A stretch of DNA of 64,000 nucleotides from an uncultured Chloroflexales bacterium (GTDB taxonomy: Bacteria; Chloroflexota; Chloroflexia; Chloroflexales; Chloroflexaceae): assembly GCA_937918935.1 (NCBI GenBank), contig CAKZSI010000026.1, positions 1 through 64,000 of the forward strand, in the 5' to 3' direction. The position numbers were made by a program, and so were the translations under genes. Below, in pieces: positions 1 to 64,000 of this stretch; positions within the stretch are counted from its first letter, which is position 1; every line of letters starts with the position of its first letter. The notes under the pieces are model-generated. The model did no database searches and was not told where the DNA came from. It was given only the letters and a program-made list of their open reading frames with translations.

Positions 1-112
1 TGCGTGCTGCAGGAGAGCCGTTGCGTGCTGCAGGAGAGCCGTTGCGTGCTGCAGGAGAGCCGTTGCGTGCTGCAGGAGAGCCGTTGCGTGCTGCAGGAGA
101 GCCGTTGCGTGC
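1..112. repeat. 21-bp direct tandem repeat, five perfect copies
   Basis: Five identical head-to-tail copies of a 21-base unit beginning TGCGTGCTGCAGG start at 1, 22, 43, 64 and 85; a sixth breaks off after seven bases. There are no spacers between copies, so this is a minisatellite-type array and not CRISPR. Because the unit length is a multiple of three, open frames run through it (repeating LQESRCV), but no ribosome binding site or codon pattern supports translation. The array starts at the window edge, so its true copy number is unknown. Confidence 0.95.
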
Positions 113-124
113 AACGGCTCTCCT
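95..124. repeat. Perfect 12-bp hairpin closing the tandem array
   Basis: The last repeat copy is followed by its own inverted sequence: AGGAGAGCCGTT (95-106), a six-base loop, then AACGGCTCTCCT (113-124). Every upstream copy carries the same left arm, so the single right arm could pair with any of them. No T-tract follows, so it does not look like a simple terminator. Confidence 0.9.
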
Positions 125-251
125 TGTCTCGTCGGGGAGACCTGCGGCCCCCGGCACCCCCCGCCGAGGGCAAAGTGACAGGTCGGGAGAGTTCGCGAAC
201 CGCCCCTCCCTCCATCCCGTACAGCCAGGAGAAAAGCGCGGGAACATTTCG

Positions 252-291
252 ACGCTCCGAAGCGTTTATCAATCAAACGGTCATAAACGCT
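252..291 (+). promoter_or_regulatory. Overlapping inverted repeats in the leader of the lipoprotein gene
   Basis: AGCGTTTAT at 261-269 is perfectly complementary to ATAAACGCT at 283-291, ending five bases before the Shine-Dalgarno sequence AAAGGAG (296-302). The AGCGT part can alternatively pair with ACGCT at 252-256 (loop CCGA). The two pairings exclude each other, an arrangement suited either to a protein operator or to an RNA switch. Only the base pairing is visible; function is inferred. Confidence 0.4.
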
Positions 292-308
292 CACCAAAGG
301 AGCCACCC

Positions 309-1232
309 ATGCGACATCTGCGACTTCTCCTCCTCCTGGCGGCTCTGTTCCTGGCCGGATGTGGCGTCACGGCCCGACCCGAAAGCGCCCCGGCCCCGGG
401 GGTCGGAGGCGTCTCGGCGAGCGACTCGTCCGAGGCGCGCGTGCCGATGCCCACGGCGGGGCCAGCGGCCATCGAGCCGGCGTATGGCAACGAAGCAGCC
501 GGCAGCGGGTCAGGCGCGCCTGATGCATCGGCCCAGCCGGGCTTCCCGCGCCTGGTGATCAAAACGGCCACCCTCAGCATTGAAGTCGAGAACGTAGCCG
601 AAGCCGAAACCCGTATCAGCGCCCGCGCGCAGGAACTCGGCGGCTACGTCGTCTCCTTGCAGACCAATGGAACCGAGGCGGGGCGCACGGCGGTGATCAC
701 CATCCGCGTGCCGGCCCAGCGTTTTGACGAAGCCCTCAGCGGCGTCGAAGGGCTGGCGCGCAAGGTCTTCTCGCGGACGATCAGCGGTGATGACGTGACC
801 GAAGAGTTCGTCGATCTCGAATCGCGATTGCGCAACCTCGAAGCCACCCGCGACCGCCTGCTTGAACTCCTGGGGCGGGCCGACGAGGTGGAGGACGCCT
901 TACAGGTCAACCAGGCCCTCACCGAGGTACAGGGGGAGATCGAGCAGATCCAGGGGCGCATGAAGTACCTGCAACAGAGTGCGGCCTTCTCGACCATCAC
1001 GGTCGAGGTCCGTCCGGTGCCGCCCCCGCCGGCGATCATTGAGGAAGATGGATGGAAGCCGCTCAATGTGGCCCGCGAGGCCCTGCGCGGCCTGATCGCC
1101 TTCGGGCAGGAACTGGTGAACCTCGGCATTATCTTGCTGATCTGGTCGCCGGTCTGGTTGCCATTGCTGTTGCTGGCCCGCTGGGGCTGGCTGCGGCTGC
1201 GCAGCGGCCGGGGAGGGCGCGCCGCCACGTGA
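309..1232 (+). CDS. DUF4349 domain lipoprotein
   Basis: A 307-residue secreted lipoprotein. Residues 1-20 form a lipoprotein signal peptide (MRHLRLLLLLAALFLAGC) with the lipobox LAGC, so Cys18 should be lipidated. A low-complexity Pro/Ser/Ala linker follows, then a DUF4349-type domain with paired beta strands (IKTATLSIEVENV, VITIRVPAQRFDEAL) and a long coiled-coil segment rich in Glu, Arg and Leu. A hydrophobic segment near the C-terminus (LGIILLIWSPVWLPLLLLARW) is probably membrane-spanning. The start at 309 is chosen over the upstream in-frame codons because of the AAAGGAGCC ribosome binding site and the signal peptide; the longer frame only translates the 21-bp array. DUF4349 has no known activity. 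A rho-independent terminator follows at once. Confidence 0.88.
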   Translation: MRHLRLLLLLAALFLAGCGVTARPESAPAPGVGGVSASDSSEARVPMPTAGPAAIEPAYGNEAAGSGSGAPDASAQPGFPRLVIKTATLSIEVENVAEAETRISARAQELGGYVVSLQTNGTEAGRTAVITIRVPAQRFDEALSGVEGLARKVFSRTISGDDVTEEFVDLESRLRNLEATRDRLLELLGRADEVEDALQVNQALTEVQGEIEQIQGRMKYLQQSAAFSTITVEVRPVPPPPAIIEEDGWKPLNVAREALRGLIAFGQELVNLGIILLIWSPVWLPLLLLARWGWLRLRSGRGGRAAT

Positions 1233-1258
1233 GGTTGACGGACTGTTCGTCTCAGGGG

Positions 1259-1299
1259 AGGCCGTGGAAGGGCTGCGCTTTCTCACGGCCTTTTTTCTT
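1259..1299 (+). terminator. Rho-independent terminator after the lipoprotein gene
   Basis: AGGCCGTG (1259-1266) pairs with CACGGCCT (1284-1291) and is followed directly by a run of Ts with CTTT. This is the clearest intrinsic terminator in the window, 27 bases after the stop codon. Confidence 0.88.
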
Positions 1300-1309
1300 T
1301 CGGTCAAGG

Positions 1310-1534
1310 TCCCCGACACGCCCCTCTGGCCCCTGCCGCCCCGGCCCCCTGGCCCCCACCGCCGCCCCGGCCTCCGACACACCCCTCTGGCCCCCGCCGC
1401 CCCGGCCCCCTGGCCCCCGCCCCCGTCCTGGCCAGCCCGGGGCCGCCCGCCGCCGCCCCGTCCAGCCGGGGGCCACCCGCGCCCATCCTGTCCAGCCCGG
1501 GGCCACCCGCCGCCGCCCCGGCCGGCCAGGGCCG
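1310..1534. repeat. C-rich low-complexity tract of degenerate tandem repeats
   Basis: About 225 bases very rich in C on this strand. It can be read as two imperfect copies of a roughly 60-base unit (starting CCGACACRCCCCTCTGG near 1312 and 1373), then about three imperfect copies of a roughly 35-base unit based on CCAGCCCGGGGCCACCCGC. Open frames on both strands encode only Pro/Arg/Gly/Ala-rich sequence. I see no gene here. Confidence 0.8.
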
Positions 1535-1553
1535 GGGGAAACCGGGTTTCCCC
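1535..1553. repeat. Family-B palindrome GGGGAAACC-G-GGTTTCCCC
   Basis: A perfect 9+9 palindrome around one base. The same core recurs at 6051, 37440, 54432 and, in decayed form, at 51166, 54357, 56307 and 56361, mostly between genes. Confidence 0.9.
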
Positions 1554-1559
1554 ACTCCT

Positions 1560-1765
1560 TAGGCAACCGGCATTGGGGTGCCGGACACCGAAGTTATACA
1601 GCCATGCAAATAGTAATTATATTGAAATAACTACATTTATGCAAAAAGAGGCAAAATCTGAATTTTTCATACTCATTGGATATCAGCCGCTGAAATTATT
1701 GAAATCTCAATCGAATGCTGCTAAGATAGGCCCACACACCTGTGAAACCTTAACCAGGCTTTAAG
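1560..1765. other. AT-rich island
   Basis: About 200 bases of distinctly AT-rich sequence (for example the stretch 1605-1720) between the C-rich tract and the next gene, in strong contrast with the surrounding high GC. No protein of recognisable character is encoded. It contains a good sigma-70-type promoter at 1699-1727 and may be a regulatory region or a remnant of foreign DNA. Confidence 0.6.
1699..1727 (+). promoter_or_regulatory. Sigma-70-type promoter for the FAD oxidoreductase gene
   Basis: TTGAAA (1699-1704), a 17-base spacer, and TAAGAT (1722-1727). It lies in the AT-rich island and would give a leader of about 135 bases before the start at 1871. Confidence 0.5.
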
Positions 1766-1870
1766 CGATGACAGCATCGTCACGCTTCTGGCGAGACCTC
1801 TGAAGCGCAGCACGGCGTGTCCGGGCGCGATGCGAGGAAATATGTGCGAGGGATCGCACGGGGAGGAACT

Positions 1871-2875
1871 ATGCGCGAACTGGTCATCATTGGCGGCGGT
1901 GCGGCAGGTCAGGCGGCGGCGATGTACGCGCTGGGCAAGGATCTGGATTTTCTGTTGATCTGTGATCACCTCGGCGGGCGAATTGAGCGACCGGCGGCTG
2001 TCGAGAAGGATTATCTGGTAGGCAGCATCCTGGTCCACTATGACGGCCCCGACCCCGAGGATGAGGAGCGCGCGTTGATCGGCAGTTCGGCGGTACATCT
2101 GTTCGAGGACCTGTTGCGTTCGCATCAGGAGTTTATGCTCAACGACCGCGTCAAAGCGGTGCGCCGTGAAGGCGATGCGTTCCTGGTTGAAACGCAGCGT
2201 TCCGGGCCGATTACCACTGCCAGTGTGATCGTTGCCACCGGCGTCACCCCGCGCCGCGATCTGCGGCTGAACGGCAGCGCCGGTTTGCTGGCCGACCTGG
2301 GTCACAGGACGACGCAGCATGCCACCGCGCTCGTGGGCAAGCGGATTGTGGTGGTGGGCGATACGCTGCAGGCGCTCTACAGCGTGGCCGAATTCGCCGC
2401 GACCGCCCTGCAGGTCTATCTGGTGCTGCCCACCGAGGCCGCAGCCGACCGCGCCGAGGTGCGCCTGCTCGGGCAGCGGCCCAACATCGCCGTTCTGCCG
2501 GGCTACCAGGTGATTGATGTGGCCGCTGAGGGCGGCATGCGGGTCCTGGTGGTCCGTCGCGGCGACGAGGTGAGCCGCCTGGTGGCAGACGAGGCCTTCG
2601 CCGATCTGGGCTATGAGCCGGCAAGCGCTGTGGTGCGTGACCTGGGGGTGGTTGGGCCCGGCGGTTTTGTGCAGGTGGATCGCGATGGCGCCACCCGCAT
2701 CCCCGGCCTCTTCGCCGCTGGCGACGTCACCCGCCCCGAGGGCGAGCAGGTGCTCACCGCCATCGGCGATGGCGCCCGCGCCGCCCGCTGCGCACATTTC
2801 TACCTGTTGACCCGCACCATGCGCGGGAGTAGCCAGGGTGTGGGTATGGCCCGGAGCGCCGGGCAGGACGCCTGA
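1871..2875 (+). CDS. FAD-dependent pyridine nucleotide-disulfide oxidoreductase-like protein
   Basis: A 334-residue flavoprotein of thioredoxin-reductase-like layout. The N-terminal FAD-binding Rossmann motif GGGAAG lies at residues 8-13; VIVATG is near residue 120; a second nucleotide-binding strand (RIVVVGDTLQA, about 157-167) replaces the usual GGGxSA with an atypical sequence; GLFAAGDV near 280 is the C-terminal FAD contact. There is no CxxC pair, so it is not a classical thioredoxin reductase; a ferredoxin/flavodoxin-NADP reductase-like or other electron-transfer role is possible. The start follows GGGAGGAACT. A strong hairpin terminator follows the stop, so the gene appears monocistronic. 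Confidence 0.82.
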   Translation: MRELVIIGGGAAGQAAAMYALGKDLDFLLICDHLGGRIERPAAVEKDYLVGSILVHYDGPDPEDEERALIGSSAVHLFEDLLRSHQEFMLNDRVKAVRREGDAFLVETQRSGPITTASVIVATGVTPRRDLRLNGSAGLLADLGHRTTQHATALVGKRIVVVGDTLQALYSVAEFAATALQVYLVLPTEAAADRAEVRLLGQRPNIAVLPGYQVIDVAAEGGMRVLVVRRGDEVSRLVADEAFADLGYEPASAVVRDLGVVGPGGFVQVDRDGATRIPGLFAAGDVTRPEGEQVLTAIGDGARAARCAHFYLLTRTMRGSSQGVGMARSAGQDA

Positions 2876-2910
2876 GCCGCCCATTTCCCGTCCTGTTTGA
2901 ACCTGCCGCA

Positions 2911-2942
2911 CGGAGGGGCCACCGGCCCCTCCGATGTCTTTC
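2911..2942 (+). terminator. Hairpin terminator after the FAD oxidoreductase gene
   Basis: CGGAGGGGCC (2911-2920), loop ACC, GGCCCCTCCG (2924-2933): a perfect 10-bp stem followed by ATGTCTTTCTG, a modest T-rich tail. Confidence 0.7.
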
Positions 2943-3051
2943 TGTGCAGCAAGCAGGGATAAAGACTATCAGCCGCCGGGCAAGGGGGAACCTGCAAGAC
3001 GTCTGGTCATACCCGGGCGGCAGGCCACACCACGCCCACCCTCACCTGCGG

Positions 3052-3057
3052 TATACT
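3052..3057 (+). promoter_or_regulatory. Candidate -10 box (TATACT) for the glycosyltransferase gene
   Basis: TATACT sits 40 bases before the start codon at 3098. No convincing -35 hexamer is present at the right distance. Confidence 0.35.
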
Positions 3058-3097
3058 ACCTGTGACAATCTTCATCACCCTTACCGCGGAGCCAGCG

Positions 3098-4552
3098 ATG
3101 ACCACACGGGTTCTCATCCTCTCGGCGAGCGTCGGCTCGGGGCATAAGGTCGCCGCCGCGGCCATCGAGCAGGCTTTTCGCGCTCGCCCCGGGGTCGAAG
3201 TGCAGAACCAGGACGCGCTCAAACTCACCTCGCGCCTGTATCAGGTCGCCGCCTCCGATGCCTATTTCGCCCTGGTGAAAGATAATCCGTGGGCCGTAGG
3301 CTGGCTCTACGACCAGAATGATGAACCGTTCAAGACCCAGGTCGGCCTGATGAACCTTCTGACCATGCTCAACGCCCAGCCCCTGGTGCGCTTCATTCAG
3401 GATTACGACCCGGACATCACTGTGTGCACCCATTTTATGCCCGCGGCAATGGTGGCCCAGTTGCTCAGCCAGGAGCAGCTACACACTACCCTGGCGATTG
3501 TGACCACCGACTACGATTTTCAGGGGATGTGGCTGAGCCGCGCTTTTCATCGCTACTTCGTCGCTCAGGACGAGGCCCGCGCCCAGTTGATCGCCCTGGG
3601 CATTGACGCGGAACGAATTACCGTCTCGGGCATCCCGGTCGGCGCGGAGTTTGGCGCGCCGGTGGATACCGCCGCCATCCGAGAACGCTACCAGCTCCGC
3701 GACGACGTGCCGACACTGCTGGTCTCGGCGGGGGCTTTCGGCGGCGGCCCGGCCCAGGAGATCGTCTCCCGCATTATGCAGATGGAGACGCCGGTGCAGA
3801 CGGTGGTGGTCTGCGGGCGCAATCGCCTGCTCCGCGAAGAGGTAATGGCGCTCACCGCTGCTCAGGCGGAGCGGTTCCGGGTGCTGGGGTTCACGAACGA
3901 GATGCACGCACTGATGCGGGTCGCAACCCTGTTCATCGGCAAGCCAGGGGGGCTGACCTCGGCGGAGTGTATGGCCGCCGGGCTGCCGATGCTGATTGTC
4001 AATCCGATCCCCGGCCAGGAGGAGCGCAACAGCGATCGCTTGCTCGAGAACGGGGTCGCCGCGCGGAGCAACTCGCTGCTGACCATTGGCTATAAGATCG
4101 ACAGTCTGCTCGGCGAGCCGGGGCGCATCGAGGCGATGCGCGCCGCGACTGCCCGCCTCGCCCGCCCCGACGCAGCCGGGGTGATCGTCGAAACGCTGCT
4201 GGCCGAGACGCTGGCGCCATTGCACTTCAGCCATGCCGAGCGCCAGCAGATCCTGGCCGTTGCGCGGGGCGAAGCCGAACCTGATCTACCGGCGCCAGCC
4301 GAGGAAGGCGTGGCGCTGTTCAACGATGAGACCGGCGTCTACCTTGGCGAGATCACCCCACAGCAGTTGCAGTTTCTCACTGATAACCTGGAAGAGGAAG
4401 GTCCCGACGATGTGACCTATCACCTGGATGCACCCACCCTGGCCTTTCTCGCCGCCCGCGGCGCCGATGCCGATCTGGTTGCGACCCTGCGCGCCGCCCT
4501 GGCCCCTCAGGGCTACGTGGAACTGCGCTATGCGCGTCCTGGCGAGCGGTGA
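3098..4552 (+). CDS. MGDG-synthase-type glycosyltransferase (GT28 family)
   Basis: A 484-residue glycosyltransferase resembling plant-type monogalactosyldiacylglycerol synthases and bacterial diacylglycerol glucosyltransferases. The N-terminal domain opens with VLILSASVGSGHKVAA, the glycine-rich acceptor/membrane motif of the family; the C-terminal nucleotide-sugar domain has VVVCGRNRLLR, VLGFTNEMHALM and IGKPGGLTSAECMAAGLPML, where GGLTSAE is the donor-binding signature. It should act at the inner face of the membrane, moving hexose from UDP-sugar to diacylglycerol. Residues from about 390 to the end form an extra acidic segment (LGEITPQQLQFLTDNLEEE) not needed for the fold. The start at 3098 has GCGGAGCC upstream. 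Donor and product cannot be read from sequence. Confidence 0.85.
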   Translation: MTTRVLILSASVGSGHKVAAAAIEQAFRARPGVEVQNQDALKLTSRLYQVAASDAYFALVKDNPWAVGWLYDQNDEPFKTQVGLMNLLTMLNAQPLVRFIQDYDPDITVCTHFMPAAMVAQLLSQEQLHTTLAIVTTDYDFQGMWLSRAFHRYFVAQDEARAQLIALGIDAERITVSGIPVGAEFGAPVDTAAIRERYQLRDDVPTLLVSAGAFGGGPAQEIVSRIMQMETPVQTVVVCGRNRLLREEVMALTAAQAERFRVLGFTNEMHALMRVATLFIGKPGGLTSAECMAAGLPMLIVNPIPGQEERNSDRLLENGVAARSNSLLTIGYKIDSLLGEPGRIEAMRAATARLARPDAAGVIVETLLAETLAPLHFSHAERQQILAVARGEAEPDLPAPAEEGVALFNDETGVYLGEITPQQLQFLTDNLEEEGPDDVTYHLDAPTLAFLAARGADADLVATLRAALAPQGYVELRYARPGER

Positions 4553-4559
4553 TGCGATA

Positions 4560-4582
4560 GAGGGTGTGGCACCTGCACCCTC
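4560..4582. terminator. Bidirectional hairpin between convergent genes
   Basis: GAGGGTG and CACCCTC are inverted around nine bases, in the 40-base gap between the stops of two convergent genes. Neither side has a strong T-run. Confidence 0.45.
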
Positions 4583-4592
4583 CCACCGCCGG

Positions 4593-5960
4593 TCACGCGC
4601 CCAGGCGCTCCAGCATCAGAGCGTAGGCGCGCTGCCCCTTGCGGAAGCTCGCCAGGCGAAAGAACTCGTCAGGGGAGTGCTGGCGTTCATCCGACAGACC
4701 GAAGCCGAAACTGGTCGTGTACACACCCAGGTGCTCGCGGAACAGCGTGCATACCGGGATCGAGCCGCCACTGCGCACAATGTACGGTTCGCGCCCGTAG
4801 AGTTCTCTCAACAACGCCCGGGCGGCGCGGTTGCCGGGGTCGTCCTCGGGCGCCAGGTAGGGATGGGCCACCGAGGCGAAGGGCGTCACGCTGACGCTCA
4901 CCCCGGGCGGGGTATGGCGCTCCACGTGGGCCTGCAGCAACCCCAGGATCTTCACCGGATCCTGGTCGGGCACCAGCCGGCAGCTAACCTTGGCGTGCGC
5001 CTTGCTCGGCAACACGGTTTTCATCCCCTGGTCCTGAAACCCGCCCCAGATACCGTTCACCTCCAATGTTGGCCGGACCCAACTGGCTTCGAGGGGCGTG
5101 TAGCCCGCCTCGCCAAAAGTGGTGGGGATGGCCAGTTCGGCCTTGAGGGCCTCGACATCGTAGGGTACCGCGGCGATGCGCTGGCACTCCTCCGCGCTCA
5201 ACGGACGCACGGCGTCGTAGAAGCCTTCTACGGTGATCACCCCGTCGGGGCCACGCATAGAGTTGAGGATCATCACCAGGGCATGGATGGGGTTCATCAC
5301 CACGCCGCCGTAGAGGCCGCTGTGCAGATCCATCTTCGGCCCGGTGACGTCTATCTGCACGGCGCAGAGGCCGCGCAGGCCCACCAGGAGGGCCGGTTCT
5401 GTTTCGCTGTACTGGCCGCCATCGGCGTTGAGCACGATGTCGCAGGCCAGGAGATCCCTGTGGGCCGCCAGGAACGGCCCGATCTGCGGGCTGCCGATCT
5501 CTTCTTGCCCTTCAAAGAAGACCTTGACGTTGACCGGCAAGGCGCCCGTGGCGCGTAGCAGCGCTTCGACGGCCAGCAGTGGCACGAGCATGTTGCCCTT
5601 GTCATCCGAAGCGCCGCGCGCGTACACCCGGCCATCGCTGAGGTGAGGCTCGAATGGCGGGTGGGTCCAGAGTTCGACCGGATCGACCGGCTGCACGTCG
5701 AAGTGGCCGTAGATCAGCACAGTCGGCTTGCCCGGGGCATGCAGCCAGTCGGCGTAGACCACGGGATGGCCGCCCGTAGGCAGGATCTGCGCATGCTCGA
5801 GGCCGGCGTGCGCGGCGCGCGCGGCAACCCACTCGGCCGCGCGCTGCACATCGGGAGCATGGGCCGGAATGGCCGAAATGCTCGGGATGCGCAGAAACTC
5901 CACCAGTTCATCCAGAAAGCGTGACTGGTGCGTATCGAGGTACGTTTCCCAATCAGACAT
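4593..5960 (-). CDS. M20-family metallopeptidase (dipeptidase-like)
   Basis: A 455-residue cytoplasmic di-zinc peptidase of the M20/ArgE/DapE group. Visible metal and catalytic motifs are YGHFDVQPVD (first zinc ligand His and catalytic Asp), ARGASDDKGN (bridging Asp), FEGQEEIGS (catalytic base Glu and ligand Glu) and a C-terminal region with RSGGSIPV. These, and the length, match the M20 dipeptidase subgroup of 450-470 residues. The minus-strand start at 5960 follows GAGGAGGAG. It runs convergent to the glycosyltransferase gene. Substrate is not predictable; peptide turnover is most likely. Confidence 0.9.
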   Translation of the reverse strand: MSDWETYLDTHQSRFLDELVEFLRIPSISAIPAHAPDVQRAAEWVAARAAHAGLEHAQILPTGGHPVVYADWLHAPGKPTVLIYGHFDVQPVDPVELWTHPPFEPHLSDGRVYARGASDDKGNMLVPLLAVEALLRATGALPVNVKVFFEGQEEIGSPQIGPFLAAHRDLLACDIVLNADGGQYSETEPALLVGLRGLCAVQIDVTGPKMDLHSGLYGGVVMNPIHALVMILNSMRGPDGVITVEGFYDAVRPLSAEECQRIAAVPYDVEALKAELAIPTTFGEAGYTPLEASWVRPTLEVNGIWGGFQDQGMKTVLPSKAHAKVSCRLVPDQDPVKILGLLQAHVERHTPPGVSVSVTPFASVAHPYLAPEDDPGNRAARALLRELYGREPYIVRSGGSIPVCTLFREHLGVYTTSFGFGLSDERQHSPDEFFRLASFRKGQRAYALMLERLGA

Positions 5961-6050
5961 GGCGTATACTCCTCCTCAAATGGTCCGGCGTTCGAAGATG
6001 CCAGCAGCAATTACCTATATAATAGTGTAATCTACGCCGGGCCAGAGCGC

Positions 6051-6068
6051 GGGAAACCCGGGTTTCCC
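6051..6068. repeat. Family-B palindrome GGGAAACCC-GGGTTTCCC
   Basis: A perfect 9+9 inverted repeat followed by CCACGCCCTGCC, the same flank seen at other copies. It lies between the divergent starts of the peptidase and TspO-like genes. Confidence 0.88.
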
Positions 6069-6149
6069 CACGCCCTGCCTACGAACACTTCAGGGAAGAC
6101 CGCGCCTTCCCAGAACTTCACCTTGAACAGCAACAAAAAGGAACCGCCC

Positions 6150-6926
6150 ATGACCAGCGCCCTTACCCACCCCGAGGCTGCCGATGCCACGCGGCAGGCC
6201 GCCGTAGTCGCCGCCCTGACTGCCACTATCGGCGCCAATGCGCTGACCAACGTCCTGCGGCTGAACGGACAAACCATTGGCGACGTGGCCGCGCGTTTTC
6301 CACTGCCGATCATTCCCCCTCGTTACACCTTCGGTATCTGGGGGGTAATTTATTCAGGGCTGATCAGCTACGCCGTCTACCAGGCCCTGCCGCGGCAACG
6401 CGACAACGAGCGTCTGCGCCGCATCGCCTGGCCCTTCGTGGCCAGTTGCGCCGCCAATGTGGCCTGGTTGGTGCTGTGGCACTACAACCGCTTCCGCCTG
6501 AACCTGGGGGCGATGGTGGGCCTGTTGCTGGCGCTGATCACGATTGATCTACGGCTTGGCCAGGCGCGCGGCCCCTGGGTGGAGCAACTGCTGGTGCGGC
6601 TGCCCTTCAGCATCTATCTGGGGTGGATAAGTGTGGCAACGATTATCAATGTGGCAGTAACGCTCTACGACGCCGGCTGGGAAGGCACTCCGGCGAGCCG
6701 TGAGGCGTGGACCGCCAGGCTGTTGAGCGCGGGCGCGGCCCTGGGGGCGACAATGGGCGTCGGACGCGGCGATCCGGCTTTCCCCGCGGTGATTGCGTGG
6801 GCCTTTTCCGGGGTGGCGACAAAGCAGGCTGGTACGCCCCTGGTGGCGCTGGCGGCCCGGGCCGCGGCGGCGGCGTCACTGGCGGCGGTGCCGATCGCGC
6901 TGCTGCGCACCTACCGCCGCCGGTGA
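6150..6926 (+). CDS. TspO/MBR-like tryptophan-rich membrane protein
   Basis: A 258-residue multi-spanning membrane protein. The motif PPRYTFGIWGVIYSGL matches the F-x-I-W-x-x-I-Y signature of TspO/MBR-related proteins, followed by several hydrophobic helices (WPFVASCAANVAWLVLW, LGAMVGLLLALITI, FSIYLGWISVATIINVAV). It is clearly longer than canonical TspO (about 160 residues) and resembles the longer bacterial tryptophan-rich sensory proteins. TspO proteins bind tetrapyrroles, which would fit a phototroph, but binding residues cannot be assigned here. The start at 6150 follows AAAAAGGAACC. The stop lies only ten bases from that of the convergent lon gene. Confidence 0.75.
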   Translation: MTSALTHPEAADATRQAAVVAALTATIGANALTNVLRLNGQTIGDVAARFPLPIIPPRYTFGIWGVIYSGLISYAVYQALPRQRDNERLRRIAWPFVASCAANVAWLVLWHYNRFRLNLGAMVGLLLALITIDLRLGQARGPWVEQLLVRLPFSIYLGWISVATIINVAVTLYDAGWEGTPASREAWTARLLSAGAALGATMGVGRGDPAFPAVIAWAFSGVATKQAGTPLVALAARAAAAASLAAVPIALLRTYRRR

Positions 6927-6936
6927 AGGGCCGGGA

Positions 6937-9444
6937 TCACCCCTCGGGTACCAGTTCGCTATCCGGTTGAGGGATGCTTAACGTTGGAGCGTGCTGCGCG
7001 ACGGGCCGCAGGGCCGTCGCCAGCACTTCGTCAAGCGTTTCTACGGCCACAAAGGTAAGCTCCTCGAAAATCGCCCGTGGCAGGTCGTCCAGGTCGATCA
7101 GGTTGCGCCTGGGCAGAATGATCATCTTGATCCCCGCCCGGTGTGCGCCAAGGGCCTTCTCCTTGATCCCGCCGATGGGCAGAACCCGCCCGCGCAGCGA
7201 GATCTCGCCGGTCATGGCCACGTCGTCACGCACCAGTCGCCCGGTGGCTGCCGAGGCCAGAGCCGTGGCGATGGTGATGCCCGCCGAAGGACCGTCCTTC
7301 GGCACGGCGCCCGCCGGCACGTGCACGTGGAGGGCATGGGTCTCGAAGAAACGCGGATCGATGCCCAGGTCGCGCGCTCGCGCGCGCACGTAGGTGAGCG
7401 CTGCCTCGGCGCTCTCGCGCATTACCTCACCGAGTTGCCCGGTGATCTTCAACTCGGGCTTACCCTCAACCGCCAGCGCCTCCACAAAAATGATGTCGCC
7501 GCCCACCGGCGTCCACACCAGACCCGTCGCCACGCCCGGCTGGTCGATCCGCTCCTGGGCCTCGTTGTAGAAGCGCGGACGGCCCAGGGACTCGCGCACA
7601 AAGGCCACGTCAACCACCACCGGGGCCGCAGGAGGCGCCGGTCCGGCGCCGGGGCCATCCTGCTGCTCCGGCGCTGTGGCTTCCGCCGTCTGGCTCGCCG
7701 CGTCCTGGCCTTCCTCGGCGATCCTGCGCACCACCTTGCGCAGCACGGCGCCGATGTTGCGCTCCAGGTTACGCACACCGGCCTCGCGGGTGTAGTCGTT
7801 GATGATTGCCCGGATGGCCGGCTCCTCGACTACGGCCTCGGCGGGGCGCAGCCCGTTGGCGCGCAACTGCCGTTCGATCAGGTGGTTCTGGGCGATACGC
7901 ACCTTTTCGTCCTCGATGTAGCCGGAGAGTTCGATCACCTCCATGCGGTCGCGCAGGGCCGGCGGCACGGTATCCCAGTTGTTGGCGGTGGCGATGAACA
8001 GCACCTGGCTCAGATCGAAGGGCAGGTTCAGATAGTGGTCGGTAAAGGTATGGTTCTGCTCCGGGTCGAGCACTTCGAGCAGGGCCGCTGCGGGGTCGCC
8101 GCGGTAGTCGCTGCCGAGCTTGTCAATCTCGTCGAGCAACATCACGGGATCGGCGGCCCCGGCGCGGCGCAGTTCCTGAATGATCCGCCCCGGCTGCGAG
8201 CCAATGTAGGTGCGCCGGAAGCCACGCAACTCGGCCTCGTCGCGCACGCCGCCCAGGCTCATGCGCACGAAGCTGCGCCCCAGCGCCCGGGCAATGCTCT
8301 GGCCCAGACTGGTCTTACCCACGCCAGGTGGCCCCACGAAAGCCAGGATCGGCTCGCGACCGGCGCGCCCGCCATCCTCGCCCAACGCCGCCCGGCGCTG
8401 CTTCACCGCCAGGTACTCGAGAATGCGCTCCTTGACCTTCTGCAGCCCGTAGTGATCCTCATCGAGCACCTGGCGCGCGTGGGCCACGTCAATCGCATGG
8501 CCAGTCAGCCTGCCCCAGGGCAGTTCGGCGACCCACTCCAGGTAGGTCCGCACCATCTGGTACTCGGGCGAACTGGCGTTGATGCGCTCGAGGCGCACCA
8601 GCTCGCGCTCGGCCTCCTTGCGCGCCACTTCGGGCAGGTTGGCCGCGGCCAGCTTCTCGCGCAGGTCCTCCAGTTCGACCGCCTCGGGGCTGTCCTCGCC
8701 CAACTCCTTCTGGATGGCCCGTAACTGCTGGCGCAGGTAGAACTCGCGCTGCTGCCGGGCCGAACCCTCCTGCACCTCCTGGCGCAGCCGGGCCTGCACC
8801 TGGAGCAGAGCCAGTTGCTTGCGGTAAAACTCGCGCACCTTGATCAGCCGCTCAACCACGTCGAAGGTGCTCAACAGCTCCAGGCGTTCGCCGTAGGTGT
8901 AATCCGGCGAATAGCCGGTGTTGTCGGCGAGATGGCCCGGATCATCAATCGAGCGCACGTAGTTGCGGATCTCCTGGGTCACGCCGGGCCGCAGGTCGAG
9001 CACGGCGTCAACCGCGGCGTGGACCTCGATCATCAACTGTTCGAGTTCCGGGGTACGCTCGAATACATCGGGACGCCGGGTGAAGGTGAAGCGGGGATAG
9101 GGCGCACGCTGGACCTCTTCGCCAAGCTCCACCCGCACCAGCCCGCGCACCACAATGCCGCTGGCCCCGCCGGGGAGCAATCCGGATTGCTCGATGCGCG
9201 CCTCGACACCCACGGGGAAGAGTTGCTCGGCCAGCGGGGCGCCGCTCTCGGCATCCAGGCGCCGGGGAACGAGGAGCACCTGGCGGTTGCCCTTCAGCGC
9301 CGCCTCGGCGGCGGCTTCGTTCTCGCTGTCGAGGGTTAGACTGATAACTGTGTACGGAAAAACTACCACGCCCTCGAGCGCAATCAATGGCAGCGACTCG
9401 GGGACGGGCAGGGGTTCGTGCACTGATTGGTTGGCCTCACTCAT
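6937..9444 (-). CDS. lon: ATP-dependent protease Lon
   Basis: An 835-residue cytosolic AAA+ serine protease that degrades misfolded and regulatory proteins. Order: N-terminal LON substrate-binding domain (begins LPLIALEGVVVFPYTVISL), coiled coil, AAA+ module with Walker A GPPGVGKTS (about residue 371) and Walker B VMLLDEIDKLG, then the protease domain with catalytic Ser in PKDGPSAGI (about 718) and Lys in GGIKEKALGA (about 761). A 35-residue acidic/Pro/Ala insert (AEATAPEQQDGPGAGPAPPA) separates the AAA+ lid and protease domain. The start at 9444 is chosen over 9615 because it has CAGGAG upstream and lies downstream of a good promoter; the upstream codons would be outside the transcript. Confidence 0.96.
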   Translation of the reverse strand: MSEANQSVHEPLPVPESLPLIALEGVVVFPYTVISLTLDSENEAAAEAALKGNRQVLLVPRRLDAESGAPLAEQLFPVGVEARIEQSGLLPGGASGIVVRGLVRVELGEEVQRAPYPRFTFTRRPDVFERTPELEQLMIEVHAAVDAVLDLRPGVTQEIRNYVRSIDDPGHLADNTGYSPDYTYGERLELLSTFDVVERLIKVREFYRKQLALLQVQARLRQEVQEGSARQQREFYLRQQLRAIQKELGEDSPEAVELEDLREKLAAANLPEVARKEAERELVRLERINASSPEYQMVRTYLEWVAELPWGRLTGHAIDVAHARQVLDEDHYGLQKVKERILEYLAVKQRRAALGEDGGRAGREPILAFVGPPGVGKTSLGQSIARALGRSFVRMSLGGVRDEAELRGFRRTYIGSQPGRIIQELRRAGAADPVMLLDEIDKLGSDYRGDPAAALLEVLDPEQNHTFTDHYLNLPFDLSQVLFIATANNWDTVPPALRDRMEVIELSGYIEDEKVRIAQNHLIERQLRANGLRPAEAVVEEPAIRAIINDYTREAGVRNLERNIGAVLRKVVRRIAEEGQDAASQTAEATAPEQQDGPGAGPAPPAAPVVVDVAFVRESLGRPRFYNEAQERIDQPGVATGLVWTPVGGDIIFVEALAVEGKPELKITGQLGEVMRESAEAALTYVRARARDLGIDPRFFETHALHVHVPAGAVPKDGPSAGITIATALASAATGRLVRDDVAMTGEISLRGRVLPIGGIKEKALGAHRAGIKMIILPRRNLIDLDDLPRAIFEELTFVAVETLDEVLATALRPVAQHAPTLSIPQPDSELVPEG

Positions 9445-9463
9445 ATTCCATGCTCCTGACACA

Positions 9464-9518
9464 GCGGAAACGTGTTCCGCACTGCGATTATTATGGAATT
9501 CGCCGACGGCGGTGTCAA
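9464..9518 (-). promoter_or_regulatory. lon promoter with an operator-like palindrome
   Basis: Read on the minus strand: TTGACA (9518-9513), 17-base spacer, CATAAT (9495-9490). Just downstream, where transcription would begin, GCGGAA and TTCCGC form a perfect inverted repeat around five bases (9464-9480). A repressor bound there would block initiation. It does not match the CIRCE heat-shock operator. Confidence 0.75.
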
Positions 9519-9593
9519 CGGCAGAAGGGCGCTCACGGGCGAGTTCTAGCGCAATGTTAATAGATGGCGCCACACGACGCCTCGGGCTGCCTG

Positions 9594-9602
9594 TGCTATA
9601 AT
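9594..9602 (+). promoter_or_regulatory. Extended -10 promoter for the glycosyltransferase/flippase operon
   Basis: TGCTATAAT: a TG dinucleotide one base before a perfect TATAAT (9597-9602), with no clear -35 box, as expected of an extended -10 promoter. It lies 29 bases before the start at 9631 and is divergent to the lon promoter. Confidence 0.6.
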
Positions 9603-9630
9603 CGCGCATCAACAATCACCGGCGCAGCTT

Positions 9631-11727
9631 ATGAAGTACACGGCAACACGCGAACACGTCCCCCCCCTGAGCCACCCGGACACCCGGCCGCTGGCTCTCA
9701 TCAGGACGCTGGCGCTGCCGTTCCTCGTCGGGTTGGTGACCTTGCTGCCCCGCGTGACTGGTTTATACGATTTCTTCACCACCGATGAGGCCCACCACTG
9801 GATCCGGCGCAGCGAACGCTTCGCCGAAGCCATCGGCGCGGGGCGGTGGGCCGACACGATCCTCACCGGCCACCCGGGTGTGACGCTGATGTGGCTGGGG
9901 AGCCTGGGGCTGCACCTCGAGCGCCTGGCGGCAAGCCAGGCCCGGGCCGCGCCCCCCGACGCCCTGGGCCACCTGGTATGGCTGCGGCTTGGGCCAGCGC
10001 TGGCGCATGTGCTGCTGTTGACCGTCGCGTACCTCCTGTTGCGCCGGCTGGTACGTCCGGGTCTGGCCCTGGTCGCGGCGCTGCTCTGGGCTACTTCGCC
10101 CTTCATGGTGGCCCATGGACGCCTGCTGCACCTCGACGCCCTGCTGACCGACCTGTGCCTGCTGGCGGTGCTGGCGACCTTGCTGGCCGCCCGCGCCGCG
10201 CGCCCCCTGCCCTGGCTGCTGCTCACCGGTCTGTTCTGCGGCATGGCCCTGCTGACCAAGGGCCCGGCGCTAATCGTGCTGCCATTCGTGGGGCTGACGC
10301 TGTTCGTTCTGGGCGGGGCGCGCTCAGCGGCGCCGGGGGGCTGGCGCAAGTGGTTCATCCGCGGGATCGCCTGGTCGGCGCCACGCTACCTGCTGATCCT
10401 GGCCGTTGCCGCCGCGGTAACGCTGGCGCTCTGGCCCGCCCTCTGGGTGGCGCCTGGCCAGGCGCTGGGGCGGTACCTCGACGAAATTGTTAGCAACGGC
10501 GGGCGCCCCAACGGTGATGGGCAGTTCTTCCTCGGCAGCGCCAATGCCGATCCCGGCCCGCTGTTCTACCCCGTCGTCGCCCTCTTTCGCTTCACGCCGC
10601 TGGAACTGCCGGGTCTCATGGGGGCAGCGGCGGGTCTGACGCTCATGGCCCGGTCCAGACGCCTGGGCCGCGATCCGGTTATCAGCCGTGAATGGATCAC
10701 CTTGCTGACCCTGGCAGCCTTCGCGTTTTTCTGGAGCCTGGTAATGGCCGCCGGGCCAAAGAAGTTCGACCGCTACATCCTGCCCGCCTGGCCGGCCTTG
10801 CTCACCCTCAGCGCCGCCGGGTTGCTGGCGACGTGGAACTGGCTGCGGGTCCACCTCCCTCGTGGGCGGTTTGCCGGCCCCGCCGCGGGGATCGCCGGCC
10901 TTCTGGCGCTGCAGGGCGCGCTGCTGGCCTGGTACCACCCCTACTACCTGAGCTACTACAACCCCCTGCTTGGTGGCGGACCGGTGGCGCAGCGCGCTTT
11001 TCTCATCGGCTGGGGCGAGGGGATGGACCAGGTGGGCGCCTGGCTGCGCGCCCGCCACGACATCGGCGAGGGGCAAATCCTCTCGGCCCTGCCGGCCACC
11101 CTCCAACCCTTCGTGCCCGTGCCGGTCCAGGATGTCCACGCCATTAACCGCGCCTCGGCCAACTACGCCGTGGTCTATCTCGAGTCGCTCCAGCGGCGCG
11201 ACGCCCCCGAGATCTACGCACGCATCACCGGAGCAACCCTGCCCCTGCACGTGGTGACCATTCACGGTATTGAGTACGCCTGGATCTACCAGTTGCCGAA
11301 GCCGTACCAGACGTCGGTGGAGGCAGAGTTCGGCGGGGCCGCGCGTCTGCGGGGCTACACCGCCACCCTGGAGGGCCGGCGCCTGACCCTCACCCCCGCG
11401 TGGGACGTTCGCGCGCCCCTCGGCGCCGATTTGCTGCTCTTCGTGCACGTCTACGATGCTGCGGGCGCACGGGTGGCCGGAGTTGACGTGCCGCCGGGCG
11501 GCGCGAGCGTGCCGCCTACCAGCGCCTGGCTGCCTGGCCAGCAGGTGGCCGTACCCATTCCCATCGATCTGCCAGCCGATCTGCCCGCTGGCGTGTATCG
11601 TCTGACCGCCGGCCTCTACGACCCGACGACCTTCGCGCGGCTGCCACTGACGGCCGGACGGGCCGCCGACGCGGCCATGGCCGGCCCCGACGCCGCACTG
11701 CTGGCCGAGGTCCTGGTGCAACCCTGA
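9631..11727 (+). CDS. PMT/GT39-like membrane glycosyltransferase
   Basis: A 698-residue membrane protein of the dolichyl-phosphate-mannose-protein mannosyltransferase/ArnT-like superfamily (GT-C fold). After an N-terminal helix, the first loop has TTDEAHHW; the acidic pair at about 52-53 matches the catalytic D-E of this fold. About ten further hydrophobic segments follow to roughly residue 435, then a soluble C-terminal part with beta-rich sequence (about 540-698) resembling a carbohydrate-binding module. It probably uses a polyprenyl-phosphate sugar and works at the outer face of the membrane. The start at 9631 has only a weak ribosome binding site. A flippase-like gene follows after 85 bases in the same direction. 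Confidence 0.82.
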   Translation: MKYTATREHVPPLSHPDTRPLALIRTLALPFLVGLVTLLPRVTGLYDFFTTDEAHHWIRRSERFAEAIGAGRWADTILTGHPGVTLMWLGSLGLHLERLAASQARAAPPDALGHLVWLRLGPALAHVLLLTVAYLLLRRLVRPGLALVAALLWATSPFMVAHGRLLHLDALLTDLCLLAVLATLLAARAARPLPWLLLTGLFCGMALLTKGPALIVLPFVGLTLFVLGGARSAAPGGWRKWFIRGIAWSAPRYLLILAVAAAVTLALWPALWVAPGQALGRYLDEIVSNGGRPNGDGQFFLGSANADPGPLFYPVVALFRFTPLELPGLMGAAAGLTLMARSRRLGRDPVISREWITLLTLAAFAFFWSLVMAAGPKKFDRYILPAWPALLTLSAAGLLATWNWLRVHLPRGRFAGPAAGIAGLLALQGALLAWYHPYYLSYYNPLLGGGPVAQRAFLIGWGEGMDQVGAWLRARHDIGEGQILSALPATLQPFVPVPVQDVHAINRASANYAVVYLESLQRRDAPEIYARITGATLPLHVVTIHGIEYAWIYQLPKPYQTSVEAEFGGAARLRGYTATLEGRRLTLTPAWDVRAPLGADLLLFVHVYDAAGARVAGVDVPPGGASVPPTSAWLPGQQVAVPIPIDLPADLPAGVYRLTAGLYDPTTFARLPLTAGRAADAAMAGPDAALLAEVLVQP

Positions 11728-11812
11728 TCGGCGCGGGGCGTGGTCATAGGTTCGCTGCGCGGCCCGTTACGTACCAGTTTGGGGGAGATGCGGAGTAGTC
11801 TGTGATAGAGCC

Positions 11813-12895
11813 ATGACCACCCGCCGCAACTGGCAACCGCTGCTGCTGACGCTCCGCCTGCTGGGAAGCGGCGGGCTGCTGGCGTTCCTGGTCTGGCGGG
11901 CGCATCCGGCCAGCATCTGGGCCGTCTGGCGCCGGGCCAACCCGCGCCTGCTGGCGCTGGCGGCGGGGCTCCAGGTACTGTGCGTCTTCATCAGCGCCTT
12001 CAAGTGGAGCGTGCTGTTGCGCGCCAACAACGCGCGCCAACCCTACCACTGGCTGGCGCGGATTTACTTCGTCGGCCAGTTCGCCAACAACTTTCTGCCC
12101 ACCTCGGTCGGGGGCGACGCGATGCGCGTGCTGGCGCTGGGGCGGCGGAGCGGCAATTATGCCCGGGCCAGCGCGTCGGTGTTCATGGAACGGCTGACCG
12201 GCTTTCTGGCCCTGAGCCTGATCGCCATCGGGGCGATTGTGCTCACCACCACCGATCGCTTCGGACTACGGCTCGACACCTCCCCCGCTCTTGCCTGGAC
12301 AACGACCGGATTCGCCCTGGCGGCGCTCGCCGCCGCGGCGATGGCCTTCGCCTCGCCCTGGCTGCTGCGCCGCTACCACCGCCTGCTGCCGAGACCGACT
12401 CGCCAGCCGCTGCGGCGCATCGCCGAGGCCCTCGGCGAGTACGCCGACAACCCTGCGGCCCTGGTCATCGTGATGCTGCTCTCGCTGTTGTTCCATGCCA
12501 CCTGGATCGGTATGCACGTGGTCAGCGGCATGGCCCTGGGTATTGACGCCCCGCTGCTAATCTACGCCTTGATGGTTCCCCTGACCGATATCATCGGCCT
12601 GGCGCCGATCTTCGTCAACAACGTCGGCGCGCGTGACCTGGTATTTACCGTGTACCTCCGGCAGGTAGGTGTTCCCGAAGCGAGCGCGCTCGCGCTGGCC
12701 TTCACTGCCTTCAGCATCCGCCTGGCCGTCAGTTCGATTGGTGGTCTGGTGTTGCTCTTCGGCGGCGCCACCACTGGCCCTGCTCGCGCCACCAACGCCG
12801 AGGCGACCGACGCCGAAGCCGGCATCGCGCCCGGTGAGGCCAAAGCACTGGCTGCGCCAGCACTTCGCCCCAACGAGGGCAAGCCGTTAGAATAG
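11813..12895 (+). CDS. YbhN/UPF0104 (lysylphosphatidylglycerol synthase TM region-like) membrane protein
   Basis: A 360-residue polytopic membrane protein with seven or eight hydrophobic helices. The segment YFVGQFANNFLPTSVGGDAMRV is the characteristic N-F-L-P-T-x-x-G-G-D motif of the UPF0104/AglD-like flippase-related family, and SVFMERLTGFLAL is its second conserved block. The C-terminus is a hydrophilic Ala/Glu tail. Families of this type are linked to lipid or lipid-linked-sugar movement. Its place directly after a GT-C glycosyltransferase fits a role in supplying the polyprenyl-phosphate sugar, but that is inference. Confidence 0.82.
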   Translation: MTTRRNWQPLLLTLRLLGSGGLLAFLVWRAHPASIWAVWRRANPRLLALAAGLQVLCVFISAFKWSVLLRANNARQPYHWLARIYFVGQFANNFLPTSVGGDAMRVLALGRRSGNYARASASVFMERLTGFLALSLIAIGAIVLTTTDRFGLRLDTSPALAWTTTGFALAALAAAAMAFASPWLLRRYHRLLPRPTRQPLRRIAEALGEYADNPAALVIVMLLSLLFHATWIGMHVVSGMALGIDAPLLIYALMVPLTDIIGLAPIFVNNVGARDLVFTVYLRQVGVPEASALALAFTAFSIRLAVSSIGGLVLLFGGATTGPARATNAEATDAEAGIAPGEAKALAAPALRPNEGKPLE

Positions 12896-13007
12896 CCTGG
12901 TGCGGTGCGAACGGCCAGGGGGCACGGCAAAACGGGTGTCTCCGGCGCCCCCCAACCGGCCCCTGGGCCACGCCAATCCCCAACCCAAAACCTACAAGCG
13001 AAAATGG

Positions 13008-13026
13008 TATAATTCCTCTCCGGAGG
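13008..13026 (+). promoter_or_regulatory. TATAAT box and ribosome binding site of der
   Basis: A perfect TATAAT at 13008-13013 and CGGAGGA about ten bases before the start at 13036, giving a leader of roughly 15 bases. No good -35 hexamer is seen. Confidence 0.55.
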
Positions 13027-13035
13027 AACGTAGCG

Positions 13036-14382
13036 ATGCCAAAACCGATTGTCGCCATCGTTGGCCGGCCCAACGTCGGCAAATCAACTTTTTTCAACCG
13101 GCTGATCGGCGAACGCCGGGCGATTGTCGAAGATGTTCCGGGCACCACCCGCGACCGGCTCTACGGCGAGAGTTTCTGGAATGGGCGCGAGTTTACCGTG
13201 GTGGACACGGCGGGGTTGCTCTTCGGACCCGAAGATCCCGGTCTGCCCGAGCGCGAATTGCACCGCCGCACCCGCGAACAGGCGCGCCACGCCATCGAAG
13301 AGGCCGATACGGTCATCTTCCTGGTAGACGGGCGCGAAGGTCTGACTGCCGCCGACGCTGAAGTGGCCGAGATCCTGCGCCCCATGGCCAGACGGGTGGT
13401 GCTGGCGGTCAACAAGTGCGACAACCCCGAACGCACCCTCGACGCGGTCGAGTTTTACGCCCTCAACCTGGGCGATCCTATCCCCATGAGCGCCTTCCAC
13501 GGTCTGGGCACTGGTGACGTGCTCGACCGCGTGGTCGAGACGTTCCCGGCCGTTGAAGCCGAGGGCGAGGAAGCGCCGCACCTGCGCGTGGCCATCGTCG
13601 GGCGGCCCAATGTGGGCAAGTCGAGCCTGCTCAACAAGCTGATCGGCGAGGAACGCAGCGTCGTCTCAAGTGTGCCGGGCACGACCCGCGACACGATTGA
13701 CACCACGATTTTGTTCGACGGCGAACCGGTCACGCTGATTGACACCGCCGGCATCAGACGCGCCGGGCGCATTCAGCCGGGGATCGAGAAGTACTCGGTG
13801 CTGCGCACCCTGCGCGCCATCGAGCGCTGCGACGTGGCCCTGCTGATGATCGACGCCACCGATGGCGTCACCGCTCAGGATACCCATATCGCCGGGATGG
13901 TGCTCGAGGCCAGGAAGGGCATCGCCCTGGTGGTGAACAAGTGGGATCTGATCGAGAAAGACAGCCACACCTACACTGCCTTCGAGCGCGAGGTGCGCGA
14001 GGCCTTCAAGTTCGTGGACTACGCGCCGATCGTGTTCATCTCGGCGCTCACCGGGCAACGGGTGAGCCGGGTGCTGGAGGTGGCCCGAAAGATCGGGCGC
14101 AACCGCAAGCAGCGCGTGCCGACCGCCGAACTGAACCAGTTTCTCCGCGAGGCCGTGCACGACCAGCCGCCGATGGCCACCAGAAAAGGCGCGCATTTGC
14201 GGCTGTATTACGCCGTGCAGCCGCAGGTTGAGCCGCCCGTGTTCCTCTTCTTCGCCAACGATGGTTCGCTGGTTCACTGGTCATACGCCCGCTACCTGGA
14301 GAACCGGCTGCGCGAGCGCTACGGCTTTGAGGGCACGCCGATCGTGATCGTCTTCCGCTCGCGTGAGCGGAAGGAAGAGTAG
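13036..14382 (+). CDS. der: Ribosome-assembly GTPase Der (EngA)
   Basis: A 448-residue double GTPase acting in 50S ribosomal subunit maturation. The first G domain begins at residue 5 with VGRPNVGKSTFFN (G1) and has DTAGL (G3) and NKCD (G4); the second begins near residue 185 with VGRPNVGKSSLLN and has DTAGI and NKWD. A C-terminal KH-like domain (about 355-445; KQRVPTAELNQFL, LRLYYAVQ) completes the family layout. Length and domain order are normal. Start supported by CGGAGGA. Confidence 0.97.
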   Translation: MPKPIVAIVGRPNVGKSTFFNRLIGERRAIVEDVPGTTRDRLYGESFWNGREFTVVDTAGLLFGPEDPGLPERELHRRTREQARHAIEEADTVIFLVDGREGLTAADAEVAEILRPMARRVVLAVNKCDNPERTLDAVEFYALNLGDPIPMSAFHGLGTGDVLDRVVETFPAVEAEGEEAPHLRVAIVGRPNVGKSSLLNKLIGEERSVVSSVPGTTRDTIDTTILFDGEPVTLIDTAGIRRAGRIQPGIEKYSVLRTLRAIERCDVALLMIDATDGVTAQDTHIAGMVLEARKGIALVVNKWDLIEKDSHTYTAFEREVREAFKFVDYAPIVFISALTGQRVSRVLEVARKIGRNRKQRVPTAELNQFLREAVHDQPPMATRKGAHLRLYYAVQPQVEPPVFLFFANDGSLVHWSYARYLENRLRERYGFEGTPIVIVFRSRERKEE

Positions 14383-14435
14383 GGATCTATCCAGATAACC
14401 CGGTTGTCCGAATCCCCCAATCGGGCGACATGCGC

Positions 14436-14441
14436 TAGAAT
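14436..14441 (+). promoter_or_regulatory. Candidate -10 box TAGAAT upstream of the family-A repeat
   Basis: TAGAAT lies seven bases before an ATG at 14449 that opens a 44-codon frame running through the repeat to 14583. Transcription from here would also read the SDR gene at 14624. No -35 box fits well. Confidence 0.3.
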
Positions 14442-14450
14442 AGCCGCAAT

Positions 14451-14551
14451 GAAACCTCTTCGCAGCGGGGGTTGTGGGGGCCTGCGGCCCCCGGAATGTT
14501 CCCCTTTCCAGTGCAACGCGGCGTCACTGCGTTGCACCGGAAAGAGGTTTT
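14451..14551. repeat. Family-A structured repeat, about 100 bp, with three stems
   Basis: The ends GAAACCTCTT (14451) and AAGAGGTTTTC (ending 14551) are complementary. Inside lie GGGGGCC-TGC-GGCCCCC (14476-14492) and GTGCAACGC (14511) paired with GCGTTGCAC (ending 14537). The result is a cloverleaf-like fold. A related arrangement occurs at 33853-33917 and shorter relatives at 140, 34890 and 35371. Confidence 0.75.
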
Positions 14552-14623
14552 CGGAGCGGCTTCGCCCCTCCAAAAACCTCTAATCAAGTCATCGCAACCG
14601 CACGACACGAAGGAGAGTCAACG

Positions 14624-15382
14624 ATGACCGAGCGAGTCGCCATTGTCACCGGCAGCGCCAGCGGGATCGGCCGTGCAGTGGCCGAAAAGATGGCCGGCGC
14701 CGGCTATCAGGTTGCCGTGGTTGATCTGCCGAACAGTGAAGGGCAGCAAGTGGCCGAGAGCATCGGCGGGCTGTTCATCGGCGCAGACCTCTCCCGCCGC
14801 GACGATTGCCGCCAGGTGGTTGATCAGACCCTGGCGCGCTTCGGGCGCGTGGATGTGCTGGTCAACAACGCAGGCTACCAACACATCGCCCCCATCGAGG
14901 AATTTCCCGAGGACCGCTGGGAACATATGCTCGCGGTCATGCTGACCGCGCCCTTTTTGCTCACACGCTACGTCTGGCCGGGAATGAAGGAACGCGGCTG
15001 GGGTCGCATCATCAATATCGGTTCGCTCCACAGCCTGTTTGCCTCGCCTTTCAAAAGCGCCTATATCTCGGCCAAGCATGGACTCCTTGGCCTTACCCGC
15101 ACCGCAGCCCTCGAAGGCGGACCGTATGGCATTACCGTCAACCTGATCGCCCCCGCCTATGTCCGTACTCCCCTGGTCGAGAAGCAGATCGCCGACCAGG
15201 CACGCACCCGCGGCATTCCCGAGGATGAGGTGATTGAGAAAGTGATGCTGGCGCCTACCGCCATCAAGCGCCTGATCGAACCTGCCGAAGTGGCCGAACT
15301 GGCACTCTATCTCTGCTCCGACGCTGCATCGGGTATGACCGGCTCAGTTTACGAGATCGCCCTGGGGTGGACGGCTTCGTAA
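14624..15382 (+). CDS. Short-chain dehydrogenase, 3-hydroxybutyrate dehydrogenase-like
   Basis: A 252-residue classical [11 protein letters not shown] (residues 9-16) binds NAD(P); NNAG is near 85; the catalytic set is Ser in NIGSLHS, then YISAKHG with Tyr and Lys. The C-terminal half contains [18 protein letters not shown], close to the substrate loop of D-3-hydroxybutyrate dehydrogenases (PGWVxTPLVxKQI), which interconvert 3-hydroxybutyrate and acetoacetate. A role in polyhydroxybutyrate or ketone-body metabolism is therefore likely but not proven. Start supported by AAGGAGAG. No neighbour belongs to the same pathway. Confidence 0.85.
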
Positions 15383-15416
15383 GGCGCCGGTTCACCTTTG
15401 TTGTCATTGCAACGTC

Positions 15417-15467
15417 TTTGGGGCTTGCCCCAGACCTCGGAGATCCTGTCGGGCGGCACAGCCGCCC
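15417..15467. repeat. Pair of short GC hairpins after the SDR gene
   Basis: TGGGGC-TT-GCCCCA followed by GGGCGGC-ACA-GCCGCCC (15451-15467). They resemble the other intergenic palindromes more than a terminator, since no T-run follows. Confidence 0.6.
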
Positions 15468-15547
15468 CACATCCCCCCGGAAGATGGGCTTTGCACGAGT
15501 CCTGACGTTGGGTGTCAACCTTCTCGACAGACCCTCGTACCATCGTG

Positions 15548-15553
15548 TAGACT
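15548..15553 (+). promoter_or_regulatory. -10 box (TAGACT) very close to the PIG-L gene start
   Basis: TAGACT ends six bases before the ATG at 15560, so transcription would begin at or next to the start codon, giving a leaderless mRNA. No Shine-Dalgarno sequence is present, which agrees. Confidence 0.45.
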
Positions 15554-15559
15554 GAGGTC

Positions 15560-16270
15560 ATGATGCATCAGAAACACAAACTCACAATTCTGGCCGTCGT
15601 TGCCCACCCCGACGACACCGAGTTCGGCATTGCTGGTTCTGTCGCCCGCTGGACGGCCGAGGGCCACACGGTGATCTATTGCATCGTCACCGATGGCGCT
15701 GCCGGCTCCAACGAACCGTCCATCGATCCGCAGACGCTGGTCGAGACTCGCCGTGCCGAACAGGTGGCTGCCGCCGCCGTGACCGGTGTGCACGATGTGC
15801 GCTTTCTCGGCTACCCCGATGGCGCGCTCCAGCCTACGCTGGAACTGCGCCGCGCCATCACTCGCCTCATCCGTGAGGTGCGGCCCGATCGGGTGGTGTG
15901 CCAGGACCCGACAACCTACTTCTTTGGCCACAACTATATCAACCACCCCGACCACCGCGCCGTCGGCGAAGCCACTATCTACGCCGTGTTCCCCAGCGCC
16001 GAGACGCGCTACATCTTCCCGGAACTGCTGGCCGAGGGCCTGGAACCGCACAAGGTGTCCGAGTTGTATCTGGATCTGACCTTGCATCCCGACACCTACG
16101 TTGACATCAGCGACACGATCGACCGCAAGCTTACCGCGGTCGGCTGCCACCGCTCTCAGGTTGGCCCCGATGCCATAACGATGGTGCGCGAGTGGGCCGC
16201 CGAAGCGGGCGCCAGGTCCGGCTTCGCCTTCGCCGAAGCCTTCCGGGTGCTCCGCCTGGTAGAGCAATAG
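15560..16270 (+). CDS. PIG-L/LmbE-type N-acetylglucosaminyl deacetylase family protein
   Basis: A 236-residue zinc-dependent deacetylase. The zinc/catalytic motif AHPDDTEFG is at about residues 15-23 and the third zinc-ligand motif NHPDHRAVG at about 128-136. Family members remove acetyl groups from N-acetylglucosamine conjugates (for example in mycothiol- or bacillithiol-like thiol synthesis, or glycolipids). The substrate is open here since no thiol-biosynthesis partner is adjacent. Two in-frame ATGs (15560, 15563) are possible starts; the gene may be leaderless. Confidence 0.88.
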
Positions 16271-16285
16271 ACCGCATGGCATTTC

Positions 16286-16308
16286 CTGGGAGGGCAATGC
16301 CCTCCCAG
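16286..16308. repeat. Family-C hairpin CTGGGAGGGC-AAT-GCCCTCCCAG
   Basis: A perfect 10-bp stem with a three-base loop, 15 bases after the PIG-L stop codon. Relatives occur at 35239, 35333, 54312, 54474 and 56403. It may serve as a terminator, but no T-tract follows. Confidence 0.85.
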
Positions 16309-16333
16309 ACACTCCTCTGTCACCCGGCTTGCG

Positions 16334-16362
16334 TTGCCAGGCGCCGCCACAGGCCGTATACT
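16334..16362 (+). promoter_or_regulatory. Sigma-70-type promoter for the response regulator
   Basis: TTGCCA (16334-16339), 17-base spacer, TATACT (16357-16362). The transcript would start near 16370, just upstream of the two possible ATGs (16381 and 16399). Confidence 0.7.
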
Positions 16363-16398
16363 TGGGGCCAGGCACACCCGATGCTACCCTGGCAGGCT

Positions 16399-17079
16399 AT
16401 GACCACGCAGCGCATCCTGATCATCGAAGACGAACCGGAAATCGCCAACTACCTGCGCCGCGGCCTGGTGCTTGAAGGCTTCCAGGTGACTGTGGCCGCC
16501 GATGGCCCCACGGGGTTGGCCGCCACCCGCGAGATGCCGCACGACCTGGTGATCCTCGACCTGATGCTCCCCGGTATTGATGGTCTGGAGGTGGCCCGGC
16601 GCCTGCGCGCCGCCTCCGACGTGCCAATCATCATCCTCACCGCCCGTGATGCGGTGGCCGATCGGGTGCGCGGCCTGGAGAACGGCGCCGACGACTACCT
16701 GGTAAAGCCCTTCGCCTTCGAGGAACTGCTGGCGCGCATCCGGGTGCAGTTGCGCCGCCGCCAGGCCAGTTCCGGCACCGAGGTGCTCCGCTTCGGCAAC
16801 CTGACCCTCGATACCGCCGCCCGCGAGTTGCGCATTGGCGAGCGCCGGGTCGAATTGACGGCAAAAGAGTACGACCTGCTGGAACTCTTCATGCGTCACC
16901 CCAACCAGGTGCTCACCCGCGAGGTAATCTACGACCGAGTCTGGGGCTACGACTTTGGGGGCGAGAGCAATATCATCGAAGTCTACGTGCGCTACCTGCG
17001 CCAGAAACTCGAGGCCCACGGCGAACCTCGCGTGATCCACACGGTACGCGGCGCCGGCTACATTCTCCGCGAGGAATAA
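16399..17079 (+). CDS. OmpR/PhoB-family response regulator
   Basis: A 226-residue two-component transcription factor. The receiver domain has the acidic pocket (IEDE), the phosphorylated Asp in VILDLMLPG (about residue 53), TAR and the conserved Lys in LVKPF. The C-terminal winged-helix domain has [19 protein letters not shown] and ends with [11 protein letters not shown], typical of OmpR/PhoB. An in-frame ATG at 16381 would add six residues; 16399 is preferred because it fits the family N-terminus. No histidine kinase is adjacent, so it is an orphan in this window. Confidence 0.93.
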
Positions 17080-17100
17080 GATATTGTAATCTGCGATCCT

Positions 17101-17129
17101 TTGTCGTCACCTCGCTCCGGTGTTATGCT
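17101..17129 (+). promoter_or_regulatory. Promoter of the cyclase-like membrane protein gene
   Basis: TTGTCG (17101-17106), 17-base spacer, TATGCT (17124-17129). It gives this gene its own start of transcription and places the upstream GTG of the open frame outside the mRNA. Confidence 0.55.
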
Positions 17130-17179
17130 CATACGCCCATGCCGGGTGTTCGAGCAACCCGCATCGCACCGGGGCCTGT

Positions 17180-18046
17180 ATGTGTCTGCCCACCACTCCC
17201 AGCCAGGCGCGTCGGTTGCGCCTCATACTGGCCATCGGCGCCCTGATCGCGGCGGCGATAACGATGCTCTTCGCCCCTGGCTTCGCCCTGGTTCCGCTCC
17301 TGGTCACCGCCCTGGTGATCATCTGGGATCGGCGGGTCATCGAGCGCGACCTGCGGCGCCTGGCTGTCAGTGTCGCCAGCACCGAGACCGGGGCCAAACT
17401 GGAGGTCACCGACGACGCCTGGGGCGAGTTGTGCCACGCCATCAACCGCCTGCGCCAGCAACGGCGCGCCGAACAACAACTCCAGCGCCTGCTCCCCGAA
17501 CTCCCCGCCGTTGAAGACCTGCTGGAAGCGAACCTGCCGCCCGAAGGGCTGCCCTGCGACATTGCGGCGCTGGCCATCGCTCCTCCCGAGGGTACGGCGA
17601 AGACGATACGCCTGCGTGAGGCCGCTGCGCTCGCCGCTGCTGGCAGACGCGAGTACAACGCCCTGCTCACCCGGCCTGGCGAGCACCTGGTGATGATCTT
17701 TGGCCTCACGGGCCGGCAAAGCCCCGCAGCGATCCTGCGCAATGCGCGCCAGGCCGCCCGTGCCATACACGCCCACTGGACCCTCGACACTGCACGGCGT
17801 CCCCGCCTCGCTCTGGCCAGCGGACAGGCTCGCGTGATGTCCCTTCCTGGTCTTGGCCTTACGGTGATCGGGCCACCCATCGATCAGGCCCTCGCCCTGC
17901 TGGATCTGGCCGACGAAGACCTGCTGCTGTGCAACGAAGAGACCTACCTTGCCCTGCGCCGCCTCGGCCAGGTGCCGGCCCAGCTTGCCAGCCAGCGCCC
18001 CGTCGCCGGCGAAGCTCACCCCGGCGCCTACGCGATTCCGCTCTGA
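17180..18046 (+). CDS. Membrane protein with degenerate class III nucleotide-cyclase-like domain
   Basis: A 288-residue protein I do not recognise as a named family. Residues about 12-52 form two close hydrophobic segments (LILAIGALIAAAITMLF, FALVPLLVTALVII) followed by a HAMP-like helix and a Gln/Arg-rich coiled coil. The C-terminal half runs in the order of an adenylate/guanylate cyclase domain: a strand after CDIAALAIAP, EHLVMIFG, a helix with ARQAARAIHAHW, then LTVIGPPIDQALALL and DLLLCNEETYLAL, which parallel the IGxxVNxAARL and ISExTYxxL blocks. The two metal-binding Asp and the substrate-specifying residues are missing, so catalysis is unlikely; a regulatory pseudo-cyclase is inferred. 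Start at 17180 chosen from promoter position; no good ribosome binding site. Confidence 0.55.
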   Translation: MCLPTTPSQARRLRLILAIGALIAAAITMLFAPGFALVPLLVTALVIIWDRRVIERDLRRLAVSVASTETGAKLEVTDDAWGELCHAINRLRQQRRAEQQLQRLLPELPAVEDLLEANLPPEGLPCDIAALAIAPPEGTAKTIRLREAAALAAAGRREYNALLTRPGEHLVMIFGLTGRQSPAAILRNARQAARAIHAHWTLDTARRPRLALASGQARVMSLPGLGLTVIGPPIDQALALLDLADEDLLLCNEETYLALRRLGQVPAQLASQRPVAGEAHPGAYAIPL

Positions 18047-18165
18047 TGTGCCGGTGACCCTGGATGGCACGAGCGCAGCGAGCCACACCGCTCGGCACCC
18101 TCAGCCGATCAAGCATTCCGGTAAGTGCTGTGGCGCGTCAGCATGCCCTGCGCAGTGGTACACCC

Positions 18166-18194
18166 TTGCGTTTTGATCTTGCGCGGCGTATAAT
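18166..18194 (+). promoter_or_regulatory. Strong promoter of rpsA
   Basis: TTGCGT (18166-18171), 17-base spacer, perfect TATAAT (18189-18194), about 60 bases upstream of the start codon. Confidence 0.75.
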
Positions 18195-18262
18195 GTCAAC
18201 GGTTGATCAATACACCTTCCAGGCTTTGTCTTCGGGTGCCTCGCGTTGAGCAAGGACGGCGG

Positions 18263-19477
18263 ATGGAAGAATCGAAAGGGATTGCCGCAGAGTCCGGGGC
18301 TTCTTCCTCGCCGCACCACGGTGAGAACGGATCTACTTCTGAAGCTGAGGATATGGCCCTGATGGAGCAATACCTCAGGGACCCTGCGCACGAATACCGC
18401 AATCTCAAGTATGGCGACACGGTTGACGGCAAGATCATGCGCGTCGACCGTGATGAGATTCTTGTTGACATCGGCGCCAAGGCCGAGGGGGTCGTCCCTG
18501 CCCGCGAGATGCAATCCCTCGCTCCCGAAGATCGCGCCGCGCTCAAGGTCGGTGACACGCTGCTGGTCTTTGTGGTGCAGTCCGAAGATAAAGAAGGGCG
18601 CGCCATACTTTCGATTGACAAAGCGCGACAGGAACGGAGCTGGCGGGCGCTGCAGGCCGCCTATGAGCGCGGTGAGGTGATCAAGGCGCGAGTTGTAAAT
18701 TATAACAAAGGCGGGTTGCTCGTCAACCTCGACGGCGTGCGCGGCTTCGTGCCCGCCTCGCAGGTCTCTGGCATCAGCCGGGGCCCAGACACCCAGAAAC
18801 AGTCCGATATGGCCAAAATGGTCAATACGGAACTGCCGCTGAAAGTGATTGAAATCAACCGCAACCGCAATCGGTTGATACTCTCCGAACGGCAGGCACT
18901 TCAAGAGTCGCGCGAATTGAAGAAGGATGAGCTTCTGTCCAGCCTCCGCGAGGGGGATGTGCGGACAGGTGTGGTCAGTTCGGTGTGCGACTTCGGCGCA
19001 TTTGTTGATATCGGCGGGGCCGATGGTCTCGTGCATTTGTCCGAGATCTCGTGGAGCCGGGTCAAGCATCCCTCAGAGGTCTTAAAGGTCGGCGATACGG
19101 TTCAGGTATACATTTTGAGTATTGATCATGAACGCAAGCGGATTGCCCTCTCGATAAAACGAACCCAGAGCGAACCCTGGACCCGCGCGGGCGAGAAGTA
19201 CCACCTCGGCCAGATCGTGGAAGGCACAGTTACCCAGATCACCTCCTTCGGCGCCTTTGCACGCATCGAGGATGGTATCGAAGGTCTGATCCACGTCTCG
19301 GAGATGGGTGATGAGCGTATCCAGAACCCTAGAGACGTTCTTACTGAAGGACAGACCATTCGGGCGCGCATTATTCGGATTGACCCGGCACGCAAGCGCA
19401 TGGGGCTTAGCCTTCGCCTCAACCCCGACGTGAGCGAGGAAGCTGACGCCGAGGAGCCGATGGATACGTCTTCCTGA
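18263..19477 (+). CDS. rpsA: 30S ribosomal protein S1
   Basis: A 404-residue RNA-binding protein with an acidic N-terminus and four S1 (OB-fold) repeats at roughly 47-120, 133-205, 231-302 and 313-388. Repeats three and four carry the strongest consensus (GAFVDIGGADGLVHLSE and GAFARIEDGIEGLIHVSEM). Four repeats match the shorter S1 of many Gram-positive-like bacteria rather than the six of E. coli. It helps the ribosome bind mRNA. The start at 18263 is chosen over 18203 because of AAGGACGG upstream and because the longer N-terminus begins near the promoter TSS. An acidic tail closes the protein. Confidence 0.94.
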   Translation: MEESKGIAAESGASSSPHHGENGSTSEAEDMALMEQYLRDPAHEYRNLKYGDTVDGKIMRVDRDEILVDIGAKAEGVVPAREMQSLAPEDRAALKVGDTLLVFVVQSEDKEGRAILSIDKARQERSWRALQAAYERGEVIKARVVNYNKGGLLVNLDGVRGFVPASQVSGISRGPDTQKQSDMAKMVNTELPLKVIEINRNRNRLILSERQALQESRELKKDELLSSLREGDVRTGVVSSVCDFGAFVDIGGADGLVHLSEISWSRVKHPSEVLKVGDTVQVYILSIDHERKRIALSIKRTQSEPWTRAGEKYHLGQIVEGTVTQITSFGAFARIEDGIEGLIHVSEMGDERIQNPRDVLTEGQTIRARIIRIDPARKRMGLSLRLNPDVSEEADAEEPMDTSS

Positions 19478-19722
19478 CGCAATGAGGCGCCGCACTGCGG
19501 TGGCACGGGAATCAGGGAAGCGGCAACCTCCCGGTCTCCCAACCCATCCGCAGTTCCCCGCAGAGTCCACTGGACCCCGCCTACTTCATGGACGGAATCT
19601 GAGGAGCCCCGATGCCTGCTCAGACTCCAGGCTCTGCCGGTATATCGGGCATCGGTCGCCTGTACGTTCATCCCTGTGGGCGCACCTGCGACTGGTTCAG
19701 GGATAGCTAGTGGAGAACTTCC

Positions 19723-22251
<2,529 letters not shown>

Positions 22252-22258
22252 GAAGGTT

Positions 22259-22299
22259 CAGGGGGCGCGGTGAGGCTGCGCCTCCCTACGCCCCCCGAA
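22259..22299 (+). terminator. GC-rich nested hairpin after clpC
   Basis: GGGGGCG pairs with CGCCCCC (ending 22298) around an inner GAGGC-TGC-GCCTC stem, starting eight bases after the clpC stop. No T-run follows immediately, so terminator function is moderately supported. Confidence 0.5.
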
Positions 22300-22339
22300 C
22301 GGTATCCCAACAGGCCATGCGGCGAACGCGGGTTTTTTT

Positions 22340-22372
22340 CCCGGAGCCACGCGCGATGCGCGTGGCTCCGGG
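22340..22372. repeat. Perfect 15-bp hairpin upstream of radA
   Basis: CCCGGAGCCACGCGC (22340-22354), loop GAT, then the exact reverse complement to 22372. It is preceded by a run of seven Ts (22333-22339). A smaller hairpin CGCGGT-AGG-ACCGCG follows at 22391. Together with the clpC hairpin, the 220-base gap is almost entirely palindromic. Confidence 0.9.
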
Positions 22373-22458
22373 TATTTCAACAGTTGTGGTCGCGGTAGGA
22401 CCGCGCCGCTCCGAAAACCCGGGTCTACGATGGTTCATCGTAGGCGGGATCCGCGTGG

Positions 22459-22464
22459 TATAAT
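22459..22464 (+). promoter_or_regulatory. Perfect TATAAT placed for a leaderless radA transcript
   Basis: TATAAT ends seven bases before the ATG at 22472, so the mRNA should begin at or within a base of the start codon. There is no Shine-Dalgarno sequence. Confidence 0.6.
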
Positions 22465-22471
22465 CCGGTCT

Positions 22472-23833
22472 ATGGGCAAACCGCGCATAAGTTACATCTG
22501 CCAGCAGTGCGGCGCTCGACAGACCCGCTGGATGGGCCGGTGCACCGATTGCGGCGCCTGGGATAGCTTTGTGGAACAGGTGGAGGATCGCGCTCCTGCC
22601 GCGCGCACCGGCAACAACCGAGCCGGCGCCCGCCCACTCCGTCTGCGCGACGTGTCCACCGCCGGCTTTCAGCGCCTCGAGGTGTACACCGGCGAACTCG
22701 CCCGCGTCCTTGGCGGGGGACTGGTGCCCGGCTCGGTGGTGCTCATCGGCGGTGACCCTGGCATCGGCAAGAGCACCCTGCTCACCCAGGTGGCGGCCCA
22801 TTTCGCCGCCGCTGTCGCCCCGGCGCTCTACGTGAGTGCCGAGGAGTCGGCCCAGCAGATCAAACTGCGCGCTGAACGCCTGAACCTGCGGCACGATGAC
22901 CTGTTCGTGTATGCCGAAACCTCTCTGGACGCCGTGCTCGAGCAGATCCGCACTCTGCGCCCGGGGCTGGTCATTGTCGACTCGATCCAGACGGTCTACC
23001 TGGAGGACCTGACCAGCGCCGCCGGCAGTGTCAGCCAGGTGCGCGAGGGTGCGCTGCGCCTGATGCACGTGGCCAAGGAACTGGGCATCCCCATCGTCCT
23101 GGTTGGGCACGTCACCAAAGAAGGCGCCATTGCCGGGCCGCGGGTGCTCGAACACATCGTTGATGTGGTGCTCTACCTGGAGGGCGACCGCTTCCACCAG
23201 TACCGGCTGCTGCGGGGGGTAAAGAACCGCTTTGGCTCGACCAACGAGATCGGCGTCTTCGAAATGGCCGGCGATGGCCTGCGCGAGGTGCCCAATCCCT
23301 CACAGGTGTTCCTCGCCGAACGTTCCGCCGGCAGCCCCGGCTCAACCGTTGCAGTGATGCTGGAGGGCACGCGCCCGCTCCTGGTGGAGGTGCAGGCCCT
23401 CACCTCCTCCACCAGCAACACCCCGCCACGCCGCACGACCAATGGCTTCGATCTCAATCGCCTGTTGATGCTCAGCGCCGTGCTGACCAAGCGCGTCGGT
23501 CTGCCTCTGTTCAATCAGGACATTTATGTCAACATCGTCGGTGGATTACGCATCAGCGAACCGGCCGCGGATCTGGCCGTGGCTATGGCGATCGTCTCGT
23601 CGTACCGCAACCAGCCGGTGGGTGCGGATCTGGCGCTGATCGGCGAAATCGGTCTCTCGGGCGAGCTGCGGAGCGTGAGCCAGCTCGATCGGCGGCTCGC
23701 CGAGGCGGCCAACCTCGGCTTTGCTCGCGCGATCGTACCCTCTACGGCAAACCTGTCCGCCACCGGCGATCTCGCCCTGGCGCCGGCTCGCTCCCTGGCC
23801 GAGGTGGTGGAGATGCTCGCCCACAGGGGTTAA
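22472..23833 (+). CDS. radA: DNA repair protein RadA (Sms)
   Basis: A 453-residue RecA-like DNA repair and branch-migration ATPase. It has the N-terminal zinc finger (Cys10, Cys13, Cys24, Cys27: CQQC and CTDC), Walker A GGDPGIGKST (about 99), Walker B VIVDSIQ, the RadA signature KNRFGSTNEIG, and a C-terminal Lon-protease-like domain (EPAADLAVAMAI, GEIGLSGELRSV) that lacks the catalytic Ser-Lys pair. Length is standard. It is probably translated from a leaderless mRNA. A small AGCGCC/GGCGCT stem overlaps its stop codon. Confidence 0.96.
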   Translation: MGKPRISYICQQCGARQTRWMGRCTDCGAWDSFVEQVEDRAPAARTGNNRAGARPLRLRDVSTAGFQRLEVYTGELARVLGGGLVPGSVVLIGGDPGIGKSTLLTQVAAHFAAAVAPALYVSAEESAQQIKLRAERLNLRHDDLFVYAETSLDAVLEQIRTLRPGLVIVDSIQTVYLEDLTSAAGSVSQVREGALRLMHVAKELGIPIVLVGHVTKEGAIAGPRVLEHIVDVVLYLEGDRFHQYRLLRGVKNRFGSTNEIGVFEMAGDGLREVPNPSQVFLAERSAGSPGSTVAVMLEGTRPLLVEVQALTSSTSNTPPRRTTNGFDLNRLLMLSAVLTKRVGLPLFNQDIYVNIVGGLRISEPAADLAVAMAIVSSYRNQPVGADLALIGEIGLSGELRSVSQLDRRLAEAANLGFARAIVPSTANLSATGDLALAPARSLAEVVEMLAHRG

Positions 23834-23970
23834 GCGCCGCGGGGCGCTGCCCCTGGACGGTTCAGCCCGCGGCGGCGGACACGCCCACGTTTCGACCAGA
23901 TGCCCGTCCGCGGCGGGCGGAAGAAACGGATCGTTGCACAGCGAAACCATTAGCATAGCCTGGTAGTCTG

Positions 23971-24093
23971 TGAACTACGTTATCCTTCCATTTCCGTCCC
24001 TCTCCCATCCCCCCGTTGGGAGGAGGCGCCGGACGCCCTCCTCTGGCGGAGGAGGGTTGGGGAGGAGGCGGAGTTATCGAAAAACGTAGTTCA
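23971..24093. repeat. About 120-bp element with 11-bp terminal inverted repeats
   Basis: TGAACTACGTT (23971-23981) and its exact reverse complement (24083-24093) enclose a GC-rich purine/pyrimidine-biased core with internal palindromes (GGAGGAGGC.., CCCTCCTCTGGCGGAGGAGGG). No flanking target duplication is evident. It occupies most of the 294-base radA/PIN-TRAM gap, which also holds an imperfect inverted repeat at about 23864-23919. Confidence 0.6.
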
Positions 24094-24127
24094 AAGAGTA
24101 CGCAGTGGCGCATTCTGCAAAACCGGT

Positions 24128-25291
24128 ATGAAAAAGGACTCCCCCGGAGGGGCAATACCGTCCCGAACTCTCCCAGCCGGCGGGCCGGGGCGTAAGGTCA
24201 GTCTCAACTTCATCGTTCGCATCCTGGGGATGCTCAGCCTGGCATACATCGGCTGGTCAGTGGGCCGGTCGCTATCCAACCCGCAGCCAGATGAGATGCA
24301 GGTATTTGCGACCCAGTTGTTGATGCTCGCCGGCGCCGGTCTGGGGCTACTGGTAACGCCGCGCCTCACTATCGAGCCGGTTGAGGAGTTGCTGCGCCGG
24401 TCGCGCCATGTGCCCCTGCCCGACTTGCTGATCATCGGCGCAGGTGTGCTGATCGGCCTGGTCTTCGCCGTGATGCTCGCTGTGCCCCTGGCCTCGTTGC
24501 CGCGCCCCTTCGGGCAGTACCTGCCACTGATCTGCGCCCTGGCCTGCGCTTACGTCGGCGGGAAGATCTTCGCCATGCGCAAGCGCGATCTGAGTGACCT
24601 GCTGCGCTCGCTACGCCCTGGCGTCGCCCCGCCTGCGCTGGCGGGGGCGCCAGCGCAGCCCCAACCCGAACGGCGCCTGCTGCTCGACACCAGCACGATC
24701 ATTGACGGGCGCATCGCTGCGGTCGCCCGCACCGGCTTTCTCGAGGGCACGCTCCTGGTGCCGGGCTTTGTGCTGGCCGAATTGCAGCAACTTGCCGACT
24801 CCAGCGACGATCTGCGCCGGAGTAAGGGCCGGCGCGGTCTCGACCTGCTCAACGAGATGCAGCGCCAGTCGCCCCTGCCGGTCGAGGTGCTCAACGTCGA
24901 GGTTGGCGGCGCAAGCAAGGTTGATGACAAGCTGATCGCTCTGGCCCGCCAGTACGCCTGCCCGATCATCAGCAACGACTTCAACCTCAACCGCGTGGCC
25001 GGCCTCCAGGGGGTGCGGGTGCTGAGCCTCAACCAGCTCAGCGAGGCCGTGCGCCCGCCGGTAAGCCAGGACCAGCGCCTGCACGTGCTGATCCGCAACG
25101 AGGGCAACGCGCGCCAGCAGGGGGTCGGCTATCTGGAAGACGGCACGCCGGTGATCGTCGAAGACGCGCGCCACTTGATCGGCCAGACCATCGAAGTAAT
25201 TGTGACGCGCCTGCACCAGACCCAGACCGGACGGCTCATTTTCGCCACCGTTGCGCCGGAACCGGCCCCGGCGCCTTCCAGCGGCAGGTAG
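24128..25291 (+). CDS. PIN-TRAM domain membrane protein (YacL-like)
   Basis: A 387-residue protein with four hydrophobic segments in the first 160 residues, a PIN nuclease-like domain and a C-terminal TRAM RNA-binding domain. The PIN domain starts with [14 protein letters not shown] (first acidic residue), has the conserved [14 protein letters not shown] and [10 protein letters not shown], and ends with [11 protein letters not shown] (last acidic residues); the TRAM part reads [16 protein letters not shown]. This layout is that of YacL-type proteins, whose physiological RNA target is not established. It precedes dtd by 26 bases, suggesting co-transcription. Confidence 0.88.
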
Positions 25292-25317
25292 CCCAATCCA
25301 GACCCTCCTCAGGAGCT

Positions 25318-25782
25318 ATGCGAGCGATCATCCAGCGGGTCAGCACAGCCTCGGTAGAGGTCGAAGGCCAGGTTGTGGGGCGCATCGGCCCGGGCGTACT
25401 GGTGCTGCTCGGCGCCGGTCAGGGCGACACCGAGGCCGAGGCCCGGCTCCTGGCCGAGAAGACTGCCCATTTGCGGATCTTTGCCGATGAGGCGGGGAAG
25501 TTCAACCGCTCGCTGCTCGACACCGGTGGCAGCGCCCTGGTCATCTCGCAGTTTACCCTGTACGCCGACACACGCAAGGGCCGCCGCCCCAGTTTCACCG
25601 GGGCGGCGCCGCCAGACGAAGCCGAACCGCTGGTCCATGCCTACTGCGCCGCCCTGCGCGCCCTGGACGTCACGGTGGAGACCGGGGTCTTCGGCGCGAT
25701 GATGCGCGTCGCCCTGGTCAACGAAGGCCCCGTTACCATTACCCTCGACACCGACACCTATCGTATGCCGCGCTCTGGCTGA
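25318..25782 (+). CDS. dtd: D-aminoacyl-tRNA deacylase
   Basis: A 154-residue Dtd enzyme that hydrolyses D-amino acids (and glycine mischarged on tRNA-Ala) from tRNA, acting as a proofreading homodimer. [15 protein letters not shown] at the start, [17 protein letters not shown] in the middle and the Gly-cisPro-type motif [11 protein letters not shown] at the end are the family hallmarks. The start follows AGGAGCT. The stop codon abuts the 200-bp inverted-repeat element. Confidence 0.96.
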
Positions 25783-25982
25783 GGGGGATGGGGAAACCTT
25801 CCAGGTGTGGGGGTTTTCGAGCGAGGTGGGGCGGCATTCTAATGCACTTGCGATCCTCATCCCTCTGCCCCCTTCCGCCTGAGAGGGAGAGGGGAGAGCC
25901 GGGCGTCCCAATGCCCCGGATGGCGAATGCGACGCAACGATGTGCCAGAAAACTCTATACCTGCGCGGTTTCCCCATCCCCC
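25783..25982. mobile_element. MITE-like 200-bp element with about 35-bp terminal inverted repeats
   Basis: The left end (25783-25818) begins GGGGGATGGGGAAACC and the right end (25948-25982) is its inverse: 16 bases perfect, then CAGGT and GTTTTC shared after a short mismatch. The core encodes nothing and carries a CCGCCTGAGAGGGAGAGGGG-type palindrome. The size, lack of coding capacity and long inverted ends fit a miniature inverted-repeat element. No clear target duplication is seen. Each end includes a family-B half-site. Confidence 0.6.
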
Positions 25983-26013
25983 TGCCCGATGTGAGGGTGT
26001 GGTACAGTCCAGA

Positions 26014-26022
26014 TGCTATAAT
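26014..26022 (+). promoter_or_regulatory. Extended -10 promoter of the rsbT operon
   Basis: TGCTATAAT, with TATAAT at 26017-26022 and no obvious -35 box. It lies 32 bases after the MITE-like element and about 70 bases before the start at 26094. Confidence 0.6.
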
Positions 26023-26093
26023 GTCCTGGCAAGCGCCACGTGGCCAGCAGCCGCGTACCGGCGCCGCTGGCATGTTCATGGGTAGACGCAGCG

Positions 26094-26522
26094 ATGTCCG
26101 TGATTTGCCCGATCCAGCGAACCGGTGATGTGTACGTGGCCGTAAGTCGCGTGCGCGATCTGGCAACCGCTATGGGGTTCTCGCCGGCTGACCGCGCGCG
26201 CATCGAGATCGCCACCACGGAACTCGCCCGTAACCTGATCGTCCACGCGGGCGGCGGAACGCTGACCTTCAGCCAGGTGAACGACCCTGGTCACGGCCCG
26301 GGGCTGGTGGTGGAGTCGCACGACCACGGTCCTGGCATTGCGAACCTGGAACTGGCGCTGCAGGATGGCTACAGCACTGCTCGCAGCCTCGGCGCGGGTC
26401 TGCCAGGGGTGCGCCGGCTGATGGATGCGTTTACAATTGAGTCGACGGTAGGTGTGGGCACATGGGTCAGGGCCGTCAAATGGGTGATCCGGCCCCGGCG
26501 GAGCAGCATCTATGGATGTTAA
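26094..26522 (+). CDS. rsbT: RsbT-like serine-protein kinase (GHKL ATPase)
   Basis: A 142-residue HATPase_c protein of the anti-sigma/RsbT group. The N box is IATTELARNLIVHAG, G1 is DHGPGI and G2 is SLGAGLPGVRRLMD. In the Bacillus partner-switch pathway RsbT phosphorylates stressosome proteins and then activates the RsbU phosphatase; here the relatives are the next two genes. The start at 26094 matches the family N-terminus (upstream codons lie nearer the promoter and add non-homologous residues). Its 3' end overlaps the next gene by 11 bases, indicating translational coupling. Confidence 0.82.
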   Translation: MSVICPIQRTGDVYVAVSRVRDLATAMGFSPADRARIEIATTELARNLIVHAGGGTLTFSQVNDPGHGPGLVVESHDHGPGIANLELALQDGYSTARSLGAGLPGVRRLMDAFTIESTVGVGTWVRAVKWVIRPRRSSIYGC

Positions 26523-27093
26523 ATGGGGGGCAAGCAACCGGCCAAAACATGGCCAGGAGATCAGTGGCGATGCCTATGTGATTGAACCATTTAGCCCGCA
26601 TGGGCTAACAGTCTCTCTCATTGACGGGCTCGGCGGCGGCGCGGCGGCGGCGCACGCGGCGCAAAGCGCCGCCGCGGTAATCCGCAGCGCCCCGGCGCAG
26701 AACCCGGCCGAACTGATCCGGCGCTCACACCTGGCGCTGCGCGGCACCCGCGGAGCGGTAATGGCACTGTTCAGTTATAACCTGGAGCACCGGAGCGTCA
26801 CCTTTGTGGGCGTCGGCAACATCGGCGTCCAGGTCTATAGCGCCGTTCCGATCAAACCCATTTCGAAGAATGGCATCGTTGGGTACCGGTTGCCGAGTTT
26901 GCTCAAACTCGCCTATAGCTACCAGCCAGGCGATACGTTTGTGCTGTACAGTGATGGTATATCAAGCGATTTCATTAACGAATTCAACCCCGAAAGTGCC
27001 GAGGACGCCCAGAGCCTCGCTGAGAGCATCCTGCGCCGCTACGCGAAGGGGCACGATGATGCCAGCGTGGTAGTTGTGCGCATCAACGCATAG
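26512..27093 (+). CDS. RsbX/SpoIIE-like PP2C protein phosphatase
   Basis: A 193-residue single-domain PPM phosphatase. Metal-binding acidic residues are seen in ISGDAY, LIDGLGGG, LYSDGISSDF and HDDASVVVV. The lack of sensory domains and the short length match RsbX, which resets stressosome phosphorylation. It starts inside the rsbT reading frame with GGAGCAGC upstream and ends five bases before the sensor kinase gene, so the three genes form one operon. Confidence 0.85.
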   Translation: MDVKWGASNRPKHGQEISGDAYVIEPFSPHGLTVSLIDGLGGGAAAAHAAQSAAAVIRSAPAQNPAELIRRSHLALRGTRGAVMALFSYNLEHRSVTFVGVGNIGVQVYSAVPIKPISKNGIVGYRLPSLLKLAYSYQPGDTFVLYSDGISSDFINEFNPESAEDAQSLAESILRRYAKGHDDASVVVVRINA

Positions 27094-27098
27094 AAACA

Positions 27099-29804
27099 AT
27101 GTACGACGACCTTGCAGCCTGGCTTGAGGCCCATCGTCTCACCCTGATCGATAGCTGGGCCGAACTCGGTGTCGCGCCGGGCAATAGCGCCGGGCACGCG
27201 CCGGGCATCGCCACGCTCACGCCCACAGTCGTGGCAGCGGCGGATCTCTACACTGCAGTGGTTGCCGCAGCTCACGGTGACGGCGCCGACCTGGCTGAGC
27301 AGTTGCGCCTGCTGGCCGCCACCCATCGCCAGCAGGAGGTGACTACGAGCATCGCCCTGGCGCGGGTCCTGCGGCAGAGTACCGTGGCCCTGATCGGCGC
27401 CAGTGTGAGCGATCCGGCTACGGCCCTCGCTCTTACCGAGGCCATTAGCGGGGTGTTCGAACAGGCCGTCTTCGCGCTGGTGGAGGCATGGGAAGGACAG
27501 ACGCGGCGGATCATCGAAGATCGCGAGTTCATCGCCGAGAGTCTGGAGGTGGCCTCCGCCGACGCTGATAAACGGGCGTTGCAACTCCAGTCGCTTAACG
27601 TCATCTCCCGGCAACTCTCCTCGGTGCTGGAAGAGGAAGCGATCCTGCACCTCGTCGTCAATAATATCCACCAGCTCACCGGCGCCGCGCACGTCGCGAT
27701 CTGGCAACCTGATGCTATGCCCGGTTCTGACGGCCCGGCCCTGACGGCCCGCCAGTCCATCGGGGTCGAGTGGACTCCGGTACCGGGAATGCACCTGCGG
27801 GCGGATCATCCCACCGACCTGGTGGCACGGGCCTTTCAGAGTCGCACGCTCCTGTTTGACACGAAGCCTGAGCCCGACAGACAGGGACCGTGGCTGCAGC
27901 CCGGCTGTGGGGTGCTCGCGTTGCCAATGGTGGTCGGGGAGGAGGTGGTGGCCGTAACGGTGCTGCAGGACCCGGATCCGCTCCATCAACTGCGCCTCCA
28001 GCAAGATCTGGCGCAGGGCGTGGTCGGTCAGGCGGCGATTGCCCTGCAGAACGCGCGACTCTATGCCAGGATACGCAGCCTGAACGCCAACCTTGAATGG
28101 CGCGTGGCCGAGCGCACCCGTGAACTCCAGGAAGAAAAGGATCGCCTGGCCACCATTTACCAGATTTCTACCGAGGTCAGCAGCACGCTCGACCTGGACG
28201 CCCTGTTGAACACCTCGCTCAAGCTGCTCGCTGAGGTGACCAGGGCCGAGCAGGGGGCCATTCTGCTGATCGAGCAGCCTGAGGGCGGCGTGCTGGTAAC
28301 ACGCGCGGTCTTTGGTATGGCGGAAGAGATGCAGACCTACGCACGCCTGCCCCTTGACAGCGGCATCGCCGGCCAGGTCGTCCAGAGCCGTGCCGGATTG
28401 CTCATCAGCGACGTCTCCAGCGACGAACGCTGGCTCGCGGTTCCCGGAGGGGCGCCGTACCCGCACCACGGCGCGGTGCTGGCCGTACCGCTGATCTTCC
28501 AGGGTGAAGTGCTCGGAGTGATCACCCTGGCCCATCGGCAGATCGGCTTTTTCAACGAAGACTCCCTGCGGCTGCTGAATGCCTGTGCCGGGGCCATCGC
28601 CATTGGTGTGAACAATGCTAACATGTTCCACACGCTCAGCGCCGAGTACGAGCGCCGCTCTGAATTGCTGCGCCAACAAAGCACGGAAACAAGTAAAATC
28701 AATGCTATTCTGCAGAGTCTCAACGATGGCGTCATCGTTTGTGATCTCTATGGGAGCATTCTGGCGGTAAATGCCGCCGCGGCGCCGATCCTGCAGCGCA
28801 AGTTCGAGGAACTGGTGCTCTGGAACCTGCAAGACCTCCTCGAACGCTACCTCGGCCCGCGCATCGCTGAGCTACCGCTGGACGAACTGCTGCGCCATCC
28901 GCTCACCAGGGAGGGCCACCCCCGCATCTTCACCTCCACCATGCGTGTTGGAATGCGCGTTATTAGCCTGACGCTCGGTCCGGTGCTCAAAAACGCCGAT
29001 GACAGGGAAGTGCTCGGCGCTCTGCTGGTGCTCCGCGACATTACCCGGGAAACTGAAGCCGACCGCATGAAGACCGAGTTCATCGGTACGATGTCGCACG
29101 AGTTACGCACGCCGATGACGGCAATCAAGGGCTTCACCCAGTTACTGCTGATGGGTAGCCTCGGCCCGTTGACAGCAACACAGCGGGAGTTCGTCACAAC
29201 GATTTACAACAACACCGAGCGCATGATCGACCTGATCAACGATGTGCTTGATCTGACCAAGATTGAATCGGGCACCGTTGAACTGGAATGGCGCTCACTC
29301 CACCTGGCCGAGGTGCTCAGCGGGGTGATCGCCGAACTGAAGGACCAGATCGCCGAACGGGGCCATCAGTTGACGATCAGCCTGCCTCCCGGCCTGCCCC
29401 TGGTGCGCGGCGACGCCTACCGGCTGCACCAGATCATCTACAATCTGCTGGTCAATGCGGTGAAGTATACGCCCCGCGGCGGGCAGATCTGGGTGGAAGC
29501 CTGCGAGCCGGTCACCGCCGACCTGCCCGAAGAGGTGCGCGATCACATCGTCCTCGACCAGCGCTACCTACAGGTGAACATCCGCGATACAGGCGTGGGC
29601 ATCAGCGCGGAGGATTTGCCCCGCATCTTCGACCGCTTCTACCGCACCGAGAATCCCCTGAAGATCGAAGCCGGCGGAACCGGACTGGGGTTGTCGCTGG
29701 TGCGGCCCCTTGTCCATCTGCTGGGCGGACGTATGTGGGTGCGCAGCGCCGTCGGTACGGGCAGCACCTTCGCCTTCGTGCTGCCCGCGGCCGAGACGTG
29801 GTGA
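27099..29804 (+). CDS. Multi-domain sensor histidine kinase of the rsb operon
   Basis: A 901-residue cytosolic histidine kinase with no evident membrane segment. Residues about 1-155 are helical and resemble the RsbRD/RsbU N-terminal region that contacts RsbT; then GAF (about 175-330), a short coiled coil (WRVAERTRELQEEKDRL), a second GAF (about 365-515), a PAS-like domain (about 545-650), HisKA with the phosphoacceptor His in MSHELRTPMTAIKGF (about 666) and HATPase_c with N box IIYNLLVNAVKY, DTGVGIS and GGTGLGLSLV. No response regulator is encoded beside it. Its position suggests that the kinase and the RsbT/PP2C pair read the same signal, which is inference. Confidence 0.88.
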   Translation: MYDDLAAWLEAHRLTLIDSWAELGVAPGNSAGHAPGIATLTPTVVAAADLYTAVVAAAHGDGADLAEQLRLLAATHRQQEVTTSIALARVLRQSTVALIGASVSDPATALALTEAISGVFEQAVFALVEAWEGQTRRIIEDREFIAESLEVASADADKRALQLQSLNVISRQLSSVLEEEAILHLVVNNIHQLTGAAHVAIWQPDAMPGSDGPALTARQSIGVEWTPVPGMHLRADHPTDLVARAFQSRTLLFDTKPEPDRQGPWLQPGCGVLALPMVVGEEVVAVTVLQDPDPLHQLRLQQDLAQGVVGQAAIALQNARLYARIRSLNANLEWRVAERTRELQEEKDRLATIYQISTEVSSTLDLDALLNTSLKLLAEVTRAEQGAILLIEQPEGGVLVTRAVFGMAEEMQTYARLPLDSGIAGQVVQSRAGLLISDVSSDERWLAVPGGAPYPHHGAVLAVPLIFQGEVLGVITLAHRQIGFFNEDSLRLLNACAGAIAIGVNNANMFHTLSAEYERRSELLRQQSTETSKINAILQSLNDGVIVCDLYGSILAVNAAAAPILQRKFEELVLWNLQDLLERYLGPRIAELPLDELLRHPLTREGHPRIFTSTMRVGMRVISLTLGPVLKNADDREVLGALLVLRDITRETEADRMKTEFIGTMSHELRTPMTAIKGFTQLLLMGSLGPLTATQREFVTTIYNNTERMIDLINDVLDLTKIESGTVELEWRSLHLAEVLSGVIAELKDQIAERGHQLTISLPPGLPLVRGDAYRLHQIIYNLLVNAVKYTPRGGQIWVEACEPVTADLPEEVRDHIVLDQRYLQVNIRDTGVGISAEDLPRIFDRFYRTENPLKIEAGGTGLGLSLVRPLVHLLGGRMWVRSAVGTGSTFAFVLPAAETW

Positions 29805-29887
29805 GCCACGGCGTCTCCCAGCCCATCACCCGCCGGGCCGTCCCGCATCACTCCCACCGTGCGAACAGCATTGCGACCATCCGGGGT

Positions 29888-29912
29888 AGAGCCGGCCCGG
29901 CGGGCCGGCTCT
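29888..29912. terminator. Perfect 11-bp hairpin after the rsb operon
   Basis: AGAGCCGGCCC, loop GGC, GGGCCGGCTCT. It lies 84 bases after the kinase stop and has no T-run; it may terminate or simply be another intergenic palindrome. Confidence 0.5.
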
Positions 29913-29950
29913 GCTGCGCCCAACGGGCCGTGGCGCCGGCCCGGGCGTGG

Positions 29951-29956
29951 TATGAT
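29951..29956 (+). promoter_or_regulatory. Candidate -10 box TATGAT for the amidotransferase gene
   Basis: TATGAT about 78 bases before the start at 30034; no matching -35 hexamer. Confidence 0.35.
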
Positions 29957-30033
29957 ACTCGTCAGACAAGACTCAGGTTGCTTGTACCGTCTGGGCGCCC
30001 TGACCGCGCCAGTTGGAGAAAAAGGACCTATCG

Positions 30034-30789
30034 ATGAAGCCTCTGATCGGTATCTCGTGTGGCACGTTCCACGATCGGGACTGGTGCCCGCCCTCGTTTG
30101 GGCACCGCCAGACATATGTTGACGCCATTCTGCGCGCGGGCGGCGCGCCGATGCTCATCCCTCCCGTGCCCGACGAGCTTACCCTGCGTATGCTGTTCGA
30201 TCGCCTCGACGGCCTGTTGCTGGCCGGCGGTGGGGACATCGCGCCGGTCAACTATGGCGCCGAGCCGCACCCAAACCTCGGCACGATTGACCCGCTCCGC
30301 GATAGCGCCGAGCTACCGATGGCACGCTGGGCGGTGGCCGAGGACAAGCCGGTACTGGGGATCTGCCGGGGCATTCAGGTCCTGAACGTGGCCCTTGGCG
30401 GCACGCTCTACCAGGACATCCCCTCGGAGATCGAGAACGCCCTGGCGCACAATCTTTCCTACGAACGCGAGGACTGGACCCACCTGGCCCATGAGTTGCG
30501 CCTGGCCCCGGGATCACGGCTGCGCCAGTTGCTGGGCGTGGAACGGCTCCTGGTGAACTCGCTGCACCACCAGGCAGTGCGGGACCTGGCGCCCGGCCTG
30601 CGGGCGGTGGCGTGGGCGCCCGACGAGGTTATTGAGGCGGTGGAGGGTGTGGGCGAAGGCTTCGTTATGGGTGTGCAGTGCCATCCCGAGGCCCTGCAGG
30701 GCGGGGCCGACCCACGCTGGCAGCGGCTCTTTGCCGCCTTTGTGGACAGTTGCGGCACGGGGCAGCGTCGCGCTGCGCGCGCGGCGTAG
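30034..30789 (+). CDS. Class-I glutamine amidotransferase-like hydrolase (PuuD/peptidase C26 family)
   Basis: A 251-residue gamma-glutamyl hydrolase-like protein. GLLLAGGGDIAP marks the oxyanion region, the nucleophilic Cys lies in LGICRGIQVLN (about residue 112), and the catalytic His-Glu in GVQCHPEAL near the end. The YGAEPHP and NSLHHQAV blocks match gamma-glutamyl-gamma-aminobutyrate hydrolases, which free GABA in putrescine breakdown. No other polyamine genes are nearby, so the substrate is uncertain. The ATG at 30034 follows AAAAAGGACC; an upstream TTG is less likely. Confidence 0.85.
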   Translation: MKPLIGISCGTFHDRDWCPPSFGHRQTYVDAILRAGGAPMLIPPVPDELTLRMLFDRLDGLLLAGGGDIAPVNYGAEPHPNLGTIDPLRDSAELPMARWAVAEDKPVLGICRGIQVLNVALGGTLYQDIPSEIENALAHNLSYEREDWTHLAHELRLAPGSRLRQLLGVERLLVNSLHHQAVRDLAPGLRAVAWAPDEVIEAVEGVGEGFVMGVQCHPEALQGGADPRWQRLFAAFVDSCGTGQRRAARAA

Positions 30790-30805
30790 ATCCAAGCATT
30801 GCGCT

Positions 30806-31576
30806 CTAGAGGTCCCGTACACCTTCAAGCGGCAAAGGGGCGCCCCACACCCGCGCGAGGGCCGGGGCCACCAGGGCAGGATCGCCGGTGGTAGCGCAGC
30901 GCATGGTTGCATCCCCGGGAGCAATGCCGGCGGCGGTGGCAACGCGGGCCGTCTGCGCCGCCACCGCCGGCCCCGTATCGATAATCGTCGCTTCCGGCGC
31001 AGCGGTGGCGATCAGTGGGCGCAGCGCCGGAAAGTGGGTGCAGCCAAGCACCAGCGTATCCACCCCGCGGGCGCTCAGCGGCTCGACACACGCCGCGACC
31101 ACCGCGCGGGCGCGCGGCCCGTCGAGTTCGCCTTCCTCCACCAGTTGCACCATCGCCGGACAGGCCACCGTCACCACCTCGGCCCCGTGGGCAAAACGCT
31201 CGCGCAGGCGCTGAAAGCGCTCACCGCCCAGGGTGCCGCTGGTGGCCAGCACGGCCACGCGGCCGGTGCGGGTAGCCGCAACCGCGGGCTTCAACCCCGG
31301 CTCCATCCCCACGATGGGTACGCTGAGTCTGGCGCGGAGGATCTCGATGGCGGCCGAGGTGGCGGTATTACAGGCCACGACGACCACACCGGCCCCCTGC
31401 GCAACGAGCCAGGTGGCGCAAGCCAGGGCCCGCGCCTGCACCACCTCCGGAGCGAGGGGGCCATAAGGGCAGTAAGCGGTGTCGGCGAGGTAGAGCAGGT
31501 CATGGCGGGGCAACAGCACCCGCACGGCCCGCGCCACCGACAGCCCGCCTAATCCGGAGTCAAAGAGACCAATCAT
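30806..31576 (-). CDS. murI: Glutamate racemase
   Basis: A 256-residue cofactor-independent racemase making D-glutamate for peptidoglycan. IGLFDSGLGGLSV at the N-terminus, the first catalytic Cys in VACNTATS (about residue 70) and the second in LGCTHFP (about 178) are all present. The ATG at 31576 starts one base after the stop of the VanW gene, implying translational coupling; a GTG at 31600 inside that gene is an alternative start. Co-expression with a VanW/peptidoglycan-binding protein supports a cell-wall role. Confidence 0.95.
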   Translation of the reverse strand: MIGLFDSGLGGLSVARAVRVLLPRHDLLYLADTAYCPYGPLAPEVVQARALACATWLVAQGAGVVVVACNTATSAAIEILRARLSVPIVGMEPGLKPAVAATRTGRVAVLATSGTLGGERFQRLRERFAHGAEVVTVACPAMVQLVEEGELDGPRARAVVAACVEPLSARGVDTLVLGCTHFPALRPLIATAAPEATIIDTGPAVAAQTARVATAAGIAPGDATMRCATTGDPALVAPALARVWGAPLPLEGVRDL

Positions 31577-31577
31577 C

Positions 31578-33725
31578 TCACCCGCCAGCGGCGCCACCAC
31601 CCTCCACAGGCGGCTGTGGCGGTTCAGGCTGCGGTGGGTCTACCGGAACGAGTTGCCCATTATCCGGCGCTCCAGGGGACTGACCATCAGCAGGCGGGGG
31701 AGCATTGGGATCAGGAGTGGGCGCAGTGTCTGGATTGGGAGTAGGCGTAGGCTGGTAAGGAATGGGCCGCCCGTCGGGGCCAAGGTCAGCCGGGTTGACC
31801 TCGTAGATATTTGGCCAGGGTTTGAATTTGGTTTCGAACTGGCGCCGCTCAATAATCTGACCGTCACGTTCGATCACCCGCGTAAAGTGGATGGTCATCC
31901 CGCCTCGGGCCTTATCACTCTGGCGCATGGAGCCCCGTGGCCGCCGGGGATCGGGAACATAGCGCGGCTGGGTTGGAGCAGGTACGCGCTCGGTAATGGT
32001 GGGACCGATCAACGACACCTTGCGCCCATCACTGGTGCCGTAGATGCGCACCTCGGCCAGGGCCCGGCTCGGATCGGCCAGCGTCTGGATGAGCAGCCAG
32101 TTGCCGGTATCGTTGAGAAACTTCAGATCCAGCGCCCCGGTGAAGATCGTCGCGTCCATCCCCGGGCCATTACCGTACTCGCCGAACCCGTACTTATCGT
32201 ACCAACTGATGTAGAACGAATGGCCCCAGCGTTCGGTAATCGGCAAACCGGCCCAGAAGGCGGCGCGGAACATCGTGGTCGAGTCCTGGCAGATCCCCCC
32301 GCCCCACTCGAGCTGGGTGCGGTTCTGCACGATGGCGTAGCCTTCAACAAAGCCGTTGGAGGCATCAATGCGCCCGATCGTATCATTAAAAGAAAACTCA
32401 GCCCCTGGCGGAACCAGGACGCCATGGAGCAGGCGCATACCTGCCTGGATGTTGGTGATGCGATAGGCCGCCGAGCCGCTGAAGTCGCTGCGCCCCACGG
32501 CGAGCAACTCGGTGATCCCTAGCTGATCAAGATTGGCGGCGGTGACCGGCAGCGACTCCTGACTCAGCGGCAGGGTCACCTCACGGGCGGTGGCTGGCGC
32601 GGCCAGGGCGCGGAGCACGACATCTTCGGCCCGCGCTACATCGAACCGCCGGCCAGGAACTCCCTCCTTGAAGATGCGCAGATTGCCCCCGTTCCAGTCA
32701 ACCCGGGGCAACTGGCCAGGGATCGTGGTCTTCTCGGCCAGATCGGCCAGTTTCGCCTGCAACCGGGCCCGATCCACCATAACCGCCAGCGTGTCGCCCG
32801 CGGCGCCCGCCTGGCGTTCCACGTGCACCAGGCGTGCAAGCTCCTCTAGCGACCAGACGGTCGGCGACCGGGCGCCCTCGACGGTAATGGTGAGCGGCCC
32901 GGCCAGCAGACGGGCAAGCTCCTCGCGGGCAGCCTGGACAGCGCCATCACTCAGGCGGGGGGCCACTGCGCGGGTGCGCAGCGCAACGGTCTGGGGGACA
33001 AGGCTCTGCAGCGCAGTGGTCAGTTCGTGCAGGGTTTCATTGATCAGCACCTGCTGGCCAGTGGTGGCGGGAGTTACGGCAATCAGCCCGCCGTCGAGCA
33101 CGATACGCGCGTCGGACGCTGGACGTTCAACCTGCACCGCGCGGCTCAGGAGGTATGTCTGCATCGCTGCCTGATCCACCGTCAGATGCAGCGGCAACTC
33201 CAGACCGTCGCGGTATACGGTGAACACCTCACCCAGATTGGTGAACGGATCGTGGCCCCGACCGGCGAGATAAGCCTGTTCGACGGCGCGATCGATCTCC
33301 AGGCGTACACCCAGATCAGCCAGGGTAGGCGTCCAGATCTGGTTGCCGTAGGTGAGGGTCACTGGTTGGGCCAGGAAGGACGCGAACTGCCGTTCCAACG
33401 CGGCTCTGGCCATAGCGGGCGTCAACTCGCCAACGGATACGCCACGAACACTGACGTTGGGATAGATTTTGCCGGCATAGCGCCGGTCAAGCGCCACGAG
33501 TGCCCCACCGGCGGCGATCACGCCGATGAGCAGCAGGAGGGCGAGAATGAGCCAGACCCTTCCCCCACCCCTGCGAGGCGTCCTCCGATGGACAGTAGAG
33601 AGACTACCCGGACGACCCTGATCGAAAACCTGGTCGGCGGTCTCAGAAACCGATGGACACTGGACGTACTCCTGATGGATGCGGCCAGATGGCGAACCGA
33701 GGGGTGAGGAATGCTCGACCGACAC
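31578..33725 (-). CDS. VanW family protein with peptidoglycan-binding-like repeats
   Basis: A 715-residue envelope protein. A cytoplasmic Arg-rich N-terminus is followed by one transmembrane helix (VWLILALLLLIGVIAAGGALVAL in part, about 57-80), a long extracellular region with two PG_binding_4-like repeats (about 90-400), the VanW domain (about 425-560) with NRTQLEWGGGICQDSTT and EYGNGPGMDATIF, a G5-like beta segment, and a Pro-rich tail. Family members contribute to glycopeptide resistance or cell-wall structure by unknown chemistry. The GTG start at 33725 has GGGAGG five bases upstream. It heads an operon with murI. Confidence 0.88.
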   Translation of the reverse strand: MSVEHSSPLGSPSGRIHQEYVQCPSVSETADQVFDQGRPGSLSTVHRRTPRRGGGRVWLILALLLLIGVIAAGGALVALDRRYAGKIYPNVSVRGVSVGELTPAMARAALERQFASFLAQPVTLTYGNQIWTPTLADLGVRLEIDRAVEQAYLAGRGHDPFTNLGEVFTVYRDGLELPLHLTVDQAAMQTYLLSRAVQVERPASDARIVLDGGLIAVTPATTGQQVLINETLHELTTALQSLVPQTVALRTRAVAPRLSDGAVQAAREELARLLAGPLTITVEGARSPTVWSLEELARLVHVERQAGAAGDTLAVMVDRARLQAKLADLAEKTTIPGQLPRVDWNGGNLRIFKEGVPGRRFDVARAEDVVLRALAAPATAREVTLPLSQESLPVTAANLDQLGITELLAVGRSDFSGSAAYRITNIQAGMRLLHGVLVPPGAEFSFNDTIGRIDASNGFVEGYAIVQNRTQLEWGGGICQDSTTMFRAAFWAGLPITERWGHSFYISWYDKYGFGEYGNGPGMDATIFTGALDLKFLNDTGNWLLIQTLADPSRALAEVRIYGTSDGRKVSLIGPTITERVPAPTQPRYVPDPRRPRGSMRQSDKARGGMTIHFTRVIERDGQIIERRQFETKFKPWPNIYEVNPADLGPDGRPIPYQPTPTPNPDTAPTPDPNAPPPADGQSPGAPDNGQLVPVDPPQPEPPQPPVEGGGAAGG

Positions 33726-33777
33726 CGGAACCTCCCACGAAAACGGCGCAACGCTGGAAGGAATGTATGTACCAGCA

Positions 33778-33807
33778 ACTATAGCGGCAAGGTATTACCA
33801 TTGTCAA
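33778..33807 (-). promoter_or_regulatory. Promoter of the VanW-murI operon
   Basis: On the minus strand: TTGACA (33807-33802), 18-base spacer, TATAGT (33783-33778). It is about 50 bases upstream of the GTG start. Confidence 0.72.
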
Positions 33808-33852
33808 TGACGATTGGCTTATCGATGCTTCAACGAACCTTCGTCTCGGCGG

Positions 33853-33917
33853 GAGTGACAGGGGCCTGCGGTCCCCGCAGGCTTTCCCTTTCCAGGACGG
33901 CGCAGCTTCGCTGCGCC
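33853..33917. repeat. Second copy of the family-A structured repeat
   Basis: GGGGCC-TGC-GGTCCCC (33861-33876), the spacer TTTCCCTTTCCAG, then GGCGCAGC-TTC-GCTGCGCC (33899-33917). The order and the spacer match the copy at 14451-14551. It lies in the divergent gap between the VanW and dsbB genes. Confidence 0.75.
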
Positions 33918-33990
33918 TTCTTCCTTGCGGGGAGAAGGCGCGCCGTCATAGCAGTACTGCCGATAGCCCGGTCAGGATCGGTTGACGTAG

Positions 33991-33996
33991 TATAAT
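33991..33996 (+). promoter_or_regulatory. TATAAT box of dsbB
   Basis: A perfect TATAAT 75 bases before the start codon; the -35 position is poor. Confidence 0.45.
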
Positions 33997-34071
33997 GCCC
34001 CTGGCCAGACAGGCAACTACACTGACGGCCGCGCAGCACAATCATGTCCATTGACATCGAAGGAGAAACGC

Positions 34072-34665
34072 ATGGCACAGGCGGCGAAACAGACTGCAGC
34101 GGCAAGTGAGGCGAGTCTGACAGTGGAGCCATCCTCAATGCCTGGACGGCTCACCGCCGTAACGCGCCACATCGCCCTGCTGGCGGCGATCATCGCGACC
34201 TGCGGGAGCCTGTTCTTCAGCGAGGTGCTGTTCTGGATCCCGTGCAAACTCTGCTGGTACCAGCGCATCCTGATGTACCCGCTGGTACCGATCCTGCTCA
34301 TAGGGATCGCGCGCGACGATCGCGGCCTCCATTGGTACGGGCTGCCGCTGTCGCTCACCGGTGTAGCGGTGTCGCTGGCGCACTACCTGGAGGTCCTGGG
34401 TGTCACCCCCCCCTCGCCGTGTGTGGGCAGCGTGCCTTGCAACATTGATTACCTGACACCGATCCTGACCGGGCCGCTGTCGTTTATCAAGATCCCCTTT
34501 CTGGCCCTGGTAGCCTTCTCCGTTATCAGCGTCATGCTCGGCAATTACGCCATTGCCGGGGCGCCACCCACTCCTCCGGGCCAGCGCCGCACCACCGTGC
34601 TCACCGCCGTCGCAATTGTCGTGGTGACGATCGCAGTGTTTGTTTTGCTCGGGTTGCTGTGGTAA
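34072..34665 (+). CDS. dsbB: Disulfide bond formation protein DsbB-like
   Basis: A 197-residue membrane protein with about five hydrophobic helices. The first Cys pair is in PCKLCWYQR (CxxC), the typical quinone-proximal redox pair; the second periplasmic pair is CVGSVPC in the loop before helix four. DsbB passes electrons from DsbA-like thiol oxidases to quinone. The fifth C-terminal helix is an addition to the four-helix core. No DsbA partner is adjacent. The start follows AAGGAGAA. Confidence 0.9.
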   Translation: MAQAAKQTAAASEASLTVEPSSMPGRLTAVTRHIALLAAIIATCGSLFFSEVLFWIPCKLCWYQRILMYPLVPILLIGIARDDRGLHWYGLPLSLTGVAVSLAHYLEVLGVTPPSPCVGSVPCNIDYLTPILTGPLSFIKIPFLALVAFSVISVMLGNYAIAGAPPTPPGQRRTTVLTAVAIVVVTIAVFVLLGLLW

Positions 34666-34724
34666 CAAGGATGTCGTTTTTTTCTCACATTTGACAATCC
34701 TGTCAGATCACGCGGCCCTGGCCA

Positions 34725-34733
34725 TGCTATACT
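34725..34733 (+). promoter_or_regulatory. Extended -10 promoter of the glmS transcript
   Basis: TGCTATACT with TATACT at 34728-34733. Transcription from about 34740 would place the ribozyme cleavage site some 70 bases into the leader. A TTGACA at 34691 is 31 bases upstream, too far to be its -35. Confidence 0.5.
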
Positions 34734-34810
34734 TCGCCGTACAGCGAGAAGTGATGCCGGTTGCGCGGGGAACGCAACCAGGAGGAAGGCCGCACCAGCT
34801 ACAGCATCCA

Positions 34811-35055
34811 AGCGCATGGACTCCGCGGTAACGCGGAGTTGACGAGGTGGAGGTTCCTCGCCGCGAGGCGAGGCTAAGGGTCAGACGGGGTCGCGGGCAG
34901 CCTGTGGCCCCCCGGCGCCGTCAGGCCGGTAACACGGCCGAAGCTGCACCGGTCACCCGAACATCGAGAGATCAGCGGATGCCTCCCAGGCGCCAGCGCC
35001 GCCTGTGAGCGGCTGGAGCAACGCCTCCCGGTAACGGGCAGGACAAGGCCAGCCG
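34811..35055 (+). ncRNA. glmS ribozyme (glucosamine-6-phosphate-activated) with a long insertion
   Basis: The sequence follows the glmS ribozyme consensus as I know it from Bacillus. AGCGC with the scissile bond expected between A34811 and G34812; GGACT; P1 as ACTCCGCG-GTAA-CGCGGAGT (34820-34839); AGTTGACGAGG; TGGAGGTT; then AUCGA and GCGGATGCC TCC (34963-34987), where CCTCC pairs with GGAGG (34849) to form P2; a P3-like stem (34993-35016) and a P4.1-like CCCG-GTAA-CGGG (35027-35038) follow. The unusual part is about 107 bases (34856-34962) between GGAGGTT and AUCGA. The glmS coding region begins about 420 bases downstream, as expected for self-cleavage that lowers glmS expression when GlcN6P is plentiful. 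Confidence 0.85.
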
Positions 35056-35475
35056 CAGCGACTCCCACAGTTCCTCTTCCCCACGAATCGGAACCCCGAT
35101 ACAGGACGCATCGCGCCCGGCTTTCAGCAGGCGCGTTCGGTTGCGTTGTGCCAGAAGCCCGCTGGCCGGCGCAGGCTCGCTGCGTCCTGATGGATGAAAA
35201 AGCCCTGTTTCTCTCTGCCCCTGCCCGAGGGGAGGATCGGGAGGGCGTTGCCCTTCCACGAACATCCTTTTGGCATTCCCGGTAGGGCACGCCGCGCCTT
35301 CGCCTACCCGCGCGGCACGAAACGAGGGTTCCTGGGAGGGCTCTGCCATCCCGGACCCTGCGAAGAAGGTCGCGGGCGCCTGCGGCCCCCCCCGCCGAGA
35401 CGAGATCGCGTTGGAGGAGTGACCTGAACGTGCGCGCAGGACACACATATCGTCATCATCAGGAGGAACACCAGC
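35056..35475 (+). other. Long glmS leader filled with family-A and family-C palindromes
   Basis: About 420 untranslated bases between the ribozyme and the start codon. They hold a family-C hairpin (GGGAGGGC-GTT-GCCCTTCC, 35239-35257), a GGTAGG/CCTACC stem (about 35281-35309), another family-C copy at 35333-35352 and a family-A core near 35375-35394. No open frame here is convincing. AGGAGG precedes the glmS start. Confidence 0.65.
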
Positions 35476-37326
35476 ATGTGTGGGATTGTCGGCTACGTTG
35501 GACCGCGTGAGGCGACCGAGGTAGTGGTCGGAGGACTGCAACGCCTGGAATACCGGGGCTACGACTCGGCTGGCATCGCGATCTTCGACCCCGACTGTGG
35601 GCTGCAACTCCGGCGGAGCGTGGGGAAGCTGCACAACCTGGTGCTGCGGCTGGGTCAGGAACCAGTCACCGGGCGGGTGGGTCTGGGCCATACCCGCTGG
35701 GCCACCCATGGCAACGTAACGGAAGAGAATGCCCATCCCCACCGCGACTCCAGCGGCCGGATCGTCGTCATCCAGAACGGCATCGTCGAAAACTACCTGG
35801 AATTGAAGGGCCAGTTGCTAGAAATGGGCTATCACTTCCATTCGCAGACCGACACCGAGGTGATCGCTCACCTGGTCGGGCACTACTACCGCGAGGAAGA
35901 GGCGCTGGAGCCGGCGGTGCGTCGGGCCATGGCCGAACTGCGGGGCGGCAACGCCGTGGTGGCCTTCTGCGTTGACGAACCTGATCGGCTCATCGCCGCG
36001 CGGCTCGGCAACGCCGGGGGCGTGGTGATCGGAACGGCCTCCGGCGAGACCTTCATCGCCTCGGATGTACCGGCCATCCTCGACTACACGCGCGACATGA
36101 TCTTCCTCGAAGATCGCGAACTCGCGGTGATCACCCGCCACGGCGTGAGCATCACCACCCTCGACGGCGCGACGGTCACGCGGCGGCCGGTCAGTGTGCC
36201 GTGGGATCCGGTCTCGGCGGCCAAAGGCGACTATAAGCACTTCATGCAGAAGGAGATCCACGAACAACCCCGGGCGCTGATGGATGTGCTGCGGGGGCGG
36301 ATCGATCAGGAGGCGGGACGGGTGCATCTGGAAGATCTGACCCTCGATGACGCGGCCTTGCGTCGGGTGGAGCGGATCTACGCCACCGCCTGCGGCACGG
36401 CCTGGCATGCCGGGCTGGTTGCCAAGTTTATGATCGAAAGCCTGGCGCGGGTGCGGGTGGAGGTAGACTACGCCAGCGAGTTCCGCTACCGTGGCCCGGT
36501 GCTCGGCGACGACGCCCTGTTGCTGGCGATCACCCAGAGTGGCGAGACGGTGGACACCCTGGCGGCCATGGAAGAGGCGCGCGCGCAGGGCGTGCCCAGT
36601 GTGGCGATTGTCAACGCCATCGGCAGCCAGGCGGCGCGGGTAGCCGACGGCGGGCCGATCTACCTGCACGCCGGCCCGGAGATCGGGGTGGCCTCGACCA
36701 AGGCGTTCACCTCGATGCTGGTGGCGGCCTACCTCTTCGCCCTGCGGCTGGGGCAGGCCCGCGGCACGCTCACGCCCGCTCAGATCCGCGAGCACCTGCA
36801 GGCCCTGGTGGAACTGCCCGGCAAGGCCGCCACGGTGATCGAGCGATCGGCGCCCATATGCGAGGAACTGGCCGAACACTACTACCGGGCCAGCGACGCC
36901 CTGTTCCTGGGACGGCAGGTTAACTACCCGATTGCCCTGGAGGGGGCATTGAAATTGAAGGAGATCAGCTACGTCCATGCCGAGGGCTACCCCGCCGGCG
37001 AAATGAAGCACGGCCCGATCGCGCTGATTGACGAGGCCATGCCCGTGGTGTGCATCGCGCCACGGGACGCGATCTATGAGAAGATGATCAGCAACATCGA
37101 GCAGGTGCGCGCCCGCCACGGCCACGTGATCGCCATTGGCGCCGAGGGTGACGCGCTGCTGGCCAGCAAGGCCGACCATGTGATTGAAGTCCCGCCCACC
37201 CTGCCGCTGCTCCAACCGGTACTGACGGTCATCCCCCTGCAGATCTTCGCCTACTACATGGCAGTGCGGCGGGGCTGCGACGTGGACCAGCCGCGTAACC
37301 TGGCCAAGAGCGTGACCGTGGAGTAG
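35476..37326 (+). CDS. glmS: Glutamine-fructose-6-phosphate aminotransferase (isomerizing)
   Basis: A 616-residue enzyme making glucosamine-6-phosphate from fructose-6-phosphate and glutamine, the entry to UDP-GlcNAc and cell wall. Cys2 of MCGIVGYVG is the glutaminase nucleophile; GHTRWATHG and HNGxVEN-like QNGIVENY complete the Ntn domain. Two SIS domains follow, with ITQSGETVDTL (about 353), ASTKAFTS (about 405), and the C-terminal DQPRNLAKSVTVE that carries the channel-gating residues. Start has CAGGAGGAACACC upstream. It is controlled by the ribozyme described above. Confidence 0.97.
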   Translation: MCGIVGYVGPREATEVVVGGLQRLEYRGYDSAGIAIFDPDCGLQLRRSVGKLHNLVLRLGQEPVTGRVGLGHTRWATHGNVTEENAHPHRDSSGRIVVIQNGIVENYLELKGQLLEMGYHFHSQTDTEVIAHLVGHYYREEEALEPAVRRAMAELRGGNAVVAFCVDEPDRLIAARLGNAGGVVIGTASGETFIASDVPAILDYTRDMIFLEDRELAVITRHGVSITTLDGATVTRRPVSVPWDPVSAAKGDYKHFMQKEIHEQPRALMDVLRGRIDQEAGRVHLEDLTLDDAALRRVERIYATACGTAWHAGLVAKFMIESLARVRVEVDYASEFRYRGPVLGDDALLLAITQSGETVDTLAAMEEARAQGVPSVAIVNAIGSQAARVADGGPIYLHAGPEIGVASTKAFTSMLVAAYLFALRLGQARGTLTPAQIREHLQALVELPGKAATVIERSAPICEELAEHYYRASDALFLGRQVNYPIALEGALKLKEISYVHAEGYPAGEMKHGPIALIDEAMPVVCIAPRDAIYEKMISNIEQVRARHGHVIAIGAEGDALLASKADHVIEVPPTLPLLQPVLTVIPLQIFAYYMAVRRGCDVDQPRNLAKSVTVE

Positions 37327-37431
37327 CGCAACCCGACCGGCGCCGTCGGGCAAGGCCCTGCTCGACAGCGTATCCCTCCTGGGAGCGCCAGGAAATGAGG
37401 GGCCGTCCTCTCGCTCATCTTTCCATCGGGT

Positions 37432-37463
37432 GTGGTATGGGGAAACCAGGTTTCCCATACCAC
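37432..37463. repeat. Extended family-B palindrome
   Basis: GTGGTATGGGGAAACC pairs with GGTTTCCCATACCAC: the family core lengthened to about 15 pairs with one bulge. It is 105 bases after the glmS stop. Confidence 0.9.
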
Positions 37464-37581
37464 GCCCAACCCTTTCTCGGTCAGCACGCCAGGACGTATA
37501 GGTTTCGTCACGGCCCGTGGCGAGAGGATCACGCACAGCCAGCGTCCGGTTTGCTACCATGATGTGAATGACACCGCAGGA

Positions 37582-37623
37582 GCGGGGTGGAGGGAAAACA
37601 GGTTCCTCTGGTTTCCACCCCGC
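37582..37623. repeat. Hairpin with 10-bp stem just upstream of archease
   Basis: GCGGGGTGGA (37582-37591) and TCCACCCCGC (37614-37623) flank a loop containing GGAAAACAGG and TGGTTTCC, an eroded family-B core. It ends 28 bases before the archease start, where it could influence translation. Confidence 0.7.
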
Positions 37624-37651
37624 CAGTTGGTATGCGTATCGAGGTCCTTCG

Positions 37652-38065
37652 ATGGGCGAGGCATGCGTCTACGAGGAACTGGCCCATACCGCCGACGTGG
37701 GGATGCGCGTGCGCGCGCCCACCCCGGCGGCCCTCTTCGCCTGCGCGGCGCGGAGTCTCGTCGCGCTGGCCGGTGGCGCCCCGGGCGAACCCTCGGAGCA
37801 GCGGCAGGTGAGCGTCGAAGCCGTTGACGCCGAGAGCCTGCTGGTAGAGTGGCTGAACGAGGTGCTCTACCTGTGCGAGAGCACGGGCGCGGTCGTCGCG
37901 GATGTGCTGGTGACGGCGTGGACGCCCACGAGGATCGTCGCCGAGGTATGGCTCGCGCCACCGGCGATCCCGCCGCGGGGGGCAATCAAGGCGGTCACCT
38001 ACCACCGTCTGCGGCTGGTCGAGACGCCGGAGGGCTGGCTGGCCGAATACTATGTTGATGTGTAG
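37652..38065 (+). CDS. Archease
   Basis: A 137-residue archease, the small activator that helps RtcB perform repeated guanylylation cycles. YEELAHTADVGMRVRAPTPA at the N-terminus holds the conserved H-T-A-D motif; VEWLNEVLYL and the C-terminal IKAVTYHRLRL...YYVDV are further family blocks. The start at 37652 removes an upstream extension that reads through the hairpin. Its stop codon overlaps the ribosome binding site of rtcB, which begins 12 bases later; the pair is an operon. Confidence 0.92.
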   Translation: MGEACVYEELAHTADVGMRVRAPTPAALFACAARSLVALAGGAPGEPSEQRQVSVEAVDAESLLVEWLNEVLYLCESTGAVVADVLVTAWTPTRIVAEVWLAPPAIPPRGAIKAVTYHRLRLVETPEGWLAEYYVDV

Positions 38066-38077
38066 GGAGGCGCCGTG

Positions 38078-39529
38078 ATGATCACGAAACACGATCTCCG
38101 GCCCCTGGCGGCGGATCTCTGGGAGATCCCCGTCGGGTTTCGCCGTGATATGCGCGTGCCGGCGCGGATCTACGCCAGCGAGGAGTTGCTCGATCACGCG
38201 CTGGAGGATCTCAGCCTCCAGCAACTGGTCAACGCGGCGACCCTGCCCGGGGTGGTGGCCTACACCCTGGCAATGCCCGATATCCATCAGGGCTACGGCT
38301 TCCCCGTGGGCGGTGTCGCGGCGATGGCCCTGCCCGATGGCGTGATCTCGCCGGGGGCCATCGGCTACGATATCAACTGTGGCGTGCGTCTGCTGGCCGC
38401 CGAGCTCGACGTGGAGCAGGCCACGCCCTATCTGGACGAACTCGCCGATAGCCTCAACCGGAACTGCCCCAGCGGCACCGGGCGTGGGGGCCGCATCCGC
38501 TTGAGTGACGCCGATCTCGACGAGGTGCTGGCCGAGGGTGCCCGCTGGTGCCTGCGTCATGACCTGGCCACCGAGCACGACCTGGCGCATACCGAGGAAG
38601 GGGGCTGCATGGCCGGGGCCAATCCGGCGCGGGTCAGCCCCCGCGCCCGCGATCGCGCCCGCGACCAGCTCGGCACGCTCGGTGCGGGGAACCATTTTCT
38701 CGAAGTGGACCGGGTGGCGCAGGTGCACGATCCCCCCATCGCTGCGGCCTATGGGCTGCGCGAGGGGCAGATCGTCGTACTGATCCACTGCGGCTCCCGC
38801 GGGCTCGGCCATCAGATCTGCACCGACTATGTGCGCGACTTCCAGCAGGTGGTGCAACGCTACGGCATCAGCCTGCCGGACCGCGAGCTGGTCTGCGCGC
38901 CGCTGAACACGCCGGAGGCCCGGGCCTATATTGAGGCCATGCACTGCGCCGCCAATTTCGCCTTCGCCAACCGGCAGACCCTCGCCGCCCTCGTGCGCGA
39001 GAGCTTCGGCCACGTCTTCGCCCGGCGCGGGTTGCCCGCCGGTCTGCGACAGGTGTACGACGTGGCCCACAATATGGGCAAGATGGAGGAACACCAGGTC
39101 AACGGGAAACGGATGCAGGTCTGCGTGCACCGCAAGGGGGCCACGCGGGCCTTTGGGCCGGGTTCGCCAGAGATCCCGACGGATTACCGGCCCTACGGGC
39201 AGCCGGTACTGGTGCCTGGCTCGATGGGGACGGCCAGTTATGTGCTGGCGGGAACGGAACACGCCATGGCGGTGAGCTTTGGCTCAACCTGCCACGGGGC
39301 CGGGCGTATGCTCAGCCGCACGGCCGCCAGGCGTCAGATCCACGGGGAACAACTGCGCAAGCAACTCGCCAGTCAGGGCATCCACGTCCGCGCCGGAAGT
39401 ATGGCCGGCCTGGCCGAAGAAGCCCCTTTCGCCTATAAGTCGGTGGACGAAGTAGTGGCAGTGGTGGACCGGGCCGGGCTGGCGCGCATCGTCGCACGCC
39501 TGGAGCCGTTGCTGGTGGTGAAGGGGTAG
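38078..39529 (+). CDS. rtcB: RNA-splicing ligase RtcB
   Basis: A 483-residue GTP- and Mn-dependent RNA ligase joining 2',3'-cyclic phosphate and 5'-OH ends. Metal and GTP motifs: YDINCGVR (Cys about 99), [10 protein letters not shown] (His about 205), [11 protein letters not shown], and [14 protein letters not shown] with the His that becomes guanylylated (about 405). Length is typical. GGGAGG precedes; ATG 38078 is preferred over the GTG three bases earlier. With archease it forms an RNA repair pair; no tRNA or toxin gene lies beside it to reveal the target. Confidence 0.96.
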
Positions 39530-39534
39530 AGGGA

Positions 39535-39562
39535 GTGTGGAGGTGTTGTTACATCTCCACAC
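39535..39562. terminator. Hairpin between convergent rtcB and capA-like genes
   Basis: GTGTGGAGGTGT, loop TGTT, ACATCTCCACAC: 12 pairs with one G-T wobble, filling the 45-base gap between the two stop codons. A near-identical stem recurs at 61289-61314. Confidence 0.72.
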
Positions 39563-39574
39563 CGCTACACTTCG

Positions 39575-40702
39575 TTACCAGCGCACCTCCAGGGTTTCAT
39601 CAGCCTGAAGCTGCAGCGAAACCCCGCCCTCGCGACTGACGCGGCTGAGCCGCCGGGCCAGCCAGGCGGCCTCTTCGTGGGTGGCGCGCCACAGGCGGAA
39701 GCGCCGGCGCCGGAAGGGCGGCAGGCGCCCCCGCACCAGACGTCCGTCGGCATCCAGGGTGGCGAGGACGATAATGCCCAGGTCGGGCCGGTACTCCTCA
39801 TAGCCGCCAATGCCTTCGTAGTCGTTGATCAGGTCGCCGCAGCCGTAGAGGATCAAACGATCCTGGTACACCTCCATGCCCAGCGGATGGTGGGAGGAGT
39901 GCCCGTAGACCAGGTCAACCCCGGCGACACTGATCAACTGCCGGGCGAAGTCGCGGTGCGCGCGGGGAATAGCATAGCCCCAGTTGCCGCCCCAGTGCAG
40001 CGAGACCACCACCCGGTCGCCCGGCTGGCGCACGGTGCGGATCTGCCTGGCCACATGGGCTAGGCTGCGGGGCGAGAGATCTTCGAGCAGGTTGACCCCG
40101 GCGCGCTCGGCGGTGGCGGCCCAACTGAAGGGAATGCCACTGGAGGGCAGACCCCAGGCCCACACCAGCACGCGCCCCCGTCCTGGCCAGGCGAACACCG
40201 CGGGTTCGGCGGCCTCAACGTCATTCAGGCCCGCTCCGACGCTGCGCATTCCCACCTCGCGGATGCTGCGCAGGGTCTCGCGCAACCCCTCGCGGCCCCA
40301 GTCAAGCGTGTGGTTGTTCGCCAGCACGCAGCAATCCACTCGCGCCACGGTCAGGCAGGACAGATTGGCGGGATGCATGCGGTAGGTAATGCCCTTGTCT
40401 GGCCATGGCGTGGTGCTGGTCGTGACTGCGGTTTCGAGGTTGATCAGACGCGCATCGGGGGCCTCGCGCTCGAGCAGGGGCAGGGCCTCGCCCCAGAGAC
40501 AGGCCGGGTCAACCGGCCTGGGGATGGGGCCGTTCACCCGTTCGGCAAAGGCGACGTAGTCCAACGCGCTGCGCACGAACGGCTCGTAGATCGCCGGATC
40601 GCCCGGATGCGGAAGCGCCTGATCAATGCCGCGTCCGGTCATAACGTCACCGCACAGAGCCAGGGTGACGCGCGAGGTTGATGCTGGCGGGTCCCGACAC
40701 AT
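39575..40702 (-). CDS. CapA family protein (PgsA-like metallophosphatase fold)
   Basis: A 375-residue protein of the CapA/poly-gamma-glutamate biosynthesis group. TLALCGDVMTGRGID at the N-terminus, LINLETAVTT, NNHTLDWGREGL, VVSLHWGGNWGY and VYGHSSHHPLGMEVY are the metallophosphatase-like motifs (Asp, Glu, Asn-His, His). No signal peptide is apparent, unlike many CapA proteins, so location is uncertain. No capsule-ligase genes (CapB/C) are present; the substrate is therefore unknown. The start follows GGGAGAG. Confidence 0.85.
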   Translation of the reverse strand: MCRDPPASTSRVTLALCGDVMTGRGIDQALPHPGDPAIYEPFVRSALDYVAFAERVNGPIPRPVDPACLWGEALPLLEREAPDARLINLETAVTTSTTPWPDKGITYRMHPANLSCLTVARVDCCVLANNHTLDWGREGLRETLRSIREVGMRSVGAGLNDVEAAEPAVFAWPGRGRVLVWAWGLPSSGIPFSWAATAERAGVNLLEDLSPRSLAHVARQIRTVRQPGDRVVVSLHWGGNWGYAIPRAHRDFARQLISVAGVDLVYGHSSHHPLGMEVYQDRLILYGCGDLINDYEGIGGYEEYRPDLGIIVLATLDADGRLVRGRLPPFRRRRFRLWRATHEEAAWLARRLSRVSREGGVSLQLQADETLEVRW

Positions 40703-40911
40703 TTCACTCTCCCGGCGCCAATTCCTGTTGCAAAGACTGCGTGCCCATTATGGCCAGGTCTCATACCAGGTTCGTGCAGACACTTGCGGCACGAGTTCTG
40801 GCGGAAGTGCCTCCGAAGCCAGCATGCGGCTCTTCAATTCGCAAGAGGCCACGAGAACCTGGGATCACCGGAACACCCCCGCAATCCGGGGCGACCGGCC
40901 TGCCCCACTCC

Positions 40912-41583
40912 TCACCGCAGCCAGCGCGTGAACCACCCGGCAGCCAGTCGCGCCACCTCCTCCAGCGCACCCGGCTCCTCGAAGAGGTGGGTCGCTCCGG
41001 GCACGATCACCAGCGACGACTGTGACGGCAAGGCCGGCAGTACCGCCTGGTTCAGCGCGAGCACCTCGCGATCGGCCCCGCCGACGATGAGCAGCGTGGG
41101 CGCGCGCACCGCCTTAAGGTGGGCCGCGGCCAGGTCAGGACGCCCGCCCCGCGATACAACCGCCGCGACGAGATCGGGGCGCTCTGCGGCGGCGATAAGG
41201 GCGGCCGCCGCGCCCGTACTGGCCCCGAAGTAGCCCGACGGCAGCGCGCTGGTTTCGGGCAGGGCGCGCATCTGCTCGGTCGCCTGAAGCAGACGATGGC
41301 TCAAGAGCGGAATATCGAAGCGCAGATGGTGCGTGATCGCATCGCGGGCCTCTTCGTCAGCCGAAAGCAAGTCGAAGAGCAGGGTGGCCAGACCGGCCTG
41401 GTTCAACTGCTGCGCTACGAAGCGGTTGCGCGGGCTAAAGCGGCTACTGCCGCTGCCATGGGCAAAGATGACCAGGCCCCGGGCCTCTGCCGGGCGGACC
41501 AGGCTGCCGGCAAGGGTTTGACGGTCAATCCGGAAACGTACCGGAACCTCCGTGTAGCCCTGATCGTACATGCGCTCGGTCAT
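40912..41583 (-). CDS. Dienelactone-hydrolase-like alpha/beta hydrolase
   Basis: A 223-residue alpha/beta hydrolase. VIFAHGSGSSRFSPRN is the oxyanion-hole strand, GASTG (about 119) holds the nucleophilic Ser, GGADREV the acid and ATHLFEEPG the His. This resembles small hydrolases often annotated beside phosphoribosyltransferases. The start at 41583 is chosen because the extra 106 codons of the open frame upstream are non-homologous; the ribosome binding site (GGTAGGG) is weak. The 209-base gap before the CapA-like gene holds nothing I can name. Confidence 0.82.
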   Translation of the reverse strand: MTERMYDQGYTEVPVRFRIDRQTLAGSLVRPAEARGLVIFAHGSGSSRFSPRNRFVAQQLNQAGLATLLFDLLSADEEARDAITHHLRFDIPLLSHRLLQATEQMRALPETSALPSGYFGASTGAAAALIAAAERPDLVAAVVSRGGRPDLAAAHLKAVRAPTLLIVGGADREVLALNQAVLPALPSQSSLVIVPGATHLFEEPGALEEVARLAAGWFTRWLR

Positions 41584-42072
41584 GGTGGCCCTACCTTTTC
41601 TTGAACATGCGAAGAAAGCGGCAAGTTGCCGCCTGCCTCCAGGGTAGCACGTCTGAGGATCGCGAGAGGAGCGAAGGGCTTTACGCGGGGTGAGGATCTG
41701 GTTACTGATTGGAGGTGCACGGTGGAAGGGTGTGGGGGGCTTCGGCGACCCACACCCCGAAAGCTGACAGGATTCTAATAAACTTCTTATATTGCACCCC
41801 ACCAGAAGGGGTATCATAGTGTCTCGTTGGAGGGTATCGTCCTTCAAGTGACGGCGAGCGATTCGTCCGGTCCGCACTCCGGGGTGATACCTGCACGACA
41901 CGGGTCAACGGAGACTGGTGCGAGGGGTACATTCTGCAAGCCGAGGCTTCGCTCCCGACCGGAGTGCTCGCGGTCCTCAAACGTAGCCGCGGGAATACAC
42001 GCGCTCGCTTCCATAGCGCACCGCTTCCCTGGCTACGCCAGACTCGCCGTCGATTAGCAAAGGAGGTGAACG
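41584..42072. other. 489-base divergent intergenic region
   Basis: It separates the hydrolase (minus) from the zinc-ribbon gene (plus). I see a hairpin GGGTGTGGG/CCCACACCC at 41728-41757, a modestly AT-rich stretch near 41760-41820, and at its end an unusually complete Shine-Dalgarno sequence (AGGAGGTGA, 42061-42069). No gene is supported. Confidence 0.6.
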
Positions 42073-42480
42073 ATGCAAGTCGGCTCGAAACTGCTGACAT
42101 GCCCGAACTGCGGCGCTGAGTGGCCATCCCCCACGGCTACGGTGTGCCACGTGTGCCACTATGCGCCGACCGAGGTCCTTACCGCTCGCTCTGCCGCCCC
42201 GCGCTCCGTGGCTGAGTTGCATACGGCCCTCAATGACCTGTTGAACCACGCTCGTCGCGGCGGGTTGAGCCCCGAAAGCATCCTCCAGGTATTGCAGGAT
42301 GAACTGGCCTTTGCCGCCGACCTCGCCCAACCCGAGCGCCGCCACCTCGTCCAGATCCTCGACCTTGGCCCGCAAGAACTGGGTCTCCGTGAGCCCCTCA
42401 CCGGCAATCGCCGCACGACACTGCCAGCCCGTCCGGTAGTGGCGCAGACGACTGCGCCCGCCCCGGCAAGACGCCTCTAG
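42073..42480 (+). CDS. Small zinc-ribbon protein, function unknown
   Basis: A 135-residue protein with an N-terminal zinc ribbon: CPNC (Cys10, Cys13) and CHVC (Cys25, Cys28). A helical middle (VAELHTALNDLLNHARRGG, SPESILQVLQDELAFAADL) is followed by a Thr/Pro/Ala-rich tail. I do not recognise the family. The start has a near-perfect Shine-Dalgarno sequence at 42061-42069, suggesting efficient translation. It lies 129 bases before the giant glucan synthase gene in the same direction. Confidence 0.7.
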   Translation: MQVGSKLLTCPNCGAEWPSPTATVCHVCHYAPTEVLTARSAAPRSVAELHTALNDLLNHARRGGLSPESILQVLQDELAFAADLAQPERRHLVQILDLGPQELGLREPLTGNRRTTLPARPVVAQTTAPAPARRL

Positions 42481-42609
42481 GGTATGTTTCAACCACGCTT
42501 GACAGTGTGACCATCGCCTCCAAACCTCCACAGATTGGTTTTAAGGAACGGTAGAGCACCTGTCAGGCTGGAACGTTCACGTCTGAAACGCGCCCAGGTC
42601 ACGTGTGCC

Positions 42610-45600
42610 ATGGATATCGCTATCCAGTGGGCTGCGCTGAACCGCAGCCTGAAGACGATCACGGCCTCGATGCGCCGGACCCTCCCCGCGGCGATTGGCG
42701 GCGTGGTGATGCCGCCGGTCGCTCGGGGACCCGAACTGTTCAATGTTGAGCAACTTGAGGAGCACGCCCGCGGCCTCGCGGGCAGCCACCGCGTGGGGCA
42801 TCCCCTGCTCGGCCTGCCTGGCGCGTTGACGCTCCAACTGGCCCAGGACGAAGGCGACTTGCTGCGGGCCTATCGCATTCTCGCCGAGGATGCCCGCCAG
42901 CGAAAGCTGGCGTTGCCCGCCGCGGAGTGGCTGCTGGACAATATGTACCTGGTGCGCGACCAGATCCGCGAGATTCGCCAGGATCTGCCAGGCGGCTACT
43001 ACCGTGAATTGCCAAAGCTGATCGGCGGGCCGTACCGGGGCCGGACGCGTGTCTATGCCATGGCGCTGGAGTTGATCCTGCACAGCGACGGCAGGATTGA
43101 CCAGGAGCGGCTGTTGCGCTACGTGCTGGCCTATCAGTCCGTCACGCCGTTGACGATGGGTGAACTGTGGGCCGTGCCGATCATGCTTCGCGTGGGTCTG
43201 GTGGAGTATCTGGCGCGACAGGCGCGCCTGGTGCTCGATGTGCGCGCCCAGTACGCCGAAGCCGACGCCTGGGCCGAGCGCTTGCTGGCGCGGCCCGATG
43301 GCCCCGCCGAGACGCACCCTGTGCTGCGCGAACTGGCGCAGCGCCATCCGCATCTGCTCCTGCCCTTCGCCGTGCAGTTGCTCCGCCGGCTGCGCAGCTA
43401 CGACGGCGAGCGCGACGCCTCCGGGCTGATCGCCTGGCTGGAAGGTCAACTGCCCTCCCGCAGCGCCGAGGAGGTGGTGCATATCGAGCACCAGCGGCAA
43501 GCAGCCATCCAGGTCTCGGTTGGCAATACGATCACCAGCATGCGCACCCTCAACGCCATCGACTGGGCCGACTGGTTCGAGCAGGTCAGCCTGGTTGAGC
43601 AGGTGCTGCGCCAGGACCCGGCAGGCGCCTACCCGCGGAGCACCTTCGCCACGCGCGACCGCTTCCGCCACGAGGTCGAGCGCCTGGCGCGGGGCAGCGG
43701 GCGCAACGAAGTTGACGTGGCGCGTCAGGCGCTGATCCAGGCTACCCGCGCGGCCTCCGCCGGCGAGGGACCGCGGCCCGCCCATGTGGGCCACTACCTG
43801 ATCGGCGCCGGGCGGACGCCCTTCGAGGCCCTCCTCGGCTACCGCGCCGACCCGGGCGAGGTGGCCCGGCGGGCGCTGCTGCGGCATCCCGCCCCGGCGT
43901 ACTTCGGCGCGATCGCCGCCATCACCGGCGCCACCGTCGTGACCGGGCTGCGGCTGGCCCGGTCTTCGCGCCCGCTGCCGGAGCAGGCGCCGCATCCCGC
44001 GCTCCAGGCCCTGGCCGCCGGGCTTCTGGCCCTGCCCGCGAGCACCCTGGCCATCGAACTGGTCAACCGGGCCGTGGCCCATCTGCTGCCGCCGCGCCTG
44101 CTGCCGCGCCTCGACCTGCGCCATGGCATCCCCGCCGATCTGCGCACCATGGTGGTCGTTCCTACCCTGTTACTGACCCCCGATAGTATACGGCGCCAGC
44201 TCGAGTCGCTGGAGGTGCTCTACCTGGCCAACGAGGACCCCCACCTGCACTTCGCCCTGCTGAGCGACTTTGCCGACGCGCCGCAGCCCTGCATGCCCGA
44301 AGACGAGCAACTGCTCGCCGTGGCCCGCGAGGGCATTCTGGCCCTGAACGTGCGTTACGGCCCCGACCGGTTCTTCTTGCTGCACCGGCGCCGCCTGTGG
44401 AACCCTCAGCAGGGGTGCTGGATGGGCTGGGAGCGCAAACGCGGCAAGCTGGAGGAATTCAATCGGCTGCTCGCCGGGGCCACCGATACGACCTACGAGG
44501 TGCTGCTCGGCGACCTGAGCGTGCTGCCGCACATCCGCTACGTGATCACCCTCGACGCCGACACCCAGCTCCCCCGTGACGCGGCGCGGGCGCTGATCGG
44601 CACCCTGGCCCATCCCCTCAACACCGCAGTGGTGGACCCGCGGACCCACCGTACCGTCGAGGGCTACGGCATCCTGCAGCCGCGGGTGGGCATTGACCTG
44701 CCGAGCGCGCTGGCCAGCCGCTTCGCGCGGATCTTCGCCGGCAACGTGGGCATTGACCCCTACACCACTGCTGTGTCCGACACCTACATGGACCTGTTCG
44801 GCGAGGGGAGCTTCGTCGGCAAGGGCATCTACGACCCGGCGGTGCTGCGCGAGACACTCCACGACCGCTTCCCCGAGAACACGCTGCTCAGCCACGATCT
44901 GATCGAGGGCAATTACGCCCGCGTGGCCCTGCTGTCGGATGTTGAACTGATTGACAGCTACCCGACCACCTACGCGGCCTACGCGGCCCGGCAGCACCGC
45001 TGGGTGCGCGGCGACTGGCAGATCGCCGCCTGGATGCTGCCCCGGACGCCGACGGGCAGCGGGGCGTGGGCGCCGAACGTGCTGCCGCCGCTGGCGCGCT
45101 ACAAGATCTTCGACAACCTGCGGCGCAGCCTGGTCGCGCCGGCCTCCGTGACGCTGCTGGGCCTGGGCTGGCTGTTTTTGCCCGGGCGCGCCTGGGTCTG
45201 GACGCTGGCGGCCGTGGCGCCGTTGAGTGTGCCGCTGCTGTTTGAACTGGCCGACGCGCGCTTCTGGCTGCTCGGCTGGCGCTCGGCCCAGCAACGGCGG
45301 GCCAAACTGGCGGCCCTGCGCGATGAGGGGCTGCGGCTGCTGATCAACATCGCCCTGCTGCCCGACCAGGCGGCGCTCAACGTGGACGCGATCACGCGCA
45401 CGCTGGCGCGTATGCTGATCACGCGGCGGCAACTACTGGAGTGGGAGACAGCGGCCCAGGCCCAGTTGCGCCTGCGGCGCTCGTGGGATCGGGCGCTGCG
45501 GCGCACAGCCCCGGCCCTGGCGGTGCTGGGGCTGCTGGGCCTGGCCCGGCCCCGGCAGGCGCTGGAAGCCCTGCCCGCCGCCGCGCCGGTGCTGGCGGCG

Positions 45601-48600
45601 TGGATCGGCTCGCCGGCCCTGGTGGGCTGGCTCGACCGGCCCTACCTGGCGCCCCATCCCGAACCGCTCACCGCCGATGATGTCGCGCTGCTGCGCCGCC
45701 TGGCCCGCGCCACCTGGGCCTACTTCGAGCGTTTCGTGGACGAAGAGGGCCATTACCTGGCGCCCGACAACTTTCAGGAAACACCTGCGCCCCTGGTGGC
45801 GCCGCGCACCTCGCCGACCAACATCGGCCTGCAACTCCTGGCTGATCTGGCGGCCCACGATTTCGGGTACGTCTCGCTGAGCGAACTGACCGCCCGGAGC
45901 GAGCGCGTCTTCGCCACCCTGGAGCGCCTCGAACGCTACCGCGGGCACCTGCTCAACTGGTACGACACGCGCACCCTGCGCCCGCTCCCGCCCCTGTACG
46001 TCTCTACGGTGGACAGCGGCAACCTGGCCGGCCACCTGATCGCCCTGGCCCAGGGCTACCTGGGGCTGGAACAGGCGCCGATCATCGGTCCGGCGGCGCT
46101 CTCCGGGCTACAAGACGCGCTGATGCTCGCGCGCGATCACCTGGGGGAGGATGACCCGCTGTGCGAACGGCTGGCGGAGGTGGAGCGCCTGCTTGACACG
46201 CCTCCCCAAAGCCTGGGCGGCTACCGCGAGCGTCTGCACCAGATGCTCGAGCGTACCGAAGAACTGTACCCGAGCGGCGCCGCCGCCGACTGGCTGTGGG
46301 CCGCGCGGCGCCAGGCCCGCGCCCACCTGGAGGACCTGGAAACGCTGGCCGGCGCGGAGGGCGAGTCGGACAGGCCCGTGCCAACTCTGGGAGACCTGGC
46401 GGTACGCAACGGGGCCGCAGCGCGCCTGCTGGAGCGCCAGGCGGCGATCATCGCCCAGGCCCGCGAACTGGCCCTGGGTATGGACTTCCGCTTCCTCTAC
46501 GACGAAACCCGGCGCATCTTTGTCATCGGCTACAACGTCAGCGAGGGGCGTCGTGACAACTCCTTCTACGACCTGCTCGCCTCCGAGTCGCGGCTGGCGA
46601 GCTTCGTGGCGATCGCCAAAGGCGACGTGCCCAAGGAGCACTGGTTCCACATCGGGCGCACCTTCACACCCGCCGCCGGGCCGGCGACCCTGATGGCATG
46701 GAGCGGCACGATGTTCGAGTACCTGATGCCGCAACTGGTGATGGCCACCTTCCCCGAAACGCTGCTCGAGGCCACGGTGCGCGGCGCGGTCGCGGCGCAG
46801 ATCGCCTACGGGGAGCGCAAGGGCGTGCCGTGGGGTATCTCCGAGTCGGCCTTCAACAGCCGCGATCTGGCGATGAACTACCAGTATCGCGCCTTCGGCG
46901 TGCCGGGCCTGGGCCTGAAGAGCGGCCTGGCCAACGATCTGGTGGTGGCGCCCTATGCCACGGTGCTGGCGTTGAGCGTACAGCCGCACGCGGCGGTGGA
47001 GAACCTGCGGCGCTTGATTAACCTGGGGATGTGGGGCGCCTATGGCCTCTACGAAGCGGTGGACTTTACACCTGAACGACTCCCGCCAGGCCAGCATCAC
47101 GCCATCGTGCGCTCCTTCATGGTCCATCACCAGGGGATGAGCCTGGTGGCGCTCGACAACGCGCTCCACGACGCGGTCATGCAGCGCCGCTTCCACCAGG
47201 AGCCGATGATTCGCGCCACCGAGCCCCTGTTGCACGAGAAGATCCCCCAGAGCGCGCCGATCCAGTTGCCCGAAGACGTGGCCGAGGCCCCGGCGGTGGT
47301 CATGCCTGTGGTCCCCACTTCGCGCCAGTTCGCCAGCCCGGGCACGGCGACCCCGTATACCCACCTGCTGGGCAGCCCGATCTACAGCGTGGCGCTTACC
47401 AACGCTGGCGGCGGGGCCAGCTTCTACAAGGGCCTGGCGGTTACCCGCTGGCGTCCCGACGGTACCCGCGACTGCTGGGGCAGCTTCATCTACCTCCGCG
47501 ATGCCCGCAGCGGGCTGGCGTGGTCGGCGGCTTATCAGCCCCTGCGCCGCGAGGGCCAATACTACCGCGTGCGCTTCAGCCTGGAGAAGACCGAGTTCGT
47601 GCAGCAGATCGGCGGCATTGAAACACGTATGGAGGTGACGGTCTCGCCGGAGGATCCGGCGGAGGTGCGGCGCATCACCCTGACCAACCTGGGCGCCGCT
47701 CCCCGTGAACTGGAGGTCACCAGCTACGCCGAACTGGTGCTGACGCCACCCATGGCCGAACTGGCTCACCCGGCCTTTGCCAATCTGTTCGTCGAGACCG
47801 AGTTCGTGGCCGAGCGAGGGGCGCTGCTGGCCTCGCGGCGTCCCCGCGCGGCGGACGGCGAGCGGCCCTACGCGGCGCACGTGGTGGCGGCGCGTTCGGG
47901 GGTAGTGGGTGAGGTGGAGTATGAAACCGACCGGGCAGCCTTCCTGGGACGGGGCCACAGCCCGGCCCACCCCGTAGCTCTGGATCGGCCCCTGAGCGGC
48001 AAGGTGGGCGCGGTGCTCGACCCGATCTTCAGCCTGCGGCGGCGCGTGCGCATCGCCCCGGGGGCCTCGGTGCAACTCTTCTTCACCACCGCCATCGGCA
48101 CGACCCGTGAAGAGGCCCTGCGCCTGGCCGACAAGTACCGCGACCCCCTGGTGGGGGCGCGGGCCTTCGACCTGGCCTGGACCCAGGCCCAGGTCGAACT
48201 GCAAAGCCTGAACCTAGACGGCGACGCGGCCCACCGCTACCAGCGCCTGGCGGCCTTTGCCATCTTCCCCGACCCGCTCCGGCGCGCCGCACCCGAGGTG
48301 ATCGAACGCAACCGTAAGGGCCAGCCCGGCCTGTGGGCCTACGGCATCTCCGGCGACGACCCGATTGTGCTGGCGCGCATCTCTGCGCCGGGCGAGTTGG
48401 GGCTGGTGCAGGAACTGTTGCAGGCCCACGAGTACTGGCGGCTGAAGGGGCTGCGGGTCGAACTGGTCATCCTCAACGAGGAAACTGGCGGCTACTTGCA
48501 GGACTTGCACGAGCAGTTGCTGGCGCTGATCCGCAGCGGGCGGGCCGGGGGCTGGCTCAATCAGCGCGGCGGCGTCTTTGCGCTGCGGGCCGATCTGATG

Positions 48601-51210
48601 CCCGAGGAGGACCGCGTGCTGCTGGAGAGCGCCGCACGGGTGGTGCTGGTGGGCCGGCGTGGCAGCCTGGCCCAGCACCTGCGGCGCCGGGAACAGGATA
48701 CGGCGCCGCTGCCCCAGATCCTCGCCGTTCCTCCGGCGGGATCGGCCCTGCCCCCCGGCGAACCGCTCGCGCTGCGCGGCCCTTACGGCGGCTTCGCCCG
48801 CGACGGCGCCGAATATGTGATCGAACTGGCGCCCGGCCAGTACACGCCCGCACCCTGGATCAATGTGATCGCCAACCCGCGCTTCGGCTGCACCGTCTCG
48901 GAGCGCGGCGCGGGCTACACCTGGGCCGAGAACAGCCGCGAGAACCGCCTGACGCCCTGGTCGAACGACCCGGTCGGCGACCCGGCGGGCGAGGCGCTCT
49001 ACCTGCGCGACGAGGGCGACGGCGCGGTCTGGTCGCCGACCCCCTGGCCGCTGGGCGCGGGCCACTGGCGCGTGCGCCACGGCTTCGGCTACAGCGTCTT
49101 CGAGCACCGCCGCCACGGGATTGCCAGCAGGCTGACGGTGGGCGTGGCGCCGGAGGACCCGGTGAAGTTCTACCGGCTGGAACTGACGAACGAGAGCGGC
49201 GGCGAGCGCGAGCTGAGCCTGACATTTTATGTCGAGTGGGTGCTCGGCGTGTTCCGCGAGCAGATGGCGCCCTTTGTTGTGACCGCGATCGACGAGGAGC
49301 GGGTTGCGCTGCTGGCACGCAACTCCTACAACCACGAGTTCGGCGAGCGCGTCGCCTTCATCGCCGCCAGCGAGCCGGCCTCCTTCAGCGGCGACCGCAG
49401 GACCTTCATCGGGCGCAATGGCGATCTTACCAGCCCGGCGGCGCTGCTGCGCGGCGGGCCGCTTGCAGGTCGTGTGGGCGCCGGGCTGGACCCCTGCGGC
49501 GCACTGCGCTGTCTGCTGCGGCTGGCCCCCGGTGAACGGCGCACGATTGTGCTGCTGCTGGGGCAGGGGGCCAATGCGGGCGAGGCGTGGGCGCTGATCG
49601 AACGCTACCGCGACCCCGCCGCGGTTGACGCCGCCCTGGACCGGAGCACCGCCATCTGGAACACCCGGTTGGGCCAGGTCTGCGTGCGCACCCCGAGCGC
49701 GGAACTGGACGTGCTGCTGAACGGCTGGCTGCTCTACCAGACGTTGAGTTGCCGGATCTGGGCGCGCTCGGCCTTCTATCAGTCAGGCGGGGCCTACGGC
49801 TTCCGCGACCAACTGCAAGATGTGCTGGCGCTGCTGCACACCGAGCCGGTCCTGGTCCGTGAGCACCTCCTGCGGGCGGCGGCGCGGCAGTTCGTGGAGG
49901 GCGATGTGCAGCACTGGTGGCACCCGCCGACGGGGCGGGGCATCCGCACGCGCTTCTCCGACGATTACCTCTGGCTGCCCTTCGCCACTGCCCACTACGT
50001 CCGCTTTACCGGCGACAGCGCCGTGCTCGACGAAGTGGCGCCCTTCCTCGAAGGCCGGCCCCTGGCCGACGGCGAGGCGGAGTACTACGAACACCCGAGC
50101 GTATCCGAGGAGCAGGGCACGCTCTACGAGCACTGTGCACGGGCGGTGGAACTGGCCCTGCGACGCAAGGGCGCGCACGGTTTGCCACTGATGGGCGCGG
50201 GCGACTGGAACGACGGGATGAACCTGGTCGGCGCGGGCGGACGGGGCGAGAGCGTCTGGGTCGGCTGGTTCCTGATCGTCGTGCTGCGGGCCATGGCCGA
50301 ACTGGCCACGGCACGCGGCGACGATGAGCGGGCCACCCGCTACACCGCGGCGGCGGAAGAGCAACTGGCGGCGATTGAAGCCAATGCCTGGGACGGAGAC
50401 TGGTACCTGCGGGCCTTCTACGACAACGGCACACCCCTGGGGTCGGCGCACGACGAGGAATGCCGGATCGACCTGCTGCCGCAGGCCTGGGCAGTGATCG
50501 CCGGCGGCGACCCCGCACGGGCGCACCAGGCTATCGAGTCGGCCCTGGTCCGCCTGGTGGACCGCGAGGCGGAGCTTATCCGGCTCCTGACGCCGCCGTT
50601 CGACCGCAGCGAGCAGAACCCCGGCTACATCAAGGGCTACGTGCCGGGTGTGCGCGAGAATGGCGGGCAGTACACCCACGCGGCGATCTGGCTGATCTGG
50701 GCCTGCGGGCTGCTCGGGGCGCGGGCGGATGCCTACGCGCTCCTCGAGATGATCAACCCCGTGCGCCACGCTAACACCCAACCTGAGATCTACAAGGTTG
50801 AACCGTATGTTGTCGCTGCCGATGTGTACGCCGCCGAGCAGCACCGTGGGCGTGGCGGGTGGACCTGGTACACCGGCTCGGCAGGCTGGCTCTACCGGCT
50901 AGGGTTGGAGGTGATCCTGGGGCTGCGGCGCGAAGGGGCCACGCTGCGCGTGCAGCCGTGTGTGCTGCCCGAGTGGCCGGGCTACGAGGTTACCTACCGC
51001 TACGGCGGGAGCTTGTACCACATCCGGGTGGATCGCTTGCCGGAAGAACCCGGCGTGGACCTCGAAACCCTGCTCGACGGCGAACCGTTGCCCGACGGGC
51101 GCATCCCCCTGCGCAACGATGGCCAGAGCCACGAGGTCGTGGTGCGCACCTCCAGGCAAGGGCACGGGGAAACCAGGTTGGCCCATCCCTCTCCGACGGA
51201 GCGAAGATAA
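42610..51210 (+). CDS. Cyclic beta-glucan synthase-like enzyme (GT84 + GH94, NdvB/ChvB type)
   Basis: A 2866-residue membrane enzyme. Order: helical N-terminal region, hydrophobic segments near 430-480, a GT84 glycosyltransferase module with [11 protein letters not shown] (about 648) and [10 protein letters not shown] (about 794, QxxRW-like), more membrane helices (about 840-1010), a glucoamylase-like (alpha/alpha)6 region (about 1030-1550), then two GH94-type carbohydrate-binding domains ([13 protein letters not shown] near 1594; [16 protein letters not shown] near 2093) and the GH94 catalytic barrel with [11 protein letters not shown] (about 2533, catalytic Asp). NdvB makes and size-controls cyclic beta-1,2-glucan. 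Start is uncertain; ATG 42610 is used, a TTG at 42535 would add 25 residues. The last 17 codons overlap a decayed family-B repeat. Confidence 0.88.
51166..51186. repeat. Decayed family-B repeat inside the 3' end of the glucan synthase gene
   Basis: GGGGAAACCAGGTTGGCCCA, matching the left half of the palindrome and part of the right. It codes for part of the C-terminal tail [16 protein letters not shown]. Confidence 0.65.
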
Positions 51211-51251
51211 CCGGTCCGGGAGAGCTTGGCCCTCGCGCCCGGCCCCGGGCA

Positions 51252-54200
51252 TCACCGTCCCACGGCAGCGCCTCGATCCATGCGGGGCACATACACGACC
51301 GGCCGGCGCTCGAAGCGCAGGGCCACATCGCTTACCAACGGCGCGGGCAAAGACAGCGCCAGACTGGAGGCGGTTGTTGTCACGGTCTCGGTCATCGTTA
51401 GTGTACCCGTGTAAGTATCCCACCAGGTGACGCGGTAGGCCCCGGGGGCGAGATCGGGGATCGTGAGCGTGCCGCTGATGGGCGCGACGGGCACGGCGTC
51501 CACAACATTGCGCCAGGTGTGACGGCGATTGCTAACCCAGAGGTGACCGCGATAGGCGAGGCGATCAGCCTGCCCCCACGCCCGCAGGTCAGGGTGCGAG
51601 GTGATCGCCCGCGCCTCGGCATAGCGCCCGTTGTTCAAGGGAATGCCGTCCATGAAGTCGCGGTAGGCTTTGAAGTGCCTGTAGAGGTTGTAGCGGCGGA
51701 TGTTCTCGGCATCCCAGTACAACTCGTAGAGCCCACCGGCGTTGATCTGTCCCCAGATGAAATTGTGGAGCCAGATCCCGCGCGTATCGCGGCGCTGGTC
51801 ATGATGCGCGTCTCCGCGATAGTCGTCTGCGCCGCCGAGGGCCACCTCGCCCCGGGTGACCGGCTTGCGCGGGCCGGACCGGGTTCGCCCGCCGATCTGC
51901 CAGCTATAGGCGGCAGTGAGCAGGGCTGTGTCGTCATTTAACGGGGTGAGATCAAACGATCCATTCAGGTAAACCGGCTGCCCATCGGGCGCGATCAGTT
52001 CCACCTCATCAATCCAGGCCGCGCCGCCCGTCCCGAACCCATTCTGAAAGTAGATGGCGAGGGTATGGACTCGGTCGTCGTTGATGATGAGGCGCGTCGA
52101 GAGTGGCGCGGGGGCGCCGTCAGCCAGGTAGCGGCTATCAAACACGCGCCAGGGGTAGGTGCCGGCGGGCGCGCTGCACAGGAACTGCTGGCCGTTCGCG
52201 GCGGCCGGTACCACGTTTGAGCGGCCATCTGGCCGGTCCTGATCGAGGATCCACAGCAGGCGCGGACCGGCGAGATCGTTCGGCTGGTCGTAGCCGCAGA
52301 CGCCGGTGAAATTCTCGGCACGCATGCGATAGCGGATCACCCATTCGCCTGCGCCACGAATGACCAGGGAGCGGGGCGTGGCGCCGGCGTTATTGAACTG
52401 TTCTGTTCCGGGAATGCGCACAGCGGAACCCGTGCCGCCGAACACGTAGTCCGGGCGGCTCTCGAAGGCCAGAGGAGCGTCAATCTGCTGCGCCCAGCCC
52501 GCGGCAAGCGCCCCACAACAGGCGTAGGCATGGACATCGGCGTAGTCCACTCCGCTGTAGGCCGGATTGTTCCAGAACTCAGCAATGGGAAAGCTGTGCC
52601 AGGTTGAGGTGGTAACAAGGTGGCGCGAGGGATCATTTGCCCGCATAAAGCGCCCGAAGGCATCCGCCTGGGCGTAGTGGTTGCCGTTATACGGATCACC
52701 CTCGTTGAGCAACTCCCAGGAATGCACCGCGCGCGAGTAGCCCCAGCGGGCGATCAGGTAGCGCCAGAAATACTCGTGATAGCGCCGCACCACCGTGTTC
52801 GGCGCAGCGTAGAAGCGATCGTTGTCGAGGTCGTAGTACGCGCCAACCAGGCTGCCGTCGGGCGCGATATGGTTGGCGATCCAGTCGTTTTTCTCCAGGA
52901 CGACCGGGCGGATGGTCACCCCGGTCCGGGCGGCCTGCTCCAGCACATAGTCCCATTGCCAGGAGGGCGCCTGGTCGAAGTAGCGGTGGTAGGCAAAGCG
53001 GTTCTTCCACAGCACTTCGCTGCCGACGGCTGCGCGGCCGTTCCACTCCTGTACCGAGACCTCGTCCACGAAGACATCGCCGCCGGTGGTATTCTCCAGG
53101 ATGAGGTAGAAGTTGTCGAGAAAGAAGTCATTCGCCCCGGTGGTAAACGTGCCCATCACCTCGGTCCAACCCGTGGCGCCGGTGACGAACTCGACCAGCC
53201 GGGTCGTGTTTTCGGCGGTCGAGGCGGGATCGGCGCATGTCTCGCCCAGCCAGCCTCCGCGCCGGATGGTGAACCCGTAGGGGTAGCGAGCGTCCCGCGG
53301 GCCAGTCACGCCAACCGCGCGCACCCGCGCGCGAACGAGGTAGGTGGTGTTGGGCTTGACGGCGATGTTGTTCGAGAAGCCCTGAAACATGCACGGGTTG
53401 CGCCGGTTGGACATCGCGGGATCGGCGTAATCCCACAGCCGTAGCGAGAACTGATGATCGGCATAGGCATCGGCATAGCTCAGGCTCGGCGGGTTGAGGT
53501 AGCCGCCCTCGCCAGGCAGATGGTGTGAGTGCCAGGGGTTCCAGGGAGCCATGAAGATGCCGCTGCCGCTCATCCACACCCGCAGGAAGTTGACCCGGTA
53601 GCGTTCAAAGCGCCGCATGTCGGTATCGACGTGGTAGGTGAAACGATCGCCGTCGAAGCCCGCGCCGTGCCCCGCAGCGATGAACGGCGAGCCGTCGGAA
53701 TACTCGAAATAGCCCGGATCGCGCTGGCTGATGCGGATAAAGCCGTGGTTGTGGGACGAGACCGGCGGCGTGACCGTGAACGCGCCAATGTCGCTGAAGA
53801 CAACCCCGGAGGCATCCTGGGCACGCAGGCGGTAGTGCCAGACACCGGTCCGTTGCGGCGCAAAGCGCACCTTCCAGACCGGCGCGCCGCGTGGATACAG
53901 CCACTCCGAGCCATTCGCGCAGTCGTTGGCCTCAGTGTCGGCGATGCAGCGACGCTGGTAATCCTGGTACAGAAAACCCGGCTGGATGATCACCGTCTTC
54001 CAGTTGTCCGGGCTGAACAGAGCGTCCACGCTGATACCGACCCCGGCGGGCACTCCAGCAGGCGGAGCGGGGTCGAAGGGATAGGCTGGATTACTGGCTA
54101 TGGCGCCATTGATATCAAAGGTTAATTCAAACTTGCCGTACTGCTCAACCTGCGCTGCGCCTGCCTGGACATTGACAATGACCAGCCTCCCCTGCCCCTG

Positions 54201-54290
54201 GCCAGTGCCAGCAGCGAGAAGCCGGTCCCGTGGCAGCGCCGCAACGATTATACCGAGGGCCAGCAGTATGATTAACGGATGTCGGCCCAT
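51252..54290 (-). CDS. Secreted glycoside hydrolase with N-terminal DUF5060-like domain
   Basis: A 1012-residue exported protein. Residues 1-27 are a signal peptide (MGRHPLIILLALGIIVAAL). A DUF5060-like beta domain (about 40-165; VEQYGKFELTFDI, GVWHYRLRAQD) precedes a TIM-barrel domain interrupted by carbohydrate-binding-like insertions (about 300-405 and 630-780); the acid/base candidate lies in SWELLNEGDPYN (about 532), a strand-4 N-E of clan GH-A. The C-terminus is a small beta domain (about 900-1000). It is convergent with the glucan synthase gene, with stops 41 bases apart, suggesting but not proving a shared polysaccharide. Substrate unknown; several Cys suggest disulfides. Confidence 0.78.
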   Translation of the reverse strand: MGRHPLIILLALGIIVAALPRDRLLAAGTGQGQGRLVIVNVQAGAAQVEQYGKFELTFDINGAIASNPAYPFDPAPPAGVPAGVGISVDALFSPDNWKTVIIQPGFLYQDYQRRCIADTEANDCANGSEWLYPRGAPVWKVRFAPQRTGVWHYRLRAQDASGVVFSDIGAFTVTPPVSSHNHGFIRISQRDPGYFEYSDGSPFIAAGHGAGFDGDRFTYHVDTDMRRFERYRVNFLRVWMSGSGIFMAPWNPWHSHHLPGEGGYLNPPSLSYADAYADHQFSLRLWDYADPAMSNRRNPCMFQGFSNNIAVKPNTTYLVRARVRAVGVTGPRDARYPYGFTIRRGGWLGETCADPASTAENTTRLVEFVTGATGWTEVMGTFTTGANDFFLDNFYLILENTTGGDVFVDEVSVQEWNGRAAVGSEVLWKNRFAYHRYFDQAPSWQWDYVLEQAARTGVTIRPVVLEKNDWIANHIAPDGSLVGAYYDLDNDRFYAAPNTVVRRYHEYFWRYLIARWGYSRAVHSWELLNEGDPYNGNHYAQADAFGRFMRANDPSRHLVTTSTWHSFPIAEFWNNPAYSGVDYADVHAYACCGALAAGWAQQIDAPLAFESRPDYVFGGTGSAVRIPGTEQFNNAGATPRSLVIRGAGEWVIRYRMRAENFTGVCGYDQPNDLAGPRLLWILDQDRPDGRSNVVPAAANGQQFLCSAPAGTYPWRVFDSRYLADGAPAPLSTRLIINDDRVHTLAIYFQNGFGTGGAAWIDEVELIAPDGQPVYLNGSFDLTPLNDDTALLTAAYSWQIGGRTRSGPRKPVTRGEVALGGADDYRGDAHHDQRRDTRGIWLHNFIWGQINAGGLYELYWDAENIRRYNLYRHFKAYRDFMDGIPLNNGRYAEARAITSHPDLRAWGQADRLAYRGHLWVSNRRHTWRNVVDAVPVAPISGTLTIPDLAPGAYRVTWWDTYTGTLTMTETVTTTASSLALSLPAPLVSDVALRFERRPVVYVPRMDRGAAVGR

Positions 54291-54311
54291 GGTTCCGCCT
54301 TAATGGGTTTC

Positions 54312-54490
54312 TGAGCGGGCGCAGCCCTCCCGGAACCTCCCCCCAGCCAGCGGCCTGGGGAAACATGGTTGCCCCACCACTTTCGCAGAGACGTCGCAGG
54401 CAACGCCTCTACCCGCCGCAGGCAGGGGCGTGGGGAAACCAGGTTTCCCCACCCGCTTCTCTACCCGCTGGCGGGGCACAGCCCTCCCGG
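54312..54490. repeat. Cluster of family-B and family-C palindromes
   Basis: In order: a family-C copy (GGGCGCAGCCCTCCC, about 54316-54331), a decayed family-B copy (GGGGAAACATGGTTGCCCCA, 54357-54376), a perfect family-B copy (54432-54450) and a second family-C-like copy (GGGGCACAGCCCTCCCGG, about 54473-54490). The gap between the hydrolase and oxidoreductase genes is mostly repeats. Confidence 0.8.
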
Positions 54491-54542
54491 ACCCTCTCGC
54501 AGTCCGGACAGGCCCAATGAAGCGACGACGCACGGCGCCTCC

Positions 54543-55115
54543 TTACCGCGCGCGCCGCCTGAACCATAATAGCTCCGCCATCAGGGTCAGGGCCACGGGC
54601 CAGACCCAGCGCAGGTCAGCGGGGAGCGGCGGGGGCGTCGGCTCGTCGGTCGAGTCGAAGGTGACCAGGTAGAACCGCTCGCGATTGGCGAGAAAGCTCT
54701 CGCGGTTCAACTCCACGCCGAGGAGCCGCGCCATCGCGCGGAGCCCTGGACTGTGCTCAAAGCAGTCGTAGGCGGCATCGAGTTCCAGGTCATCAGTAAC
54801 ACGACGCCCGCGCGCGTGGCGCACCTCGCCGCCAGGCTGGAGCGTCACCCGCGGGTCGGCCAGCATGTTCTGGTACCAGTCGGGCCGGGCCCCGTACCCG
54901 CTCATCACGTAGATGCGTCCGGCGCAGATGTGGTACTCGATCGCCGTGCGCCGGGTCAACCCGCTGCTGCGGCCGGTGGTGCTTAAAATCATCACCAGGT
55001 GGCCAATCAGCGGCCCCAGCCCCAGGCGGTAGAGCGTGATTGGCGCGCGGTTGATCGCCCGCCGGAGCGGGCGGTTGGGGTAGGCTGCCCAGGCGGGCAG
55101 CGGTAGTTCCTTCAT
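54543..55115 (-). CDS. Deazaflavin (F420)-dependent nitroreductase-like protein (DDN family)
   Basis: A 190-residue protein of the Ddn/FDOR split-beta-barrel family. LSTTGRSSGLTRRTAIEYHI and YVMSGYGARPDWYQNMLADPRVTL are the diagnostic blocks (T-x-G-R-x-S-G-x-x-R and P-x-W-x-x-N). Relatives use F420 or similar cofactors to reduce quinones and other substrates; members with other roles exist. The start at 55115 is chosen for the AGGAGAGG ribosome binding site; the open frame extends further upstream without homology. Residues after about 165 are hydrophobic. Confidence 0.85.
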   Translation of the reverse strand: MKELPLPAWAAYPNRPLRRAINRAPITLYRLGLGPLIGHLVMILSTTGRSSGLTRRTAIEYHICAGRIYVMSGYGARPDWYQNMLADPRVTLQPGGEVRHARGRRVTDDLELDAAYDCFEHSPGLRAMARLLGVELNRESFLANRERFYLVTFDSTDEPTPPPLPADLRWVWPVALTLMAELLWFRRRAR

Positions 55116-55299
55116 CGGCGTTCCTCTCCTGGCAGTGGCAAGCGGAGGAGCCAGAGGGAGTATACCCTGTGGACAACCACTTGAACGAGAAGAAACGACC
55201 ACCGTACCGTGGCGGTATGATCCGCACTTTCACTTTGCACACACCGCAAGATGCGGTACCATGTCAACCAGTGGACCTGTCAGGGAAGGATCAGGTAGT

Positions 55300-55623
55300 G
55301 TGAACAACTCACTCAGTTTTCTAACCGGGCTGGCCGTCGGGGCGGGGCTAACATTCGCCGCCCGGGATCTCGCCCCGGCCCTGGCGCCCCATGCCCGCAC
55401 GCTGACCAAGCGCGGGCTAAAACTGGCCGTGCTGGGCTTCGAGCGGGGCCGCGAGGCCCTGGCGCTCACCGCCGAGTCGCTCAGCGATCTGGTGGCCGAG
55501 GTCCAGGCCGAGTTGCAGGCGGAACGGGCCACGCCCCGGCCGGCGCCGGCGAATAATGGCAGCGACCTGCTGGCCGAACTGCTCGCCGACGAGCAGCCGG
55601 CCAATGTAACGCCTGAAGCCTAG
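55300..55623 (+). CDS. DUF5132-like small membrane-associated protein
   Basis: A 107-residue protein with an N-terminal hydrophobic Gly-rich helix (SLSFLTGLAVGAGLTFAA) followed by a charged helical region ending in an acidic tail. It resembles DUF5132-type proteins, which often sit near HMA-domain P-type ATPases, as here. The GTG start at 55300 follows AGGGAAGGA; an ATG at 55261 has no ribosome binding site. Function unknown; a helper of the transporter is inferred from position. Confidence 0.6.
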   Translation: MNNSLSFLTGLAVGAGLTFAARDLAPALAPHARTLTKRGLKLAVLGFERGREALALTAESLSDLVAEVQAELQAERATPRPAPANNGSDLLAELLADEQPANVTPEA

Positions 55624-55823
55624 CGCCGCCCCGGGCGACTCGCCTGGAGCCAGCGCGAGGGCGAGGCGTTCCAGATACGCTACGCCCCATTTGCTCATCG
55701 CGGCCAGAGGGGGACGCTATGTTGCCAGACGACCCATTTTGGGCCGCAGCGCAGAGGTGAGCGCGGCCCAATACACCACACACTGGCTATAACATCCGCA
55801 ATCAATCGCCCCGGGGGGTCACT

Positions 55824-56300
55824 ATGCTGCCAGTAGCCTTTGTTGCCCACCAGGCTGGCGAGCGGCTGCGCCTGCGCATTCCGGCGCGCAAAGGTGATGC
55901 CGCGTTCTTCGAGCGCGCGGAGCGCGATCTCGCCGTATGCCCTGGAGTGGCCTACGCCGAAGCCAACCCGTTAACCGCCAGCATCCTGCTGCACTTCCAC
56001 GGCGACCTCAACGAACTGGCCAGCGCCGCCAGCACCGGCCATCTGTTCACCCTTGAACCGCCCCGGATGCCGGAGTATTCGGTGCTCGATGTGGTAGCTG
56101 ATCGCGTTGATCGCATCGAACACTTCATCCAGCGTCGCTCGCAGGGGGCGCTGGATCTGGAGACGGTCCTGTTCCTGGGGTTGGTCGGCGCGGGGGTGGT
56201 GCAACTGGCCCGCGGCCAGGCGCTTGGCCCGGCCAGCACCCTCCTCGCCAATGCTGCCACCATCCTGGCCTTGCATCGCAATCGCCGCGACCGCAGGTGA
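55824..56300 (+). CDS. HMA-like domain protein without metal-binding cysteines
   Basis: A 158-residue protein. The first 80 residues follow the ferredoxin-like fold pattern of HMA-type domains (RLRLRIPARKG, ERDLAVCPGVAYAEANPLTASILLHF) but have no CxxC. A hydrophobic C-terminal stretch (LETVLFLGLVGAGVVQLARG, LLANAATILAL) suggests one or two membrane helices. The same cysteine-less pattern is in the N-terminal part of the ATPase two genes on, so the two domains may interact. No Shine-Dalgarno sequence is obvious. Confidence 0.65.
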   Translation: MLPVAFVAHQAGERLRLRIPARKGDAAFFERAERDLAVCPGVAYAEANPLTASILLHFHGDLNELASAASTGHLFTLEPPRMPEYSVLDVVADRVDRIEHFIQRRSQGALDLETVLFLGLVGAGVVQLARGQALGPASTLLANAATILALHRNRRDRR

Positions 56301-56306
56301 TCAAGC

Positions 56307-56426
56307 GGGGAAACCAGGTTGCCCCACACCCCTGCCCAACGGGAGGGTTTGAGAGGCCGCAGGGTAACCAGGTTGCCCTGCCCCCCTGCCTGATAGGAGG
56401 ATCCTGGAGGGCGCAGCCCTCCCAGG
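56307..56426. repeat. Two decayed family-B copies and one family-C hairpin
   Basis: GGGGAAACCAGGTTGCCCCA (56307-56326), AGGGTAACCAGGTTGCCCT (56361-56379) and CCTGGAGGGC-GCA-GCCCTCCCAGG (56403-56426). They fill the gap before the P-type ATPase gene. Confidence 0.85.
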
Positions 56427-56474
56427 AAAACCCTTTTCATATCATTCGTATGCGGCGTAGGTATGTGAGCTTCT

Positions 56475-59400
56475 ATGAGCGTAGCACCATCCCACCGGGC
56501 AGGCGACTGCGGCATGGCCGAGTTGAGCGTCCTGCTCGAAGAGGTCTTCGCAGGCGGGGGAACAGCGCGCGGTTTGCTGGTGGCGCTGACCAGCCTGCCC
56601 TGTCGCACCATTCCGGGCCACGTCTTCCGCGCCGCCCTTGATCAGTATGGCCTGCGTTCGACGTTCGACACCATTCTCCAGGACCGCGAGGTGATCGAGG
56701 CGCTGGAGTCGGTGCATCTGCCCGCCAGCGGCGAGACGCGCGCGGTGCTGCTGCGGCTGAGCCGGCCGCTTACGCTGTACCAGCGCATCGGCGTGGGGCG
56801 CATGCGCCTGCACGTTAACCGCGAGTTGCTGCTGTTGATTGACGACCGCGATGAGGTATCCCTGCGCCGGGGCGACATCCGCATGTCCTGGATGCGGATG
56901 AACGAGGAGGTGCTGGTGCGGCTGCGGCGGGCGCGCGACCGTTCGGGCGCGCCGGTGGATATGCTGGCGGTTTCGGCCGGCCACGTTATCAGTCAGACCT
57001 ATCCGCTGGATGTGATCACCCTGCCGCGGCGGGTCGCCCGCGAGCGTGTAGCGATGGAAGCGCCACCGGCGCCGCTGCCGCCGCCTGTTGCACCGCCGGC
57101 GCCGGTCATCGCCCCCGTAACGGCCCCGGCGGCGGTTCTGCCTGCTTCAGCGGTAAGCCCGCCAGCGGCGGTCGTCACCGTAGTGCATCGCTCGCCAGGC
57201 CGACTGCGCCTGCGTATCGCCCGGCTTTACCGCAACGAGGTCGAGAAGGCGCGCCTCGAACGCGCCCTCCGGGGTCGCGCCGGCATCATCAGCGTGGTTG
57301 CCAGCAGCCTGACGGGGACACTGCTGCTGCGCTTTGCCTCACCGCTCACCCACGAGGAAGTTGAGCGCACCGTCGGGCGCATCCTCAGTGGCGAAGACGT
57401 CGGCGAGGGCGGGCGCCGCCAGCAGGCGCACCACCCCTGGCACGTTTTCGACATCGAGCAAACCGCCACCCTGCTCGACACCTCGCCGGATCGGGGCCTG
57501 AGCGACGCAGTGGCCCTCGAACGGCTGAGCCAGTATGGACCCAACCTCCTGCCTCAGACCGTCAGTCGCTCACCGCTCCAGATTATGCTCGAACAGTTCT
57601 CCAGCCTGCCCGTGGTGCTGCTGGGCGTCTCGGCGGTGGTGTCAATCGTGACAGGCGGCCTGGTGGATGGGGTGGTGATCCTGGGTGTGGTGGCCCTGAA
57701 CGCGGGGATCGGCTTCACTACGGAATACTGGGCCGAGCAGACCATCGCCGGGCTGAACCGCGGCCTGGAACCGCACGCCGTGGTGGTGCGGGATGATCAG
57801 GAACGCGAGGTGGCGAGCGAAACATTGGCGCCTGGCGACCTGATCATCCTCCGCCGTGGGATGGCTGTGCCCGCCGACGCGCGCCTGATCGTCGCCGATC
57901 ACCTCAGTGTAGACGAATCGGCGCTGACCGGCGAGAGTGTGCCGGTCAACAAGGGCGTCGCGCCGCTCGACCAGCGCAACGTGCCCCTGGGGAGTCGCAC
58001 CAATATGGTCTACCGTGGCACGGTGGTCACCGGCGGCAGTGGCAGGGGCCTGGTAGTGGCAACTGGGGTCTCCACGGAGATCGGCGAGATCCAGCGGCTG
58101 CTGGGCGAGGCCGAGCAGCCCGAAACGCCCCTGCAGCGCCAGCTCCGCACGCTGAGCGGGCAACTGGTTGCCGGGTCGCTGGTGTTGTGCGGCGTCGTGT
58201 TTGGCATCGGCCTGGTGCGGAACCTGGGCCTTCTGGAGATGTTCAAGACCGTCATCGCCCTGGCCGTGGCCGCCGTGCCCGAAGGCTTGCCCACCGTCGC
58301 CACCACCACCCTGGCCATCGGCCTGCGCCGCCTCGAACAGCAGGGCGTGCTGGTGCGGCGCCTGGTGGCCGTGGAGACCCTGGGTTCGGTGGAGTTCCTC
58401 TGCCTGGATAAGACCGGCACGATCACCCGCAACGAGATGACCCTGGTGATGGTCATCACGGGCGAGCGGCGCTACGACCACGGCACGGGCGGTTTCAGCG
58501 TCGAGGGTGAGACCCTGCCCCCCGGCGGCAGCCCCGATCTCGAAGAACTGCTGCGGCTGACGGCGCTCTGCAGCGAGGTGCGCCTGGAGCCTGCCGCGGA
58601 CGGCCCGCGGCTCGTGGGCACGCCGACGGAGACCGCCCTGGTGCGCGCCGCGCTCGAACAGGGGATCGACGTCGAGGCCCTGCGTGCGCGCTACCCCCTG
58701 CTGCGGACGCGCCTGCGCAGCGAGGGGCGCGGGTTCATGGATACGCTCCACCAGGACGGCAGCGGCTACCTGCTGGCGGTCAAAGGCAGCCCCGACCAGG
58801 TGCTGGGCCTCTGCGACCGGGTGAGTGAAGCCGGCGTGATGCGCCCGCTGACCGAGGAGGACCGTGAGCGCATTCTGGTAGATAACGAGCGCATGGCCGG
58901 CCAGGCCCTGCGCGTGCTCGGCGTGGCCTACCTGCCCGACGACGGTGCGCCCGAGGAGCGCCGCAACTTGATCTGGATCGGACTGGCCGGCATCGCCGAC
59001 CCGCCGCGACCAGAGATCCCCGCCCTGGTCGAACAACTGCGCGCGGCGGGGGTGCGCACGATCATGATTACCGGCGACCAGAGCGCCACGGCGACAGCAA
59101 TCGCCCGGCAGATCGGCCTGGGCCACGAAGGGCACCTGGAAAGCCTCGACGCCGCACAACTCGAAACCCTGCCCCCCGACGTGCTGCGCAGCCTGGCCGA
59201 GCGGGTGGACATCTTCTCGCGGGTCAGTCCGGCACACAAACTCTACATCGTGCAGGCCCTGCAACGGGCCGGGCACGTGGTGGCGATGACCGGCGACGGG
59301 ATCAACGACGGCCCGGCCTTGCGCGCCGCCGACATTGGCATTGCCATGGGGGTGAGCGGCAGCGACGTGGCCCAGGAGGTCGCCGATATGATTGTGCGCG

Positions 59401-60113
59401 ACGACAACCTGGCGACGATCGTCGGGGCCATCGAGCAGGGACGCACGATCTACAGCGACATTAAGAAAGCCGTCCACTTTATTCTCGCCAGCAACACGAG
59501 CGAAATCGCAATTACGCTGCTGGCCACTGCCGCCGGCACAGGCGAGCCGCTTTCGCCTCTGCAGTTGCTCTGGATTAACCTGGTCACCGATGTCTTCCCT
59601 GAACTGGCGCTGGGGTTGGAACCACCGGAGTGCGACGTGTTGCGCCAACCCCCGCGCGACCCTCGTGCAACCATGTTTAACCGCCGCGATGTTCGGCGTA
59701 TCGGGGTGGAGAGCGTCATCCTCACTACCGTCGCCCTCGGCGCCTACGGCTGGGGCCTGGCGCGGTACGGCATGGGGCCGCGCACCAGCACCCTGACCTT
59801 CACCACCCTCACCACCTCGCAGTTGCTCTACGCCATCAGTTGCCGCTCCGAGAAACGCTGGCTCTTCGACCGCAAGCCTTCAGCGGCGAACCCCTACATG
59901 ACCTTCGCCGTGGGCGCCGGGTTCGGGCTCCAGGGTATCACCACCCTCCTCCCCGGCCTGCGCCAGGTGCTGGGAACCACCTCCCTCGGCCTGTCGGACT
60001 GGCTGCTGGTGCTGGGGCTGGCCACCACGCCCTACCTTGCCAGTGAATTGATGAAGGCTATTGAACGCCCATGCAGTGTAGACAGGAAAGACGCAGACAG
60101 CCATGGCCAGTGA
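56475..60113 (+). CDS. P2A-type cation-transporting ATPase with novel N-terminal region
   Basis: A 1212-residue P-type ATPase, about 300 residues longer than usual. Residues 1-195 are a region I cannot assign; then a Pro/Ala linker, a cysteine-less HMA-like domain (about 235-310; HRSPGRLRLRIARL) and the ATPase core (about 325-1195). The core has TGES in ALTGESVPV, PEGLP in helix M4 (about 601), the phosphorylated Asp in CLDKTGT (about 646), KGSPD and TGDGINDGPAL (about 939). Helix M5 NTSEIAI and helix M6 NLVTD keep the Asn, Glu, Thr and Asp positions of Ca/Mn-type pumps, and there is no CPx motif, so heavy-metal export is unlikely. Start 56475 could also be 56514. It overlaps the next gene by 11 bases. 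Confidence 0.88.
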   Translation: MSVAPSHRAGDCGMAELSVLLEEVFAGGGTARGLLVALTSLPCRTIPGHVFRAALDQYGLRSTFDTILQDREVIEALESVHLPASGETRAVLLRLSRPLTLYQRIGVGRMRLHVNRELLLLIDDRDEVSLRRGDIRMSWMRMNEEVLVRLRRARDRSGAPVDMLAVSAGHVISQTYPLDVITLPRRVARERVAMEAPPAPLPPPVAPPAPVIAPVTAPAAVLPASAVSPPAAVVTVVHRSPGRLRLRIARLYRNEVEKARLERALRGRAGIISVVASSLTGTLLLRFASPLTHEEVERTVGRILSGEDVGEGGRRQQAHHPWHVFDIEQTATLLDTSPDRGLSDAVALERLSQYGPNLLPQTVSRSPLQIMLEQFSSLPVVLLGVSAVVSIVTGGLVDGVVILGVVALNAGIGFTTEYWAEQTIAGLNRGLEPHAVVVRDDQEREVASETLAPGDLIILRRGMAVPADARLIVADHLSVDESALTGESVPVNKGVAPLDQRNVPLGSRTNMVYRGTVVTGGSGRGLVVATGVSTEIGEIQRLLGEAEQPETPLQRQLRTLSGQLVAGSLVLCGVVFGIGLVRNLGLLEMFKTVIALAVAAVPEGLPTVATTTLAIGLRRLEQQGVLVRRLVAVETLGSVEFLCLDKTGTITRNEMTLVMVITGERRYDHGTGGFSVEGETLPPGGSPDLEELLRLTALCSEVRLEPAADGPRLVGTPTETALVRAALEQGIDVEALRARYPLLRTRLRSEGRGFMDTLHQDGSGYLLAVKGSPDQVLGLCDRVSEAGVMRPLTEEDRERILVDNERMAGQALRVLGVAYLPDDGAPEERRNLIWIGLAGIADPPRPEIPALVEQLRAAGVRTIMITGDQSATATAIARQIGLGHEGHLESLDAAQLETLPPDVLRSLAERVDIFSRVSPAHKLYIVQALQRAGHVVAMTGDGINDGPALRAADIGIAMGVSGSDVAQEVADMIVRDDNLATIVGAIEQGRTIYSDIKKAVHFILASNTSEIAITLLATAAGTGEPLSPLQLLWINLVTDVFPELALGLEPPECDVLRQPPRDPRATMFNRRDVRRIGVESVILTTVALGAYGWGLARYGMGPRTSTLTFTTLTTSQLLYAISCRSEKRWLFDRKPSAANPYMTFAVGAGFGLQGITTLLPGLRQVLGTTSLGLSDWLLVLGLATTPYLASELMKAIERPCSVDRKDADSHGQ

Positions 60114-61284
60114 GTATGTGTTTACATCCGAGTCCGTCACGGCAGGGCATCCCGACAAGCTCTGCGACCAGATCAGCGACACCCTCGTCGGCCATATTCT
60201 CTGGCAAGATCCCGCCGCGCGGGTGGTGGCCGAATGCGCCGTCTCCACCGGCATTCTGTTCGTGTCGCTGAAGGCGGCGACCACCGCCAGCATTGACATT
60301 CCCCGCGTCGCCCGTGAGGTCATCCTGGAGGTCGGGTACGACCGCGGCAGCTTCAATGGCCGCACCTGCACGGTGATGACCAACCAGCTTGAAGAGCCGG
60401 AAGCCGCGCGCTCGAGCATGCGCGACCGCGAGAGCGCCCTGTCGGAACTGGTCGCCCAGGAGAACGTGACCCTCTTTGGCTTCGCGTGCACGCAGACGCC
60501 CGTGCTGCTGCCGCTGCCGATCTGGCTGGCCAATCGCCTGGCGCAGCGCCTTGACATCGTCTGCCGCGAGCACCGCGACGACCTCGCGCCCGACGGGAAG
60601 GTGCAGGTGGGCATTGTCTACCGCGACCACCAGCCCTGGCGCATCCACAGCCTGACCCTGGTGGCCAGCCAGCGCCACGTCGATCTGCCCCTGGCCCGGC
60701 TGCGCCAACTGATCATCGAGCAGGTGGTTAAGCCAGTGTTCGAACACGAGCCGCTGGTCCCCGATGCGGAGACGCGCCTGCAGATCAACCCTGAAGGCAC
60801 GGTAGTGGAGGGTGGTCCGGCGCTGCACGCGGGCCTGACCGGGCGCAAGACCGGCGCCGATACCTACGGGGGCTACGCGCGCCAGAGCAGCGCGGCGCTG
60901 AGTGGCAAGGACCCGACCCGCATTGACCGTACCGGGGCCTATGCCGCCCGCCACGCGGCGAAGAACGTGGTGGCGGCGGGACTGGCCTCGCGCTGTGAGG
61001 TGCAACTCAGTTACTCGATCGGCTTCCGTGACCCGGTGAGCGTGCGGGTGGAGACCTTTGGCACCGGTGCGCTCAGCGACGATGACCTGTCGGAGCGGGT
61101 GGCGCGGGCCTTCGATTTCAGCGTGGGCGGAATAATCCGCCGCTTCGATCTGGCCGGGCTGGCCGCCCGGTCCCGCGGCCGGCTCTACCAGCGTGTGGCG
61201 GCGCATGGCCACTTCGGAAGGCCCGAACTGGCGCTGCCGTGGGAGGCCACCAATGGAATGGAGGCCCTGCGGGGGATGGAGTAG
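60103..61284 (+). CDS. MetK-like protein with altered catalytic signatures
   Basis: A 393-residue protein with the full three-domain pattern of S-adenosylmethionine synthetase: SVTAGHPDKLCDQISD (residues 11-26), PDGKVQV, INPEGTVVEGGP, AGLTGRK and SGKDPTRIDRTGAYAARHAAKN. Key positions differ: the GAGDQGxxxGY signature reads VAQENVTLFGF (117-127), the GDAGL block reads LHAGL (Asp to His242), GGGAFSGKD reads SSAALSGKD (262-270) and GExTT reads LKAAT. His16, Asp18 and the PDGK Lys remain. It may be inactive as a synthetase or use another substrate. It starts inside the ATPase gene, so the two are translationally coupled. Confidence 0.8.
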   Translation: MASEYVFTSESVTAGHPDKLCDQISDTLVGHILWQDPAARVVAECAVSTGILFVSLKAATTASIDIPRVAREVILEVGYDRGSFNGRTCTVMTNQLEEPEAARSSMRDRESALSELVAQENVTLFGFACTQTPVLLPLPIWLANRLAQRLDIVCREHRDDLAPDGKVQVGIVYRDHQPWRIHSLTLVASQRHVDLPLARLRQLIIEQVVKPVFEHEPLVPDAETRLQINPEGTVVEGGPALHAGLTGRKTGADTYGGYARQSSAALSGKDPTRIDRTGAYAARHAAKNVVAAGLASRCEVQLSYSIGFRDPVSVRVETFGTGALSDDDLSERVARAFDFSVGGIIRRFDLAGLAARSRGRLYQRVAAHGHFGRPELALPWEATNGMEALRGME

Positions 61285-61288
61285 GTGG

Positions 61289-61314
61289 TGTGGAGGTGTA
61301 AAAACACCTCCACA
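61289..61314 (+). terminator. Hairpin after the metK-like gene
   Basis: TGTGGAGGTGT, loop AAAA, ACACCTCCACA: a perfect 11-bp stem, five bases after the stop codon. It resembles the stem at 39535. No T-run follows, and ppc starts 24 bases later, so it may attenuate rather than stop. Confidence 0.65.
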
Positions 61315-61337
61315 GACCAACAAGGAGGACACGTCTG

Positions 61338-64000
61338 ATGCCCACTTCGAGCTACCTGACCATCGACCCCGACACCTTCGCCGATGAGCGGCGCTTCGTG
61401 CTGGAGTGCCTGCACCAGGTGCTGCGGGAGGCAGGAGAGCCGGAACTGGCTGCGGCGCTCCCCTGGCCGGAAACTTTTACGACGCCGCTGCCCGAGGTGG
61501 CACCCGAACGGCTTATCCAGGCCCTCTCGATTGCCTTCCAGTTGCTCAAAATGGTTGAAGAACGGGCTGCGGTGCAGTACCGGCGGCTGACGGAAACCCG
61601 TGAGGGTCTGGCGGCGGTGCCGGCGCTGTGGGGTGAGGCGCTCTGCCAGTTGCGGAGTTGCGGGATCACCGGGGAGGACATCGTCGCCGCACTCCCCGAG
61701 GTGCGGGTCGAACTGGTGCTCACCGCGCACCCTACCGAGGCCAAACGTGCCACCGTGCTCGAGCACCACCGTGCCCTCTACCTGCTGCTGGTCAAACGCG
61801 GCGAAACCCGCTGGACGCCCTATGAGCAGGAGTCGATCCGCGCCGAGGTGCTGGCACGCCTGACCACCCTCTGGCGCACCGGCGAGATCTTCCTGGAAAA
61901 ACCCAACGTCGCTTCGGAACGGCGCAGCATCCTGCACTATCTGCGCAACGTCTTCCCCGATGTGGTCGGGCTGCTCGACGAGCGCCTGCGGCAGGCGTGG
62001 GCTGCGGAGGGCTTCGATCCGGCGCTGATTGATGGGGTAGAGCGACTGCCCCGGCTGCGCTTCGGCACCTGGGTCGGCGGGGATCGCGACGGGCACCCGC
62101 TGGTCACTGCCGAGGTTACCCGCGAGACCCTGGCCGAGTTGCGGCAACAGGCCCTGGGCATTATCCAGGATCAGCTACGCGAACTGGTGCGCAGCCTGAG
62201 CCTCTCTAACCTGCGCCAGGTCCCCCCACCAGAGTTCCTGCAACGCATCGGTGCGGTCGCCGCCGAACTGGGTTCCATCGGCGCGCGGGCGGTGCAACGT
62301 AACCCCAACGAAGCCTGGCGCCAATGGATCAGCCTGATGCTGGCGCGCCTGCCGCTCATCTCGCCCCCCGAAGCGTACCATTACCGCACAGCCGCCGAAC
62401 TCGAGCGCGACCTGCACCTCCTCGCCACATCCCTCGACGCCGTGGGTGCGCAGCGCCTGGCTCGCCATTTCGTCCATCCGATCATCCGCAGCGTGCAGAT
62501 CTTCGGCTTTCACCTGGCCGTACTGGACGTGCGCCAGAACAGTCATTTCCACGATCTGGCCCTGGGGCAGTTGCTGGCCGCCGCCGGCTTTTCCGATCAC
62601 AACATGACCGCCTGGGACGTGCCACAGCGCATGGCGCTCCTGGAGCAGGAGTTGCATTCGCCACGACCCTTTGCCGGCCCCGCGGCGCATGTCGGCCCTG
62701 AAGCCGACGCGGTGCTCAGTTGCTACCGTGTGCTGCTCGACGAACTCAACATCCACGGGCCGGCAGGCCTGGGGGCGCTGATCGTCAGCATGACCCGTAG
62801 CGAGGCCGATCTGCTCACAGTCTACCTTTTCGCCCGCGAAGTGGGCCTGTTGCGCGAAACGCCTGATGGCCCGGCTTGCCCCCTGGAGGTTGTACCCCTG
62901 TTCGAGACCATCGCAGACCTGGAGCACGGCCCCGGCATCCTGGCCACTTTTCTCGATCACCCCCTGACCCGCCGGAGCCTGGAGTTGCAGCGGGAACTGC
63001 GGGGTGAGCGCGACCTGGTGCAGCAGGTGATGATTGGCTACAGTGACAGCAACAAAGATGGTGGTCTGGTAGCCAGCCTGTGGGCGCTTTACCGGGCGCA
63101 GAAAGCTATGGCCACAGTGGGGCGGGAACGCGGCGTGCGCATCCGCTTCTTCCACGGCCGGGGCGGCACAATCAGCCGGGGGGCCGGGCCGACCCACCGC
63201 TTCATCAAGGCCTTGCCCGCGGGGGCGCTGAGCGGCGACCTGCGGGTGACCGAGCAGGGTGAAGCAATTGCCCAGAAGTACGCCAACCGCCTGACCGCCG
63301 CCTACAACCTGGAACTGTACCTGGCGGGCGTGAGCCGCGCCACTGTGCTCGCACGCCACGCACCGGGGGAGGCGCACGTCCTCGAACCGGTCATGGACCG
63401 CCTGGCGGCCCTGAGCCGGGCGGCCTACACTGATCTGATCGGCAGCGCGGGCTTCCTGACCTTTTTCCGCCAGGCCACCCCGATTGACGCCCTGGAACAG
63501 AGCCGCATCGGCTCGCGGCCCACCCGGCGCACTGGCCAGGCTACCCTGGCCGACCTGCGGGCCATTCCCTGGGTGTTCAGTTGGAGCCAGGCGCGCTTCT
63601 TCCTCTCCGGCTGGTACGGCGTCGGCAGCGCGCTTGAACAGTTCCACCAGAGCGATCCGGCGACCTTCGCAATACTGCAACAGCACTTCCTCGGCTGGGC
63701 GCCACTGCACTACATCTTCAGCAACGCCGCCACCAGCGTGGCGAGCGCCGACCCGGAGGTGATGGGGTGGTACGCTGAACTGGTCGAGGATGCTGCACTG
63801 CGGGAGGCTATGCTCGGGCGCATCCTCGCCGAATACCGGCGTACAGTGGCCATGCTGGAGCGTCTCTACGACGGCCCCCTGGCCGAGCGCCGGCCCAACA
63901 TCTTCAGCATGATCGAGGCCCGTAACCCCGGCCTGCGCCTCCTGCACCGCCAGCAGATCGCCCTGCTGCGCGAGTGGCGGGCGCTGCGCGCGCGCGGCGA
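61338..64000 (+). CDS. ppc: Phosphoenolpyruvate carboxylase, 3'-truncated by the window
   Basis: The first 887 residues of PEP carboxylase, which fixes bicarbonate on PEP to give oxaloacetate, an anaplerotic or CO2-fixation step. The catalytic His is in LTAHPTEAKR (about 132), GTWVGGDRDGHP, GYSDSNKDGG (about 568) and FHGRGGTISRG (about 605) line the active site. The N-terminus lacks the plant phosphorylation motif. The usual length is about 880-960, so only the last few dozen residues, with the C-terminal NTG motif, should be missing. Start follows AAGGAGG. No stop occurs before the window end. Confidence 0.95.
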   Translation, partial: MPTSSYLTIDPDTFADERRFVLECLHQVLREAGEPELAAALPWPETFTTPLPEVAPERLIQALSIAFQLLKMVEERAAVQYRRLTETREGLAAVPALWGEALCQLRSCGITGEDIVAALPEVRVELVLTAHPTEAKRATVLEHHRALYLLLVKRGETRWTPYEQESIRAEVLARLTTLWRTGEIFLEKPNVASERRSILHYLRNVFPDVVGLLDERLRQAWAAEGFDPALIDGVERLPRLRFGTWVGGDRDGHPLVTAEVTRETLAELRQQALGIIQDQLRELVRSLSLSNLRQVPPPEFLQRIGAVAAELGSIGARAVQRNPNEAWRQWISLMLARLPLISPPEAYHYRTAAELERDLHLLATSLDAVGAQRLARHFVHPIIRSVQIFGFHLAVLDVRQNSHFHDLALGQLLAAAGFSDHNMTAWDVPQRMALLEQELHSPRPFAGPAAHVGPEADAVLSCYRVLLDELNIHGPAGLGALIVSMTRSEADLLTVYLFAREVGLLRETPDGPACPLEVVPLFETIADLEHGPGILATFLDHPLTRRSLELQRELRGERDLVQQVMIGYSDSNKDGGLVASLWALYRAQKAMATVGRERGVRIRFFHGRGGTISRGAGPTHRFIKALPAGALSGDLRVTEQGEAIAQKYANRLTAAYNLELYLAGVSRATVLARHAPGEAHVLEPVMDRLAALSRAAYTDLIGSAGFLTFFRQATPIDALEQSRIGSRPTRRTGQATLADLRAIPWVFSWSQARFFLSGWYGVGSALEQFHQSDPATFAILQQHFLGWAPLHYIFSNAATSVASADPEVMGWYAELVEDAALREAMLGRILAEYRRTVAMLERLYDGPLAERRPNIFSMIEARNPGLRLLHRQQIALLREWRALRARG

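Follow-up and report, generated by a model that had tools for sequence, protein, structure and literature searches.

A two-hairpin domain in the core of a glmS ribozyme from Chloroflexales and its relatives in Chloroflexales and Anaerolineae

The window analysed here is a stretch of 64,000 nt from an uncultured Chloroflexales bacterium, and it contains a Pfam-identified glmS gene preceded by a match to the glmS ribozyme family (Table 1). The gene starts 410 nt downstream of the match, which thus lies in the leader of the glmS mRNA. A glmS ribozyme with all its main blocks had been proposed at this place from the sequence, with a local search by the Rfam glmS model (RF00234) as a suggested check. 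That search bears the proposal out: the match reaches 43.0 bits against a curated gathering score of 37, is complete over model positions 1-167, and has an E-value of 3.3e-8 in 2 kb and of 1e-6 over the 64-kb window. It is the sole Rfam match above its own gathering score within the 64 kb. The gene upstream (34051-34665) encodes a DsbB-like disulfide bond formation protein (Pfam PF02600). A possible extended -10 element, TGCTATACT, is a weak promoter candidate, since a consensus scan found no -35/-10 pair; no consensus terminator was found either.

Table 1. Features of the glmS ribozyme locus, in window coordinates.
Feature	Position	Strand	Evidence
Possible extended -10 promoter element, TGCTATACT	34725..34733	+	Kept in 5/5 genus members (leader alignment)
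glmS ribozyme, entire RF00234 match	34800..35065	+	RF00234 scan
Predicted cleavage site A/G	34811..34812	+	RF00234 alignment
P2.2 5′ strand	34813..34818	+	Sequence; family counts at positions 5, 6 and 63
P1 hairpin, ACTCCGCG-GTAA-CGCGGAGT	34820..34839	+	RF00234 alignment
GACGAGG	34841..34847	+	RF00234 alignment; invariant in genus
P2 5′ strand GGAGG, with UU	34849..34855	+	RF00234 alignment, covariation, genus alignment
Two-hairpin insertion in J2/2.1, 107 nt	34856..34962	+	RF00234 alignment, folding, R1 model
Hairpin A, 7 bp, GCGA loop	34856..34873	+	Covariation in 74 relatives
Linker CUAA (consensus YUAA)	34874..34877	+	Relatives' alignment
Helix B base, 5′ strand GGGU, pairs with 34955-34958	34878..34881	+	Covariation, genus alignment
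Hairpin B1, genus-specific, within helix B	34887..34911	+	Genus alignment
Hairpin B2, genus-specific (34912-34917/34947-34952)	34912..34952	+	Genus alignment
B2 tip helix	34926-34930/34937-34941	+	Genus alignment
Helix B base, 3′ strand ACCC	34955..34958	+	Covariation, genus alignment
Linker GAAC (consensus GAAA/GAAC)	34959..34962	+	Relatives' alignment
AUCGA-GAGA-UCAGCGGAUG-CCUCC, 3′ strands of P2.1, P2.2 and P2	34963..34986	+	RF00234 and genus alignment
P3 and P4 supporting domain	34988..35057	+	RF00234 alignment
L4 tetraloop GUAA	35031-35034	+	RF00234 alignment
glmS, glutamine-fructose-6-phosphate aminotransferase, 616 aa	35476..37326	+	Pfam SIS and GATase_6 (glutamine amidotransferase)

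The cleavage dinucleotide, P1, GACGAGG, P2, AUCGA, UCAGCGG, P3, P4 and the GUAA of L4 are all found in the window. The architecture resembles that of the RF00234 ribozymes of B. subtilis, B. anthracis and T. tengcongensis, with a double pseudoknot of P1, P2, P2.1 and P2.2, a P3-P4 domain with IL4 purines and a GNRA L4, and an AG cleavage dinucleotide in a position before glmS. The active-site GACG is conserved, and the RF00234 alignment predicts A34811 as the scissile nucleotide, as originally proposed. Judged by sequence, both pseudoknots can form. P2.1 would pair C34843, G34844 and A34845 with U34964, C34965 and G34966 (CGA/UCG). The predicted P2.2 pairs are C34813-G34977, G34814-C34976, C34815-G34975, U34817-A34974 and G34818-C34973 (C2-G66, G3-C65, C4-G64, U6-A63 and G7-C62 in ribozyme numbering), with A34816 bulged. 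Positions 5 and 63 change jointly in the family: positions 5, 6 and 63 are A, U and A in the window and in most insertion-bearing glmS ribozymes, versus C, N and G. Whereas the RF00234 ribozymes bulge nucleotide 6 and pair C5 with G63, the P2.2 bulge has apparently moved by one in the window, so that the bulged base is A5 and A63 has U6 as its partner. C6 or A6 accompanies A63 in 14 of about 80 cases, and a pair there would be non-canonical.

The main departure from the RF00234 ribozymes is the additional 107 nt in J2/2.1. This is the only large unaligned stretch of the match, and it occupies exactly the interval between GGAGGTT and ATCGA that had been assigned to it. The P2.1 pairs C38-G55 and G39-C54 have been described in B. 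subtilis numbering (PMC11602151). By sequence, the third pair is A40-U53, which places the insertion between U51 and A52 of that numbering; it ends one nucleotide before the pocket strand of P2.1. Because the second strand of P2.1 contributes to the cofactor pocket (PMC7125110), the insertion sits within the double pseudoknot of the core, in the J2/2.1 strand running from P2 to the P2.1 3′ strand, and not outside the catalytic core as first thought. Of the helices originally drawn in it, the hairpin at 34856-34873 is confirmed and has the support of relatives. GGCCG/CGGCC, placed at 34924-34939, comes close to a helix that the genus keeps about two bases away, the B2 tip helix. The GACGG/CCGTC helix (34884-34922) had to be rejected, as the facing columns are unpaired in the relatives' alignment.

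The same module recurs at the same site in many relatives. Among 104 distinct insertions of at least 30 nt each, folding gave exactly two hairpins in every one, in the shared order hairpin A - YUAA - helix B - GAA(A/C) - AUCGA. The sequence between the hairpins is mostly CUAA or UUAA and that after them GAAA or GAAC; nearly all insertions have both the YUAA and the GAA linker, and hairpin A measures 7 bp in 76. An alignment of 74 compact sequences shows hardly any variation in UAA and GAA, and 95.5% of its cells are paired (P2 included), against 70.2% after shuffling. The covariation score of these sequences is 0.758, compared with 0.252 when shuffled and 0.21 when partners are slid by one column, and each of the 12 base pairs in the two stems varies on both sides. 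The pairing and covariation signal of hairpin A and helix B far exceeds chance. A chance fold of the window's insert is rejected by this covariation and by its folding better than 200/200 shuffles (z -3.84).

Matches listed in a pattern scan of named genomes, whose counts are to be read as "at least", together with additional scans of relatives, place a filled J2/2.1 in Chloroflexales, including Roseiflexus and Chloroflexus MAGs, and in many Anaerolineae, including Bellilinea caldifistulae, Levilinea saccharolytica and many MAGs. These inserts usually measure 37-60 nt, within a full range of 37-139 nt. The compact Roseiflexus, Chloroflexus and Anaerolineae ribozymes share the insertion site, hairpin A, YUAA, helix B and GAA with the window and differ from it in their short helix B. 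In some other families of Chloroflexota, as in the Firmicutes examined, this site holds 0-2 nt. The size called unusual in the original prediction is therefore so against Firmicute ribozymes; across Chloroflexales and Anaerolineae a homologous module occupies the site. Pattern-scan matches in Microvirga, Polyangiaceae, Terriglobia and Opitutales did not parse as glmS ribozymes and may be chance.

The covariance model R1 was trained on P2 together with the insert, leaving the window sequence out, and scores the window at 75.8 bits (E 8e-17); the rest of the window's genome yielded nothing else in the R1 scan. With its hairpin A - YUAA - helix B - GAA in J2/2.1, the window belongs to the two-hairpin subclass defined here through R1. 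Across the same 399 Chloroflexota genomes, RF00234 is positive in 134 and R1 in 85. Under strict search filters RF00234 misses 24 of the 85 R1-positive genomes, so ribozyme annotation is incomplete.

Several loci lie at the edges of this distribution. Insertion-bearing ribozymes occur in five MAGs labelled as other phyla: three Bipolaricaulota MAGs (L114, L137, L147), where no glmS, glnA or gltB was found downstream, a Bryobacterales MAG (L096, before glmS) and an Actinomycetes MAG (L080, before a glnA-like gene). Either misbinning or transfer may account for all five. In other families of the window's order (L023, L029, L031, L236), the 3′ strand of P2.1 is AGCGAAUAAUC or similar, not AUCGA, and a long stretch precedes it; in L023 this stretch begins like hairpin A and continues with GCUAAC.

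The comparison with related genomes that had been suggested finds the insertion in five genomes of the window's genus, at 107, 107, 107, 106 and 80 nt. The two linkers, hairpin A and the four base pairs at the foot of helix B are present in all five, while the inner part of helix B forms a branch with two sub-hairpins, a structure partly supported by these five sequences. Identity over the five genomes is 100% in the P2 5′ strand and both linkers, 96% in the 3′ strand of the core and 89% in hairpin A, against 22% in inner helix B and 6% in the spacer to glmS. Selection hence acts to preserve the ribozyme and its junction but not the distal tip. Helix B is also enlarged elsewhere, with inserts of 139 nt (L050), 115 nt (L027), 111 nt (L043) and 107 nt (L217), so its growth is recurrent. 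The insert is a peripheral domain on a ribozyme that, to judge from its conservation, probably works.

That the ribozyme is degenerate and inactive, an inserted element having broken it, is very improbable. The whole-genome RF00234 scan scores 28.4 bits, below the cut-off, as such a ribozyme might, with an alignment spanning only 34800-34964; the low score probably reflects how the search handles so long an insert, and the local scan is above the cut-off. The core is conserved in 5/5 genus genomes and the spacer is not, and the insert is homologous to that of the whole order. It is also single-copy in the genome, hence not a mobile repeat, and an origin as a mobile element is rejected.

Neutral expansion at a permissive site, leaving a tolerated decoration with no role, has more in its favour and is nonetheless unlikely. 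The length and sequence of inner helix B are free to vary, complete inserts span the range given above, and other Chloroflexota of the same phylum have normal-looking ribozymes that lack the insert, which is consequently not needed for the fold in general. A neutral insert would, however, get lost or scrambled, whereas the order as a whole, and a second class, the Anaerolineae, retain the 7-bp length of hairpin A, the YUAA and GAA linkers and the pairing. The near-invariance of these unpaired linkers beside the pocket could instead speak for a second sensor or a protein-binding domain adding a further signal. This reading is improbable, as the stems hold no conserved unpaired sequence for a second binding site and the inner insert diverges even inside the genus.

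Taken as a whole, the locus is very likely a functional glmS ribozyme-riboswitch of a Chloroflexota type, whose insert is the form taken in this lineage by an old and conserved two-hairpin domain in J2/2.1. In glmS ribozymes, binding of GlcN6P leads to a cut in the leader; the glmS mRNA, now bearing a 5′-OH, is degraded, and GlmS is lowered. By analogy, GlcN6P would bind the P2.1/P2.2 pocket in the window and the leader would be cut between A34811 and G34812. The cut mRNA with its 5′-OH would be exposed to RNase J, for which the genome has a gene (608 bits), and its degradation would result in less GlmS. Hairpin A and helix B, presumably directed away from the active site, would form, beside P2, a compact junction with P2 and P2.1 that most likely helps to fold or hold the P2/P2.1 pseudoknot. 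Inner helix B would be free to grow and is branched in this genus, its enlarged distal part most likely being a tolerated decoration. The glmS pseudoknot core would thereby accept a large structured domain a single nucleotide from the pocket strand, and nature offers an insert-length series (0, about 40-50, 107 and 139 nt) for testing that tolerance.

The UAA before and the GAA after helix B recall the UAA/GAN internal-loop motif, in which UAA and GAN face each other between two helices; the likeness seen here lies in the linker sequences. McCown, Roth and Breaker reportedly described, in 2011, Deinococcus-Thermus glmS variants with additional stems in the catalytic core. No Deinococcus is among the matches listed in a plasmid search for GlmS. 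It is possible that the module has been described earlier, for instance in that 2011 survey; if J2/2.1 stems in Chloroflexi were already on record, the window would be only a new member with an enlarged helix.

A second ribozyme is found in part of these genomes, 25 of the 85 R1-positive ones having two R1 matches. The second copies examined carry the same two-hairpin insert and mostly precede glutamine synthetase genes, in many Anaerolineae. At 29 loci, glnA starts 147-219 nt downstream of the second ribozyme; Anaerolineae examples of such leaders include L202, L206, L228, L284, L287, L289, L146 and L158, among others, and L228 shows the tandem order ribozyme-glnA-ribozyme-glmS. At 11 loci of one Anaerolineae family (L271, L273, L274, L276, L277, L279-L283, L285), glnA lies 2.2-2.7 kb downstream of a glnA-type ribozyme, in which GACGAGG is often CACGAGG or UACGAGG. 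The one such cluster examined by Pfam (L271) has genes for an ada-like methyltransferase and an EamA transporter between ribozyme and glnA. Four further copies precede glutamate synthase (L111, L145, L275, L286).

The 5′ strand separates glmS-linked from glnA-linked ribozymes almost perfectly. In counts that include some loci taken twice from two collections, AGCGC is found in 104 glmS, 1 glnA and 3 strong gltB matches, and AGCG[G/A]CUG in 41 glnA and 0 glmS matches, with A63 in 45/45. The AGCG[G/A]CUG form would place the P2.2 bulge at position 4. Covariation of positions 4, 5, 6 and 53 (63 here) was proposed from mutational data in 2020 (PMC7125110), and the natural shift of the bulge among nucleotides 6, 5 and 4 agrees with that hypothesis. 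Several glnA-linked ribozymes reach the RF00234 cut-off and are accordingly labelled glmS by Rfam. In a literature search limited to open-licence papers, no description of a glnA-linked glmS ribozyme or of the Chloroflexota insertion was found. Two glmS ribozymes outside glmS mRNAs were reportedly noted by McCown in 2011.

In a bolder reading, plausible but less likely than not, the J2/2.1 domain would be a functional module tuning the cofactor pocket, and its carriers a separate branch of glmS ribozymes within the Chloroflexota. That branch would have put its AGCG[G/A]CUG paralogue, with the shifted P2.2 bulge, to use in controlling glutamine synthetase, perhaps with a change in ligand or in cleavage behaviour. 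If the ligand is kept, the glnA copies would couple GlcN6P sensing to nitrogen assimilation. Beside the glnA-type ribozyme of L206, a 6S RNA-like match lies at 2553-2728 on the minus strand, with 45.9 bits against a cut-off of 46.4.
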